From NCBI RefSeq assembly GCF_020520425.1, contig NC_079488.1:37749247-37813246 (forward strand): a DNA stretch of 64,000 nt. The letters are read 5' to 3'. The notes under the pieces are model-generated. The model searched no databases. It had not been told where the DNA came from and saw only the letters and a list, made by a program, of their open reading frames with translations. Below are positions 1 through 64,000 of the stretch, in pieces. Made by a program: the position numbers and the translations under genes. This DNA is from Spinacia oleracea. Taxonomy: Eukaryota; Streptophyta; Magnoliopsida; Caryophyllales; Amaranthaceae. Each line of letters begins with the position of its first letter. Within the stretch, counting starts at the first letter, position 1.

Positions 1-38
1 TAAAAGCGAGAAAAATAAAAGAAAGGCTAGGCACATAC

Positions 39-867
39 CTCGATCAAACGCGGCACTCCCGCCAATGTATTGACAAAGTGACGTCTACTCGAGTCCGAGT
101 CGCGCACCGCCAAACTCATCTGGCCGACGAGCGTCGCATAGCCCAAATCGCCCCAGCAATAGTCACCTAGTGTAGACACGACCTCCACCATGCCTATCCA
201 CCTCGGGTCAAAGGTGTCAGTCGGACCCGATAGAAAAGTGGAAGTAATGAAATGGAGGTAGAACAGCCAAGTCTGTCTCAAGACGACTCCTCTACCCCAT
301 GCTCCAAGGCCCACATCATGTCAGCGAAAGGTATCCCACGGGGCTGGTACAAAGGCAATCTCATGCCCATCCACGAGCCCAGGAGCCTGGTACCCTCAGC
401 AACGGTCGGCGGTGGGCCATCCGACCTCAGACAAACGGGGCTCCCTGTAAAGGTCAAGCCCATCAAAGCCGTGTAATCCTCGGGAGTGATCGTCATCTCA
501 CCCCAAGGAAAATGGAAAGTGTTGGTGGTATCCCACCACCACCTCATGAACGACCGCAGAAAGGACAGGGAGATGTTAAGCCACAGTATCTCCCAGAAGG
601 TCTCGACCACCGGAAACAGTGAGCTCGCCCTCACCAAAGCCTGGGCGTCCGAGCTTAGGAAACCAAAAACAGTCTCGCTCGTCGCTGCACCGTAGCCGCG
701 AACCGTAGTCGGGTGGTCACGTGGTGCTCTAGGTCGTAGTGCAGGTCCCGACCGTCGTAGAGCTCAGGACCCACCCATAGGGGTCCCGCGCCAGTAGACT
801 GACGCGTCATGCCACGCTCCTCGTGGCCACCAGAAGGAGGTGACGACTCGTCAGGCATGCTGATCAA
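39..867 (-). pseudogene. Plant mobile domain (PMD/MAIN-like) gene, 3' part, frameshifted
   Basis: Three overlapping minus-strand frames together give a PMD protein (the family of MAIN/MAIL1 and of transposon-carried PMD genes). The likely start is near 858 (MPDESSPP). Typical PMD text is visible: a block ending ETVFGFLSSDAQ, then FHFPWGEMTITPEDY..LMGL, then DPRWIGMVEV. The reading frame changes near 708 and again near 305, so the copy is broken by two small indels. The exon ends at 39 with a good donor (GAG|GTATGT), so the gene continues off the left edge. It is antisense to the adjoining Tat-type LTR, the same arrangement as the antisense gene at 24908-26696. It is probably a cargo gene of the truncated left-hand retrotransposon. 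The PMD assignment is firm; protein function is not known. Confidence 0.75.
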
Positions 868-1878
868 TAATACAACAAGGCATTATACCTTTAACAAAAT
901 TGGCACTCACACCAATCACTAAAGGAGTGCATTCCACTCATAAAATGGAGTCATACAATTTTTGTTCCCTAAAACATGATACTAAGTTCATATTGAGCAA
1001 AAATTCCCTAAGTAAAAAAATTAATTAACTTCAACAAAATGAAAATTCTTCCATAATTTGTCATTCATGAATTGTGAGGAACGCAAGCAATATACCAAAA
1101 ACACCTACATTGTAAGAAAACACTAGAGTCGTAGGTATACTTGGGGGCCAGTATAAAAATGCCCAAAATCAACAAGAATCAACATACTTGCGAAAATTAA
1201 CATGCACAAACTAATTAACATGTTATGTAGAACATTTCCAACTATCTAATTGAAGGAAAGGGGCACAAAATCAAAAACCCCCAAATCAATTTCATGCATA
1301 AAAATACTTGACAAAAATATTGAAATTGACAAAAAAAGCTAAAAATTACTGAAAATTACTTACATTGGGAAGATTAGGAAGTGATTTGGAGTAGAATTCG
1401 TGAAGAAAAGTGAAGAAAACGAGCCAAATAAGTTGAATGGAATGAAGAGTAAGAACGAAAATGGCGGAAATGGGAAGAAGAAGAAGAAGACGGTCGCGTC
1501 TTTTAAAGACCGTTCTGCCCTTCGCATTTTCAACGCCCAGCACTGGGCGTTAGAAATTCTCGCGCCCAGAGCTGGGCGCTGAAAGTGCTTCCCGGACAGC
1601 AAATATTCGCTGTCGGGCACGCACAATCCCCTATTTGTGTAAAATATCCGTTATCTTGATATTTCTTTCCCAAAAACGGTACTTTGCAATATCGTTAACA
1701 AAAAAATATATACACAGTGTGGACCCACTTGTAGGACACACCTAATCGGGAAATATTACGATCCACCAAAAGGTTGTAATCACAAAAGCCCTTCTACATA
1801 GGCAAAATAAAGAAAGTAAGAAATTCAATGGGCTCGCCCACCCTCAGCGGGCGGGGTCTGCGTCACTAGCCGCGCAGG
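868..1878. other. 3' internal part of a left-hand Tat element, AT-rich, no gene
   Basis: No credible coding region. Near 1840-1877 a segment with the word GGCGGGGTCTGCG closely matches 27860-27890, which lies upstream of the second LTR. This marks the stretch as the tail of another copy of the same retrotransposon family. The match is cut off exactly at the LTR start. The purine-rich tract seen before the second LTR is missing here, which suggests a deletion of roughly 0.7 kb compared with the right-hand element. Confidence 0.6.
1528..1584. repeat. Double dyad motif of the Tat family, copy 1
   Basis: Two adjacent inverted repeats built on GCCCAG..CTGGGC, bordered by TTTCAACGCC and GGGCGCTGAAA. 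Each half can fold as a GC-rich hairpin in AT-rich surroundings. It lies upstream of the antisense PMD gene. Confidence 0.8.
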
Positions 1879-2331
1879 TGTAGACACCTACTTTTGTCCC
1901 CATTCCCGAAAGGGAAGGTTCGATGATGAAAGCGTAAATGTCCACTTGACAACGCATCTCCTATAAAATAAGAAATCTCAATTCCCCTTTTCATTTCACC
2001 CAAAACCTGCTATTTATAGAAACCTGCTATTTATGGAAACCTGCTAAAAATAGTAACTGTCGTAAAGGGTAGTTTCTAAAAGTGGCAAGTCATAAAAGAT
2101 AGAAACCTGTCAAAATTAGGTGTTGCACTCCAACATAAATCCTAAATGAGGTATAAAACTGCGAGAATCCTATTCCTAATATGATTCGGAAATAAAGAGT
2201 TACGTATTAATTAAAATCCTAACGAGCCTAGAGTTCGTAACGGGTACGCACCAAAAGACTCGATTAATTCTCAAACACTACGGATTTCAGGAATCTGAAT
2301 CTGACTAAGAAATCCTATTCCTAGACCCTAT

Positions 2332-2390
2332 TTTCAACGCCTGGTTCTGGGCGCCGAAATCTTCGGCGCCCAGGCCTGGGCGCTGAAAAT
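2332..2390. repeat. Double dyad motif, copy 2, within the left LTR
   Basis: Two GCGCC..GGCGC-type inverted repeats between TTTCAACGCC and GGCGCTGAAA, about 75 bp upstream of the LTR TATA box. The right LTR keeps only one of the two halves at the same place. Confidence 0.8.
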
Positions 2391-2464
2391 ACCTGGGTAC
2401 GTGTTTTTTCCTAATTCTTTGTGGATTAGAACTCTGCAATTCTATCTTTCCACAAACTCTTTTC

Positions 2465-2472
2465 TATAAATA
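2465..2472 (+). promoter_or_regulatory. LTR TATA box
   Basis: TATAAATA in the context CTATAAATAGGGCC, conserved in the right LTR at 29395. It is the likely core promoter for the genomic RNA. Transcription would start about 30 bp downstream. Confidence 0.7.
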
Positions 2473-3327
2473 GGGCCTTAAGTTCGACGTGAAAAGAACA
2501 ACACACAATTCATATTCTGAGTATTGACTCCAACCCTTAGCCTAAGCCTCACGCTGCGAAATTGTTCACGCGTTCTGTCGCAATCGATCCATAAATCGAA
2601 CAGAACGTGTCCTGTCCCATAATTTGAGATTCGTTAAATAAAAAGGAGAAATAGCAAAGTCAAAGTGGTTAGTTTTCTGAGAACCGTGACGCACCTCTCA
2701 AGGGTGCGTCGTAATGTGTCCCTTTTCTATGATTTAATTGCTTTCCTCGCCCTTTTTATGAACTGTTAAACTAACTAAATCTGATTGTTCTACCACGCCT
2801 AACAAATATAATATTTTTGAGAAATTGGATTATCATGCTAGGTCCCTTAATGCTATTTAAAACAGATAATCGCGATCAATCTAGTATTATATGTTGCATA
2901 TTGCTAAAATCAACTCAGATTAGTTTAATAGTTAACGCATGTCCCTTCAATTATTTATGCTGAGCTAGTAAGGATATCCCGCCTCTAGAGCTATCGACGA
3001 GCGAGTACTCCTCTCGGTAGTTACAGTCCCCTGAACCCTCAATCTCTACCTTGCGGGTGTATGTTGAGAGATCCCCACACCTGGGATCACAAGGGAACCT
3101 ACGGCCGTCGTGGTCAAACATAATTGCACTCCCTTTATGTCACGATAACCGGGTTTTGTCAATTTTTCTCATTGTCGTTAAAAACTGAATGGCGACTCCT
3201 ATATTACTAGTCAATTGGGTGTAAACTCACAGGAAATCCAATTACACTTGATTGAATAAAAAGAATCGTCACACCCACGAGGGACGAGGTCACGCATTAG
3301 CCTCGTGCTTTTTCGACCCCCTCACAG

Positions 3328-3345
3328 TGGCGACTCTGCTGGGGA
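3328..3345 (+). other. Primer-binding site of the Tat element
   Basis: One base after the LTR end the sequence reads TGGCGACTCTGCTGGGGA, the usual primer site of Ogre/Tat elements, described as matching the 3' end of a tRNA-Arg. It fixes the plus orientation of the element. Confidence 0.8.
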
Positions 3346-4735
3346 TAGTGAAGGAAATACTCGTGCTTGTAGGTAATCAAAATAGCCGAAGGGTGAAACG
3401 ATCCTACCCCGCATTTATTTCCCCATCAAGTTGGGACGACCTAAAAATCAACATATTAATGTGAACGGGCAGAACCGCATAACGAATCTCGGCTCCCTCG
3501 GGAGTTAGGACTAAGGATACCTTTTTTCGCCAATAGGGGGGTGCATACGCCGCGCATGTTGCCCACTCGGTACTTGTGCAGGTAGTACACCTATCCCGAA
3601 CCCAATCCCTCGCTCATTAGGTCCCTCTCGCCTTCATGCCCCCTTGGCTTGCACTTGCGCGTTGGCCTCTTGAGCGAAATTCGTCTGTTGAAGACACTAC
3701 CTCGATCGGGGCATGTGTTGGATCTACGATAGAAGCGGTACCAAGCCAGGTGCAAATACTACCCATAGAAGCCTATCATAAACTACGTGACATATTTAAT
3801 TTTCAAATCCATGTTTGTAATGTAGTTATGTGTAGCGAACTATGTGACTATGTTATGATTGTGCGTACGAATAATGCTAGACAAACAATGTTAGCAAACC
3901 AACGACCTTAAAAAAATTGCCCAAACATTCATAGACTAATTTGCCAAAGAGTTATACCGAAATACGTGTTCCGCAAACCCGAATGATCGCCACAAAAATA
4001 AGCGACGCTCGGGATGGCCTGTAACGAGTCCCACAAACGCTGCACAACGCGTAAAGGACGTTATTAGGCAAGCACGCAAATCGAAGTCGCATAAACAGAA
4101 GTAGACGCAAACAGAAAACGAGAACCGGCCAGGGACGCATTTTCAACGCCCCTGGCTGGGCGCCAGAATTTCTCACGCCCCTCGCTGGGCGCTGAAGTTG
4201 CTGCTTGGCCTTCTGGTCAGGCGCAGCAGCCTCGGTGCCCGCGCAAAAGGAAAATACGTAGCACAAAAAATGTTCGTAAAAAGAATTGCTACGAGGGCGT
4301 AAGAAGAGCACTCGATTTCAAAAGCGACTCGTAAAAAATTAATAACTCTTTGCGTCGTTGTTAGGCCTCCTACGACGACAATGCTCGGCACTAAAAACCG
4401 AACATGCTAACAATTATGAATGTCACACGGACAAGTGTTTCGAAAATCCAAAGAATGACCAAAAGAAAAAAAAAACTAAAAAGTGTACCAACAAAAGAAA
4501 GAGTGAAAAACCAATAGAGAGAGTCGAAGTCTAGACCATGTAATGCTTGAAACTTTGGGAACCTAAACTTTAGCTTATCTTATGCCTAGCTAGGTCTGGT
4601 CCTGCCACTTGGTGCCGATCTGGGAATCAACGGTTAGTGCGTCTCGAAGATACACCGCCAACATCAGGTTTAGTGACTCCAAGCTCCGTCCGTCATCCCT
4701 CATTTCAAAGATCTCCGCTTCCCCAACCTCGATTC
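3346..4735 (+). other. Tat 5' leader, no recognisable gene
   Basis: Untranslated leader between the primer site and gag. A 91-codon ORF at 3636-3911 has no recognisable domain and is probably chance. The leader is interrupted after 4735 by the copia insertion and resumes at 14219, only 12 bp before the gag ATG. Confidence 0.6.
4139..4200. repeat. Double dyad motif, copy 3, in the Tat leader
   Basis: Begins TTTTCAACGCCCCTGG and ends GCTGGGCGCTGAAG, with the same two-hairpin layout as the other copies but several compensating base differences. Confidence 0.75.
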
Positions 4736-5742
4736 TGAAGGAAATATGTCCTTCACCCAAGGTGTATTAAGTCTAATACCAAGGTTCAGATTAATTGCGA
4801 ACAATTAATTCAGTGAGATCAAGTGATCAGAACAGCTAGCTGGAGCAATGCTTCCGATTAGTGAGTTCTAATGGATATTGAACTCACAACTTACTCTTGA
4901 CTGAACCTACAAGGTCACACCAATGACACGTAACATATCACCGGATAAATGAATCGGAAATTCATTTAATAGCTTTTCGGGATTTAAGTTGGAAACGTAT
5001 TATACGATACGACCTTGCATCGGAATAGTATATCGTATCGCGAATATTCGTAAGCTAGGCGAAACCAATAAATCGTATCGTACGACGGTGACTCGTCGTA
5101 TACGAAACGATAAATAATATATCGGAAATATATTAAACGCGAATACGAAGGGCGGCCCACGAGCCGAGTGTGCGAAGCACTCGAGGCCCATGGGCGCGCT
5201 AGGCGAGCAAAAGGCCAAGGCAACACGGCAGCGCTAGGCCCATGGCCGAGCATGGCTGTGCATGTGCGCGCGGGCCTGTGCAGCGACACAGCCACAGCAA
5301 GCGAGGCCCATGACCCAGCGCGCTGTGCTTGTCGCACGCACGGCTTGCTGGCCGGCCTTGCCTACGGGCTTGGTCGGTTCATTAAGGTTATGTAAATAAA
5401 CCTTATGACCTAATTTCTAACTACTGCAATCACAATTCAGATTACACACAACCCTAGGAGAAAACAGAGAACCCTAATTCTCTCTGTGACTCCATAGTGT
5501 GTTCATCCCAAATAGCAAATCTCTTGATCGATTGTCTAAGCTACGATAATCAAGACGGATCTGATCGTGTCGGTGAACCAAGTAGAGGAACGACAAGTGG
5601 AGTTCTTTGTTCGTGTTCGTTGACGGATTATTGTGGAAAACACGCTTCGAATGTAAGTTTGCTTAATCTGTGCTTTATACATGTTTCCTGGCTTTGGGGA
5701 TTGTTCCGCACATGTTATTATGTTTAACTGTATTCCCCAACA
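4736..5742 (+). repeat. Copia 5' LTR
   Basis: Bounded by TGAAGG and CCCCAACA. It contains a patch rich in TACG/CGTA words (about 4995-5120) and a GC-rich block (about 5150-5380) unlike the AT-rich remainder. It pairs with 13148-14213. Confidence 0.93.
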
Positions 5743-5743
5743 G

Positions 5744-5757
5744 TGGTATCATGAGCC
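5744..5757 (+). other. Copia primer-binding site
   Basis: TGGTATCATGAGCC directly after the 5' LTR, the usual site complementary to initiator methionine tRNA. Confidence 0.85.
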
Positions 5758-8313
5758 TTATGTATTCAAAGCATGAATTAGCATGATTATTATTGTTTTT
5801 GCATTTTTTGTTGATTTTTCGGAATTTTTTCGAATTATGGGATTAATTGCGAAATTGGCAGTTCCGAAATAAAAAATATTCGCTTTTTCGATTTTTAAAA
5901 CCCTAATCTGATGGAAAACGATGTTCTAAGATAATCTAATGAGAATAGAATTGCGAAAACAGGCCTCGAAGCATCAGTTATTTGGCGTTTTTGTTAATTT
6001 TTCATTAAAAATTAAATGTGTCGGACAGTAACTCAATTAAAAGGTCGACCTAAACTACTTGGAATTGCTTGAAATTTTGACACATTGTTTCAGGGTAAAT
6101 TCTTGATCTATAGTAAAAATTTAAGATTTTTCCGATAAGTATAAACCCTAATTTTTCCTTTCCCCAATTCGTAAAATTTACAACCCTAATTGATTTTTAA
6201 TTAATTATGGATTAATAATTCGGTTAATTGGGAAAGGGGGTATAATTTCATGGGTCAGTGGCTAATTTTAAAAATTATTGGATTAAAATTTTGAAAGGTT
6301 TTCGTTAATTTTAATCGCACTTAAACCAATTTATTAATAATCTGAAATTTAATTGTTTATGAACGATGTAGAAATTTCGGATTTTATTAATTAAAGGTTC
6401 AATTTTAAAGTTGATTCGATCGTTCTTAAAAGTTTGAATATTGTTAGCCCTTGATTTATTAATTTTACGAAATTGGATTGTCGTTAAAGTTTATTAAATC
6501 GTTAATAATCGTCGTTTTTCGAAAAATTAAATCGTAACTTTTTTGAAAAATAAAATTAATGCAAGTTCGTGAATTAAAATTTAATTTTAATTAGGTTGGT
6601 CCTTTTTACGAACCAAAAACACGAACATAGGCATGATGGAAGTATGGCTCGTCGAGCCATACGAGGCCGTTATGCGGAGCCGTGCCATGCGACACGGGCA
6701 GCAGCACGAGCTGCGTGCCTCGTGCGCGCTAGGCAAGGCAGGGGCGGGCGATGCCTGCGGGGCTGCGACGAAGCAAAGCGCGATGCTTGCGACGTCGAGC
6801 GCCCACGATGCACAACACACACGCAACGCAGGGCAGCTAGGCTGCGGGTACGCGATGCGCATGCGCAAGGCATGGCGCGCGACGCGTGTGGGCGAGGCAT
6901 GGCGCGCGAACGATGGGCGAGCGATGGCATGCCATGCGGTGCGATGGGCTGGGCGCGCGCGGGCAATGCTCGTGTGCTCTTGGGCCTTTCGCACGACGAG
7001 CTGGGCGCAAGCTTAGGCCGTTTGATTAATTTTTTTTTTTAATCGTTTAATTAGTTGTGCTTCCTGTATTTGCATTAATTTGGGCTAACGGGATTTTTAA
7101 TTTAATATTTTATTTTCTTGGGCCGGGCCGCGAGTTTTAATTTAATATTTCATAATTAATTATCCGGAATAATTATTGGTTTGAGTGGGAGCCACTAAAT
7201 GAAATTGAAATGAAATAATTATTTTAATTATGTCGTAGGTCGCATTATTTTAATTAAATTCAATTTTAATTAGAATAAAGTCTAAGGATTAATAATTTGG
7301 AAATTGATTAATCTTTTAGGACGCGTTTATGTGAACGTGAATTTTAATTAATTCACGTAAATACTTGCATATTAACATGGGCCATTCGTTTTAGCATACG
7401 AATGGGTGAATGCGTAGAATATATATTTTATGCAATGCAGGTACTCCAAGTGACTAGTATGGCCAAATTTAGGATAGTTAAATACGGTCTGCGCACCGTT
7501 CCATCTTTGAATGTAAAGTTTTAAATATGGTCTGCGTACCATGGAAATTTTAATGTAATTTATTATTTTCAAGTATTCCTAAGTTTAGAACTTTAAGTTA
7601 GCATTTGAACGAAGATTCAAGACGATGTCAAGCTAACAAGGAGGTGATGAAGATTGGATGCTTCAAGACAAGAAGTTTTGGGCCATACTAGATCACCAAT
7701 TATTTATGCAATTTTAATATATATATATTATGCATGAATGTATGAATGTATATATGCTTTGCATGAACAGGTTGTTTCCTATGAATCGATTAGTTTTAAG
7801 TTCACTAAATAATCGAACCAACATAGAAACAACTAGGTCCAAGTAATATTGAGTTTCAAAATTGCCTTCCAAATCAACACTTACAAAAATCTAGGGATCT
7901 AAGATAGTAGGTTTACGCTAAAGCAAGGTGCTATTTTAGTTGACTTAGATGGTAAGGCGTCCTAAAGGAGCAGGTTGATTGTGGTTATAACTCAAACAAC
8001 AATGGCATTAAGTTGTGGCAATGGGATAAATTATGGCATTAATTTATTAACCAAGAGTAATTTGGAGATTACTAGCAATAGGTTTTGCTTACCTAAAATC
8101 TTAAAATACTTAAGCCATGCTAAAGCTGCTTAAGGATTTAGGACTTTTGGGGTCTTGGAATCGTTTCATTCATTTCGGACCATGTTTTTGCCTTTTTGCA
8201 TGAATGAAATGTTTTAATAGCTTTAATGATTGCATGTTTTGCTTTTATTTTAAAGTTATTGAATTGTATCAATGGTTATTTATTGCAAATTCTCTTCGAT
8301 TGTAGTAATCAAA
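5758..8313 (+). other. Long copia 5' leader
   Basis: About 2.5 kb without a supported gene between primer site and gag. It is AT-rich except for 6620-7020, which is strongly GC-rich. Near 7470-7560 a short segment (GGTCTGCGTACC-type words) is repeated twice. Confidence 0.6.
6620..7020. other. GC-rich block in the copia leader
   Basis: Built from short words such as GCGCGA, GCGATGC and GCACG, and bordered by AT-rich DNA on both sides. All frames on both strands stay open for 100-150 codons because stop codons are rare at this composition. The overlapping ORFs are not evidence for genes. It shares words such as GCGCTAGGC with the GC block of the LTR. Confidence 0.6.
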
Positions 8314-9427
8314 ATGGTCGCAAACATAACAACAAGCATATCATCTGAAATTCTGGATGTCGAGTTAGACTTGACTAATTTTCTTGAATAGAAAGGGAAA
8401 CTTGTTGAAGTTTTGAAAGTTAATGGCATACATTATGTCATTGAACAACCTTTCCCTAGCTATGATGCGCGAGGCATGACTCCTGAAAGGTACAGAAGTT
8501 GGGCACATCACAAGTACCTTGTCACGGAATTCATCCTTAAGTCTATCCCTGAGAGTTGGAGAGGGAGGTTCATTACTTTTGAACCTCAAGCTCTCCTAAG
8601 TAGCCTCGAGGATAAGTGTGCGGGTTTTCGACCCTTGTGCCAAACTGGTGGCAATGGGGTTGACGAATTGGCTAATTTGATGAGCAATCTCAAGCTCATA
8701 AACTCACGCAAGTCGTGCCTAGAAGTCGAACTTCTAGAGGCACAAAGGCGCATCTACTCTGTCAAGATGGACAAAAACACATCAATTCGGTCTCATGTGG
8801 ATATGATGTCTGCATTATTTTTCACAATTGAGAGACTTGGTGGTTCCATCAAAGAGTCGGTAGCTATTGCACTAGTGCTGAATTCTCTTCATAAGGATTA
8901 TGAGGGTTTTAAGATGCACTATCTCTTTCATCAGAAAGAGAGCACATTCTCTGAACTTGTAGAATTACTCATGAAATGCGAGAAAATCCTTAAGTTCAAT
9001 CAAGACCCTTTGAATGTGAGGTGCACTAAATTCAAGAAAATAGGCAAGGGGAAGAAAAGCAAGGTTGCATCTTTGTCCACTCCCGGAGGGCATCTGGCGC
9101 CTTCTAAGAGCAAGATGAAGAAGAATTCTTCTCCTTCCACATCGCAATGCTTCAATTGTAATGAAATTGGTCATTACAAGCGAGATTGCCCCAAACTAAA
9201 GGAAGAGAAGAAGGACGGAAACGTTGCTTCTCCTTCAGGTATGTATGTTATACATTGTAATCTAGCAAATTCTACTTCTTGGGTATTAGATACTGGTTGT
9301 GGCTCACACTTATGTTCCAATCCACAGGGACTAAGGAGAAGTAGAAAGTTGGATAAACGCGAGATGGATCTACGCGTGGGAAATGGAGCACGGATTGCTG
9401 CATTAGCCGTAGGATCTTATTTCTTTG
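8314..9427 (+). pseudogene. Copia gag and start of protease, with premature stop
   Basis: The gag frame opens at ATG 8314 (MVANITT). An in-frame TAG at 8389-8391 interrupts it after 25 codons. The same frame then runs on to 9427. It contains a UBN2-type capsid region (VLNSLHKDYEGFKM) and a CCHC zinc knuckle (CFNCNEIGHYKRDC, about 9149-9190). Next comes the copia protease active site, here LDTGCGSH (about 9286-9309). The frame ends at a stop at 9430. The pol frame picks up one base out of phase near 9412-9425, so a small indel separates gag-protease from pol. The product would have been Gag and protease for particle assembly. Confidence 0.9.
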
Positions 9428-12305
9428 CCTAGTGGGTTTGTTTTGGAACTAGAAAACTGTTACTATGTTCCTAGTATCACCAGAAACATCAATTCCGTTT
9501 CAAGTTTGGATTCTAAAGGTTTTAGTTTTCAATTTAAAGACAATAGTTGCTCCTTTGCTTTGAATGGAATGTTTTATGGTTCAGCACAACAAGAAAACGG
9601 TCTTTACGTGCTAGATACGAGCAAACACATTTATAACATAAATACCAAAAAGGCTAAAACTGGTGATTCGAATCTCACATTTCTGTGGCATTGTCGATTA
9701 GGCCATATAAACATAAAGCGCATGGAATTACTTCAACGGAAAGGAATTCTAGAATCATTCGACTTAGAGAAGATTGATCAATGCGAATCTTGTTTACTTG
9801 GCAAAATGACAAAGCAACCTTTCTCTAAGGTGGGAGAAAGAGAAAGCGAACTACTAGGGCTAATACATACGGACGTATGTGGGCCTATGAGTACGAAATC
9901 TAGAGGTGAGTTCAGCTATTTCATAACGTTTACGGACGACTTCAGTAGATATGGCTATATTTACTTAATGAAGCACAAGTCTGAATCGTTTGAGAAATTC
10001 CGAGAATTTCAAAATGAAGTAGAGAATCAACATGGCAACAAATTCAAAGCTCTAAGATCGGATCGAGGAGGTGAATATCTTAGCCACGAGTTTGATGACC
10101 ATCTAAAAGAATGCGGTATTCTTTCTGAATTGACTGCTCCGGGGACACCTCAATGGAATGGAGTGTCGGAACGGAGAAACAGGACCTTACTCGATATGGT
10201 CAGGTCAATGATGGGTCAGGCCAAACTTCCTTTACAGTTCTGGGGACATGCGTTGCAAACTGCAGCACTCACACTGAATCGTGCTCCGTCAAAAGCTGTT
10301 GAAAAGACTCCATACGAATTATGGACTGGGAAACTTCCAAAGTTGTCTTTTCAGAAGATTTGGGGTTGCGAAGCATATGTCAAGCGATTAATTTCGGACA
10401 AGCTACAACCTAAATCTGACAAATGTTTCTTCGTTGGGTATCCAAAAGAAACTATGGGGTATTACTTCTACAACAAGTCAGACAACAAGGTATTCGTTGC
10501 TCGTGACGGTGTCTTTTTGGAAAGAAATCATTATTTCCAAATTGACAAGTGGGAGAATATAGACCTCGAAGAGATTCGAGACGAACAACGAACTCAGAAC
10601 TATTTAGAAGCAGTTCAAGTTCATGAACCTCCAAGGTCTTTAGAAGAGCCAGTGGGAGTAGTTCCTCAAAACGTTGTTGCCCCTCGTAGGTCAAATAGAA
10701 CTATTTTTCAGCCGGACAGATGGACAGGCGTCCTCTTGACTAAAAACTTAGACGTTCTCATATTGGATAGTGATGAACCTTTGACTTACAAGCAATCTAT
10801 GACGAGCCCAAGCTCCATTAAATGGTTAGAGGCCATGCAATCTGAAATAGACTCCATGTCTGAAAATCAAGTCTGGGATTTGGTTGACTTTCCGGATAGG
10901 TTCACACCTATCGGATGCAAATGGGTCTTCAAATTGAAGAAAGACAAAGATGGAATTGTATACATATACAAGGCTAGATTGGTAGCAAAAGGTTACAGGC
11001 AAGTTCACGGCGTTGACTACGATGAAACCTTTTCTCCAGTCGCGATGCTTAAGTCTATTCGGATAATCCTTGCGATTGCCGCTTTTCATGACTATGAAAT
11101 ATGGCAAATGGATGTCAAAACTGCCTTCTTGAACGGTGTTCTTGAAGAGACTGTGTTCATGACACAGCCGGAGGGTTTTGTCGATCAAAAGAACCAAGGA
11201 AAGGTATGCAAGCTTAAGAAGTCCATCTATGGACTAAAGCAGGCATCAAGGAGTTGGAATAAGCGATTTGATGAAGCAGTCAATAAGTTTGGCTTCATCA
11301 AGAATCAGGACGAATCTTGTGTATACAAGAAGGTCAGTGGGAGTAAAAATGCATTCCTAGTCTTGTATGTTGACGACATACTGCTTATTGGAAACGACAT
11401 TCCTATGTTGGAGTCTGTAAAGACTTGGCTCGGGAAGTGTTTCTCAATGAAGGACTTAGGAGAGGCACAGTACATATTGGGCATCAAGATCTATAGGGAT
11501 AGATCTAAGAGGATGATTGGACTAAGCCAAAGCACTTACATTGACAAAGTGCTAGCTAGGTTCAATATGATGGAAGCCAAGAGAGGCCATCTACCCATGT
11601 CACATGGCGTATATCTAAGCAAGAATCAGTGTCCCAAAACATCTGATGAGCGTAGAAAGATGAGTGGAATTCCATACGCTTCGGCTATTGGATCCATCAT
11701 GTATTCTATGATTTGTACAAGGCCGGATGTTTCGTTCGCACTCAGTGCAACGAGCAGGTACCAGTCAGAACCAGGTGAGGCGCATTGGACTGCTGCCCAG
11801 AACATCCTAAAGTACCTGAAAAGGACTAAGGATCAGTTTCTGGTTTATGGTGGTACAGATGAGTTCATTGTTAAGGGCTATACGGACGCAAGCTTTCAAA
11901 CCGACAAAGATGATTTCAGATCACATTCTGGGTTGTCGTTCTGCCTCAACGGCGGAGCAGTAAGCTGGAAAAGTGCTAAGCAAAGCACTATTGCGGATTC
12001 TACAACTGAAGACGAGTACATTGCTGCCTCAGAAGCAGCAAAGGAAGCTGTTTGGATTCAGAAGTTCATCGATGAACTTGGTGGTGTCCCCTCCATTAAA
12101 GGAGCCTAGGAGCCACCAGAAGTCCAAGCACGTACTGCGGCGATTTCATGTACTTCGAGAGATCGTTGAAAGAAAGGAAATCGAGATTTGCAAGGTTGGA
12201 ACTGACGACAACTTCGCGGATCCATTGACTAAACCGTTGCCACAAGTGAAACACAACGCACATGTAGCAACCATGGGAATCAAGCATGTTGGAGAATGGC
12301 TTTGA
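9425..12305 (+). pseudogene. Copia pol: integrase, reverse transcriptase, RNase H
   Basis: The main frame (9425-12109, about 894 codons) shows the GAG-pre-integrase motif WHCRLGH and an integrase core with D, D and E in HTDVCGP, SDRGGEY and SERRNR (near residues 148, 210 and 248). The reverse transcriptase has ARLVAKGYRQ, KTAFLNG and YVDDILL (near 648), followed by RNase H from TDASF (near 819). It stops at 12109. The remaining RNase H tail (KSKHVLRRFH to HVGEWL) lies in another frame up to 12305. The usual segment between them, with a conserved acidic residue of RNase H, is missing. A small deletion with frame loss is the simplest reading. Integrase-before-RT order defines copia. Confidence 0.93.
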
Positions 12306-13147
12306 TTTTCTAAGTATTGTTTTAGAACATCTGTTAGATCTATGTTTAAAACAATTGGTTTAACCATTTCATATTTATGAAATTTATTATTTCATATTCA
12401 TTTAATTGTGGTTTAGAATTAAATGATAAGTCCATGTGATTCAAATCATTCAAATGGGATATCAAGATGGATTCTTTGGCAAAGAAACACCCATAAGTGA
12501 ACTTGAATATTGAAGTCACAAAGGATCCCTAATCCAGGTCATTGAAAGGTGGACGACCAATGACTAATGAAGATTAGATTGCAAGTAGATTACTTAGTTC
12601 TGTTTCTTGAACTAGAGTGACTGGATGTCAGAATCTTTTGTATAGATACTTATTGGATCTTGTATCGGATTGACCATGAGAACGCTTTAAGAGATTAAAG
12701 TCATGTCATAGGTAGTTCTCATTAATGGTGATTAGAAACCGTTCCTCAGAACATGAGCGATTATGTCTGCTCGTTTGAGAATTAGTTCGCTTTGATACTA
12801 GCTAAACGTCGCACCGTAAAAGGAGGCTATAAAAGCAGTTATTGGGCGTACTATGAATCAAAGTGAGTGTTCATAGATTGCAAGAATGGATTGTCCTCCT
12901 ATCTTTGATAGGATATGGTGTTGTTGTGTAACAAGGCCTCTCGGAGAGTTAGATACTGTAAAATGCATGGCCGTGCTCAGAATGGTTAGGCTTAACCTTC
13001 TGCAAAAGTTTAACAGTTGAACTCCGTAATCCGAGAAACACTTCTGGACCTAATAAGGACGACTTGGATCTTACCTTATGTTCAGTAAGTAACACTAAGC
13101 GACAAAGGAATATGGATGCACACTTGTCTGAATGACAAGTGGGAGAT
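12306..13147 (+). other. Copia 3' untranslated region with polypurine tract
   Basis: No gene. It ends in AAGTGGGAGAT (13137-13147) directly before the 3' LTR, a normal polypurine tract for plus-strand priming. Confidence 0.7.
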
Positions 13148-14213
13148 TGAAGGAAATATTTCCTTCACCCAAGGTGCATTAAGTCTAATACCAAGGTTCA
13201 GATTAATTGCGAACAATAAATTCAGTGAGATCAAGTGATCGGAACAGCTAGCTGGAGCAATGCTTCCGATCAGTAAGTTCTAATGGATATTGAACTCACA
13301 ACTTACTCTTGACTGAACCAACAAGGTCACACCAATGACACGTAACAGATCACCGGATTAAATGAATCGGAAATTCATTTAATAGCTTTTCGGGATTTAA
13401 GTTGGAAACGTATTATACGATACGACCTTGCATTGGAATCGTATATCGTATCGCGAATTTGTAAGCTAGGCGAAACGAATAAATCCTATCGTACGACGGT
13501 GATTCGTCGTATACGAAACGATAAATAATATATCGGAAATATATTAAACGTGAATACAAAGGGCGGCCCACGAGCCGAGTGGGCGAAGTACTCGAGGCCC
13601 ATGGGCGCGCTAGGCGAGCGAGCAAAAGGCCAAGGCAACACGGCAGCGCTAGGCCCATGGGCGCGCTAGGCGAGCGAGCAAAAGGCCAAGGCAACACGGC
13701 AGCGCTAGGCCCATGGCCGAGCATGGCTGTGCGTGTGCGCGCGGGCCTGTGCAGCGACACAGCCACAGCAAGCGAGGCCCATGGCCCAGCGCGCTGTGCT
13801 TGTCGCACGCACGGCTTGCTGGTCGGCCTTGCCTACGGGCTTGGTCGGTTCATTAAGGTTATGTAAATAAAACTTATGACCTAATTTCCAACTACTTCAA
13901 TCACAATTCAGATTACACACAACCCTAGGAGAAAACAGAGAACCCTAATTCTCTCTGTGCCTCCATAGTGTGTTCATCCCAAAAAGCAAATCTCTTGATC
14001 GATTTTCTAAGCTACGATAATCAAGACGGATCTGATCGTGTCGGTGAACCAAGTAGAGGAACGACAAGTGGAGTTCTTTGTTCGTGTTCGTTGACGGATT
14101 ATTGTGGAAAACACGCTTCGAATGTAAGTTTGCTTAATCTGTGCTTTATACATGTTTCCTGGCTTTGGGGATTGTTTCGCACATGTTATTATGTTTAACT
14201 ATATTCCCCAACA
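13148..14213 (+). repeat. Copia 3' LTR with internal duplication
   Basis: Matches 4736-5742 closely. A segment of about 60 bp (from GCGAGCGAGCAAAAGG to GCTAGGCCCATGG) occurs twice in tandem at about 13605-13720 but once in the left LTR, explaining the length difference. It is followed by the target duplication GATTC. Confidence 0.93.
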
Positions 14214-14230
14214 GATTCGCACCTTCAAAC

Positions 14231-16588
14231 ATGTCCATCGAAGATTTGCGAGACCAGATGGTCCAAATGACCCAACTTATGGGCCAATTGAAAATGGAAA
14301 ATGAAGCTTTAGCGGCTGCACAAGCCAAAAATGACCTCGATAACGAGAAGAGGATTGAAAAAATGGTCCTACAGCAAACCATGGGGAGCAGATACTTCTC
14401 CCTCGATCCTGAACCTTTTCCTGGCAAACTACCAGAAAAGTTCAGTTCATCTGACTTACCAAAGTTCAAGGCCACGGACAATCCCCGTGATCATCTACTG
14501 AGCTTTGTGAATGTCATGAACTTGAAAGGCGTGGACAAGTCCATGTATTTACCTGCCTTTCCTTTGTCCTTGGAACCTGTGCCGCTCAAATGGTACTATC
14601 ACCAGGACCCTAAGCTCTTCCCCACTTGGGAAGACTTTGTCAATGTCTTCATCAAGCAATACTCGTCGAACATGGATTTCCAAGTCACCATGCGCGAGCT
14701 GGAAGTTCTCTTCCAAAAGAAAAATAAGGGTTTCACAACCTACTTTGCTAGATGGAGGGACCAGGCGGCCCAGCTAATCAATAGGCCTCCTGAAATAGAA
14801 TTGTTCCAAAAATTCATTGACAACCTTGACCCGGCTTACAGACAACACCTTAGGTACCTGGGACTTGACACTTTCAAAAGAGTTTATGATGTGGGAATAA
14901 AGATCGAGGAGGATCTCGCCAAGACCATACAAAGCAAACCCACATATAAAAACAACACCTATAATCGGGGTAACACATCCCAAGCCCAAGAAGTCCATGC
15001 TGTAGAAGAGACTCCCGCCCGAAGAAGCCCTGGAAGATGGGTCCGAGACCGAAAGTTTGCCCCGCTCGGGTCGACTTTGGTACAAGCCTTTGAAAGATTA
15101 ACCAAACAAGGAAAGTTGAGACCTATAGTCCCCACCCGTGACCCTCCTGTCAAAAGCAAATATTGGGTCGAAGGTACTTACTGCAAATTCCATCAAGGAA
15201 ATGGGCATGACACTGAAAACTGCTGGAACCTAAAGAATACCATCCAGGACATGATAGAGGATGAAGTGATACCTCTCCCTAATGTTGGCAAACCCAACAA
15301 CAACAAGAGCCCACTCGGCTCTTGTCACATCTCTCTCGACCAACCAGAAAATGAGAACTTCGACCCTACGGTGTACATTACACCTCAAGGTGCACCACTC
15401 GTTGTGGTCCCTATGGATCGAATCGAGAGAGAAATGTGCGGTGTGTGGGATGATGATGCCGAAGATATCTACCTATCTCAAGTGTCGGGTCAGGACCTCT
15501 TTACTGAAACTTGGCCCGGGTATGCTCTCATCGACACCACCACTCAAGAACCCGAAGTCGACAACCTCACCAGATCAGGAAGAATATACCAGCCTGACAT
15601 TCGCCCACCTCCTATGGACGATATCCCAGTCATACAAGCTCCTGAGAATGGACGGCACACCACCGTCGCAGAAGTCATTGAAAATCCTCTTTTGAAACAA
15701 TTGAAAAGAACCAAGGCCGAAATTACCATCTGGGATCTCATGTGTACCTCAAAAGAACATCGCGAAAATCTTATTCGCTCACTTGACCTCATCTCAGTGC
15801 CTACAGATATCACACCTGACTCATTGGTTAACCACGTCACGAGAGATGCTGGAGAAAAGGCCATAGTTTTCACTGACAAAGATTTACCCAGAGAGGGGGG
15901 TGCCCATAACAAAGCCCTCTATCTAGTAGTTGGATGCAAAGGGCAAAACATCCCCCTAGCGCTCGTAGATAACGGTTCGTCGGTTAACGTTTGTCCGTTG
16001 CGAACCGCCCATTGCTTGGGACTAGGAAGCGATGACTTCCAAACCTCCACACAAGGGGTACGAGCCTATGATAACTCCCGAAGGCCTGTGTTGGGAAAAA
16101 TCAACCTTAGCATATAAACCGGGCTTGTGGCACGCACCACGGAGTTTCAAATAATCGACATCAAGCCCACTTTCAACCTCCTATTGGGGCGACCTTGGCT
16201 CCATGACTTAGGAGGTGTGGCTTCTACCCTGCACCAAATGGTTAAACTTAACCATAACGGGGTGATACTAGAAATCTGCGCCCCTCCTCTCGACATCAGT
16301 TGTACTATGGTTGGAACGGCCGAAACTGCAGACGACCTTTATGGGTTTCAAATGGAAGAAGCAATCCAGTTCATTGAAGACTATGATCCAGCATTCCTAG
16401 ACCCGCATGCATCCCGGGTCATCCCTAGAATTCTTCTAGCTCAAGGTTATTTCCCAGGAACCCCATTGGGCATAAGGAAGAAGGAATGCACATTCCATCC
16501 TTTACCCAACAAATCTACTCCCTTTGGCTTAGGCTATGAACCGACGGAGGAAGATATTGCAGACCGCCTGTCTAGGCTACGCCTTAAC
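14231..16588 (+). pseudogene. Tat gag-protease, first part
   Basis: ATG 14231 (MSIEDLRDQM) opens a frame of 628 codons. It has an N-terminal coiled coil, a retrotransposon gag domain (FPTWEDFVNVFIKQYSS to FIDNLDP) and a degenerate knuckle (CKFHQGNGHDTENC). The aspartic protease has the DNGSS form of the active site (ALVDNGSSVNVCP), which is usual in Tat elements. An in-frame TAA at 16115-16117 interrupts the protease. The frame then continues (FNLLLGRPWL..) to a segment reading TPFGLGYEPT. At 16588 the solo-LTR insert begins. The frame resumes exactly in phase at 23121. The copia insert ends 17 bp before the start codon. Confidence 0.88.
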
Positions 16589-18046
16589 TGTAATACCCAA
16601 TATTTTATAATTTTATAAAATATATTTTATTGTCAAAAATGTATTTATTTCCGTTTTTAGTTAGTCTCTTTTAATATTTTCAGAAAGTTTAAAAACGTTA
16701 TTTTAAAATTAGTAGGACTCTTATTACGAGCACCTATATATATTCCGTTAACCCTAATTATTTTTAGAAAACCTTAGTGCAGCCGTTTTACATTGTAATC
16801 GTGGAGTTGCGTATAAATTAAGAACCCATAATCATCTCTTTTTTTTTGTATTTTTGTTCGGTAATTTGTGGAAAGTCAAACTCCAAATTTAGTGACCACA
16901 TATTGAACCTCATAGGAAGATCATCATGTACGTACCTTCGTCAAAGATCAAAACAATATGTTGCGTGAATCCCTATCACCATATACCAACCATGATCTTT
17001 TAGCTTATGGATTTAAATTGATACGTTGTCGTCGAGATGTAGTGGGTAGGCGAGTCTTTATTGTTCTAATGCACGGTCTCGAATCTTCGAAAGGTAATCA
17101 CGCACACTTAGTCTCTTTAAATTATTCGTAATTAAGTATTGATTATTATATATAATCATGTATAGGTCTTTGGAGTTGTTTGTTATATATAGTATAAATT
17201 TTATGTCTAATTATAAGTGAATAATGTGATAACGTGTATTAGATAAATGCTCAACTCATGGATAATATTGTTGAGTTAGATTTCTTATTATATTAATTAC
17301 TATTATTTTGTATATGTGTAGATATCTAAGGGTCTAGTTTATTTGTGGATTGATATTGGAAATTTGGATTGGGTCAATCTATATATTCTAGAGTTTTAGA
17401 TCGTTATAGAGTTTCTTGGCTTTATTAATTAATAGTTAGTAATCACGCTTAGTCTCTTCTAATTGTTCGTGTATATTATTAGTTGTAATCACACGCACCT
17501 AGTCTATTTAGTTATTTATATATATTAATTACTGAGTTATTTATATATATTAATTATTATGTGTACTCTCGTAATGTTAGAAGTATTTACATATATTATA
17601 TGTGAAGTTTGCTTAATTGATTTATCAATGAGATCTTTGTACATGACTTAGATTATTTTGCCTTTGATATATACTTATATGGGTTACAGCTGCATTGTTT
17701 ATATGTTAACTTCTAATACTTGATAAAGTGAATTAGCATAGTAGCCATATAAGATTGAGACTGTAATGCTACAAGTGTTTTATATTGTACCATACGTCTA
17801 ATTCTATTAGTCTCCGAGCTTAACGCTATACAACATTATTTTTATGGAAGTTTAGATTAATCATTTTGGGATGATAATTGATCATCTTGTAGTACAATTT
17901 CTCTTAAGATAATATATGAACCGGTTGGAAAGCACATTGTGCTTTATTATTTGGTCGGAGCCATAAGCACGACCCTAGGCTTAATCTACTCTATTGAGTT
18001 AAAAACACTCAATGGGGGGTGTGCACACTTAAAGACTAAGACATGT
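16589..18046 (+). other. Left part of the solo LTR, AT-rich, no gene
   Basis: No coding region. Short related segments with AATCACGC..CTTAGTCTCTT recur near 17095, 17440 and 17490, separated by TATATATTAATTA-type DNA. Confidence 0.6.
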
Positions 18047-18225
18047 TTGGTGGTTACATCCAATAGTCCAATACTATTGGGTGGTGGACTAGATTCACAT
18101 TTTTCTGGTGGTTACATCCAATAGTTTAATATATACTAATGGGTGGTGGACGCGATCCACATCTCTCTGGTGGTTACATCCAATAGTTCAATATATACTA
18201 TTGGGTGGTGGACTCGATCCACATT
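18047..18225 (+). repeat. Three tandem units of about 60 bp
   Basis: Units start at 18049, 18107 and 18169. Each has GGTGGTTACATCCAATAG followed by TATTGGGTGGTGGAC and GATCCACAT. Spacing is 58 and 62 bp. Confidence 0.85.
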
Positions 18226-18334
18226 ACTCAAATGGTGAACTTATAAGAAATTAAAAATAAACCCTTATTACTTATGGTTATATGTACTAGTTTTATAAGA
18301 ATTGTTTATCAATTTGTACTTATGTGTTTGTTAA

Positions 18335-18382
<48 letters not shown>
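18335..18382. repeat. TTA microsatellite, outer left
   Basis: About 16 perfect ATT units within the solo LTR. Confidence 0.95.
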
Positions 18383-18469
18383 CCACACGATTTCATGTCA
18401 TTAAGAGCATTAAGCCAAACTTCTACCACATGAGAAAGTTATCTTATATCCCACGTTCAAAGACCACCG

Positions 18470-18527
18470 TTATTATTATTATTATTATTATTATAAAAAA
18501 TAATAATAATAATAATAATAATAATAA
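18470..18527. repeat. TTA then TAA microsatellite abutting the 3' end of the non-LTR element
   Basis: About eight TTA units, a short A run, then about ten TAA units that touch the element end at 18528. On the element's own (minus) strand the abutting part reads TTA repeated, so it may be the element's 3' tail. The outer part would then be target DNA. Confidence 0.85.
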
Positions 18528-18546
18528 GCTACAAAGATCAAATGAA

Positions 18547-21500
18547 CTACAAGAAGTTGGAGGGGAGCCGAGATACAATCTGGGCCCCCACTCCTCTAGC
18601 TATGGCGAACCCGATCCTGCTGAAAATGTGGGCAGCTGCCCGTGCCCCAATGTCTTGAGCCCTGGAGTACGCCTGGACCCGCTTCAGCAAAGAAACAGCC
18701 CCTTTCTCTAATTCCCCAAAAGAAGAGAAGGAAAAAGGGAAGAAACCGTAACCCAAAGCCCTACAACGTGCCCCATACTTATTCTGCTTCCGCTGCGCTG
18801 CAACCGCCACAACCCGACCCGGAACGAAGCCTGACAACCCAGATTGCGTCATAGGGGAAGACCCAGTCAAGTCAACACACACATCTAGACCACCATCCCA
18901 TGAGTAAAGCAGTATATCTGCAGGACGAAGAGCTCCATCACTCTCACTAGTCAGCCCAACATCAACCTCCTTGCGAGCAGAAATCCCCGACCGATAGCAA
19001 ATATCCAAAAGGGTATCACGAACAACATTATGCCGATGTTTGATACCCACAATCCCAGCACAAGACACGGCATGATCCCCATAAATGTCCCCGTCGAAAA
19101 CCCGAGAGCAAGCAGAACACGGCGTCGAATAAGAGAACAACGGAATACCCAACCGATAGCAAAGAACCGAACGATAAGTCTTACCGTTCATAGTCTGGCC
19201 TAACACCGAGATGGGGACTGCCCGCAACCAAGCCGAGGAGTGATCCCCCTGCTGTGATTTCCATAGGGCAACAAGACGCGAAGATAAGGAGAAGGCGGAT
19301 TCCGCATCAGCAGTAACCTTCGTGAAATATATGTCTGCCAATTTCTTCATGAGTCTGGGGGCAGCGATCTCACTAGGGCTACGCATAAGGTCGGTCTCCA
19401 CGGTCCTATTGAAAAGACCAAGAGCATCGTCAAAGGCCGGTCCCGGACCATCAACACCTGAAAGCCGAAGAAGCGAATCCTGCAAACCAGAAGACTGCAA
19501 ACGGGATGTAAGAAAAGCATAATGCCGAACATCACCAGCTGAATAAACACCCAATCCTCCATAAGAATAAGGCAAGGTGGAAAGGCGCCATTGCCAGTCA
19601 CCGAAACCAGGTCCCGAAGCAGTCACGATGCGCTCTAAAGAAGCCCGCAAAGCCACATCAAAGGATAATTGGGCCGCTTCGAAAAGATGAGGCGGACAAG
19701 TGCGCATAGCAAAGTAGAGTTTAGAAACTCCAGTACACGCACGAAGAAGCAACAACTCACACTGGGGATCATTAAGCTTGGCTACAGCATCCATCAATAC
19801 AATAGCCTTCGACACACGCTGCGAAACCAACTCCTTACAAAAAGAGGAATCCGTACTGACTGGGCCACCAAGCAACTTAACACCAAGCGCAGGACGAGCA
19901 ATATCCGTAGGAAAGACACCCTCTAGACGACTGCGGGGGTCCTCCGAAGGCCAGAAAACCTCCGTCTTCTCAACATTAACATGGAGACCTAAATGAGGAC
20001 CCTCCTCCAAAATCAACTCCAAGACCTGTCCAACCACCAAAGTGTCACCAACGATAGTGTCATCGTCCAAGTACCAAGCCTGAAGAGATAGATCAAATGA
20101 GTCTCTGATTCGACACACCAATGGATGTAGAACCAGAGAAAAAAGCAAAGGGCCGAGAGGATCCCCTTGCTGTACACCCTGACAAGACCACAAGGTATGC
20201 TCCCCAAAATACAGCCGCGCTGGAGAAGAGTAGCAGAATTCAACCCAACGCGAAAGAGCAGGACAATGAAGCCGTACCTCACGCAACAAAGCCGAACGAT
20301 CAACTAAATTGAACGCATTCCGAAAATCCACCAATAACATAGAGAGGCCAACATCAGCCCCACGAGCCTCAACCAACCGATTGACAGCATGGAGAATGGC
20401 CTCACCACCAGCTGGAACCCCAACTCCAAACTGAAGACCTCCAAAGTAGTTTCCTAAACGCGGACCAATCAAAGCTGCCCCGACCTTAGAAACAAGGCGC
20501 CTCCAAATAGTGCCCACGGCAATAGGCCGAATACCCCCACCAGGCTTAATAAGTGGCGTAAGAGGAGCACTAGCAATGTATCCTCCAAGCTCAGCGGGAC
20601 ACTTTCCAGCAAGAAAGAGATTAACAACCTGAGTGATAGCATCCACCAACTCATCAGAAACAGCTACAGCAGCACCACCCAAGCAATCCAAAAGGTGTTG
20701 AGCACGCAAGCCATCTCTACCGCACGAAGTACCACGCGGAAAGCCCATAATCTGCTCCAAAACAACAGCGGAGGAAGCAATAAGGTGGTGATCAACAGGG
20801 ATATCCGGTAAGGTAGGGACCGGAACGGAAGGGTGCTTTGCTTGCAAATCTGCAAGAGTAGCATCATTGTAAGGGGCAAGACCTGAGGAAGAAAGAACCC
20901 TAACGGCAGCAGTGTAGTGACCGTCAGAAATCTTTCTCTTGCATTGCTTAATATTACGCTCCGCCAAACCATGGTCGTCGTCAACATCCAATAGAGGGGG
21001 AGACACACTAGCCAATGTGTCTATGACAAGTTGCTCAGAACCACCAGGCACACCCCAAGAACGAATAGCAGAGGTGATACTCTCTTCCTGTTGCCGCCGC
21101 CTAACACCGGAGGAACACTCACGATTACTTCGTGGAGAAAAAGTCTTGAGGACACAAAGAGGTAACACGAGCAACTGAACCCAACAAGCGATGTCATCTG
21201 GCCTGCAAATCACCTTATCAAGCGCCCCTTTCAGAACTCGCGAAAAACCCAAACGACATTTGGGAGGGATGGATTTCACAGAACGCAGCCGCTTGGACCA
21301 TAAAGTGTTTAGAAGAGCAACATCAAAAGAAAAATGATGTTCTCGAGGCGCAACAGAAGTAGACAGCTCGGAAGCAGGAGCTTGCGGTTTTTGAATACCG
21401 TAGAGAGTAAAACGAATAGTACCATCCCCAGAATCAGGTGGGTCCACAAAAACCGTACTAGAAGCACTGCCATGACGACACCTAATACGATGAGTATGCG

Positions 21501-21738
21501 TCTTGAAACAATCTCCACATAACCAAATTCCCATACGACGAAAGGTCACCTCAGCCGTAGTAAAAACCTGCAAATTGGTAGTAAGGGAATGACGGGTTAC
21601 ATCCCGCACACCAGTGCAACAATGTCGATCACGTAAGTGAGTGATCAGAGAACTCCTCACCAAACCACGCCCACCTCCATCCTGGCACCCGCTAAGACCC
21701 ACAAAAGGGCAATGAAACTTCTCTACGGAAGCCGCCAT
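18547..21738 (-). CDS. Reverse transcriptase with C-terminal restriction-like endonuclease, ~1063 aa
   Basis: A single open frame without stops. The start at 21738 (MAASVEKFHC) is preferred over an upstream in-frame ATG at 21807 because the zinc finger follows at once. Residues 10-40 form a C..C..H..H finger (CPF..C..HLRDRHC). RT spans about 320-640, with motif A VDFRNAFN (near 470), motif B QGDPLGP (near 524) and catalytic YLDDD (near 557). The C terminus has a CCHC knuckle (CSAC..GDHAVSC, near 874). This is followed by RPADILL and CVDLT (near 938 and 955), as expected for a PD-(D/E)XK restriction-like endonuclease. It would nick target DNA and prime reverse transcription there. Related proteins occur in plant genomes as unnamed reverse transcriptases; the clade is my inference. 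Confidence 0.85.
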   Translation of the reverse strand: MAASVEKFHCPFVGLSGCQDGGGRGLVRSSLITHLRDRHCCTGVRDVTRHSLTTNLQVFTTAEVTFRRMGIWLCGDCFKTHTHRIRCRHGSASSTVFVDPPDSGDGTIRFTLYGIQKPQAPASELSTSVAPREHHFSFDVALLNTLWSKRLRSVKSIPPKCRLGFSRVLKGALDKVICRPDDIACWVQLLVLPLCVLKTFSPRSNRECSSGVRRRQQEESITSAIRSWGVPGGSEQLVIDTLASVSPPLLDVDDDHGLAERNIKQCKRKISDGHYTAAVRVLSSSGLAPYNDATLADLQAKHPSVPVPTLPDIPVDHHLIASSAVVLEQIMGFPRGTSCGRDGLRAQHLLDCLGGAAVAVSDELVDAITQVVNLFLAGKCPAELGGYIASAPLTPLIKPGGGIRPIAVGTIWRRLVSKVGAALIGPRLGNYFGGLQFGVGVPAGGEAILHAVNRLVEARGADVGLSMLLVDFRNAFNLVDRSALLREVRLHCPALSRWVEFCYSSPARLYFGEHTLWSCQGVQQGDPLGPLLFSLVLHPLVCRIRDSFDLSLQAWYLDDDTIVGDTLVVGQVLELILEEGPHLGLHVNVEKTEVFWPSEDPRSRLEGVFPTDIARPALGVKLLGGPVSTDSSFCKELVSQRVSKAIVLMDAVAKLNDPQCELLLLRACTGVSKLYFAMRTCPPHLFEAAQLSFDVALRASLERIVTASGPGFGDWQWRLSTLPYSYGGLGVYSAGDVRHYAFLTSRLQSSGLQDSLLRLSGVDGPGPAFDDALGLFNRTVETDLMRSPSEIAAPRLMKKLADIYFTKVTADAESAFSLSSRLVALWKSQQGDHSSAWLRAVPISVLGQTMNGKTYRSVLCYRLGIPLFSYSTPCSACSRVFDGDIYGDHAVSCAGIVGIKHRHNVVRDTLLDICYRSGISARKEVDVGLTSESDGALRPADILLYSWDGGLDVCVDLTGSSPMTQSGLSGFVPGRVVAVAAQRKQNKYGARCRALGYGFFPFSFSSFGELEKGAVSLLKRVQAYSRAQDIGARAAAHIFSRIGFAIARGVGAQIVSRLPSNFL

Positions 21739-22580
21739 AACAAAGCACTTCAACCAAAAAGTAACTTCAACCAACGAACACCAACGAACACCACACAGCA
21801 AACCCAAGAGGACAAATCACCCAAGAGAACACACTCACGGTTGTTGCACACTCACGATCAAAACACCCAAGTGAACAAAACACTCACGAACAACAATCAC
21901 GGTTGTTGCACACAAGAGAAGATCAAAACGCCCAAGAGAACCCCAAAATGAAGCTGAGCACCAAACTGAAACCCACGACTGAAACAGAACCCCAAAGTGA
22001 TCTCCAAATTGCCGGGAAATGATCGAAACACAAACTGCAACACCAAAAACATAAACTGCAACACCAAAACCAAAACGCAACACCAACCTGCGAACCAGAC
22101 TGAAACGGAACAACCCACGAACTTACGAACAAACGCACTTGAAACTCTCGAACGGAACTGAAACCCAGACTGAAACCCAAACCACCGAACAACTGAAAAG
22201 CCACCGGAAATGTTTGAAAACCCAAAATGAAACCCAAACTGAAACTGCCGAACTGCCGAACTGACGAACCCACGAACCTGAAACTGAAGCCGCGCTAAAC
22301 CACCGGAAATGCCTGAAAACCGCCGACACATAAGCCCCCTGAAAACCACCGGAAATGCCTGCTTAACCACCGGAAAAGGCTGTGAAAATCGTTGCTAACA
22401 ACCTGCGAAAACCCCCACGAAACCGCCTGGAAACCGCCTGAACGCCGTCGCCTGACACCTGACCGCCCTCGCCAGACCCCGGCACACCGACGCCGACGCC
22501 GGAGATCCCTGGATGATCGACGAGGAGGGAGCCTTAAACGCACGTAAACATCGTGCCCTAATCGCCTGTTTTTGAGAGGA
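21739..22580 (-). other. 5' leader of the non-LTR element
   Basis: On the plus strand it is rich in A and C with loosely repeated words such as ACTGAAACCC and CACTCACG. This keeps several frames open by composition. A promoter must lie here if the element is active, as in other non-LTR elements, but none can be identified by eye. Confidence 0.5.
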
Positions 22581-22615
22581 TTTTATTATTATTATTTTTA
22601 TTTTATTTATTATTA

Positions 22616-22696
<81 letters not shown>
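22580..22696. repeat. ATT microsatellite at the 5' side of the non-LTR element
   Basis: About 35 ATT units with a T run and two ATTTT interruptions. It is the same repeat as on the other side (18335-18382 and 18470-18494). Confidence 0.95.
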
Positions 22697-22698
<2 letters not shown>

Positions 22699-23115
22699 GT
22701 CTGGTTATTCAATAAGCGTTGATTATGCAGCTTTTGCTGACGTCTGTGTTTATTTGTTATGTGTGTTTGCGGCCATGTCTTTTTCTTATGGTGGCCCTGC
22801 GACGATCCTTTTGGAATTTGTCCACTATGGTGAGCAGTCAAGATTGACTGGAGCAGATCGATCGTGAAAGATGCAATTACAAGTTGAAGGAGCTCAATAT
22901 TATCGTTTAGTCTTGTATGACCGTTTAATACTTTTAGTTTAAATAGACCACCTAGTAATCGAGTTGTAATAGTTTGAGTATTGTAAGCCTTAGCACTTGA
23001 CAATGTGATCAAGCGTGGCGGTGATACCTCCGAATTAGGTGTAAGCTTCCGCAAATTTATTATAAAGTCTTTTATATTCTTATTTATTAATAGCTAATAA
23101 ATTGGGGGTGTTACA
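22697..23115 (+). other. Right part of the solo LTR
   Basis: No gene. The end (GTGGCGGTGATACCTCC, then AATTGGGGGTGTTACA) looks like the usual 3' end of a Ty3-type LTR. Confidence 0.6.
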
Positions 23116-23120
23116 TTAAC

Positions 23121-23573
23121 AAAGCCAAACAAACCACCCTCCTTCCCCCATATCAAAGAACCCTTAACGGGATGTTCGTTCGGGAAGGAGAAGAACACCC
23201 ATGCTGCGATTTCCCTGAACCCTTCGTTCAGGATGGCTTGCTAAAAACCGGATTTGAAATTTTCCAGGACTGCCACACCTTGGATGAGGCACCCCACCTC
23301 ACCAAGACTAAAACAGCTGAAATATTAGACAACCAGGCTCTATGGACATTGTTCAACGAATCCAGGCCTATGGAGAACGAGACTGTGATGACTACCTTAG
23401 CTTTACAAGATGAAGGTTTCGATCCAACCCGGTTAATCTCTCCTTCATCAACACTAGAAGAGATCGAGAACGGATGGGTGAAGACATATCAGTGGGTCAA
23501 TGCAAAAGGAATAGAATTCAAGATGAGTACCGGTGAAGGACCGAAGTTTTATGAGACTAAACCCCAGGCTTGA
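23121..23573 (+). pseudogene. Tat gag-protease, last part
   Basis: Continues the frame of 14231-16588 in phase after removal of the insert and its duplicated TTAAC. It encodes about 150 residues rich in acidic amino acids (DEAPHLTKTKTAEILDN) ending GPKFYETKPQA and TGA at 23571-23573. No RT, RNase H or integrase domain follows, which marks the element as non-autonomous. Confidence 0.8.
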
Positions 23574-24907
23574 GCCACATAGAGCACCATTAGTAAAAAG
23601 CGCCTAGTAGTTCTTTAGATTGGTAGAAAAAATAATAGAGACTTTAGATGGTCCTAAGGCCCCTTAGAATATAGGTCAGTTTTATTTCAGTGTGTTTTTC
23701 TTACTTTCCGAATCAATAAAGGCGTAATATTTCTCCTAAAAATTTTATTCTAACACTAAATAAGCACCAAATGTACTTGCAAAATATAAAAATAAAGAGG
23801 CGGCCCAATCTAGGCCCAACAAACAAAGCCCACTCGGTTTTGAAATAGTGCCATGGGAACCAATTCCCGAAACCCACAAAATAAACCGCACCATCCCATT
23901 CATATCCCCAAAACATAAAAGTCAACCAGTGTCATCATAAAAATCAATCCATGCAACCCAAAGAAATCAAAAGGAAATCAAATTCAAACAATACAAAGGT
24001 TGCTCAAGAAAAAAACTCATAAAAAATAGACACCGCCCCCCGCATCAACACGCACCTCAACCCACTCAAAAGCCTACACAAAGATCTTCATAACTTCCGC
24101 ACCCTAACTCCATTTTCAAAACTGTTTCGAGTCACGAATAGAAAAAATTAATCCGGAAAAAAATGCATTTCACGCTAACAGTCAAAAAAGCCTCCAAAAT
24201 AGCCTCAAAATTGACTTTAAATACGAGCAAAAATCAAGGCACAAAAAAGAAATAAATACAAGAACATGTGAAGCAAAGCGTCAAAAACGACCGCCATAAA
24301 TCATTTTCAGCGCCCAGGGCTGCGCGCCGAAATTTCTGACGCCCCAGCCTGGGCGTTGAAACTCTCTGCCTGCCAAAGATTTTCTTTTCAGAAGTGCTCG
24401 TCATTTTATCCGCACACAACGGAAAAATAACGAACACTTGGGGGGTACAGTACGTATCCAAATAGGCTTACCAAAAATATAGCCACACAAATTAGTCGAA
24501 TTTCATTTTTACGCGACTTATGGCAAAAAACGGCAGATGCAAATAATGATAATACTTCACTCATTTGACCGATTAAGTAATATGCTTCCACCTCAGGGCA
24601 TATCTACCGAAATCCGGCATACTAGAACTTATTCTAAAGCTAGAACTACGCGCGACCTGATTCTAACAAGATACGTAGGCAATCCTTACCAAGGATTCGG
24701 TCCAATAAAAAAAACACATATTCTTTGTGCAAAAAGTGTTAGACATATAAAAACATAAAAAAGAGGAGAAACAAAAATAAATGAAAATGAAAAATAAAAA
24801 TACGCCTTTATTGAAAAAAATAATAAGAAGGAAAACAAAAGTGCTAAGAATAAAAACAAACACAACTGAAATAAATAAAGGGCACCTACACCCTAGCAAG
24901 AACTACA
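23574..24907. other. Tat spacer between gag-protease and the antisense gene
   Basis: No gene seen. It contains a dyad motif copy at 24303-24363. Both the sense gag-protease frame and the antisense gene end here, so it must hold 3' ends for both strands. AATAAA at about 23714 on the plus strand is a possible poly(A) signal. Confidence 0.5.
24303..24363. repeat. Double dyad motif, copy 4
   Basis: From TTTTCAGCGCCCAGGG to CCTGGGCGTTGAAA, the same two-hairpin arrangement. Confidence 0.8.
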
Positions 24908-26696
24908 CTACTCTAGTTCTTCCGGATCATCAAATAAAGTCTTGTAGAGGGCAATGTTCGCAGGATCCACCCCCACAGTCTTTTGCGCTGCCCCAATATC
25001 AATGTCCATAAGAACTGGCTCCTGGACACTAACTTCCAAAGATGCCAAGGCTTCAGAAACATTCTCAGTTATAGCCCGCTCAGCCTCAAGGGCACAGACA
25101 ATGGTGGGAGAAGGATTATTATCATCAACTAGACTAGCCACTGTTTCTACAGGCGGCTGAGCCTTCCTAACCCATACATTGTTCCGGCGACGATCTCCGC
25201 GAGAGCTTGCATTTCTTTTAACAACAGCAGTCCCCTTCATGTTAGGCATCTTTTTAGGCCTGAAACTGGAACGGGGAGGAACTTCCTTTCGCTTTCGATA
25301 AGGACGAGCTTTCACAGTCTTAATACTATAGGTACGAGGTTTGGCAGAATCAGGACCCTCATACTTAACACGAATACGAGGTATCAAAAGCTCAGCCGGC
25401 TCCCCATTTCGAGCCTCGGTCCTCACATCTTTATCATCGGAGCTCATCCACAACTTATAGTTTTTAGAAAGACCCACAAAGCCATTTGTAGCTACGGCCC
25501 AACGCGGGAGACCATCATAATACTTAGCCCACGCTAGAACCCGTGCTTGTGAAAAGGCCGCTACCTTAGGTGGTACCGTATCAGAAAAAGGGATAGTCTT
25601 CCTTAAACCATATTGACGCATGACTCGGTAAGGGAAAATATAAATGGGACGAGATAGCCCCAACAAAGAAACATAAACCGATACATCAGAACACCCTGTC
25701 ATAGTAGTCAAACCCCACCATGGTACCACCCACTTAATAGAACAAATGCCATAAGTAAAAAAGGAGGTCCATTCGGCCTCGTCCTGGCCTTGGTGCAAGT
25801 ATTTTCGGTTACCTAAGGCTATAGGGAGATAATGTTTAGGATCGGCAGGAGCTTCCAAAAGTCTAAGCCGTTCCACGAGCCAAATCTGCAAAAAGCGGGC
25901 ACGATCAAAAAATAATAAAAGAAAACGATTCCTGGTGCGCAGTTTCAACGCCCAGGACCAGGCGCCGAAAATTCCAGCGCCCAGCCCTGGGGGCTGAAAC
26001 TCATTGTGTACGCAAAAAAAAACGTGTATACGTACGCAAGGAAAAATCGTTTACCTTCAATAATATGGGGCTTCCCTTAAAATGTTCAGATTTGGCATCC
26101 TTCTTCAGCTCATCCGCACTCAGCAAAGTCTCGGCAACAACCAACGGCATAATAGAATAGCAACTTTCCATCTGGCTAATCAAGGGGATCAACCTTATGT
26201 CGTCGAACGCGCCATTGTTATTCGACAGCAAATAGTGATTCAACAAGCAAAATACAAGGGCTCGAATATTCAATTTATGTTCGGTCATATTCTTACTAGG
26301 CCTAAAGTGATGTTTTACAAGTTTTGCCAAGTTAACCTCGTCACCTACAACAATTTCAGCAAACATGTTATCATCTAGTCCTAGGAAAGCCCCTATGGTT
26401 GTTTTACCCTCTTCAATAGTGCCAGGGGTAACAGGAGTAGCATTAGTAGGATAACCAAGGATCGCAGCAAATTCATTTGGCAAAGGACATATTTCGTTGC
26501 CCCGAAAGGCAAAAACATGATGATCGGAGTCCCAAAAGCTTAGGGCAGCATGCAGAAAGTTATAATCAATATTAATTTGTTGTAAGCCTAAAAGTGCCTC
26601 TAAGTGGTATTCTTTTAACAAAGCTTTTTCTGTGGGAGTAAGGGCCCGTAACCAACGCCTAACAGTCTGTTGGTGTGAGAAAGTAGGGATCGACAT
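24908..26696 (-). CDS. Spliced antisense gene of the Tat element, PMD-like (539 aa)
   Basis: Exon 1 is 26055-26696 (214 codons from MSIPTFSHQQ). Exon 2 is 24908-25885 (325 codons plus stop). The 169-bp intron has donor AAG|GTAAAC and acceptor TTTTTGCAG, and the frame joins in phase 0. Residues about 50-75 read FWDSDHHVFAFRGNEICPLPNEFAAILGYP, which parallels the FW..T..FHFPWGEMTITPEDYTALMGL block of plant mobile domains. The second exon is rich in K/R in its middle (RPYRKRKEVPPRSSFRPKK) and acidic at the end (DDPEELE). Such antisense ORFs are known from Retand-type Tat elements and resemble proteins annotated DUF7745. The frame is intact here although gag is broken. Function unknown. Confidence 0.8.
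25943..26000. repeat. Double dyad motif, copy 5, inside the antisense intron
   Basis: GTTTCAACGCCCAGG to CCTGGGGGCTGAAAC. It lies entirely within the intron (25886-26054) of the antisense gene. Confidence 0.8.
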
Positions 26697-26780
26697 GGTA
26701 AAAGCAATGAGTAATTAAAACACAGCAAAAAAGAGAGAAAGAAATTGAGAGTGGTGGAAAATAGGGACGTATCTGGCCCC

Positions 26781-26788
26781 TATATATA
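26781..26788 (-). promoter_or_regulatory. TATA box of the antisense gene
   Basis: CTATATATAGG on the minus strand, about 85 bp upstream of the ATG at 26696. Position and sequence fit a plant core promoter, so the antisense gene need not depend on the LTR. Confidence 0.65.
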
Positions 26789-26867
26789 GCTGAACGCACC
26801 CAGTGACATCCTGATCCCATTCGAAAACGTGTTAGGAAATCCGAAAGTCAAATATCACCATGAAAAG

Positions 26868-26930
26868 ACTTCCAACGCCCATGGCTGGGCGCCAAAATGT
26901 TTAACGCCTAGCCTTGGGCGCCGGAAATGC
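26868..26930. repeat. Double dyad motif, copy 6, upstream of the antisense promoter
   Basis: CTTCCAACGCCCATGG to CTTGGGCGCCGGAAA, about 80 bp upstream of the antisense TATA box. Confidence 0.8.
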
Positions 26931-28814
26931 AGCCCAGGGCCCAGATTTCACAAAAACGCGGAACAGGAAAGGACTTAAAACCGTGTTGTTAAACATGAGG
27001 CCCTATTGCAAGTAGGATCAAGCCCAAAAGCACCTTTAGCTCCCAAATAAGCAAAAAAATAAAAAAACTTGGTCGAAACTTAGACTTGTCTCAGAAAATG
27101 CTTATGTACACTTTTCAAATCAAAATAAATATCATGGTCATTCTTCGAAACACCAAAAATGTGTGTCATTAGGTCGTTGGTTTTCCAAATAAAAAATATT
27201 TGTCTGTCAAAGGATTAATCCGGGCCAAGCTAAAACCAGATGTCGCCTGAAAACTGAAGTCGCACTCCACAGCTTCGCTAAAGTAGCACACTACTATAAA
27301 AGGTCGCTCGCACATACGAGCATGACCCCAAACATGATTACAAGATACGAAAAACGACCGACGAGCCCCAGTGCTTGGGGGCTCGCGAAAAAATATACTC
27401 CAACAAGGAGCGCACAATCAAAATTACATTCCCGGACTACGCCATACACCATCTCATGTTTGGATATCTCAAAAAAAAAAAGCAGGTTCGACCTCAGGAA
27501 GAGGTCGTCATTGACACTTGTGCATGGTCATCTGATCAAAGACCAATTAGTGGCAAAAATCGAGCCGTAAAGACTAGCTCAAAACCACGAAAGCAGACGG
27601 TCGCAAGACGAAGGTCCGTCTAAACCCGTTGTCAACCCACGTTCAGGTTACAACTAAAATCCGAGCATCCCTCGAAAGAATTCGCTTTTGCAAGAATGAA
27701 TAAGAAAAGAAATTCTCAAAGAAATCACGAGAACAAATGAAATAGGGACTTGCCTACCTCAATCGGGCAAGATCGCGCCACGAACCGCGCGAGTTCCAAA
27801 TAGGAAAACGAATTCAGGGACGTCCACCCTCAGCGGACAGGACTCGCTCACCTTCAGCGGGCGGGGTCTGCGTCACTAGCCGCGCAGATCCTCAGTTTTC
27901 GGAAAATAGAATCTTCAAAAAATAGGCTCGCCATCTTCAGCCGGCGGGGTCTACGGCGCAAACCACGTAGGTCCTTATTTTCAAAAAAAATAAACACAAA
28001 CAAATTTCGTCCACTTCTATCGGACGGGGTGTCCACCCTTAGCGGACATGCTCGCCATCTTTAGCCGGCGGGGTCTGCGTCACTAACCGCGCAGGTCCTT
28101 AGTCGCTGCAGCGATAACTTTTTTGGTTTTCCGTTTTTCCCAAAAACGATGTGAGTAGCCTTTGGTTTTCCGTTTTTCCCAAAAACGATGTGAGTAGCCT
28201 TTGGTTTTCCGTTTTTCCCAAAAACGATGTGAGTAGCTTTTGGTTTTCCGTTTTTTCCAAAAAAAGAGCGATGTGAGTAGTTATTGGTTTTCCGTTTTTT
28301 CCAAAAAAGAACGATGTGAATAGTTTCCCTCTTTTCCAAAATTTAAAAAGATTGGTTTTCCGTTTTTTCCAAAAAGAACGATGTGTTGAATTTTCCTTCG
28401 TTTTACGTCCCATAAAAACAAGGGGGTTTTCTCGTTTAGCTAACCCTAAAAATGAGAATCTTTAAAAACCTTTTTTACCTCGTGATTGGGCTTGGCCAGG
28501 CCCAATTAAACTTTATAGCTTTGATTTCGAAAAACATCTGTAGCTACTCCCAATGACAAAGTGAGGGAGTTCCTACGCCTCTTTAGATACTTCCAATGAC
28601 AAAGTGAGGGAGTATTCTATAATATCCGTTGACAAATCCCAATGACACGTGAGGGGTATGTCGACACTTCAAGTGATGACCCTTAAGTCAAATGTTATCA
28701 CTCGGGGGCTCGTGAGACCCTCGCCAAAACAGGTCACCATGGCTTGTGCGACGCACTCCGTCTAATACTTTGACCATCGTCTTACTCCAAGACTCAGTCA
28801 AAGTAGGGGCTAAC
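26931..28814. other. Tat 3' internal region with polypurine tract
   Basis: No gene seen. Between 27820 and 28100 a segment of about 50 bp with GGCGGGGTCTGCGTCACTA..CCGCGCAG recurs three times in diverged form; the same word precedes the left LTR. The region ends in AAAGTAGGGGCTAAC (28800-28814), the probable polypurine tract next to the 3' LTR. Confidence 0.6.
28120..28385. repeat. Minisatellite, about 39-bp unit, six to seven copies
   Basis: Units contain TTGGTTTTCCGTTTTT, then CCAAAAACGATGTG and AGTAG. The first three are nearly identical and the later ones are diverged and partly deleted. The two minus-strand ORFs through it are artefacts of the repeat. Confidence 0.9.
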
Positions 28815-29289
28815 TGTAGACACCTACTTTTGTCCCCATTCCCGAAAGGGAAGGTTCGATGATGAAAACGTAAATCTCCACTTGACAACGCATCTCCTAT
28901 AAAATAACGAATCTCAATTCCCCTTTTCATTTCACCCAAAACCTGCTATTTATAGAAACCTGCTATTTATGAAAACCTGCTAAAAATAGTAACTGCCGTA
29001 ATGGGTAGTTATTAAAAGTGGCAAGTCATAAAAGATGGAAACCTGTCAGAATTAGGTGTTGCACTCCAACATAAATCCTAAATGAGATAGAAATTGCGAG
29101 AGAATCCTATTCCTAATACGATTCGAAAATAAGAGTTACGTATTAATTAAAATCCTAACGAGCCTAGAGTTCGTAACGGGCCCAGACGCATCCCGTCACA
29201 AGGTTAATACGCACTACAAGACTCAATTAAATCTCAAATACTCCGGATTCTAGGAACCCGAATCTGACTAAGAAAAACAGCCCATATCC

Positions 29290-29320
29290 TATTTTCAACG
29301 CTTGGCTCTGGGCGCTGAAA
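29290..29320. repeat. Single dyad motif, copy 7, in the 3' LTR
   Basis: TTTTCAACGCTTGGCTC to GGGCGCTGAAAA. Only one hairpin is left where the other LTR has two. Confidence 0.75.
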
Positions 29321-29394
29321 ATACCTGGTAAGTGTTTTTTCCTAATTCCTCGTGGATTAGATTCTGCAATTCTATCTTTCCACGAACTCTTTTC

Positions 29395-29402
29395 TATAAA
29401 TA
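29395..29402 (+). promoter_or_regulatory. TATA box in the 3' LTR
   Basis: TATAAATA in the same context as 2465-2472. Confidence 0.65.
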
Positions 29403-30261
29403 GGGCCTTAAGTTCGACGTGAAAAGAATACACAATACACAATTATATTCTGAGTATTGACTCTAAACCCCTGAGCCTAAGCCTCACGCTGCAAAACTGA
29501 TCACGCGTTCTGTCGCAATCGATCCATAAATCGAACAGAACGTATCCCGTCCCATAATTTGAGATTCGTTAAATAAAAGGAGAAATAGAAAAGTCAAAGT
29601 GGTTAGTTTTCTGAGAACCGTGACGCACCTCTCAAGGGTGCGTCGTAATGTGTCCCTTTTCCATGGTTTAATTGCTTTCCTCGCCCTTTTATGAACTATT
29701 AAACTAACTAAAATCTGATTGTTCGATCACGCTTAATAAATATGATATTTTTGGGAAATTGGATTATCATGCTAGGTCCCTTAAAACAATCTAAATCAGA
29801 TAATCGCGCTCGATCTAGTACTATATGTTGCATATTATTAAAATCAACTCAGATTAGTTTAATAGTTAACGCATGTCCCTTCAATTATTTATGCTGAGCT
29901 AGTAAGGATATCCTGCCTCTGGGGTTATCGAAGAGCGAGTACTCCTCTCGGTAGTTACAGTCCCCCGAACCCTCAATCTCTACCCTGCGGGTGTACGTTG
30001 AGCGATCCCCACCACCAGGGATCACAAGGGAACCTACGGCCGTCGTGGTCAAACATAATTGCACTCACTTTATGTCACGATAACCGGATTTTGTCAGTTT
30101 TTCTCATTGTCGTTAAAAACTGAATGGCGACTCCTATATTACTAGTCAATTGGGTGTAAACTCACAGGAAATCCAATTACACTTGATTTGACAAAAAGAA
30201 GCGTCATACCCACGAGGGACGAGGTCACACATTAGCCTCGTGCTTTTTCGACCCCCTCACA

Positions 30262-31043
30262 TTATCACACAACTAACCAACGGATAATTTATAGAAGAAA
30301 AGCTTGTTTTCTGAAGGTGGCCTCTTTAGTAATGGTCATTAGATAACAATTATTTTCCCTCAAAAAAAAAATCCAACGTGGTTGATATTGAAGTTGAAAA
30401 TTTCAGGAAAAAAATACCTAACTTGTAGCAGAAATTACAAATTGAAATCGAAAATCAAAAGAAACCACAAGAAATTCAGAAATTCAAAACAAGAATTAAA
30501 GATAAAAAGAGAGTGATGAGAACAAAAACCTAAATTTGTAGTTCGCTTGAAATGATGGTGAAGTCGCCGGTGATAGTGAAGTCGACCATCATAGCGCGGG
30601 TCTCTGGTGGTAATGCAATTTGCCGGTGGTAGTGAGTTCGTCAATGGTTGCGTTGCCCTAACATCTATATCGAGGGAAGACCGAAAGAAGAAAGAGGGAT
30701 AGACAATAGGGCGAATATTGGTTTCGCCAATTTTTTTTTTGGTGCCAGGACAAATGAAGGAAATAGAGACGGTTATGTCAGATGACGGGTCTTTCTTAAT
30801 TTTGCCTTATTTTTCTATGAGAGAGTAGTGGGTCTCGTGGTATATAAGAGACCCGTTTAGTTGAATAAAGGGTCTCTTGTTTCTCTTAATCTATTTTCTG
30901 CATAAAAAAAATTGCCCATGTGGGCCCTTTGACTCATAAGAGACCCGTTATCTATAATATTAGATTTCTTATACTAAAAAGACCCGTTATATCGATCAAC
31001 GAGTCTTTTATTAAGGGTATCTTTGCCCATTTTTGTAGTAGTG
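30262..31043. mobile_element. CACTA element, right-end fragment
   Basis: Ends TTTTTGTAGTAGTG at 31043, a CACTA-type terminus. It is preceded by subterminal repeats in both orientations built on AAGAGACCCGTT / AACGAGTCTTTT (30840-31015). Its left end is cut at the Tat LTR boundary (30261), so the Tat element probably inserted into it. No transposase is visible. Confidence 0.6.
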
Positions 31044-32005
31044 AGAAAAGTTATATCCGACAGAATGGTAACCTATAACTTTAACTTTCCTTTTGGTTAA
31101 TGACGTCATATTCCGATGATTTTTGCCGGAAAATAACCTGAGGTGGTAATTTAAAGTGAAGTATAAAATTTAAATTGGTAATTTACAAATTTGAAAGTTT
31201 GAAGTTGTAATTGACAAAATGACAACTTTATTAAGTTGTATTTGACAAATTTCCCTAAGTTTTATCATATTCTTAAAAAAAAAATCTTGTTCGAAACCTA
31301 AATTAGTAGGTTCATTTAGTTCACTTATACTCTACTTTATTATTGTCAAAAAAAAAAAAAAAAATTCAACTTTATTGATTGGATCAACCTTGTGACACGT
31401 ACAACAATCTTAATCTCACCTTTCTCATCACTCATTTGTTAGATCACAAATTGATCAATCGATACTTTGTACCACATAGTTATGAAATTCGATCACATCT
31501 AACAACCACACTGACTGTGTTAATGCCCACATTACTAGTCATTGCTCTAATCATCCCTAAAAGATTATGCAAGTTGACTTTTCACAGTCTTTTAAGCACA
31601 ACTTAAAGTATAAATATCTCTAATTTTATATGTGTGAAATTATAAAAAGTTGATATTTCAAAAATATATATTGAAATGAATGGAATCTCAGAAGATTTGA
31701 CATGACTATATTATTTCTTATAGGTTAGTAAGAATTCATGTTCAAGTATACAAAGTTTGAACCAAAAATTACAATGGAGCAATCTTTTAAGGAAGGAAGG
31801 AGTATAATATAATTTTTTTTTGGTAATACCTTACTCTCTTCGTTCTTTTATTATTGTCCCCTTAAATAACCTTTCCAGTTCCTTTTTAATTGTGGCATTT
31901 GTAATAATTTTTTTTTTTACGATACATTAGAAAATAAATTGATAATTAATAATGGTGCAATATTGAAGGAATGAAAGAAGTCTAATTTTTTCTGACAATA
32001 TATTA
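31044..32005. other. Intergenic, AT-rich
   Basis: No gene seen. Words such as AAGGAAGGAAGGAGTATAAT (31790) and CTCTTCGTTCTTTTATT (31838) look like single ends of decayed Stowaway-type MITEs. Confidence 0.5.
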
Positions 32006-32334
32006 CTCCCTCCCTTTCTTTCAATTGTTGCTTTGACTAACTTCTTCGTCCTTTTTAATTGCCGCTTTAGGATTATGGACATAACTTTCGCTTTGATAAC
32101 TTAAGCTATTACACTAAAGTATTAGGGTGATTATTGTAAAAAGGGGGGAACCATTAAAAAAAATGCTTAATTAATAAAATGAAAAATGTAATTTCCAAGA
32201 CAATTTCAACGATGATAGTGTTTTTGAATTACTATTCTTAATATAGGATATAAGATAAATAAACATCCAACTTGCTCCCTCTAAATTACCGTGCGAAAGG
32301 TAAAATGACAATTATTTAAGAATGAAGGGAGTGG
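32006..32334. mobile_element. Stowaway-like MITE
   Basis: CTCCCTCCCTTTCTTTC at the left and AATGAAGGGAGTGG at the right, each next to TA. The inverted ends match only in part. Confidence 0.45.
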
Positions 32335-32376
32335 TAATACAATTGATGCCACTCTTCCAAGCGATTGGCCGTAGCT

Positions 32377-32820
32377 AGGGATGTCAATGGATCGGATTCG
32401 GAATAGGTGGAGCTTCATCCGCATCCATCCGTTTATCAATATGCTCCACCCGCATCCATCCGTCCTCGCCCGTTTAACCCATCACCCGCATCCACTCATC
32501 CATCATCTGCGGATAAAACGGGTGGGTGTGAATCAGGTGACTAACGGATGCATTTTTTATATTAAATAAAATAAAATTACATCAACTCTAATATATAACC
32601 ATTTTCATCTATACAAATTTATTTTATATGAAGAAATAATAAAAACTACAATAAATGCTTGAAAAAAAATAACTTGCAACAGGAATTTTAATTTTTTTAC
32701 TTGAATATTTAATATTTTATTAAAATTTTGGATGAAAAATACATTAAACAGATTGATCGATGCTTAATGGATGAAGCGAGCGTCATCCGTATCCGACCTG
32801 ATCCGTCACCCCTATCTCAT
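32377..32820. mobile_element. hAT-like MITE with imperfect inverted ends
   Basis: Left end TAGGGATGTCAATGG, right end GATCCGTCACCCCTA. The ends carry many copies of CATCCGC/GCGGATG in opposite orientations. Boundaries are approximate and the class is a guess from this common plant pattern. Confidence 0.4.
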
Positions 32821-33929
32821 CCGTTTACTTCGGTTATCCATTCATTTAATAATTACTAATGGATCGAATACATAGATATACATTTAATATTGTCCTCCCT
32901 AATAAGCCCATGCAAGTTTCCAACTAAAACTTTTCAAGCCAAGCCTTAACCCTAGCTCCTTACATCATAATACGAGTAATAAACACCTGCAACTCTGCAA
33001 GAAGTAACTCACTTTGGGAAACAACAATTGGCATTTTAATTGGAGATATGTAACCTTACTTATATTTATATTCCGTTGTTATTTAAAAAGAAATGAAATC
33101 TGCAGGAAATAGTCAATCATCACATTTATATTATTCGAATTTGTAACCTTACTTCTTCTTTTTTAATGTCATTGGAATTTCATTTTAGTTGGTGCATGAA
33201 TCGAAGATTGGGGTTTGTGAGTCTTACGTGCTTCACTACTTTGCTTTTACAATATTTATATTTATTGAATGGTTGGTGTTGTTCTGCGTGCTTTGGGCCA
33301 AAAATTGAGCTGATTTTTAATTTAACTTTTACCGCATTATTAAAAATATTAGATAAAAAAGTTAATTTGATTCAGATTTTGGATTAAATACTCACCAAAT
33401 TTTAATTCGGATCTAAATTAAATTGGATCAGTTCATATTGGATTAAATATTTCAAAACCGATTTTTTTGTTACCTGAGATTTGCAACTTAATTTAAGAAA
33501 ATCAAGATTGTCAATATCTTTGAATTTTACGTCTTCAATTATTAAAACTATGTCATACACATTTGTATTCGCATATAGAATTATATCACATATATGTCAC
33601 TCTTGATGGAACGCAAACTTAAAACATGATTTGCAGAATGAAATATGCCCCTTTCTTTGCACCTAATGTTTGATATTTTTTATTTTATTTTTAATAAAAA
33701 TTTCCTTTTTTATTTGTACTTTTATTTCATTCTTTAAATATTTTTGTTATAGTCCCCCACCCCCCATATTAGTAGTTTTAATTTTCTATTCTTCTTGCTT
33801 GATTGGTGCATGATTGAAGATATAAATTAATAAGTTGCCTTTTAAGCGGGTATGATGTGGCATAGCTGAGAGTGGAGTATTAGGAATTTGCTTAACTCTC
33901 ATTTCTCACCACTCTACTTTAATTATATA
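32821..33929. other. Intergenic, AT-rich
   Basis: No gene supported. A 73-codon ORF at 33166-33387 shows no domain. Confidence 0.5.
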
Positions 33930-34184
33930 CTACCTCCGTTTCAGAAAGTTCTTTACGCTTTGGAAAATGTGTCCAAAGTATAAAAACTTTGACCGTAAAT
34001 TCTCACCACTATATACATCAAAAAGTTACATGTAAGATCTTGTTAAATTGGTCTCGGAATGTATTTTCAGAATATCAAATTTTTATAATTTTTTCCCATA
34101 CAAAATTGGATATATTAGTAGTTAAATATTGCATTGGAGTCCGTGCAAATAGTAACTGTAAAGATCTTTTTGAAACGGAGGTAG
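33930..34184. mobile_element. Stowaway MITE, first of a pair
   Basis: CTACCTCCGTTTCAGAAAG at the left and TTTTTGAAACGGAGGTAG at the right, flanked by TA on both sides. Confidence 0.8.
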
Positions 34185-34188
34185 TATA

Positions 34189-34441
34189 CTTCATCCGTTC
34201 CGGAAATATCGCACCATGGTTGACTTTTACTCATTTAACCATTACTTTGACTTTTAATATCTCAAATTGTGTGCAATTAAAAATTATAAAAAATTAATAT
34301 GTAGAAAATATATATCGATATGAATCTAACATAACCCCACATGACAAAAATTTCATTACGTACGAATCACAAAAAATGATCAAAGTCGTAACGTGAATAG
34401 AGTAAAAAAGAAATGGTGCCATATTTTCAGAACGGAGGAAG
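34189..34441. mobile_element. Stowaway MITE, second of a pair
   Basis: CTTCATCCGTTCCGGAAAT at the left and TTTTCAGAACGGAGGAAG at the right, flanked by TA. It is separated from the first MITE only by TATA and lies about 320 bp upstream of the P450 start. Confidence 0.75.
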
Positions 34442-34633
34442 TATATTTAATCGACATTTACCCCACTTCTTTCATTGTTTAAGTGCAATATAATTTATGT
34501 CGTATCTTTCAAGTTGTTGTGCGCATTCATTAAGTGCAAGTGCTCAACTATAACTTTTTTACTCCCTCTCCGCAATGAATTTTTTTTTCTTGGTGCATTC
34601 AATAAGCCCAAGTGCCTAACTAAAACTCTGAAA

Positions 34634-34708
34634 GAAATATATACTCACTCCAATGGTCGTTCCCCAACAAGAAATATATACTCACTCCCAATGGTCGTTC
34701 CCCAACAA
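34634..34708 (+). repeat. Tandem duplication of 37/38 bp in the P450 promoter or 5' UTR
   Basis: The segment GAAATATATACTCACTCC..AATGGTCGTTCC is present twice, at 34634 and 34671. Each copy carries an ATG. The second ATG (34693) is in frame with the P450 and would add 22 residues. Confidence 0.9.
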
Positions 34709-34759
34709 GGGAGTACGTACGAGTATACGACCTTACTTGCTACTTCTTACGACCTTACA

Positions 34760-36274
34760 ATGGAGTACGTTGTAATTTTTATACCCCTCTTCCCCCTTCT
34801 TCTTCTCTGTTGCTACTTCTTACGTAGAAAAAATAGGCTCCCAACAAACTGGCCTCTTTTAGGGATGTTTCCTGCAGTCCTTAAAAACGTCCATAGAATT
34901 CATGATTATTTCATTGAAGTTATGGAAAATTCTCATTCTACTTTCTTTTTTAAGGGTCCTTGGTTCACCAACATGTACGTTTTGGCTACCGTTGATCCCG
35001 CCAACGTTAACCATGTGATGAGCAAGAACTTTGGGAATTATCCAAAGGGCTCCAAGTTGAAAGAAATGTTAGATATACTTGGAGATGGTGTTGCTAATTG
35101 TGATTCTCTTGTGTGGAAATACCATCGAAAAATAGCTCAATCTTTCTTTCATCATCCAAAGTTCCATGAGTTTTTGGTCAACAATACTTGGGATAAGTTG
35201 GAGAGTGGACTTATCCCCGTCCTTGATCATGCCTCTAAGAACTCTATCGAGGTTGACTTGCAAGATTTGTTTCAAAGATTCACATTTGATACAATATGCA
35301 TCATTGCCATGGATCATGATCCGGGATCTCTATCAATCGATTCTCCTTTCATTCCATCGTCTAAAGCCTTGGATGACGTCGAAGAAGTGTTCTTCTCTCG
35401 CCATGCAGTGCCATCTTATGTTTGGAAGTTCAAGAGGTGGTTAGATATAGGAGATGAGAACAAGTATAGGAAAGCTTGGAAAATCCTCGATAACTTCATC
35501 TACAAATTCATAGCTTTGAAGAGAGAAACACTAAGTAAGGAAAAATCATCTATGGAAAATGAAGACGTCAATAATGAGGTGAGTACCGATCTACTAACGT
35601 TATATATAAAACAAGATGAAAATTATGAGGGTCCAATTGATTTTCAAAGTGAAAAGTTTTTAAGGGATACAATTTTAAATTATTTCTTAGCTGGACGCGA
35701 CACGACTAGTGCTACGTTGTCTTGGTTCTTTTACCTCCTCTTTAAAAACCCACCAGTTGCTTCTAAGATCAAAAAAGAACTAGAAAATATAACAATAAAT
35801 AGGGGGAACTTTAAAGAGGTGAGTAACAAGTTAGTGTATTTTCATAGTGCACTATGTGAGACTTTAAGATTATACCCTCCTGTTGTATTCGAGGTTAAGT
35901 CCCCTGTTGAGGCGGACATACTGCCAAGTGGTCACCATGTGAATCCTGATATGCAAATTATTTTCAATATGTATGCGATGGGAAGGATGAAATCTATATG
36001 GGGAGACGATTGTTATGAGTTTAAGCCAGAGAGATGGATATCAGAACAAGGAAAGATTAGACATGAGCCATCATACAAGTTTTTAGCCTTCAATGCTGGG
36101 CCAAGAACTTGCATAGGGAAAGACATGGCCTTTACACAAATGAAGATTATTGTCATTACCATAATTCAAAACTATGTCATAGAAGTTGTTGATGAGCATC
36201 GTGTTGTTCCAAGTATCTCTATGATTTTTCGCATGAAGTATGGGTTTAAAGTTAGAATACGTCGTTCTCGGTGA
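34760..36274 (+). CDS. Cytochrome P450, CYP96A-like (504 aa), intact
   Basis: One exon, 504 residues, the normal length. ATG 34760 is chosen because the hydrophobic anchor (YVVIFIPLFPLLLLCCYF) follows at once, as expected for an ER-bound P450. The hinge reads LPTNWPLLGMFP. The I-helix is AGRDTTSATLSW (near residue 311), the K-helix ETLR (near 367), then PERW (near 423), and the heme loop is FNAGPRTCIG with the cysteine ligand at 451. NWPLLGM and HRIHDYF point to CYP96A in the CYP86 clan, whose known members hydroxylate very-long-chain alkanes or fatty acids for cuticular wax. The substrate here is unknown. Lack of introns is usual for CYP96A. The nearby promoter holds two Stowaway MITEs and a tandem duplication. 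Confidence 0.93.
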   Translation: MEYVVIFIPLFPLLLLCCYFLRRKNRLPTNWPLLGMFPAVLKNVHRIHDYFIEVMENSHSTFFFKGPWFTNMYVLATVDPANVNHVMSKNFGNYPKGSKLKEMLDILGDGVANCDSLVWKYHRKIAQSFFHHPKFHEFLVNNTWDKLESGLIPVLDHASKNSIEVDLQDLFQRFTFDTICIIAMDHDPGSLSIDSPFIPSSKALDDVEEVFFSRHAVPSYVWKFKRWLDIGDENKYRKAWKILDNFIYKFIALKRETLSKEKSSMENEDVNNEVSTDLLTLYIKQDENYEGPIDFQSEKFLRDTILNYFLAGRDTTSATLSWFFYLLFKNPPVASKIKKELENITINRGNFKEVSNKLVYFHSALCETLRLYPPVVFEVKSPVEADILPSGHHVNPDMQIIFNMYAMGRMKSIWGDDCYEFKPERWISEQGKIRHEPSYKFLAFNAGPRTCIGKDMAFTQMKIIVITIIQNYVIEVVDEHRVVPSISMIFRMKYGFKVRIRRSR

Positions 36275-36814
36275 TTAGTACCCCGATCGAATCGTATATT
36301 GAATAATAATTGTGTATGTTAATATATTAAGTAGTTATATATTTGATAGAATATTTTATGTAATGAAAATGTTATTATGAGTAAATCTTTTCTATTACGT
36401 TTATAATACGTTAGTAAAAGTTTATTTGATTTAAGGAACTTAATTACGATGCGTAAGTTATATATCTTGCACTGAAGTGTTTTGACTCGAATGCCCATGG
36501 ATTCGGTTTAAATTATTAAATTTAAATTTATTATCACCGTTACTATACGCAACTCTTATTTACTTTAACACACCCCTGTAAAAAACCAAAAATACTCTTT
36601 ACTCTATTTTTCAATCTCTCCCGCAACTTGAATCTCTCTCTGAAGTGAAAGACTCTATACTCTCTCCCGCAATTTTCCGTTGGTTCGTAAAAATTGAAGA
36701 ATAGAAATTAAGAATTGAAGAACGAAAATTGAATATCTCTCTGAAGTCGAAAGACTCTCAAACTCCTCATACTTTTGGTTTCGTCCGTTCGTGAAAATCG
36801 AAGAACAAAAATTG
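36275..36814. other. Intergenic, 3' of the P450
   Basis: No gene. A segment of about 100 bp (ATCTCTCTCTGAAGT..GAAAGACTCT..CGTAAAAATTGAAGAA) is present twice at about 36630 and 36730. Confidence 0.6.
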
Positions 36815-38100
36815 CACTAGAGGAAAAAACATCATAAATTGCCCTTAAAGTAGGCTTATAAGTTGCCCTTCATAAGTGCCATCTATGGGGGGGTCACTTT
36901 TATAAAATTATCAAAAGTTTCCCTTAACAAGGGCAACTTATAAGCTTCACATAAGTTGCTAGCTCTTGTTGTAAACAAGGGCAACTTTTGAGTTTTTAAA
37001 AAAAGAAAAAAAGAAATCTGCAATATAATTCCTGATATTCTGCAATATAATTTCTGATTTTAAAATATAAAATTCTGCATTATAGTTTATAGAATACTGT
37101 TTCACCAAACATCAGCTTGATATTCCTAAAAAATGATATAAATTTCAAATTTTTAATAATATTACCAAATTAATTCAAATGTAATTAATTAAATCGATAA
37201 ATAACAAAATAATGTAAGAGTCATAGATAACTACAAGCCTGCTCTATTTATTACACTGAGGGTAGTTCACAATCGTTGAAATAAGTAGCCCACTTGTCTC
37301 GAACTTCATCCAACTCCTCTTTGGTAAAGGGCATCTCCCTTGGAGTTTTGAAAACCTTTAAAAGAACAACGTACATGCAAACCACTAAATTAAATTAAGT
37401 TTCACATGCGAAAACAGAAATTATATTGGTATTTTCGATCCCAAATATCAACAAATGAACCTAAGGACACTTTCTAAATCTTTTTCATGATTCATATGAT
37501 TAGTTATATGTTTATAAGACTCATTTCAAATACGTTCTTAAACATCTATCCCTTTGAGTTTTTCATACCAACATCCCAAAACTGATTAGATATTATCAAA
37601 ACTCTAAAATGTGTCTTTAAAATGTCTTCTCAACCAGTAGTTTGAGTATTTGAGAGTTTTGAAATATACATATTAATTTATTCATGAAATGAAATGAATT
37701 CTTGTACAAATATGAATCATCTTAAAATATAAGATACGAGTATGTAATGTCCTTCCAGTGGATATTATGCTATGGTCCAGAAAAACCATAAATAACGTTA
37801 TTAGCTATATTATACCTCCAAGTTGGACGATGATATTGTTATTTATCATGTATTTCCATGAAAATATATATGACCAAAGAAAGTTTGATCATTATTGATA
37901 GAAAACTACCATTTATGACCTCCAGAAGAAGGTTTATATATGTCCAATATGTATGGAAAAGTTTTGTAATATCATGTACAAGAAAATGTATTTACCTCAG
38001 GTGAAGGTAAAGTATTTTTATATTATGCATCGGGAAATTCGAAAACAAATGTATCGAATGAGATAGAGAAAAACACATGATGTTACGGGTATTATTTTCA
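36815..38100. mobile_element. CACTA element, left-end fragment
   Basis: Begins CACTAGAGGAAAAAACATC. Subterminal repeats in both orientations (AACTTATAAGTTGCCC / AAGGGCAACTTATAAGC) occupy 36835-36990. No matching right end was found, and the right limit is uncertain. It contains the exon remnant at 37251-37355. Confidence 0.5.
37251..37355 (-). pseudogene. Terminal exon remnant of a CACTA-borne gene
   Basis: Reads in 34 codons after a possible acceptor AG, with the text PFTKEELDEVRDKWATYF and a stop. It matches in pattern the plus-strand exon at 58635-58736 of the other CACTA (SEEIDVVREQWAKFF). It is therefore probably the 3' end of a gene the CACTA family itself carries. The rest of the gene was not found. 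Confidence 0.5.
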
Positions 38101-38545
38101 AAACATTGGTGATATAAATATTCACCTCATCAGTTCAAGTGGAGAATTCAAGATTCAGGTTAAGCTTTGGAGAATCAATTTTCAAGGAACTCCGTGCTGC
38201 TACATTTGAGAAGATACTCAACAATATTGGATAGATTGCACAAGAAGATCTCAATTGATGTATTCATCAAGGAGAGAAATACGCGTTCCACTCTTTTTCC
38301 CTTAACCATGATTTTGTCCCACTGGGTTTTCTTGATAAGGTTTTTAATGAGGCAACATCTCAAGCATATTATGAAGAACGATGTACTATTTTCCATTACT
38401 AGATATTTATCCCACGGGGTTTTCCCAGTGAGGTTTTAATGAGACTTAGGCCCTGTTTAGTTCACCTTATTTCAGGACCTTATTACTTATTTCAGATCTA
38501 ATCAGATCAGATCAGATCAGAAAAAATAAGTTCAGATCAGACCAG

Positions 38546-38567
38546 ATTATTATTATTATTATTGTTA

Positions 38568-38634
<67 letters not shown>

Positions 38635-38685
38635 GTTGTTGTTGTTGTTGTTGTTGTTGTTATTAATTTATTATTATTATTATTA

Positions 38686-38722
<37 letters not shown>
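38546..38722. repeat. ATT/GTT compound microsatellite
   Basis: About 25 ATT units, nine GTT units, then about 18 further ATT units with a few interruptions. Confidence 0.95.
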
Positions 38723-38723
<1 letters not shown>

Positions 38724-38879
38724 GGTATATGTTTATATCATTGTTATTATATTTAATATTTTATTACTATTATTGCTTTAATAAAAAATAATGTTGTTGT
38801 CGGTGCAATTAAAATCTATCATTTAAAGCATAAAAAAACATTAACAAAACATTCAAATTGATCATGTCCAAATTAAAAC

Positions 38880-39780
38880 CATTAAGTTCAGGTTAGAAAC
38901 GATATGATCAGGTCATGTCCATATCAGAACTGATTTTTATAGATCAGAACCATTATATATCCAGACTAGAACTGATAGGATCAGATAATATCCAAATCAT
39001 AACTGACTTGTACAGATCATGTCCAGATCATGTTCAAATCTGCAAAGATCTTGTCTACATCAGAACCGGTCCTTACAGAACCAATATGTTCAGATCAAAA
39101 CCGATTTGTACAGATCATGTCCAGATCAGAATCGATATGTCCAAATTATAACTTGTCTAGATATCGACTCTGTACAGATTATGTTCAGATTAGAATTGAT
39201 CTGCAAAGATCATGTCCAGATAAGAACTAGTCTGTACATATCATGACCTGATCAGAACTGATCTGCACAAATCATGACCAGATTAGAACTAATCTATACA
39301 GATCATGACCAGATCAGAACTGATTTGTACAAATCATGACCAGATCATAACTGATCTGTACAGATCATGTCCTGATCAGAACTGATCTATACAGATCATG
39401 TCCAAATCATGTCTAGATCAGAACTGAACTGTACATATCATTTCCAGATCAGAATTGATCTGTACAGATCATGTCCAGATCAGAACTGATCTATACAGAT
39501 CATGTCTAGATCAGAACTGAACTGTACATATCATGTCCAGATCAGAACTGATTTGTACATATCATGTCTAGATCATGTCTAGATCATAACTAAACTGTAC
39601 ATATCATGTATAGATCAGAACTACTCTGTACAGATCATGTCCAGATTAGAACTGATCATGTCCAGTTCATAACTTATATGTACAAATCATGTATAGATTA
39701 GAACCGATCTGTACATATCATATCCAGATCAAAACTTATATGTCTAGATCATAACCGATCAATCTAGATCATGTATAGGT
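38880..39780. repeat. Degenerate GATC-rich minisatellite, unit about 40 bp
   Basis: Repeats of GATCATGTCCAGATCAG followed by AACTGATCTGTACA. The core GATCTGTACAGATC is a perfect palindrome, so each unit can form a short hairpin. About 20 to 25 units of varying length. The three ORFs through it are repeat artefacts. Confidence 0.85.
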
Positions 39781-40547
39781 CTATCTAATACGGAGTATAA
39801 GGAATACGGAGTAGTTAAATCATGAGCAAAGTCAAGTAAATAATAACAATATTATAAATGTGTGTAACATTTATTTTACACGTAAGTCGTTTAATATTAA
39901 TAAATGTAGATTTTTGTTTAAACTTAATTTAGAAGAATCAGATCAGATCAGACCAGATCAGATCAGATCAGATCAGACCAGACCAGACCAGATCAGATCA
40001 GATCAGAAAAAATAAGTTCAGATCAGATCAGACCAGACCAGATCAGATCAGGAGAAATAAGGTGAACTAAACAGGGCCTTAATCTTTAATAATGGACATC
40101 CAAGGGAGAGTGTTATGAAATATTATGTGGATGCCCATTATACCCATAGTATCTTTCTGGAATATTCTAGATATTAGGGTTTATTGTTCTCCAAGCAAAC
40201 CCTATTATATTGTACGGATATTTCATGAAATGCCCATGAGTTTTGATGTAATTCAGCAAATGCCCATCAAGTTCCAATAATTCACCAAATGCCCCCTGAC
40301 AAATGACTTAATACCCAAAATACCCTTACTAATAACGGTCCGTTAGTCCGCCGTTAGTCTAGTTTCATATTTCACCAAATGCCCCTTTTTTTCAAACTAC
40401 CCCTATTATCAAACTTATTTCACCAAATGCCCCAAACTTAGAAATATGTATTCTGATGTTCCAACGGCTAGTTTTTGATGCCCCAAAGTAGCCGTTGGTC
40501 TTGCTTGGCTATAAAAACCCATTTTCAGAATGTTTCTTGTCATGTAG

Positions 40548-40976
40548 ATGTTGTTTTGCTTTGCTTTGCTAATTTCATTAGATTTGTGTCATGAGTTTTG
40601 TTTCCAAATCATCATCCACACACAATGGTCCACATACATTAGAGTACCTAACCAAGTTTGTTATTGTGGTAGGAAATTTTCCATCCGAAGCTCCGATACA
40701 ACGCTCAATCCACAAAGGTTGTACTACAAGTGTGATCCTTGCAACAATCTAAGATGGTGCAAGGGAGTAGTTGAGCAAGAAAACAGGGGGCAGCAAGGAC
40801 AACTAAGGGGAAGCTTAGACGAAGGAGAAAATGCTGAAAACAGGGGAAGCCATAAGATGGAAGAGGAATTGAAGCAAATGAAGAAAAAGCTAAAACATCA
40901 ACAAAAAGTAGTTAACGTTGTAATACAAATGGGGATATTGATGTTTGTAATCCTACTGTTTGTAATCATGAAGTAA
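40548..40976 (+). CDS. GRF-type zinc-finger protein with C-terminal membrane segment (MULE accessory ORF)
   Basis: 142 codons. Residues about 37-67 form a GRF zinc finger (CYCGRKFSIRSSDTTLNP..YYKC..C..WCKG). A charged coiled-coil stretch follows (KMEEELKQMKKKLKHQQK), then a hydrophobic C-terminal segment (VVIQMGILMFVILLFVIM) that looks like a tail anchor. The true start is uncertain, because the first 36 residues look untypical and may be an intron or an upstream exon. It converges on the transposase gene. GRF fingers bind nucleic acid; why a membrane tail is attached is unknown. Confidence 0.7.
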   Translation: MLFCFALLISLDLCHEFCFQIIIHTQWSTYIRVPNQVCYCGRKFSIRSSDTTLNPQRLYYKCDPCNNLRWCKGVVEQENRGQQGQLRGSLDEGENAENRGSHKMEEELKQMKKKLKHQQKVVNVVIQMGILMFVILLFVIMK

Positions 40977-41210
40977 ACACAATTAATGAGTAATAATATC
41001 ACATTTCATTAACTATTGTTGTTGCAAAATATGCACAAAATACCGAAATGGGAAGAAATTATGTTTAAGCTTCAAATACAAAACATTGCACCAACTAACT
41101 TTAATGTTGTTCTTAGCTTCAAAAACAAAACATTCAATATTTGCAAGATCAAAACATTTGTGCAAAAAACTACCCAAAAAAACTTATATGTTGACAGATC
41201 ATTTCCCCCC

Positions 41211-44200
41211 TCAGGCTTGCTTGGATTTCTTGCCCTTTGGTGCTGCCTTGGAAGTGCTTGCACCATCAGAGGTTGTTTTCCTCTTATTTGTTGCAGCTCT
41301 CTGTTTTGGTGGTGCCTTGGAAGTGCCTGCACCAGACTTGCAGGTCCTTGCATTGTGGCCGATCTCCTTGCATTTGCTACACTTAACTGAAGTGTGCCTC
41401 TTCCTCTTTCTAGCTTCCATGGCACCCCTCCTTCTCTGTTTTTGAGGTCTTCCAGCACCCCTCTTGATCCCAGGTGGTTTAATAGTGGGCAGTGTGGATC
41501 CAGGCCACTGAGTAGGGTCAGCCATTGGGTGCATATGCTCTGCATATGCCTGTTTATAAGCAGCACCCTTGAAATAAGTGGAAACAAAGTCCACAGGGTC
41601 AAGTCTCTGGTTGTAGATGACCCTCAAGCCATGTTTGCAGGGCATACCTAACCCCTGCCATACTCCACACCCACAGGTTCTGTTGTGTAGATTGACTGGG
41701 AACTTCACATTGCCATCCTTCACCTCAAACTCCCCACCACCACATGCAGTAGAGTAACAGAATCTGGATTCTGCACTTCTCAACTCTATTTCATGTTTGG
41801 CATAGTCTGTTAAGTGGTTAGGCTCCATGTTTGCTGCTTTATCAAACCTGACCCCAATTCTCTCCATGGACCACTCCCTTATGGCTGCAAATAAACACAT
41901 AAGAACAGTCACTGAAACTTTGACAGAAACAGCAAATGAGAAGAAAAATAGAAGACTTTACCTTCAAATAGTGACAACAAAGGTAAATCCCTGTATGGCT
42001 TGGTGAGAGCATTGAATTATTCCACATAATTAGTTGTGTTATGATCACAACACACTGCTGGATCAAACTGATGTCTTGACCACTGCTCAGTACATGTGTC
42101 CAGGTACTTTGTTGCATTTGGATCAAATTCAGTGATCTTCTCCATTGCCTTGTTGTAAACAAAGGGGTTGTAGGCATTTGCAGCTATCCCGAAGAGCTTG
42201 TGGAAAAGTTCTCCACTCCAACCTCCATTCTTGCAATTCATGTACAGATGCTGAGCACAACACCTTCTAGTGGCCCTTGGGAAGTTTTCATGAACAGCTA
42301 AATCCACCCCCTGAAATTACAAAGCAAGGCAAAGCAAAGCAAACATTTAGAGTGAATGGGCATTTGGTGAAACAATGTACTGAAGTTATTTAAACTTAGG
42401 GGTATTTGGTGAAATAACTTTAAACTTAGGGGTATTTGGTGAAAATACTTTAAACTTAGGGGTATTTGGTGAAATAACTTTAAACTTAGGGGTATTTGGT
42501 GAATTTATAAAAAGATGAATAAGAGATAAAAGTTAAGATCTTACCCTCATTCTGTCACTGATGAATGTCCAGTCATCCCTGCTGCAGCCTTCTCTCTCAA
42601 ACAGTGCCCTGAGGTTCCTCATAAAATAGTTCCAACTCTCTTGACTTTCAGTGTCAACAACCCCATAAGCCAACAAGAAGATCTCATTGTTGCCATCAAT
42701 CCCCAAGGCTGACAGAAGAATCCCCTTGAAAAACCCACTGAGGTGAGCTCCATCAATTCCTATCATTGGCCTACACCCCTTAAGAAATCCCCTTACTTGT
42801 GCACCAAAGGAAAAAAAGCAAGCCTTGAACTTTGGTTGCACATCCCCAGGATCACTATGCCATGTGATCAGTGCATAACTCCCAGGGTTAGTATCCTTTA
42901 TCATCTCTGCATACCTAGGTAGCAGTGCATAGGACTCACTAAAACTCCCATTAATAACCTCCTTAGCCAATGCTTTAACCTTGTAGAACAGTCTTGTTTT
43001 TACTTGTATCCTATACTTCTGTTGAGTCATCTTCTTCAATGTTAAGACAGGGATATCTAAGTTTGCCTCAATCTCTGGCAACAACTTCCCCACCAACCAT
43101 TTGGTGGTCACTATGGGGTTAACCTCAAGCCTACCACACTGTCTGTGCTCCCCAGTCAAGGATTTGATTGCCCTACTAAACTTATCCACCATTTTTGAGG
43201 CATGTATCCCCCAATCACAACCCTCCACTGCACAAACAACAGTGTATCTTCTACTGTCTGCCTTCTCCACACTCAACCCAAACCCTTCCTGTATGCAGTA
43301 GTCTCTTAGGACATCCAGGAAGGCCTCCCTATCTGTAAATATCAACCATGGTTCAAGCTTAATAGAACCATAGGGCTGCTCAACATATACCTTCCCATTC
43401 TTGTAATTCTTGTCCCTTTTTGAGCTCCCATCTAGACAGTCCTCAAATGACATATCATGGATGTCATCCCCCATACTTGCCAACTCCTCCTCCTCAACAA
43501 TGAAATCCCCTATGTCTGATTCATCATCACTGTCTACATCACCATCATCACTCTCAGATTCCTCAAAATCAGAATCCTCACTGTCTTCATCATCCTCACC
43601 CTCAAATATCACAGCACCACCCTTACCCTTACATGTCCTAGCTGCCCTTTTGTTTCCCATACTAGCTTTAGACACAAACTTTCCCATTTTCACCAGTGTG
43701 GGTTTCCCCACCCTAAACCCCTCAGGTCTAGCCCTTCCTGTTTTTTTGGGTTTGGTTGGAACAACTGGTTCTGGTCCAGCTTGCTCTGGTTCAGGTTGTG
43801 TGGGCTGGGGTCCTCCCTGTGTTTGTTGGGTTGTTTCTGGTTCAGGTTCAGTTTGATGTGGGGGTGTTTGTGGTGTTGTTTCTTGTGTGTTTGTGGTTTC
43901 AGTGGGTTGTGGGGGGGGGGGGGGGGGGGGGGGCAGGTTTTGGTGTCTTCTTTTTTGGGGTGAGTTTCTTCCTAGGTTTGGCCTTGGAAGGTTTCTTAGG
44001 AGGGGGAGACTCTTGCTCTGGTTCAGGTTGTGGCTGAGAAACCCCAGGAAACACCTCATCAGCATCCAGTGTGTCATAAATCCTCACATACTCAATCCCA
44101 TCATCCTCACAATCCACCACTGGAACCTCCATAGCAACTGTGTACCTAAGTTGTTCCTCCATTTCCCTCCTCAACCTCTCATTTTCTTCCTCTGCCCTCC

Positions 44201-44592
44201 TCTGTTCTTCAGCCTCTTTTTGCATCCTCAAAAGCTCTTCCTGTCTCTCCCTTAATTTTTTTTTCTTCCTCCTTTCTTTGACTCTCAATCAAGGCTACAG
44301 CAGACCTAAAAGCTACCCCAGGAGTATCTATTTCCTCTACCCACAATTCCACTGTATCCTTCCCCCTATTCCACCCCCACATTCTCATAATCACATTATC
44401 ATCTACCAATTCTACCCTCCCTTTGGGTGACTCAGTGTACAACCTAAACTTATCAGGCAAAAATACATTCTGCTTAGATGATTCCACAAATATATCTTGG
44501 AAAATGTCAATCAATTGACATCTATCAGTGTCCAGAACCCTAACATCAAAATCATGTGACTTATAGTGCAGCAACAACCATATTGCAGACAT
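41211..44592 (-). pseudogene. MULE transposase (MURA-type), decayed
   Basis: Exons 42545-44592, 41962-42310 and 41884-41211 join in phase with consensus splice sites. Start MSAIWLLLHYK at 44592. Order: a coiled-coil region (ERQEELLRMQKEAEEQ), a proline-rich and acidic linker, and a DNA-binding MuDR domain (REAFLDVLRDYCIQEG..). The MULE core has catalytic D in MIGIDGAHL and in FISDRM, then CCAQHLYMN. A SWIM finger (CGCGVWQGLGMPCKHG) and a CCHC knuckle (CSKCKEIGHNARTC) follow. Breaks: a frame change at the T9 run (44256-44264), another at the G23 run (43911-43933), and an in-frame stop at 42017-42019. The homopolymer changes could be sequence errors; the stop is more likely real. Confidence 0.85.
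42311..42544 (-). repeat. Transposase intron with repeats of the MULE terminal motif
   Basis: Five copies of GGGGTATTTGGTGAA or GGGCATTTGGTGAA (about 42356-42505), mostly separated by TAACTTTAAACTTA. The same GGGGCATTTGGTGAA word is the repeated core of the inverted terminal repeats and of the left subterminal region (40225-40440). Confidence 0.8.
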
Positions 44593-45384
44593 CCTAACAA
44601 ACAACACAACATCAACAAAAAACAAAAATTTCCATTACTAAGTTGACATGCAATACATTAAACAATTAAATCATACTTAATTTCATGAAAACGCAAACAA
44701 ACAAGTCATCTCCAACATCAAATGTCCAGAAACCCTAAACCCTAAATTTGCGCAACAGAAGTTTGTAAAAACGAAAAAAAAGTTGAGCGATTCACATTAC
44801 ATACCTTAATCGATGAGCGAGTAACCAAAGAACGCGAAATTCACCCTTGAACTTGAAATTCTACAGCTTCCTTACGCAATTCGCAAAAACCCCCTTTCTG
44901 AGAATTCGCGTGTGTTAAAAAACCCAGCAAACGACTTCTCCAACTCAATGTGCACCAAAATTTCCAGGCTTTTTGTGTGAATGATGATGCAGTTATGGTG
45001 GAAGAATGAGGAAGAACAGGGGAAAGAGTGAGAGAGAGAGAAGCAGTTTACGGGTCGCAAATTTTTTGAACTGTAGAATGGGTAACCAGGGGTAGGGATG
45101 GGTTATGGCGCCCAAAAGCAAAATAAGGGCAATATAGTAAACTACCTCTAACGGAGGAGTGTTAACGTCCGTTAACTGTGTGGGCATTTGATGATATTGT
45201 TCGATTTGTCAGGGGCATTTGGTGAATTATTGGAACTTGATGGGCATTTGGTGAATTACATCAAAACTCAGGGGCATTTCATGAAATATCCGTATATTGT
45301 ATATATATACATCATTGTTCAAGGAATAATAAACACAGTTGTTCTTTCTCAATTTATCCTCCCTTCTCTTTGTATTTCACAACA

Positions 45385-46669
45385 AACTCCAGTTTTATGT
45401 TAATTAAAACACTTTATTTGTATTACTTTTATTAACACACAAATTTATGGTCAATAATATACATACGTAGTAGATTAATAATGTAACAAAATAAGTTAAA
45501 TATATGTTGCGATTAACTTGAAATAGGTAGCTATTTTAACTCGAAAAAAAATATTGCGATTAACTTGAAATGGGAGTATAAAAAGTGACATCAATCTCGC
45601 AATAAGTTTTTATTTTTTGGTGTTATCACCCGATTCACCCTTATAGTTAATTCGGATTTGGGGCGAGTTCTGGGTGGATAGGTTTCAGTCCCCTCCCAAT
45701 CGTTGTTGTGGGGGATCGAAGTTTTTATGGGACTGTGCTGAATGCGTTAATAGTTTAATACCTCGTAATTTATTAATTTTGCATCTGTGTAATAAAATTT
45801 GTAGTGTTTAAATGTTTAATGGAATATAATTCAATCCAAAGTCTTGATCTAATTAGCTTTTATTCATCAATACTTGCATATATAGCAAATTGTTGTACAT
45901 ATAATATACATCAAGGATATACTTGGGAAGTAAATTCATTATAAACTCCAAGTACTTTTATTTGCTTAATACGTAGTAGTTGATTACAAGGACGTAATTT
46001 TTTCTGCCATCCTTCTCTTTGTTGGTAGTTCCCTGAGCTTCAGTGATCAGAATCATCAGACCCTATACTCACAAGTCACAAGTATACAAGTATATATTAG
46101 TGCACTACAAAACACGATGGTTAGGTTAAAGTTAATACAAATATAAGCTGGTGTATACTCCGTAATATATATTGTAAGGCGAACTAAAGATTAATTCAAA
46201 TTGCTTAAAAGTTTCTCCGATATAATGTTGAAGCTATTTATTTTTTAGTGACAATTTTTTTTCACTTTAATTAAAAACAAGTTAATAATATAAAAGTTAA
46301 TAATGTGAAAATTTACCAAAAGTAGGGGTTTTCATAAAAAGAAAAACGAAACTGCGAACTGTACCAAAAATTGAATAAATGGTCGGTAAATCGAATCGAA
46401 AAATTTAACATAGTCGGTACGTACGGTAACCGAACTGGTAAAAATAGCGTTAAATTGGTCGATTATGGTTACCATTTTAGAAAAAACGGTTAACCGAAAA
46501 ATTAGAATATTTTAGAAAATAATTATTTTAATTTCAATTAATATTTTTTTTTTGACACAGGCTGAATTTTACATTAAATAAAATAGAACTACACCATGAC
46601 TAAAACTTACCAAAGCGAGATTGGCCCTTAGTAGCTATTACATAAAGGCTACTCAAAACATAAGATATA
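45385..46669. other. Intergenic
   Basis: No gene supported. At 46370-46510 a stretch with GGTCGGTACG, GGTAACCGAAC and CGGTTAACCG resembles the ends of common plant hAT-type MITEs, but no full element could be delimited. Confidence 0.5.
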
Positions 46670-46929
46670 CTTCCTCCGTTCTTATTTATATGACACAATT
46701 GGATTTTTAACACTATTAACACAAATTTTTTTTGACTTCCTTTTGTGATTTATACATAAGAAAAAATATAGTCGTGTGGGATCTTATTAGATTTGTCTCA
46801 AAAAATATTTTTTAAATATCAAATTTTCATATTTTCTTTCTTATACATAATGAAATATATTAACGTTTGAAATCATGAATTGGAAAACGTGCTTAAATAA
46901 TTGTGTCATTTAAAAAAGAACAGAAAAAG
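46670..46929. mobile_element. Stowaway-like MITE
   Basis: CTTCCTCCGTTCTTATTT..ATGACACAATT at the left and AATTGTGTCATTT..AACAGAAAAAG at the right, flanked by TA. Confidence 0.7.
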
Positions 46930-47220
46930 TACTACGTAGTTGCATCTACTTCTAGCAGGCCTTGGTTGGTGAAATTTTACTGTGAGCATTTCACTTTGCT
47001 CACTAACAACAGGAGTCAAACCCGATGACTCGGTAAGCATGCTATGAATTCTCACGAAGTAAGTTACTTGTAGGAGATAAAAATCACAAAACAATTTTCA
47101 GGCACAATAAATTTACTGTACATCTGGGGAATACCACCGACGAACATCCCTACTTAAAACTCTAAAAATTATCAGATGTACAATAAATTTATTGTATCCG
47201 TAGTGCGTACTAGACCTTTA
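46930..47220. other. Short spacer, no gene seen
   Basis: It may hold the last exon of the EG45-like gene on the minus strand, but none could be fixed. Confidence 0.4.
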
Positions 47221-47548
47221 CTCCCTCCGTCCCGGAATACTTGACTTGTTTTCCTTATCGGGCCGTCCCTTAATACTTGACCTGTTTCTAAAAATGGAAA
47301 TATTCTAACAATGTTATATTATTTCTCACTCCACCCCTATTAACCCACCTACCCCCTACTCCATACAAAAAATAATTAAAAATGCAACCCCTACTCTCCC
47401 CAACCCCACTTTATTACACATTTCCTACTAACTACATTAAAATAATACCCCCACTCTCAACTACTACCTATTAAACTAAATGAGTCAATTCAAGTCCCTT
47501 AAACTCTGTGCCGGTCAAATCGGGTCGAGTATACCGGATCGGAGGGAG
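47221..47548. mobile_element. Stowaway MITE
   Basis: CTCCCTCCGTCCCGGAATAC at the left and GTATACCGGATCGGAGGGAG at the right, flanked by TA. It lies about 40 bp beyond the splice donor of EG45 exon 2, so it sits in the next intron or just 3' of the gene. Confidence 0.8.
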
Positions 47549-47589
47549 TAATAAAGTTAATTCAAAAAATAAGCGATGCATGGACTTAC

Positions 47590-49073
47590 GGGGTGAAATC
47601 GATGTTAATTCTACCGGCGTTAGGATCAGCGATGACAGAAAAAGCTTCAAAGGAGAGATCAAGTCCGTTAGCCGAGCAACCAGGGCAAAGGTCTACTACT
47701 TCGACTATAACACTACCGCCTCGGCAAGGTTGAGGAACGCCTTGGTTGGTGCCACTAGTACAAGTGACACGGTACCTTCTACCACAAGCTGCCCTATTTT
47801 GAAAGACATCTCCACTTGCGGCTGCTATCATAGTTCCATGGTCTTCGAACCCATAGCATGAAGATGCTGCGCGCGCACAACATATCCAATGATTTAAAAG
47901 ATGATAATTTAAAATTTACAGTTAACAAATATAATACTCATTCCGTTTCATATTATAGTTCTTATTTTTTTTGACAAAAACACGAGTTTTAAGAAAATAA
48001 ATTATTTGGAATACCTTTTTGTTTTGGAAAGGGGGAGAAAATAAAACGTTGTTTAAGGGAAAAGTACAACAAAGAGTGGATGTGATGATGGCTGAGTTGT
48101 ATTTGTATTAGGAAATGGAGAAATTGAATTATTGTTTAATGACAAAATAAACCAAAGAGTGGATGTGGGGATGGTTGTGTGGAAAAGTGCATGGCCAACA
48201 AAAACATGTCTCGATTAGGAAAACAAGAATGAGAATATGAGACAGAGGAAACACCCGTTTAATATCCCCAGAAGTAAATGTTGCAAATAATGATAAATAA
48301 TAATAAAAAAACAATAAAAAAAATATTTTTTTAAAAAAAACTCGAAAGTAGACTAAGTATCTGATGGTGTATATTGGTATATCTCTACCACCTCCGTTCC
48401 AAAATGATATTTACACTTTTCATTTTAATCCGTTTCATAATGCTCTATACACTTTGTTTTATTCTATTTTTGGACATGAAAATTACTACCGTACCCTTCT
48501 TACCCAGCAATATTTACAACTTTTCACTCACTTTCTCTTACTTTATTCATATTTTTCTTACACCCACCCACCCACCTTTTTTTACATTTCTCTTACTTTA
48601 TCCATATATATTTATTATATTCAACCAAATTTTATACTTTTGTCTCAATATTTGTGCTAATAATAACTATAGTATTTTATAAGGGAATGCATGAGACGGC
48701 GAACATGTAATTTTCTACTTTACCCTTTATTTAAATAATAAAAATAGAAACAAATTTATTACAATAGGGAATTAATTTAAAGATATGTATACCAAATTAA
48801 AATTACCGTGTATTAAATTTAGGAAAAGGTATCAATAAAAAGGATATGAAATAATGACCCAATTAAATATCTTATTTCGTATTTTTAAAATTATAAGAAT
48901 GCGTTGCGTGCATAGAAAACTAATATCAATGTAATGAAACACGATTAGGATCGATACTTACGAACATAAGTAGTGTAATACGTGGCCTGTCCGGGGACGG
49001 CAATCACCACCGATACAAAAGATGCAAAAATGGCAATTGCCAAAATAATCATGGAAAGTTTAAGTGAAGCCAT
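47590..49073 (-). CDS. EG45-like domain protein (plant natriuretic peptide/barwin-like), last exon not found
   Basis: Exon 1 is 48962-49073 (start MASLKLSMIILAIAIF, a signal peptide). Exon 2 is 47590-47866. The intron of about 1.1 kb has donor C|GTAAGT and acceptor GCGCGCAG and joins as Y-V-P-S-S-C. The mature part shows the family signature: GQATYYTTYVPSSCYGFED, MIAAASGDVFQNRAACG, then CRGGSVIVEVVDLCPGC and LDLSFEAFSVIA. This is a double-psi beta-barrel fold related to expansin N-domains. The protein would be secreted to the apoplast. Known relatives affect water and ion balance. Exon 2 ends at ACC CC|GTAAGT. Family members end a few codons later in a short exon, which I could not place. A Stowaway MITE lies right behind. 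Confidence 0.85.
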
Positions 49074-49336
49074 CTTCGAATATGCAATGAAAAATATGAG
49101 CAAGCACAACATGTACTTATAGAGGTCTAGTGAAGACTAAAGATATATGCCGTGTTTGGACGCTTCTTAAATATTTTCATTTTTAATTGGCTGGCTGTAT
49201 AAAATAGACTTTAGAAATTTTAATTAAATAACTTCTCAAGATTTACACGCAAAAGAAATTTCTTTAATTTCATCTTTGAAGAGTGACTAAACAAACCTAT
49301 GGATTAGGTTTTCTTTAAATTAGATTATATATTATA
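49074..49336. other. Upstream region of the EG45-like gene
   Basis: AT-rich. On the minus strand TATAAGTACATG lies about 35-45 bp upstream of the ATG. No other feature. Confidence 0.4.
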
Positions 49337-49659
49337 CGCCCTCTATCCCTTTATACTCGCACCGGTTTGAACGGTGCGGAGTTTAAGACATTTGAATTGA
49401 CTTATTAATTTAATGGGTGTTTGTTGATAGTGGGGTACTTTTTTTAATATAGTTAGTGGAAAATGTGTAAAGGGTGGGAAGTGGTGAGTGGGGTGTGTGG
49501 ATTTTTAAATGATTTTGTAGGGAGTAGGGCGTAGGTGGGGTAATAGGTAAGTGTGAGTAATAATATAATATTGGTAAAAATTTCCATTTATAGAAGCGGT
49601 GTAAGTATTAAGGTACGGCCCGAAAAAAAAGCGGTGCAATTATTAAGGGACAAAGGGAG
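49337..49659. mobile_element. Stowaway-like MITE
   Basis: CGCCCTCTATCCCTTTATAC..GCACCG at the left and CGGTGCAATTATTAAGGG..AAAGGGAG at the right, flanked by TA. Confidence 0.7.
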
Positions 49660-50339
49660 TATATATTTATTATGATTATGACAACCAAATCAAGAATTCA
49701 AATCATGCACGAGGGGGATTTTAATTAGCCTGATTTTGTTTGACCCAAGTGATATTAGTCCAATAATCTCGGCAGTTTTTTTTGACATAGGATTGATCTA
49801 CTAAGAGATAACAGATACTGTTAACCATTGCCAATTTAGCACGTAAGTCAGCTTGCTGAATTTGATCTCGACATTTTTAGGGTAAACATGGCCTTAAGAT
49901 CACTTGGTACCTTAGTACCGAATTCGGGTCATTTTCAGTGTATAGTCAATTCAATTTCGTATGCCATCAGTAGTTCAGTACAACGCTCGGGATCTTTTCT
50001 TTGTGAAATGTCACGCAAAACGTAATACGCACTGCATATGAAATTTATCTCGTTTTGCAATTTCAATGCATGCATCTAATTAGGGGTGTTTGGTTGGAGG
50101 GTTTCTGAGACTCTACCAGCTAGAGTCTTTGAAGACTATACCAAGGGTATAAAGGTAAATGCAAGGGGATGAAGTTGTTTGGCCCACTTTTAATTTCTTT
50201 CTCCTTTTATTTCTCATTCTCTCTCTAAAAATCTGGTCCAAAATTCAAAATTCAAAAAATATAATTTGTTTTCCTTTTAATTATTTTGGGGAAATATTGT
50301 TGGCAACTGTAAATTGTAATAACTGATGTAATTAAATTT
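49660..50339. other. Intergenic
   Basis: No gene. GGGGTGTTTGGTTGGAGGG near 50083 resembles a Harbinger-type end, but no partner was found. Confidence 0.45.
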
Positions 50340-53300
50340 TAACACCCAACTTTTCACTCTCTCTCCTAAAACTTACCTGGGAAGCTTCAGTTCTTGCAGT
50401 TCGTCTCCCGCTCGTTTCGTTTCTTCTCCCTCCAAATTCGGAATCATCAATCGATTAACCGCCACCCATTCTACAACTTCGTAACTGCCGTAAAACCGCC
50501 GCACTTCTTAACTGCCGTCCCGTACTATATAATTGATAGGAGGTTGAAGTTTTTTCTTGCGAGAGGAAGTTGGTGAATTGCGAAATCTCAGGTAAAGAGT
50601 TAATCTTTATTGAAGAATATTGTATAGGTATTCTGCTGTTATAATCTAGGGTTCATTTCGATTTTGGGTAAAAATCTGATTTTTATTAACAATAATATAA
50701 TTAGGGTTTATAATTCTGGATTTGGTATGATTTTTATGCAATTCTGATATAAGTTGGTGATTATTATGCAAGTTGTATGATTTCTGGAATATAGAAAGTG
50801 TTGATTTTTTACATAGTTTGGAAATTTGCATGCAATTTTACATTGTAGTTGGAAATGACTTTGTACTCTGTACTAAATAATCTTTATCTGATTCAAGTTA
50901 GTAATGAATTTGTAGTCATAAATCTTTATCTGAATTATAGTTATAATACGTATTAATTAGATGGTTTGGAGTGGGTTCTGTTATAATAAATTTGATTAAT
51001 AATCCTGAGGTACAAAAATTGTTCTTTAATTGTCATTTTGATTTCTGCTTATGTTGGTCAAAATGTTCTTAAAATATGTTAATGTTTGTGTATTTTGTCA
51101 TGAATATCCCAAAACATGGTTACTCGTTTATTGAATTGTTATATAAATTGACCAAACGTAGGGTTTAATATTGCTTATATTTGTTATGTTTTGGTTATGT
51201 GTTCATCTGTTGGTTCTTATTCAGTGTCGTATTTGTTTGGTAATGCCTAGCTGTTCTGAAAGTTCAAAATCCTGAAGTAATTGTTAGTTTGTTATTCAGT
51301 TTCTTATTCACTTTGTTGGCCCCTTGTAATTTCAGGATGGTCTTCAAAAAGGGTCACACCGGATCAAATAAGCAATGGGTGAGTGTTGTTAAGTGTTGTT
51401 TATATAATTTTATGATAGCCATATAATATTTTGGTTGGTATTACTTAATATTGTATATGTCTTTTCATTAAATAATCATGAATATGTTTGTGCATTACGT
51501 AATCATGGAATTTGTTTTCGTATATTAGCAGAAATTTGCAATGAATGAAGTTTTTAAGGATGAACCTCCCCAGGTACCCGACACTAGTAACCGTAAGAAG
51601 TATGTGGAACCGGAAATTGATGAAGATGATGAAGAGTACGAGGAAGATCTCGTTGGATCAGGGGATGATAGTGAAGATACACCATATGAAGAGGAGGGTG
51701 AGGAATTAGAGGACGAAGAAGAAGACGACGACGAAGAGTATGTAGATGAGGATGAGGATGAGGGGGAAAATGATGTTGGTGTAAAGTGTAAGTTGAAAAA
51801 TCAGGGCAGGAAAACGGGTAATGCTAAAGGAAGGCGTCCTGTTGTTGTAGAGGAGGATGATGAGTTTTATGATGATCTTGAAGTTGATGCTCGTGCTAAG
51901 TTGAAGATGAAAGAGCGCAGTAGGAAGTATGCTAAGAGCAGGCGTTTAGCTAATGATGTAGAGGATGAAGGAAATGATGATGAAGAGGATGACGAGGAAG
52001 ATGGAGAAGCTGATGTCCGTAGAGTGGGGAAGAAGCATCCGAAGCATGTAGGCCAAAATGTTAGGCGGTATCCAGAAGATGAACAACATGGGTTGAGGAA
52101 GAAACATTTGAAGGTGATTAGGAAGAGGCGTCGTGGGGATACTGATGACGAGGAAGAACAGGGGAAGCCTGTGAAGAAGAAGTTGTTGCTGAAGAAAAAG
52201 GTTGGTAAGATTGTTGATAAAGAGCGTAGAAAAGGAAAGTATCCTCTTAAAGATAAGGGAATGACTAAGAGAGGCAAGAATAGGAGAGTGTTTCTGCGGG
52301 TATGAATGACATCTATACCGTTATTTTAATATGTATTCATTAAATTAGTATCAACTAGTTGTTTAATAATATGTTGTTGTACCCTATGATCAGGTTCCAA
52401 TCCCCCAACATCCAATGTCTAGGGGTGAATATGCCAAGTGTCATGATGTTGTAGTTGCTACCCAAAGGGCTAATTGCGATCGCAAGGTATATAGTAATTT
52501 AATTCTTGAGATAATGATTATGTGATTGTGAAGCAGATATTATGTTAGGTTCTGACTTACTTAATGGCATGTTGGTAGCAACCGAGTGTTATATGCCGCA
52601 CTGATGCTTTCTCAAAGATCATTGCTGGATTTGATGACTCTAGAAGAGCCTGTGTGCAAAAAATGGGGTTTGGAGGATTGTTGGAGTTGAAAATATCCAA
52701 GCTTCCGAGGCAGCTTTGTTATTGGTTGATGACCAGATTGGACGGAGTCAACAGTTATCTGGTAGGTGGTGACGGGCATGTGTTGCCGATCACACCTGGC
52801 CATTGGGAAGATGTGTTTGGTTTGAGGAACAGCGGGCTTCCCATCCCTGAAAAGGATTCTAATTTGCCGGCTGGAAAAGCTCTAGCGTATGCAGTGAAGT
52901 ATGGTGAGAAAAACCCTGCAAACAACAAGACCACAGTACTGATATCCAACGCAACTCGCGTGTTGTTAGGTCCCTTGGACAAGCTCGGCAACTTAGTGCC
53001 GCTCGCAAATCAACGTCAAAGGACTGAGTTCATGGAGAACTTCATGATTGTGCTAATGGGACAGATTCTTTGTCCTTCTACTGATGGTGCAAACATGTCG
53101 ACGAAACTGCTAGGTGCTGTATGTGTTGCAAAGGACGCAGATCAGTATAACTGGTGTGAGTTTTGTCACAAATGGCTGCTAGACTACGCGATCCCATGCC
53201 AGCGGAAGCTAGAAGTTCAGGGTTATGCGGCTGGGACTGGTGGTTGTGTTTTGTTTTTGTTGGTGAGTGCTCTCCTGAAATTGACATTTAATAAGTATGT

Positions 53301-53527
53301 TCATTATAAGTGTTGTATGTTGTAGTCCTTTTCTGGCATGTTTTAATTAGTTATCCATTTCTGGCAGGTTTTTTATCTAGATCGTTTATGTCGGCTTCCT
53401 GTCCGTTGGGACGAGTTCCCCAGACTAAAAGTCTGGACTGAGGAGGAAGTGGAGAAGGTGAAACTTCATGATAGGAAGCCTACTGAAGACTATGGGAGGT
53501 TATCGGTGTGTATTCTCCTGTGATCAA

Positions 53528-53633
53528 TATATGTGGTGTTTGTTGCTTTAAATATGACATTGTTATTAGTACTTCTTAAATATATGTGGTGTTTGTTGCT
53601 TTAAATATGACATTGTTATTAGTACTTCTTAAA
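53528..53633 (+). repeat. Perfect tandem duplication of 53 bp in an intron
   Basis: ATGTGGTGTTTGTTGCTT...TACTTCTTAAATAT occurs twice in a row in the intron between the 46- and 26-codon exons of the Ulp1-like gene. Confidence 0.9.
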
Positions 53634-54248
53634 TATATTCTTGGTTTTATTTCATTTCAACAGACGGTTGATGTTGTTTACCGGGAGCCCCATCCTCTAT
53701 TTGGAGAAAGAAGGCCGTTGGCAGAAGAGGTTGCTGATCTGGTATGAGTAGCAGTAGTTTGATATCAATTTTTCTGGTATTGGTATTAAACACATTCTAT
53801 ATGCTGTTGTTTGAAGGACGATATACAAGTGTAGCTTCAGAAAGCTTATAATAATACCTTGGGAGGATTCTGTAGTCCAATGACAATGAAAGAATGGTGA
53901 TTCTTTCATTTAAGGACTGCTTAATCCCCCAAAGTATTATTGTGAGGTCTTTTAAAGCAGATGAAAGACTTATGAGTGTCATGGTGGTTAAGAAATTTGG
54001 TACACCGGACTGTGTACCAAATAATAGAAACTAGAATATATTTGTAAATACTGAACGTGTACCAAACGGTATTATTTGCATTTTTATAGACTGTTCATTA
54101 TTAATAATATTGTGTTAATGTATTAGACTAAAGCGTCCTATTTGTTTGACCTTGGTATTAGGTTATGGAAAGGATGGCCCCCTTACTGCAAGACCTCCGT
54201 GCCGTGATACGAGAACAAGTAATCATACGCAGGCTGGGGGCAAAGGAA

Positions 54249-54332
54249 AGTGTTGCTGAAAAAGATCCCTCCCCTGGTGTTGCTGAAAAAGATCCCTCCC
54301 CTGGTGTTGCTGAAAAAGATCCCTCCCCTGCT
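54249..54332 (+). repeat. Three tandem 27-bp units in coding sequence
   Basis: Encodes VAEKDPSPG three times (last copy ends in AS). The DNA copies are nearly identical, so the expansion is recent. Confidence 0.9.
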
Positions 54333-54589
54333 AGCAGTTCCCATCGCCAAATCAGCGATAATGCTTATATTAACGTGGATGGTGAGCCAATGGCGGTGGA
54401 TAAGTCGGTCAACAAGGTCCTGAGTGAGTTAGATGTCATTGTACTGGAGGAGGATGAAACAGACAATGTGCAACACACAGTGGAACAACCATTGGGAGGT
54501 GAAGAAAATGTGTTTGTGAATTACCAGTCCTTGCCTGTGGAGCAGCCCGTGTTTGAGTTCACTAGTAGAAAAAACCCCTGTTGTAGCCC

Positions 54590-54790
54590 CCTTGTTGCAG
54601 CGTACATGTATTAATACGCTTCAACAACCAGTCGGTCAACGCGGGTCAAACCCTTTAAAGGGTTGTTGCAGCGTACAATTTAATTGTTCCCTGCGAAAAA
54701 GTTTATTGCAGCGTACATTTTAAAAGCCCCCTGCAATAGCTCGTTTTTGTTGCAGCGTACATTTTAAAGCCCCCTGCAATAACCCGGGTA
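54590..54790. repeat. CACTA left subterminal repeats
   Basis: Four copies of TTGCAGCGTACAT/A followed by GCCCCCTGCAATA-type words, spaced 50-70 bp. Confidence 0.85.
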
Positions 54791-55134
54791 AAAACAAATT
54801 TTGCTGCAATATTCGTTGAATAACTAATTCAAAACAAATTAAGCATCTCTCGCGCTCAACTCCCTTCTTCTCCCTTAACTTTCCCTGCGAAGTCCCCTCA
54901 AAAAAAAAACCTTTCCCTTCATCGTCAATCTAGCTTCTTCGTCGGTGGTTCTGGCCTCCTCGCTAGTCGCCACCTATTAGCTTGCTCGGCCGGTGGTTCC
55001 AAGGAAAAACTTAGCTTGCTCGCGCCGGTGGTTTCAAGAAAGAAAGTTGCTCGCGTCCTATTTTCCGTCAACCTCTTCGCCGCGGCTAGTAATCTTCCCT
55101 GTCCCCTCTTTTAAGTTTGCTCAATTCGTTTATC

Positions 55135-55310
55135 TGATTTTCGTTTTAAGAATTAGGGTTTGTTCAATTCGCTTTTAGGGTTTTGTGCGTTTTTTCAATT
55201 CTTTTTTAGGGTTTGTTCAATTCGTTTTTAGGGTTCAATTCGTTTGTTCAATTTGTTTTTAGGGTTTTTTCAATTCGTTGTTCAATTTGTTTTTAGGGTT
55301 TGTTCATTGG
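55135..55310 (+). repeat. Repeats of TTTAGGGTTTGTTCAATTCG
   Basis: About seven degenerate units of 20-25 bp just upstream of the first captured fragment. The TTAGGGTTT core resembles telo-box promoter motifs of plant ribosomal and translation genes. This and the CT-rich DNA at 54845-55110 may be a captured promoter/5' UTR. Confidence 0.6.
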
Positions 55311-55403
55311 CCCAAATTGTGTTATTTATTGGACATGTTTAATATTGTGTTATTTCTCTAATTTGTCGGACTGTTATTGTTGATTCTTAACCATCTTTTA
55401 CAG

Positions 55404-55677
55404 TTTGAAGATGAATGAGATGCTAAAGATGTTGTGCACGGTCGAAATGGTTATGATTTTGATGGACATCCTTTGCGGGTAGGTATTCTTGGAACCTTGT
55501 TTCTACTTCTTGTCTACATGTGCTTCTTTTTCTGTCTGATAACTCTTGCATCATTTACATTGGTGTTTTTATACTTTCAGGTGGAATTCGCTCATGGTGG
55601 ACGAGAATCATCATCATCAGACCATCGCAGCAGTTACAGTGCTAGTAGTTATAGAGATGGAGCACCTAAGCACAGAG
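55404..55677 (+). pseudogene. SR splicing factor fragment (SR34/SR30-like, end of RRM1)
   Basis: Exon 55404-55478 (FEDE, stop, then DAKDVVHGRNGYDFDGHPLR) and exon 55581-55677 (VEFAHGGRESSSSDHRSSYS..), with GT..AG intron. This is the end of the first RNA-recognition motif of an SF2/ASF-type SR protein and its glycine/serine hinge. An in-frame TGA at 55416-55418 stands where relatives have Arg. It is a captured fragment without RRM2 or RS tail. Confidence 0.8.
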
Positions 55678-56031
55678 GTTAGTCTTGCTTCTCTGTTGGC
55701 ATCTTGTTGGTAATTTCACTGCTATATGAAATTCTAGTGTTGGTATTTCTTATAGATTTTGAATACTATGAGCTAATTATTTTTCCCGAAAGTATTGTTT
55801 TAACCTTGTCCTTTTTTACCTTGAATTATTGTGTTGTCATCAGTAGTTGTTGTTTTATTAAGATAACCAGTGTTGGTGTGTTCAAAGAAAAACTATTGAT
55901 TACCTTCTTCAAGGCTGTCTATTGTATTTTCTGAAAGAGTTGCATTATTTTGAAGAACTGTTAGTTTAGATGTGGCTTTGTTTGATGAACTGGAATTTCT
56001 TCTTTTTATGTAGGCTGAAAGTTGAAAATCA

Positions 56032-56539
56032 AACTAAGGATGATCAACCTGCAAAAAGAAACAACACATCTGCCGATTCTTCAAGATTTTTAGATGTATG
56101 AATCCACTACTCAGATGGTTAAATATGCGTCACAAGACTTACAACCTCTCATGTATATTTAATGACTTATTTTATTTTATTTTATTCAGTTTGGACCTTC
56201 AGTAATGGATGATGAATTCGGGAGTAGTATACATGATACTATCCCTGAGAATCTGAGATAACACCAGGACATTCCAGCAATCCAGTACATGATTTGATTT
56301 CTGCAAGCAAAGCTGACGAGGACAACAAGATCAAGGCTTTAGTTGAAAATTCTGGTTTAGACTGGCAGAAGTGAGACTTTATTTCTATTTGTACTATGGT
56401 TGTTATTTTATGTCTAGCCATGAGTAAAAATATGTATGTACTAATTGGAATGTTATGTAAACTATGCAGTTCGCATACTTATGGTTTTGGCCAAGGGAGA
56501 GGTTTAGGAAGAGGTGGACAGGGTGGCCGGGGATTTGGT
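56032..56539 (+). pseudogene. PQT3/RBBP6-like E3 ligase fragment
   Basis: Pieces at 56032-56097, 56190-56371 and 56469-56539 separated by GT..AG introns. The most telling text is DNKIKALVENSGLDWQ and then GFGQGRGLGRGGQGGRGFG, which corresponds to the region before the zinc knuckle of PQT3-like (DWNN-domain) ubiquitin ligases. A frame change near 56260 breaks it. No DWNN or RING part is present. Confidence 0.6.
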
Positions 56540-56815
56540 ATGTCTCTAAATTGCTTTCTATTTCCTAATATAATTAGCTTATTGTTTTAGGGCGTATGTC
56601 CGTTTTTTGATGAACTGTTGGATAAATGATAATATAAAGGGAAATCATGGTTCCCATAAACGCTTGTCTGAGGCAAGCTTTAATATACAAGGTGATGTTT
56701 AAATGTTTAATGGGTCATTTATTAATTTCTCTTGATCTCTGATCAGGATGTCCATGTATCTGTTCCTACTTTTGAGGAAACTGAATATTGGAATAATTTC
56801 ATGCTGTACTTGCAG

Positions 56816-57274
56816 GCCCTAGGGTATCCTATGCCTAACTTTGCACACGTCTCTTTGATTCTTGCACCTGATCGAAGCAAGCTGTCAAAGCGTCATGGTG
56901 CAACTTCAGTGGGTCAGGTTTGTGGTGAATAAAATAGTTTTATAATGCTAGCATATTGTCTGGATTGATACAGTCATTAAAATCCCATTCTTGCATGTAT
57001 CAAACGAGAGATGGGATATCTGCCACAGGCAATGGTAAACTACTTATCACTATTGGGCTGGGGGGATGGTACAGATAATGAATTTTTCACTATTGAACAA
57101 CTTGGTAAGTTACTCTTGGTCTTTCCCCATATTAGTTTGCTGGACTGCTGCTATAGATGCCTTTTTTCTGTAAACTACTGTTGAGTGATTACATTTTTGT
57201 GTGGTTGCAGTTGAAAAGTTCACTATAGAACGTGCAAATAAGAGTGGGGCTATATTTGATTCTACTAAATTTAG
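56816..57274 (+). pseudogene. Organellar glutamyl-tRNA synthetase fragment
   Basis: Three exons (56816-56917, about 57004-57103, 57211-57274) with the class I synthetase text [43 protein letters not shown] and VEKFTIERANKSGAIFDSTK. The KLSKRHG loop is the ATP-binding KMSKS-type motif of GluRS. The catalytic N-terminal half and the anticodon-binding part are absent. The introns show that it was copied from genomic DNA. Confidence 0.85.
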
Positions 57275-57624
57275 GTAAATATTAAGCTAGTTTTCATTTT
57301 GTTGGCTATGTGCACTGGATCTTCCATTTTGATCTAATTTCTTCAGTTTCTAGTTTATTTATATAAGTCACATGGACTCTATAGCAGAATAAAGATGTTG
57401 TGATGAACTGTTGCATTTAAATTCTAGATTTGTTTAATACTTATTTTTTCTTCGATGTTGCCAAGTATCAGAGATTATATCTTTTCAAAATCAATGTGTG
57501 TCTGTGGGACAAAAGATGTACTTGTAGATGATCTTGTGCCAAAAAATACCCCTGTTTTTGGAGGGGGGTTCTGAAAGGCAGATGATCAACAACTAATTTC
57601 TTGAACTTGGGTTCAATACTAAAA

Positions 57625-57787
57625 TATATGACAGGTTGACAATCTAAAAGGGGAGATGGGAACAACACAGACATGTGGCACTAGCTGGGCAGTATTTGCA
57701 GTTCTGTTGATGATCATTAGCTCAAAGTTGGATGTTTCTGAAGGAGAACTCTTACCATACGATGATGAAACATGTAAATTCTGCAGG
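57625..57787 (+). pseudogene. Exon fragment, possibly papain-like protease
   Basis: Open through MGTTQTCGTSWAVFAVLLMI and SKLDVSEGELLPYDDETCKFC up to a GTAAGT donor at 57788. The pattern recalls the active-site segment of C1A proteases (CGSCWAFAAV..LSEQEL), with Ser where the catalytic Cys would be. The likeness is short and may be chance. Confidence 0.35.
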
Positions 57788-57789
57788 TA

Positions 57790-58634
57790 AGTTACTAGTT
57801 TTGCCTTGTCTTAACAATATGCAAAAACTTAGCCACTTAGGCAAAACATGTTAGAATTTACAAATTCCTTCTGCACTTTCATCAGCAATGATCTAGAGGA
57901 AATAAATATAGAACATGTATCACTGTATGGTTAGATCGTGTATAGAATATGATGGTACAATTTGATTCTGCAAGTTAATTAAGATCATCTCAGAGCAAAG
58001 AAATTAGTCAACAAGCCAAGTCAACCACCTAGTCAACATCCAACAATGTTATGTGGCCTACCAGAAATACTTGTAAAGTCTAGAACGAGCTTGAAATAAG
58101 AGTTTTCAGTGAATCTGGTTTTGGAATTTTGATACTTTGGCCCTTCGTTTTTTGTTTCTTGATTTCCATTTTTTGAAAAACCAAAAAACAAAATATGAAA
58201 ATCACAAAAAGTCAATTTTCGAAATCAACATGATTATTATAAGTTATAACTATTTTTCAGTTCATGATCAAATCATATCATATGGCTTTCAAAACAAAAA
58301 AAAAACTGAAAACTAACCGTGATTTGGTTGGCAATAATTTATAACACAAACGTTGTTTTTATTTTTTATTTGTATGGTTGACCTCAAATCATCATAGATA
58401 TCGGTATCAAAACAGTATCACGTAAAATCTTGTAAGATACAAATTGCATTTTAAGAGATAGTCACGTTACAACATGACTATGAAGGCCGGCTAGATGAGG
58501 TAATTAAGTAACTAATTGATTCGTATTATAGACTATTAATACATTGTCATTAGTTGCTTGAATGTTAAAATGTGACATTTCATTTGCATTTAATCGATCT
58601 AATATATGCTCCATCAATTTTTTGTTTTTGTAAG
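57790..58634. other. CACTA interior without recognisable coding sequence
   Basis: AT-rich, with words such as AAACCAAAAAACAAAATATG. No fragment identified. Confidence 0.5.
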
Positions 58635-58736
58635 GTCTATACTCCGAGGACTGCGCCTTATGCTAGTGAGGAAATTGATGTGGTTCGTGAGCAATGGGCG
58701 AAGTTTTTTACCACCAAGTATTTATTATTGACCTGA
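58635..58736 (+). pseudogene. Terminal exon of a CACTA-borne gene
   Basis: After TGTAAG, 33 codons plus stop (VYTPRTAPYASEEIDVVREQWAKFF). It parallels the exon at 37251-37355 in the other CACTA fragment, so it is likely part of the element family's own gene rather than a captured fragment. Confidence 0.55.
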
Positions 58737-58994
58737 TGGCGCTTGATCGTGTTGGTTTAGATGTTATAGAACAATCTTTTATGTTAAAATGTATGCGTAC
58801 GTTGAAATTGGAACGTAAATGTATTTAAATGTATCGGTATGTGCACTTTTGGTTTTGGGATATATACAAAACTCCAGTTGTTGTTTTTATATTTGTTATA
58901 CAGGTTGCGTTATTCTATTATTGTTTTGACAGGTTTCTATATTTGGTGCAAGGCACTCTAGGTATCCCTAAACAAAATTAGAATTTTCCCGCCA

Positions 58995-59385
58995 AAAGTG
59001 CTTTTTTGCAGCGTACATATATGTTGTACGCTGCAACAAGGGAAAAAAAATTCGCAAAAATTCAGACTTGTTGCAGCGTACAAATAAATGTACGCTGCAA
59101 AAAATTGAGTAATTCAGACTTGTTGCAGCGTACAAATAAATGTACGCTGCAAAAAGTTGGGTCTGTTGCAGCGGGCTTTTATATGTACGCTGCAACAAGT
59201 CCAAAATTTTGCCAATTTTTTGGCACTTGTTGCAGCGTACATCTAAAAGCCCGCTGCAACAAATCACTTTTTGCAGCGAACATGTACGCTGCAACAAGTT
59301 CAGACTTGTTGCAGGCCCCCCAGTTGCAGCATACGATGTACGCTGCAACAGGGGTCTAAAAGCCCGCTGCAATAAGGGTTTTTTC
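58995..59385. repeat. CACTA right subterminal repeats, partly palindromic
   Basis: At least ten copies of TTGCAGCGTAC or its complement within 390 bp. Several are paired as TTGCAGCGTAC..GTACGCTGCAA hairpins. These would be transposase-binding sites by analogy with En/Spm. Confidence 0.9.
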
Positions 59386-59432
59386 TACTAGTGGTTTCTG
59401 CATGTTCCAGCAGTGGTGGCCGTGCAGAATGA

Positions 59433-59615
59433 GCCTATGGAGGCAGAGCAAGTGCAGCAGGGTCCCCCACAGCAAGTGGTTGAGCTAGTGCAGAATGAGC
59501 CTATGGAGGCAGAGCAACTGCAGAAGGGACCCCCACAGCAGGCCCCCCCACAGCAAGTGGTTGAGCTAGTGCAACACTTGGAGGCCATGTAGAATGAGCC
59601 TATGGAGGCACTGCC
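59433..59615 (+). repeat. Coding repeats, QNEPMEAEQ unit
   Basis: NEPMEAEQ(V/L)Q(Q/K)GPPQQVVELVQ repeats two to three times in the Ulp1-like gene. In the third unit the CAG codon is TAG (59590-59592). Confidence 0.85.
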
Positions 59616-61825
59616 GCAACACGAGCCACAACAAGAGCCACGTCATGAGCCTGTCCAGCAAGGTCATACCGAGGGAGACCAAGGCGGACCACAAGAAGAA
59701 GGGCCAGTGGTGCCTGTTGTGCAGCAAGAGGCAGACCCCCAGGGCCCAGTAGAAGAGCCACCACAAAATGATTTTGTGGAGCCACAAAATGATGTTTTGG
59801 AGGACCCCGAAAACAAAGATGAAGAAGATGGCGAGGAAGGTGATGAAGAAGATGGCGAGGAAGGTGACGAAGATGAAGAAGATGTTGGTAATACCGCGGA
59901 TCAAGATAAACCTGGTGATGATGATGATGAGAACCAAGGAGCAAATGGTGGTACAACGGGTCCGGTTGCGGGTGAAGTTGAAGGTGCAGATAATGCAGAG
60001 GGTCCGGGTGCTGATGGGACCGAGAATACAAGGGTTGGGGGTGAAGGTTTGGACCATGGTGCTGTTCATGGTTCCAATCCTGAAGATTTTGATGGTGCTG
60101 AACCAGGTGGTGATGGTCAGGTGAGAACAAGAATAAAGGCAGCGAGGCCTAAACCTAGTCCCAAACCCCGCACTGCGACAAAGAGATCCCGTAAGCCTAG
60201 TGAGAAGGCAATAGCAATGAGAACAACTCGTCAACGACTAGGTATTAGAATGACGAAGGCAGACAGTTCTATTTTGAAGTACGTAGAGGCTTACGACACC
60301 AAAAAGAAAGCAGGGTATGTTCGATTCTCTAAAAGATGATAATTACCCCACTGTTTGTTGAAATCTACTAAATCGTTGTTGTTTTGCAGAGGGGCTATGT
60401 TGATTGAATGTGATGGGAACGACGCAAACCAGCAGATGTGTTACTCGGTTGTTCACCCCAGGTCCTATGTGAATTCCCAGTATGTTCGTACAATTGCATA
60501 TCTCTACAACCGGGAGTGGGCTAGTGAATTTCCAAAGAGTTGTCGCAGACTTATGCTTGACTCTATGTTTGCAGTGAGTACTAAAACTAGGTATTTAATA
60601 TACGTTATGTTGATCCAGTTTATTGAATGCTAAATCCTCTGTTGGCAGCATCAAAAGCTAAAGACGAAAGAAACATATGCTAGGTTGTTGAAGAAGTGGT
60701 CGCAACCACTTAGGAAGGTGGTCTCCTCGGATATTTCTGTGGTATTACCATCTTATACTATTCATCCCTCATTATTAGATATTTTGTATGTTCGCAATAG
60801 TTGACTCATGTTGACTTAACACATGATCTCTAACAAAACATCATCATGCATGTGACTATTATCCATATTCATTGGTACCAAACGTTCACATGGCATGTGA
60901 TTGGGACCCATTGTCCTTAGGTTTGATACAAACAGTTGATGGTGTTGTTCCGTATTGGTACCAAAAGTCGTTAGGAATTGGTATATTGAATACCAAACAT
61001 TATATTGTGTACCTGTTTTGTTAGTCCATATCTCATCACCTATGTGTCATTGTTATTACTGAATGAAGACAGGTTTAAGAGATATTAGACTTTGTAAATT
61101 ACAGGTTTTTGTTCCAGTTGTCGAAAACGAACACTGGTCGTGTGTTGATTTTGCACTCAAAGACCAGAAGATATGGTTGATTGACAGCATGTATAAAAAT
61201 CCCGCTGCAGAGCATTCTACGGAATTAAAGAAATTGGTATACGGACTATAGATTTGTAGTCCTTACTAATTTTTGCGGTGGTAAACATTATTGAATAGTG
61301 TTTTTAGCTTCATTTAACCAGTTTTTTAAATTCCAGATACCTGCCGTTGACTACGTCTTACTGGAGACTGACAAGGAGTTTAACGCATCCCAGGCATGGC
61401 AGACTAAGCAAATGGGGAAATGGCCCCTGGATGTTGTTGGTTTTCCTGATTATAATGACAAGTATATGGCCGTTGATATTCCCTAAGTTTATTTTCCCTC
61501 AGTTGTGTACATTTAATATATAATTAACTATGCTATTCCTCCTACACAGTCATGCATGCGGGGTTGTGATGCTTATGGCGATCCGGGAGAATGCTAATGC
61601 TTTCAAAAAGTCAATGCATGTGGTAAGTGTTATGTTAATCAAATTTGTTGATTGGAACATAACGTTATGTTAAAATACACTTAGCATAACACACTGGTTA
61701 TTTACTTTCCATGGTAGGGGGAGATAGGCGCTGCCCGGAAGGCTCTGTTCTTGTCCCATTTGAATTCAGACTACAACTCTTGCCGTCCATTGATACCGGA
61801 GATAATTGCTACCCATTGCCGTTGA

Positions 61826-63528
61826 TTTGTAATAGTCTAGTGTCATGAAATTATGTTTATTTTAGTTCGAGTGTTTAATCATCAACTTTGTTTATCGGTT
61901 GCGTATGAACTATACCGTGCTTTTGTTGTTTGGTGACCAATACTTCCCTTACATTATGCATTTTGGTTAAAGGGGATGGAATATTTTGTAGTTTTGGCAC
62001 CAATATATGTGTGTAAGATTTTAATGACATTGTTCTATATTGCAATGTCGTCAAGTTCTACAAGTTGATCCCTTTAAATGTTGGTTTAGTCAAATTTCTT
62101 ATGATTTGTTACCCCCAACACTCGCTGGTGTTGATCCCTTTTACATTTGTGTTTTTAGTTCGTGTACTACAAGTTGTGTTCATTTCAAACTTCTTATGAT
62201 TTGGTGTGAAAATGTGTTATTAGCCTGGTACCCAATGTCATATAGGTTTGGTACAATATTAACTTTTATAGCTGTGGTACCCAAAGTCATATATGTATAG
62301 TTGGTACCCAATGCGTGCACCTGAAATAAAACGACATAAAAAACACATATAACGCGCGTGTTTAACAAAAGAACATTTATCTTGAACAAAAGAACAATAC
62401 CCTAGAACAAAAGAATATTAAAGGCTCTGGTCTTCTCATCTCTGTTTTTTGCGTTATTTATTCGATTTGCTTTCTTCTTGCGATATATATTTTTCTGCTT
62501 CAACATCAAATTAAATCGATTATCTTCTTCTGCAAATAATGTTTTGATGAATTTGATTTTGTAATAATCGTGTGTTTGATGATTTAGTTTTTGTAATAAT
62601 CGAGTTTTGGTGTTTTTGATGATTTTAATGAATCAAATTATGTAACAACACGTTGATTTCATTGAAATCGCTGATTGATTTTGAAGAATTTGATTATGTA
62701 AATACGATTTTTTTCCATAAAAGGACTGTTTTACCTCTATATGCTCGTATTACAAGAAAAGTTTCTTTATGGTAGAAAAATAGACCATTTTCGTTTCATA
62801 ATTTGTTCTTTCATTATATTGTTTTCTTATTTTTTATTATTTTCAATTTCATTTGTGTTTCATAACTTGTTGTTTTTATGTTATTGTGTTATTTTTCTTT
62901 TTACTTTTTATTTATCCTTTGTTCTTTTGGTTGCGTTCTTTTTATTATTATCAATGTTAGCATATTAAAAATCATGGTTCTGAATCATATATTATTGTTG
63001 AACAAGGTACTTGTCTTGTTCTTTTAGTCTCGATCTCCATTTGTTCTTTTAGTCTTTTGGCATCCTTGATTTGAGTTAATCTTTAGTTATACGTTGGATG
63101 CATTGTTACGTTGGATCCAAAATAACTGTAATTATATGTAGGTTAGTTTAAGTGTATAATAACTGTAATGATATCCAAATAACTGTAAGTTAATCCAAAT
63201 AACTGTATGTATTTACAAAAATATTTAACTGAAATATGTAACTGTAATTTTTTAATTTCCGATTTTTTAATTAGTCGTTCATGTACTAGGGTGATGATTT
63301 GTGTTAAATAAATCAGTGGTTCATTCAATCACCATAATATATTAAAATATTTAAAATTTACGACCAAACACCATAATTCACATCTAAACAACAGATAAAC
63401 TTTAAACATAATCTTAACCTTTAAATCACATAACATAAATCACATAACATAAAAAAACTGATAAACTCCTTAAACAACAGATAACAACGTATTGTTGAAT
63501 AAGTATCTTCCCTCCTTAAACAACATAT
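61826..63528. other. Downstream of the Ulp1-like gene, AT-rich, no gene
   Basis: No coding region supported. Short near-repeats are seen: ACAAGTTG..CTTATGATTTG around 62058-62200, TTTGATGA..TAATAATCG around 62540-62620, and AATCCAAATAACTGTA around 63170-63210. Confidence 0.5.
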
Positions 63529-63988
63529 TCAGGTTCTTCCTTGCGGGGGTGGTGGTGGGGAAGGTGTCTCATCTCCTCTCCTTCGTTTTTTTTCATTCAC
63601 TTGAGGAGGAGTTCTCGGTCTTATGTTCACATCAGCTTCAAGTTCAGCCACAACCTCCTCGATCTCCTCAGCTTCAGGTTCAACATCAGCTTCAAGTACG
63701 TCCTCGATCTCCTCAGCTTCAGGTTCAACATCAGCTTCAAGTACGTCCTCGATCTCCTGAGCGACGTTCACTACAGCAACATCCTTGATCGCCTCTTCGA
63801 CGTTCCACTGCACCAACATCCGGAACAACACCTAGGGGAACATCTGGAATTGGTAAATTGGCATCCAATTCCTGATCACCAGCAACACCTAGGGGAACAT
63901 CTAGAATTGCTAAATCGGCATCCAATTCAGCGTGTAGGTGGAGCAACGGGTCGGGGTGTTCCTCATGAATGCCCTCAGCTTCAAACAC
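63529..63988 (-). pseudogene. 3' end of a minus-strand gene with acidic repeats, partial, frame change
   Basis: Not recognised. From the right edge one frame reads HAELDADLAILDVPLGVAGDQELDANLPIPDVPLGV, an imperfect repeat. Near 63800-63830 the sense changes to a second frame with EIEDVLEADVEPEAE twice in tandem (51-bp DNA units at 63660-63762). This ends in a basic, proline-rich tail (KKRRRGDETPSPPPPP) and a stop at 63529-63531. Either an indel or an unseen intron links the two frames. It continues beyond 64000. Confidence 0.5.
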
Positions 63989-64000
63989 TTGCCAATAATG

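Follow-up and report, generated by a model that had tools for sequence, protein, structure and literature searches.

Site-specific retrotransposons that carry a restriction-like endonuclease (RLE) are models for target-primed insertion. In the literature surveyed, target-specific RLE elements are described from animals, fungi, trypanosomatids, oomycetes and amoebae. Targeting of TAA is reported for some animal elements. For plants, the titles and abstract openings of the literature matches listed contain no description of RLE elements that target a microsatellite.

Dong inserts in TAA repeats, and both Dong and R4 display an HDV-like ribozyme (text surveyed of PMC3774820). DongAg and DongBg are named as microsatellite insertions in the portion surveyed of PMC3636483. 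The spinach element analyzed here is similar to the Dong/R4 type (Dong of Bombyx mori) in being of the RLE type, in its insertion in TAA repeats and in the TAA sense, relative to the element, of the 5′ repeat. It differs in having a plant host and in that Rfam finds no HDV-like ribozyme at its 5′ end. HERO and Togen are RLE elements, some with microsatellite targets, e.g. (TG)n for Togen, according to the text surveyed of PMC4640811. They share with the spinach element the RLE and, in some, the microsatellite target, but Togen has a fish host and uses a repeat other than TAA. R2 provides the closest PDB sequence for the spinach RT and the closest PDB fold for its RLE; however the target of R2 is 28S rDNA and not a microsatellite, and identity in the fold alignments is 11–20%.

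Spliced-leader genes are a target of the CRE clade (SLACS, CRE1/2, Cnl1, MoTeR, FoTeR). Some members use telomere repeats, and the clade's RLE displays a CCHC, RHN, E, an xAD-type motif (RAD in MoTeR and FoTeR) and a later D/E, as given in the text surveyed of PMC12857005. The spinach RLE has the same series, although its target is TAA and not spliced-leader genes or telomeres. The program MGEScan labels 642 spinach LINEs as “CRE”, with a mean length of 4.6 kb from the printed totals (portion surveyed of PMC6337768). The whole word “CRE” does not occur in the flax paper PMC3544724. The present findings suggest that software-assigned “CRE” LINEs in plant annotations merit re-examination.

Element and genomic arrangement

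The window, i.e. the whole stretch of DNA analyzed, consists of 64,000 nucleotides of Spinacia oleracea (NC_079488.1), and coordinates are window positions. Its element can with good probability be regarded as a young, recently active RLE-type non-LTR retrotransposon that inserts into (TAA)n microsatellites. The features are as follows.

18335..18381, unstranded: left target-microsatellite remnant, (ATT)15.7, which is TAA in element sense (from host-repeat copies)
18382..18469, minus strand: 88 bp brought along on the 3′ side of the element (host-repeat comparison and second genomic place)
18470..18527, minus strand: (TTA)8.3, A run, (AAT)9.7, hairpin-like, between element and 88 bp
18528..22580, minus strand: retrotransposon body, 4053 bp (copy comparison)
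18528..18546, minus strand: 3′ untranslated stretch of the window copy, final bases TTTGTAGC
18547..21738, minus strand: ORF, 1063 aa plus stop
18775..19119, minus strand: CCHC knuckle and restriction-like endonuclease (RHN, KE, RPAD, CVDLT, KxxKY), from motifs and fold
19951..20547, minus strand: reverse transcriptase domain, RVT_1, E 2.3e-13 (Pfam)
20062..20073, minus strand: RT YLDD motif
21622..21711, minus strand: C2H2-like zinc finger, N-terminal (CPFVGLSGC...HLRDRH), by motif only
21739..22580, minus strand: 5′ UTR, begins TCCTCTCAAAAACAGGCGATTAGGGC
22583..22696, unstranded: right target-microsatellite remnant, TTA array (from host-repeat copies)
22697..23090, plus strand: host flank, within an LTR-like repeat present in high copy number; the empty site comes from its other copies

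The inserted unit spans 18382 to about 22582, its right edge lying in TA-rich DNA, and no terminal repeats were seen at the element ends. The reading frame is open from 21816 to 18547, which gives 1089 aa from stop to stop and 1063 aa when counted from the Met at 21738. Within 18470..18527 the (TTA)8.3 array is at 18470–18494 and the (AAT)9.7 array at 18499–18527. The right remnant has clean TTA units at 22628–22696 and degenerate ones at 22583–22627. At least 40 places (window included), scored from 483 first-look candidates, display 98–100% identity over 501 bp. The 5′ regions differ among the other copies of the element.

Empty sites and target arrays

The host repeat at 22697..23090 gave 422 first-look candidates, and 40 of these were scored. 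Its other copies have one array at the position of 18335–18381, joined to the sequence that is found at 22697. By this comparison the arrays 18335–18381 and 22628–22696 are the split target, and the proposal of the initial annotation that the outer arrays arose in this way is borne out by host-repeat copies without the element, which show one array. Empty sites carrying a single array were found for the window copy (two sites) and for copy L014 (eight sites). On either side of the window copy the host repeat is intact; at L014 the flanks are altered only by TAA units and minor differences. The sequences show that the element has entered single TAA arrays and that array units remain on both sides of it.

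The same pattern is found in other copies. Forty-one were examined and the 5′ junction could be set by homology in 37; in 29 of these it is located at most 20 bp from a TAA/TTA array, against a background of 0.3–0.5%. Elsewhere in the window 0.29% of positions (343 of 118,000, both strands) are at such an array, and in view of this background and of the pattern in other copies a chance association is unlikely. The microsatellite specificity for TAA/TTA that was proposed at the outset is supported by these junctions and by the single-array empty sites. The 5′ arrays are TAA in element sense in 33 of 35 cases, and a minority of insertions have the TTA orientation or have no 5′ array.

The 3′ end and the 88 bp

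An array is present at the 3′ end of all 38 copies scored. In element sense the 3′ junction is TAA in 31 of the 38 and begins with TTA in seven. The TTA run at the 3′ end of the window copy, which separates the element from the 88 bp, is therefore atypical, and TTA/TAA mosaics like 18470..18527 are found at the 3′ end in 5/38 copies. Most other copies have 3 to about 32 further bases, beyond the 3′ end of the window copy, before the array begins.

The 88 bp sequence is found at one other place in the genome, C2:75318682-75318769, with 100% identity. In the 71 bases read there it is followed by a (TTA)n array and then a T run, and no element is next to it. A window-like arrangement at this C2 copy is absent, as it would rank first and is not among the 40 scored, although a diverged element may lie at a greater distance. 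The 88 bp is also missing from 39/39 other scored host-repeat copies, and its interpretation as plain host flank is rejected for this reason. It is probably a 3′ transduction from C2:75318682-75318769 that records two successive TAA insertions. The 18470..18527 sequence would then stand at the array position of the presumed parent site, and the adjoining 88 bp would come from that site too. The earlier idea that the inner TTA units are a retrotranscribed tail is upheld in part: they arrived with the element, but they occupy the array position of this parent site and do not represent the usual end of the family.

The presence of the 88 bp beside a TTA array elsewhere suggests RNA run-on into a downstream array. 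In the proposed mechanism the RLE, possibly aided by the zinc finger, would nick the TTA strand of an array, a cleavage specificity deduced from the insertions, and the RT would begin cDNA at the nick (target-primed reverse transcription). Transcripts of the element would continue into the TAA array downstream of the parent copy, and their UAA units may pair with the TTA primer. Run-on and pairing together would explain why all scored copies have TAA/TTA units after the 3′ end, the variability of the exact 3′ end, and the 88 bp of the window copy with its TTA-array neighbour elsewhere.

Alternatively, sites may not be selected by an endonuclease. Breaks or open AT-rich, hairpin-prone DNA would be used, and the sites would be picked by UAA-ended RNA that pairs with TTA strands, or by selection. 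The run-on suggested by the 88 bp, the few insertions that are TTA-oriented or without a 5′ array, and a review whose text surveyed mentions microsatellites as landing pads of plant elements (PMC12477314) are consistent with this. It is nevertheless unlikely, as the element has R2-type RLE motifs that its related families conserve, other RLE elements have specific targets (text surveyed of PMC4640811), and the 5′ arrays have a strong TAA bias, one that RNA pairing could also yield.

It is very improbable that the element itself makes the TAA units as a tail, by 3′-end slippage, and inserts without target specificity. The 3′ array in all copies scored would fit such a tail, as would the 6/16 truncated copies that lack a four-unit array on the 5′ side. 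These six represent the copies in non-repetitive DNA that the initial annotation considered incompatible with targeting, yet 6/6 have a 3′ array. However, arrays directly adjoin the 5′ junction in 9/16 copies truncated at unrelated points (0.5% expected), which argues that the repeat is the target and not only a tail, and element-free host-repeat copies already hold the array; the tail reading is rejected on these points. Also very improbable, and rejected, is the reading that most of the spread of copies is due to recombination among TAA arrays at separate loci and not to fresh insertion: arrays could recombine and head-to-tail copies are present at several places (L010, L012, L026, L042), but copies truncated at differing 5′ points adjoin TAA directly, and the host flanks are preserved at the window copy and, apart from the small changes noted, at L014.

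Reverse transcriptase, endonuclease and relatives

The element displays RT and R2-type RLE motifs within one ORF. RVT_1 alone is above the Pfam cut-offs; CoiA_N and MtrF are weak and below them, the N-terminal finger has no Pfam match, and an apurinic endonuclease is absent among matches up to E 10. The window copy has YLDDD at the RT motif, whereas seven other aligned full-length copies have YLDDG. The best PDB match of the RT is to R2 chains (4.9e-8), and that to L1 ORF2p is somewhat poorer (2.1e-5).

The order at the C-terminus is CSAC...GDHAVSC (CCHC), RHN, KE and RPADILL...CVDLT, i.e. the ORF has the C-terminal CCHC and PD-(D/E)XK endonuclease by which RLE elements are defined. The spacing is C2C, C11H, H3C, C8RHN, X19 to E, X13 to RPAD and X14 to D. 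For SLACS/CRE, the text surveyed of PMC12857005 prints C[X1-3]C[X7-8]H[X3-4]C[X9-10]RHD/N.X19-33.E.X9-21.R/KPD.X12-14.D/E; five of the seven intervals fit, C[X11]H and C[X8]RH are outside the printed range, and RPAD is found in place of R/KPD. The RLE agrees with R2, its best fold match in the PDB, in motif order and predicted fold, the structural model being weak, and its R2-type motifs are conserved across the related families. The initial identification of a plant non-LTR element with an R2-type RLE is supported by these motifs and the fold match.

L1 elements are usual among plant LINEs. That the spinach element is an ordinary L1 with an apurinic endonuclease and an RLE-like block by chance resemblance is scarcely credible and is rejected: its match to L1 ORF2p is only somewhat poorer than that to R2, but Pfam shows RVT_1 without the AP endonuclease, the copies displayed lack poly(A) immediately after the element end, and motif order and modelled fold agree with the R2 RLE.

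Neither the window element nor the 5′ part of L014 gives a match to an HDV-like ribozyme in Rfam, although a diverged one could escape detection. One sub-threshold lncRNA match was returned.

The lineage has more than a thousand candidate places in the genome. In viral contigs a pattern search gave no match and, separately, 27 stretches gave no confirmed relative; none was confirmed among 207 stretches of genome contigs. On balance, it is somewhat favored that spinach holds an RLE-LINE lineage of several families (about 40–55% protein identity), at least one recently active, that has retained the (TAA)n target, and whose transcripts regularly take in UAA units from downstream of the parent, these units pairing with the nicked TTA strand. 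If so, target and priming sequence would be one microsatellite and the 88 bp of the window copy a natural record of read-through priming. A plant lineage that is young, abundant and directed at a simple TAA target provides many natural replicates, together with host-repeat empty sites and a marker of pedigree. Questions that can be tested with it are how a microsatellite target is recognized, whether the site is fixed by pairing of RNA and primer, and whether the TAA arrays of plant genomes are shaped by elements of this kind. In the related families, 34–55% identical, TAA arrays are present at 12 of 14 informative ends, and two of these relatives' ends probably belong to the window's own family.

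The insertion target in the window and at empty sites

The following features are found in the window.

18048–18229: three repeats of a 62-bp unit, within the LTR-like host flank next to the insertion
18335–18381: TAA/TTA microsatellite (array)
18382–18469: 88-bp segment within the insertion, on the 3′ side of the element
18528–22580, minus strand: non-LTR retrotransposon with one 1063-aa ORF (RT and restriction-like endonuclease, RLE)
20059–20073: RT active site, YLDDD in the window copy as against YLDDG in seven other aligned full-length copies
22628–22696: array
38546–38774: long degenerate ATT array of about 78 units, near a 31-bp AGATCA-type satellite (38960–39750); no element of family A or C adjoins it

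The right flank of the window copy is part of an LTR-like repeat (422 candidate places, best 40 scored). Two element-free copies of this repeat span the site as TGTTAA-(ATT)n-GTTATATGTCTGG, the array being interrupted in one of them, and the left flank follows the same repeat up to base 18379–18382 in all 39 other scored places. Since these element-free copies and the left flank match show one array, the target as judged from sequence is a single array that was split by the insertion and is today in two parts, 18335–18381 and 22628–22696. The initial annotation had suggested that the outer arrays could be a split target, and this is upheld.

One high-copy repeat hosts two further copies, L014 and L030, in opposite orientations. 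Eight copies of this repeat without the element (L049–L056) each have one (TAA)n of three to about nine units, and around the insertion the filled and empty sites display no gain or loss except TAA units and small differences. Both filled sites contain more TAA units in total than the eight empty sites do; insertion may lengthen arrays, or long arrays may be favoured.

Arrays at the 5′ and 3′ junctions

The copy set (n = 41) consists of the window copy and 40 fetched copies (L009–L048), which were chosen by similarity. With a 501-base probe the best 40 of 483 candidate places were scored and all are 98%–100% identical; a 3′-end probe gave 1145 candidate places (best 40 scored). An RT protein search also gave 1145 candidates, and 76 of the best 150 scored are in a reading frame without stops for 1063 aa or more.

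The 5′ junctions were placed after masking of the arrays, from homology among the copies, because the test must not define a junction by the array; flanks outside the arrays differ among the partner copies used. Starts of L010, L028 and L042 were placed by eye because the automatic chain continued into an adjacent element or another repeat, and L011, L012, L027 and L047, whose starts are not settled, were omitted from the 5′ count. An array of at least 4 units within 20 bp of the junction is present in all eight copies whose first base lies at the known 5′ end or close to it (core positions 1–45) and in 9/16 copies truncated at unrelated points, or 10/16 if 32 bp is permitted and L035 is added, where a local tandem duplication intervenes. 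Seventeen copies have other 5′ regions; the start could be set from a partner copy in 13, and 12 of these have the array. In the thirteenth, L041, the array is 30 bp from the start.

Overall, 29 of 37 homology-set junctions are at an array, against a background of 343 in 118,000 positions for the window and 267 in 52,723 for the flanks. The initial annotation had proposed to compare the flanks of all copies with random sites for TTA repeats, and in the copies scored here the microsatellite specificity that it suggested is supported. A looser definition, under which the array itself marked some of the junctions, covers all 41 copies and gives an array in 35 (33 TAA and 2 TTA, element sense); the remaining six, which have none on the 5′ side, each have a 3′ array.

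The 3′ ends were scored in 38 copies; L009, L018 and L023, which are without a normal 3′ end, were omitted. An array (at least 4 units, within 60 bp) is present in every one, TAA in 31 and TTA in 7. The final element base is variable, i.e. after GTAGC, TTG, ...CGTTTT or ...TTTTCCC, and is often behind a T run. Hairpin-like TTA/TAA mosaics are found at the 3′ end of 5/38 copies, including the window copy. At its 3′ end L023 (oriented 5040–5130) has a fragment of the ORF end in inverted orientation, with (CAA)n behind it in place of TAA.

The 88-bp segment and the choice of site

The 88-bp segment is found at a sole other place, C2:75318682–75318769, with 100% identity, and a pattern search over the boundary between segment and array matches these two loci and no control. 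At the C2 place (TTA)n and then a T run adjoin the 88 bp, and the DNA on the opposite side is different. No element is present within the 71 bases read next to the 88 bp, and the C2 place is not among the best 40 scored of a search where an arrangement like that of the window would rank first.

The simplest reading is a putative 3′ transduction from the C2 TTA/TAA array. The parent copy would have stood once in that array, or may still stand there in other plants; its RNA would have run across the array and the 88 bp beyond, and the LTR array would then have received the copy of this RNA. A template switch to RNA of the C2 locus would give an identical appearance. The 88-bp junction has no poly(A). 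The predicted sequence of the parent RNA just past this junction is UAAAAU; this is similar to UAAUAAU, and therefore pairing with a TTA primer would be possible.

Pairing of UAA-containing RNA with TTA strands is also part of an alternative whereby insertion uses breaks or open AT-rich, hairpin-prone DNA and this pairing (or selection), and not the endonuclease, chooses the sites; this appears rather unlikely. Insertion of an RLE-type element into (TAA)n with nicking of the TTA strand is quite probable, and is not put higher because the statement includes the inferred nicking and because no more than 71 bases of the putative parent site were read. The predicted assignment to the RLE type by fold comes in part from a weak structure model.

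Related elements and variable 5′ regions

Dong is an RLE element of animals with a TAA microsatellite target (PMC3774820, PMC3636483), Togen is an animal RLE element that targets TG microsatellites (PMC4640811), and telomere-repeat targets occur among fungal RLE elements (PMC12857005). The abstract and sections 3 and 10 of PMC4640811 name no plant lineage, and no description of a TAA habit in plants is among the titles and abstract openings listed in literature searches. In spinach, 642 full-length ‘CRE’ LINEs totaling 2,981,624 bp are reported (PMC6337768), about 4.6 kb each as computed from the total. These software-found LINEs are probably the same elements as those described here; the relevant passages of that paper do not mention a target.

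Other families in the spinach genome display about 34%–55% protein identity over the parts compared. Fifteen 3′ ends of relatives were fetched, one of which (L061) lies inside an ORF and is uninformative; a TAA array is found behind the ORF end in 12 of the other 14 and is absent in L063 and L072. These counts include L070 and L071, which, judged on 3′ sequence, are probably the window copy's own family and its 75% subfamily. L075 is intact over 717 aa, is 55% identical, and has TAA at its end as well. L067 has foreign sequence of about 230 bp from the ORF end to the usual 3′ end of the related family (TCGCTTCTTTTT, then TAA).

Several unrelated-looking 5′ regions of about 650–950 bp are found on near-identical ORFs (L013, L021–L023, L025, L026, L037, L038, L041 and L045), which on comparison of the sequences is modular exchange of the 5′ region. 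They meet the shared core at about position 810–833, and the start of several is CTCTCAAA...GGGCGATTAGGGC or a variant. Clusters of elements, from a single family or from more than one, are found at L010, L011, L012, L019, L024, L026 and L042, with TAA arrays alone between several of them, as if the array left by one insertion were the target of the next.
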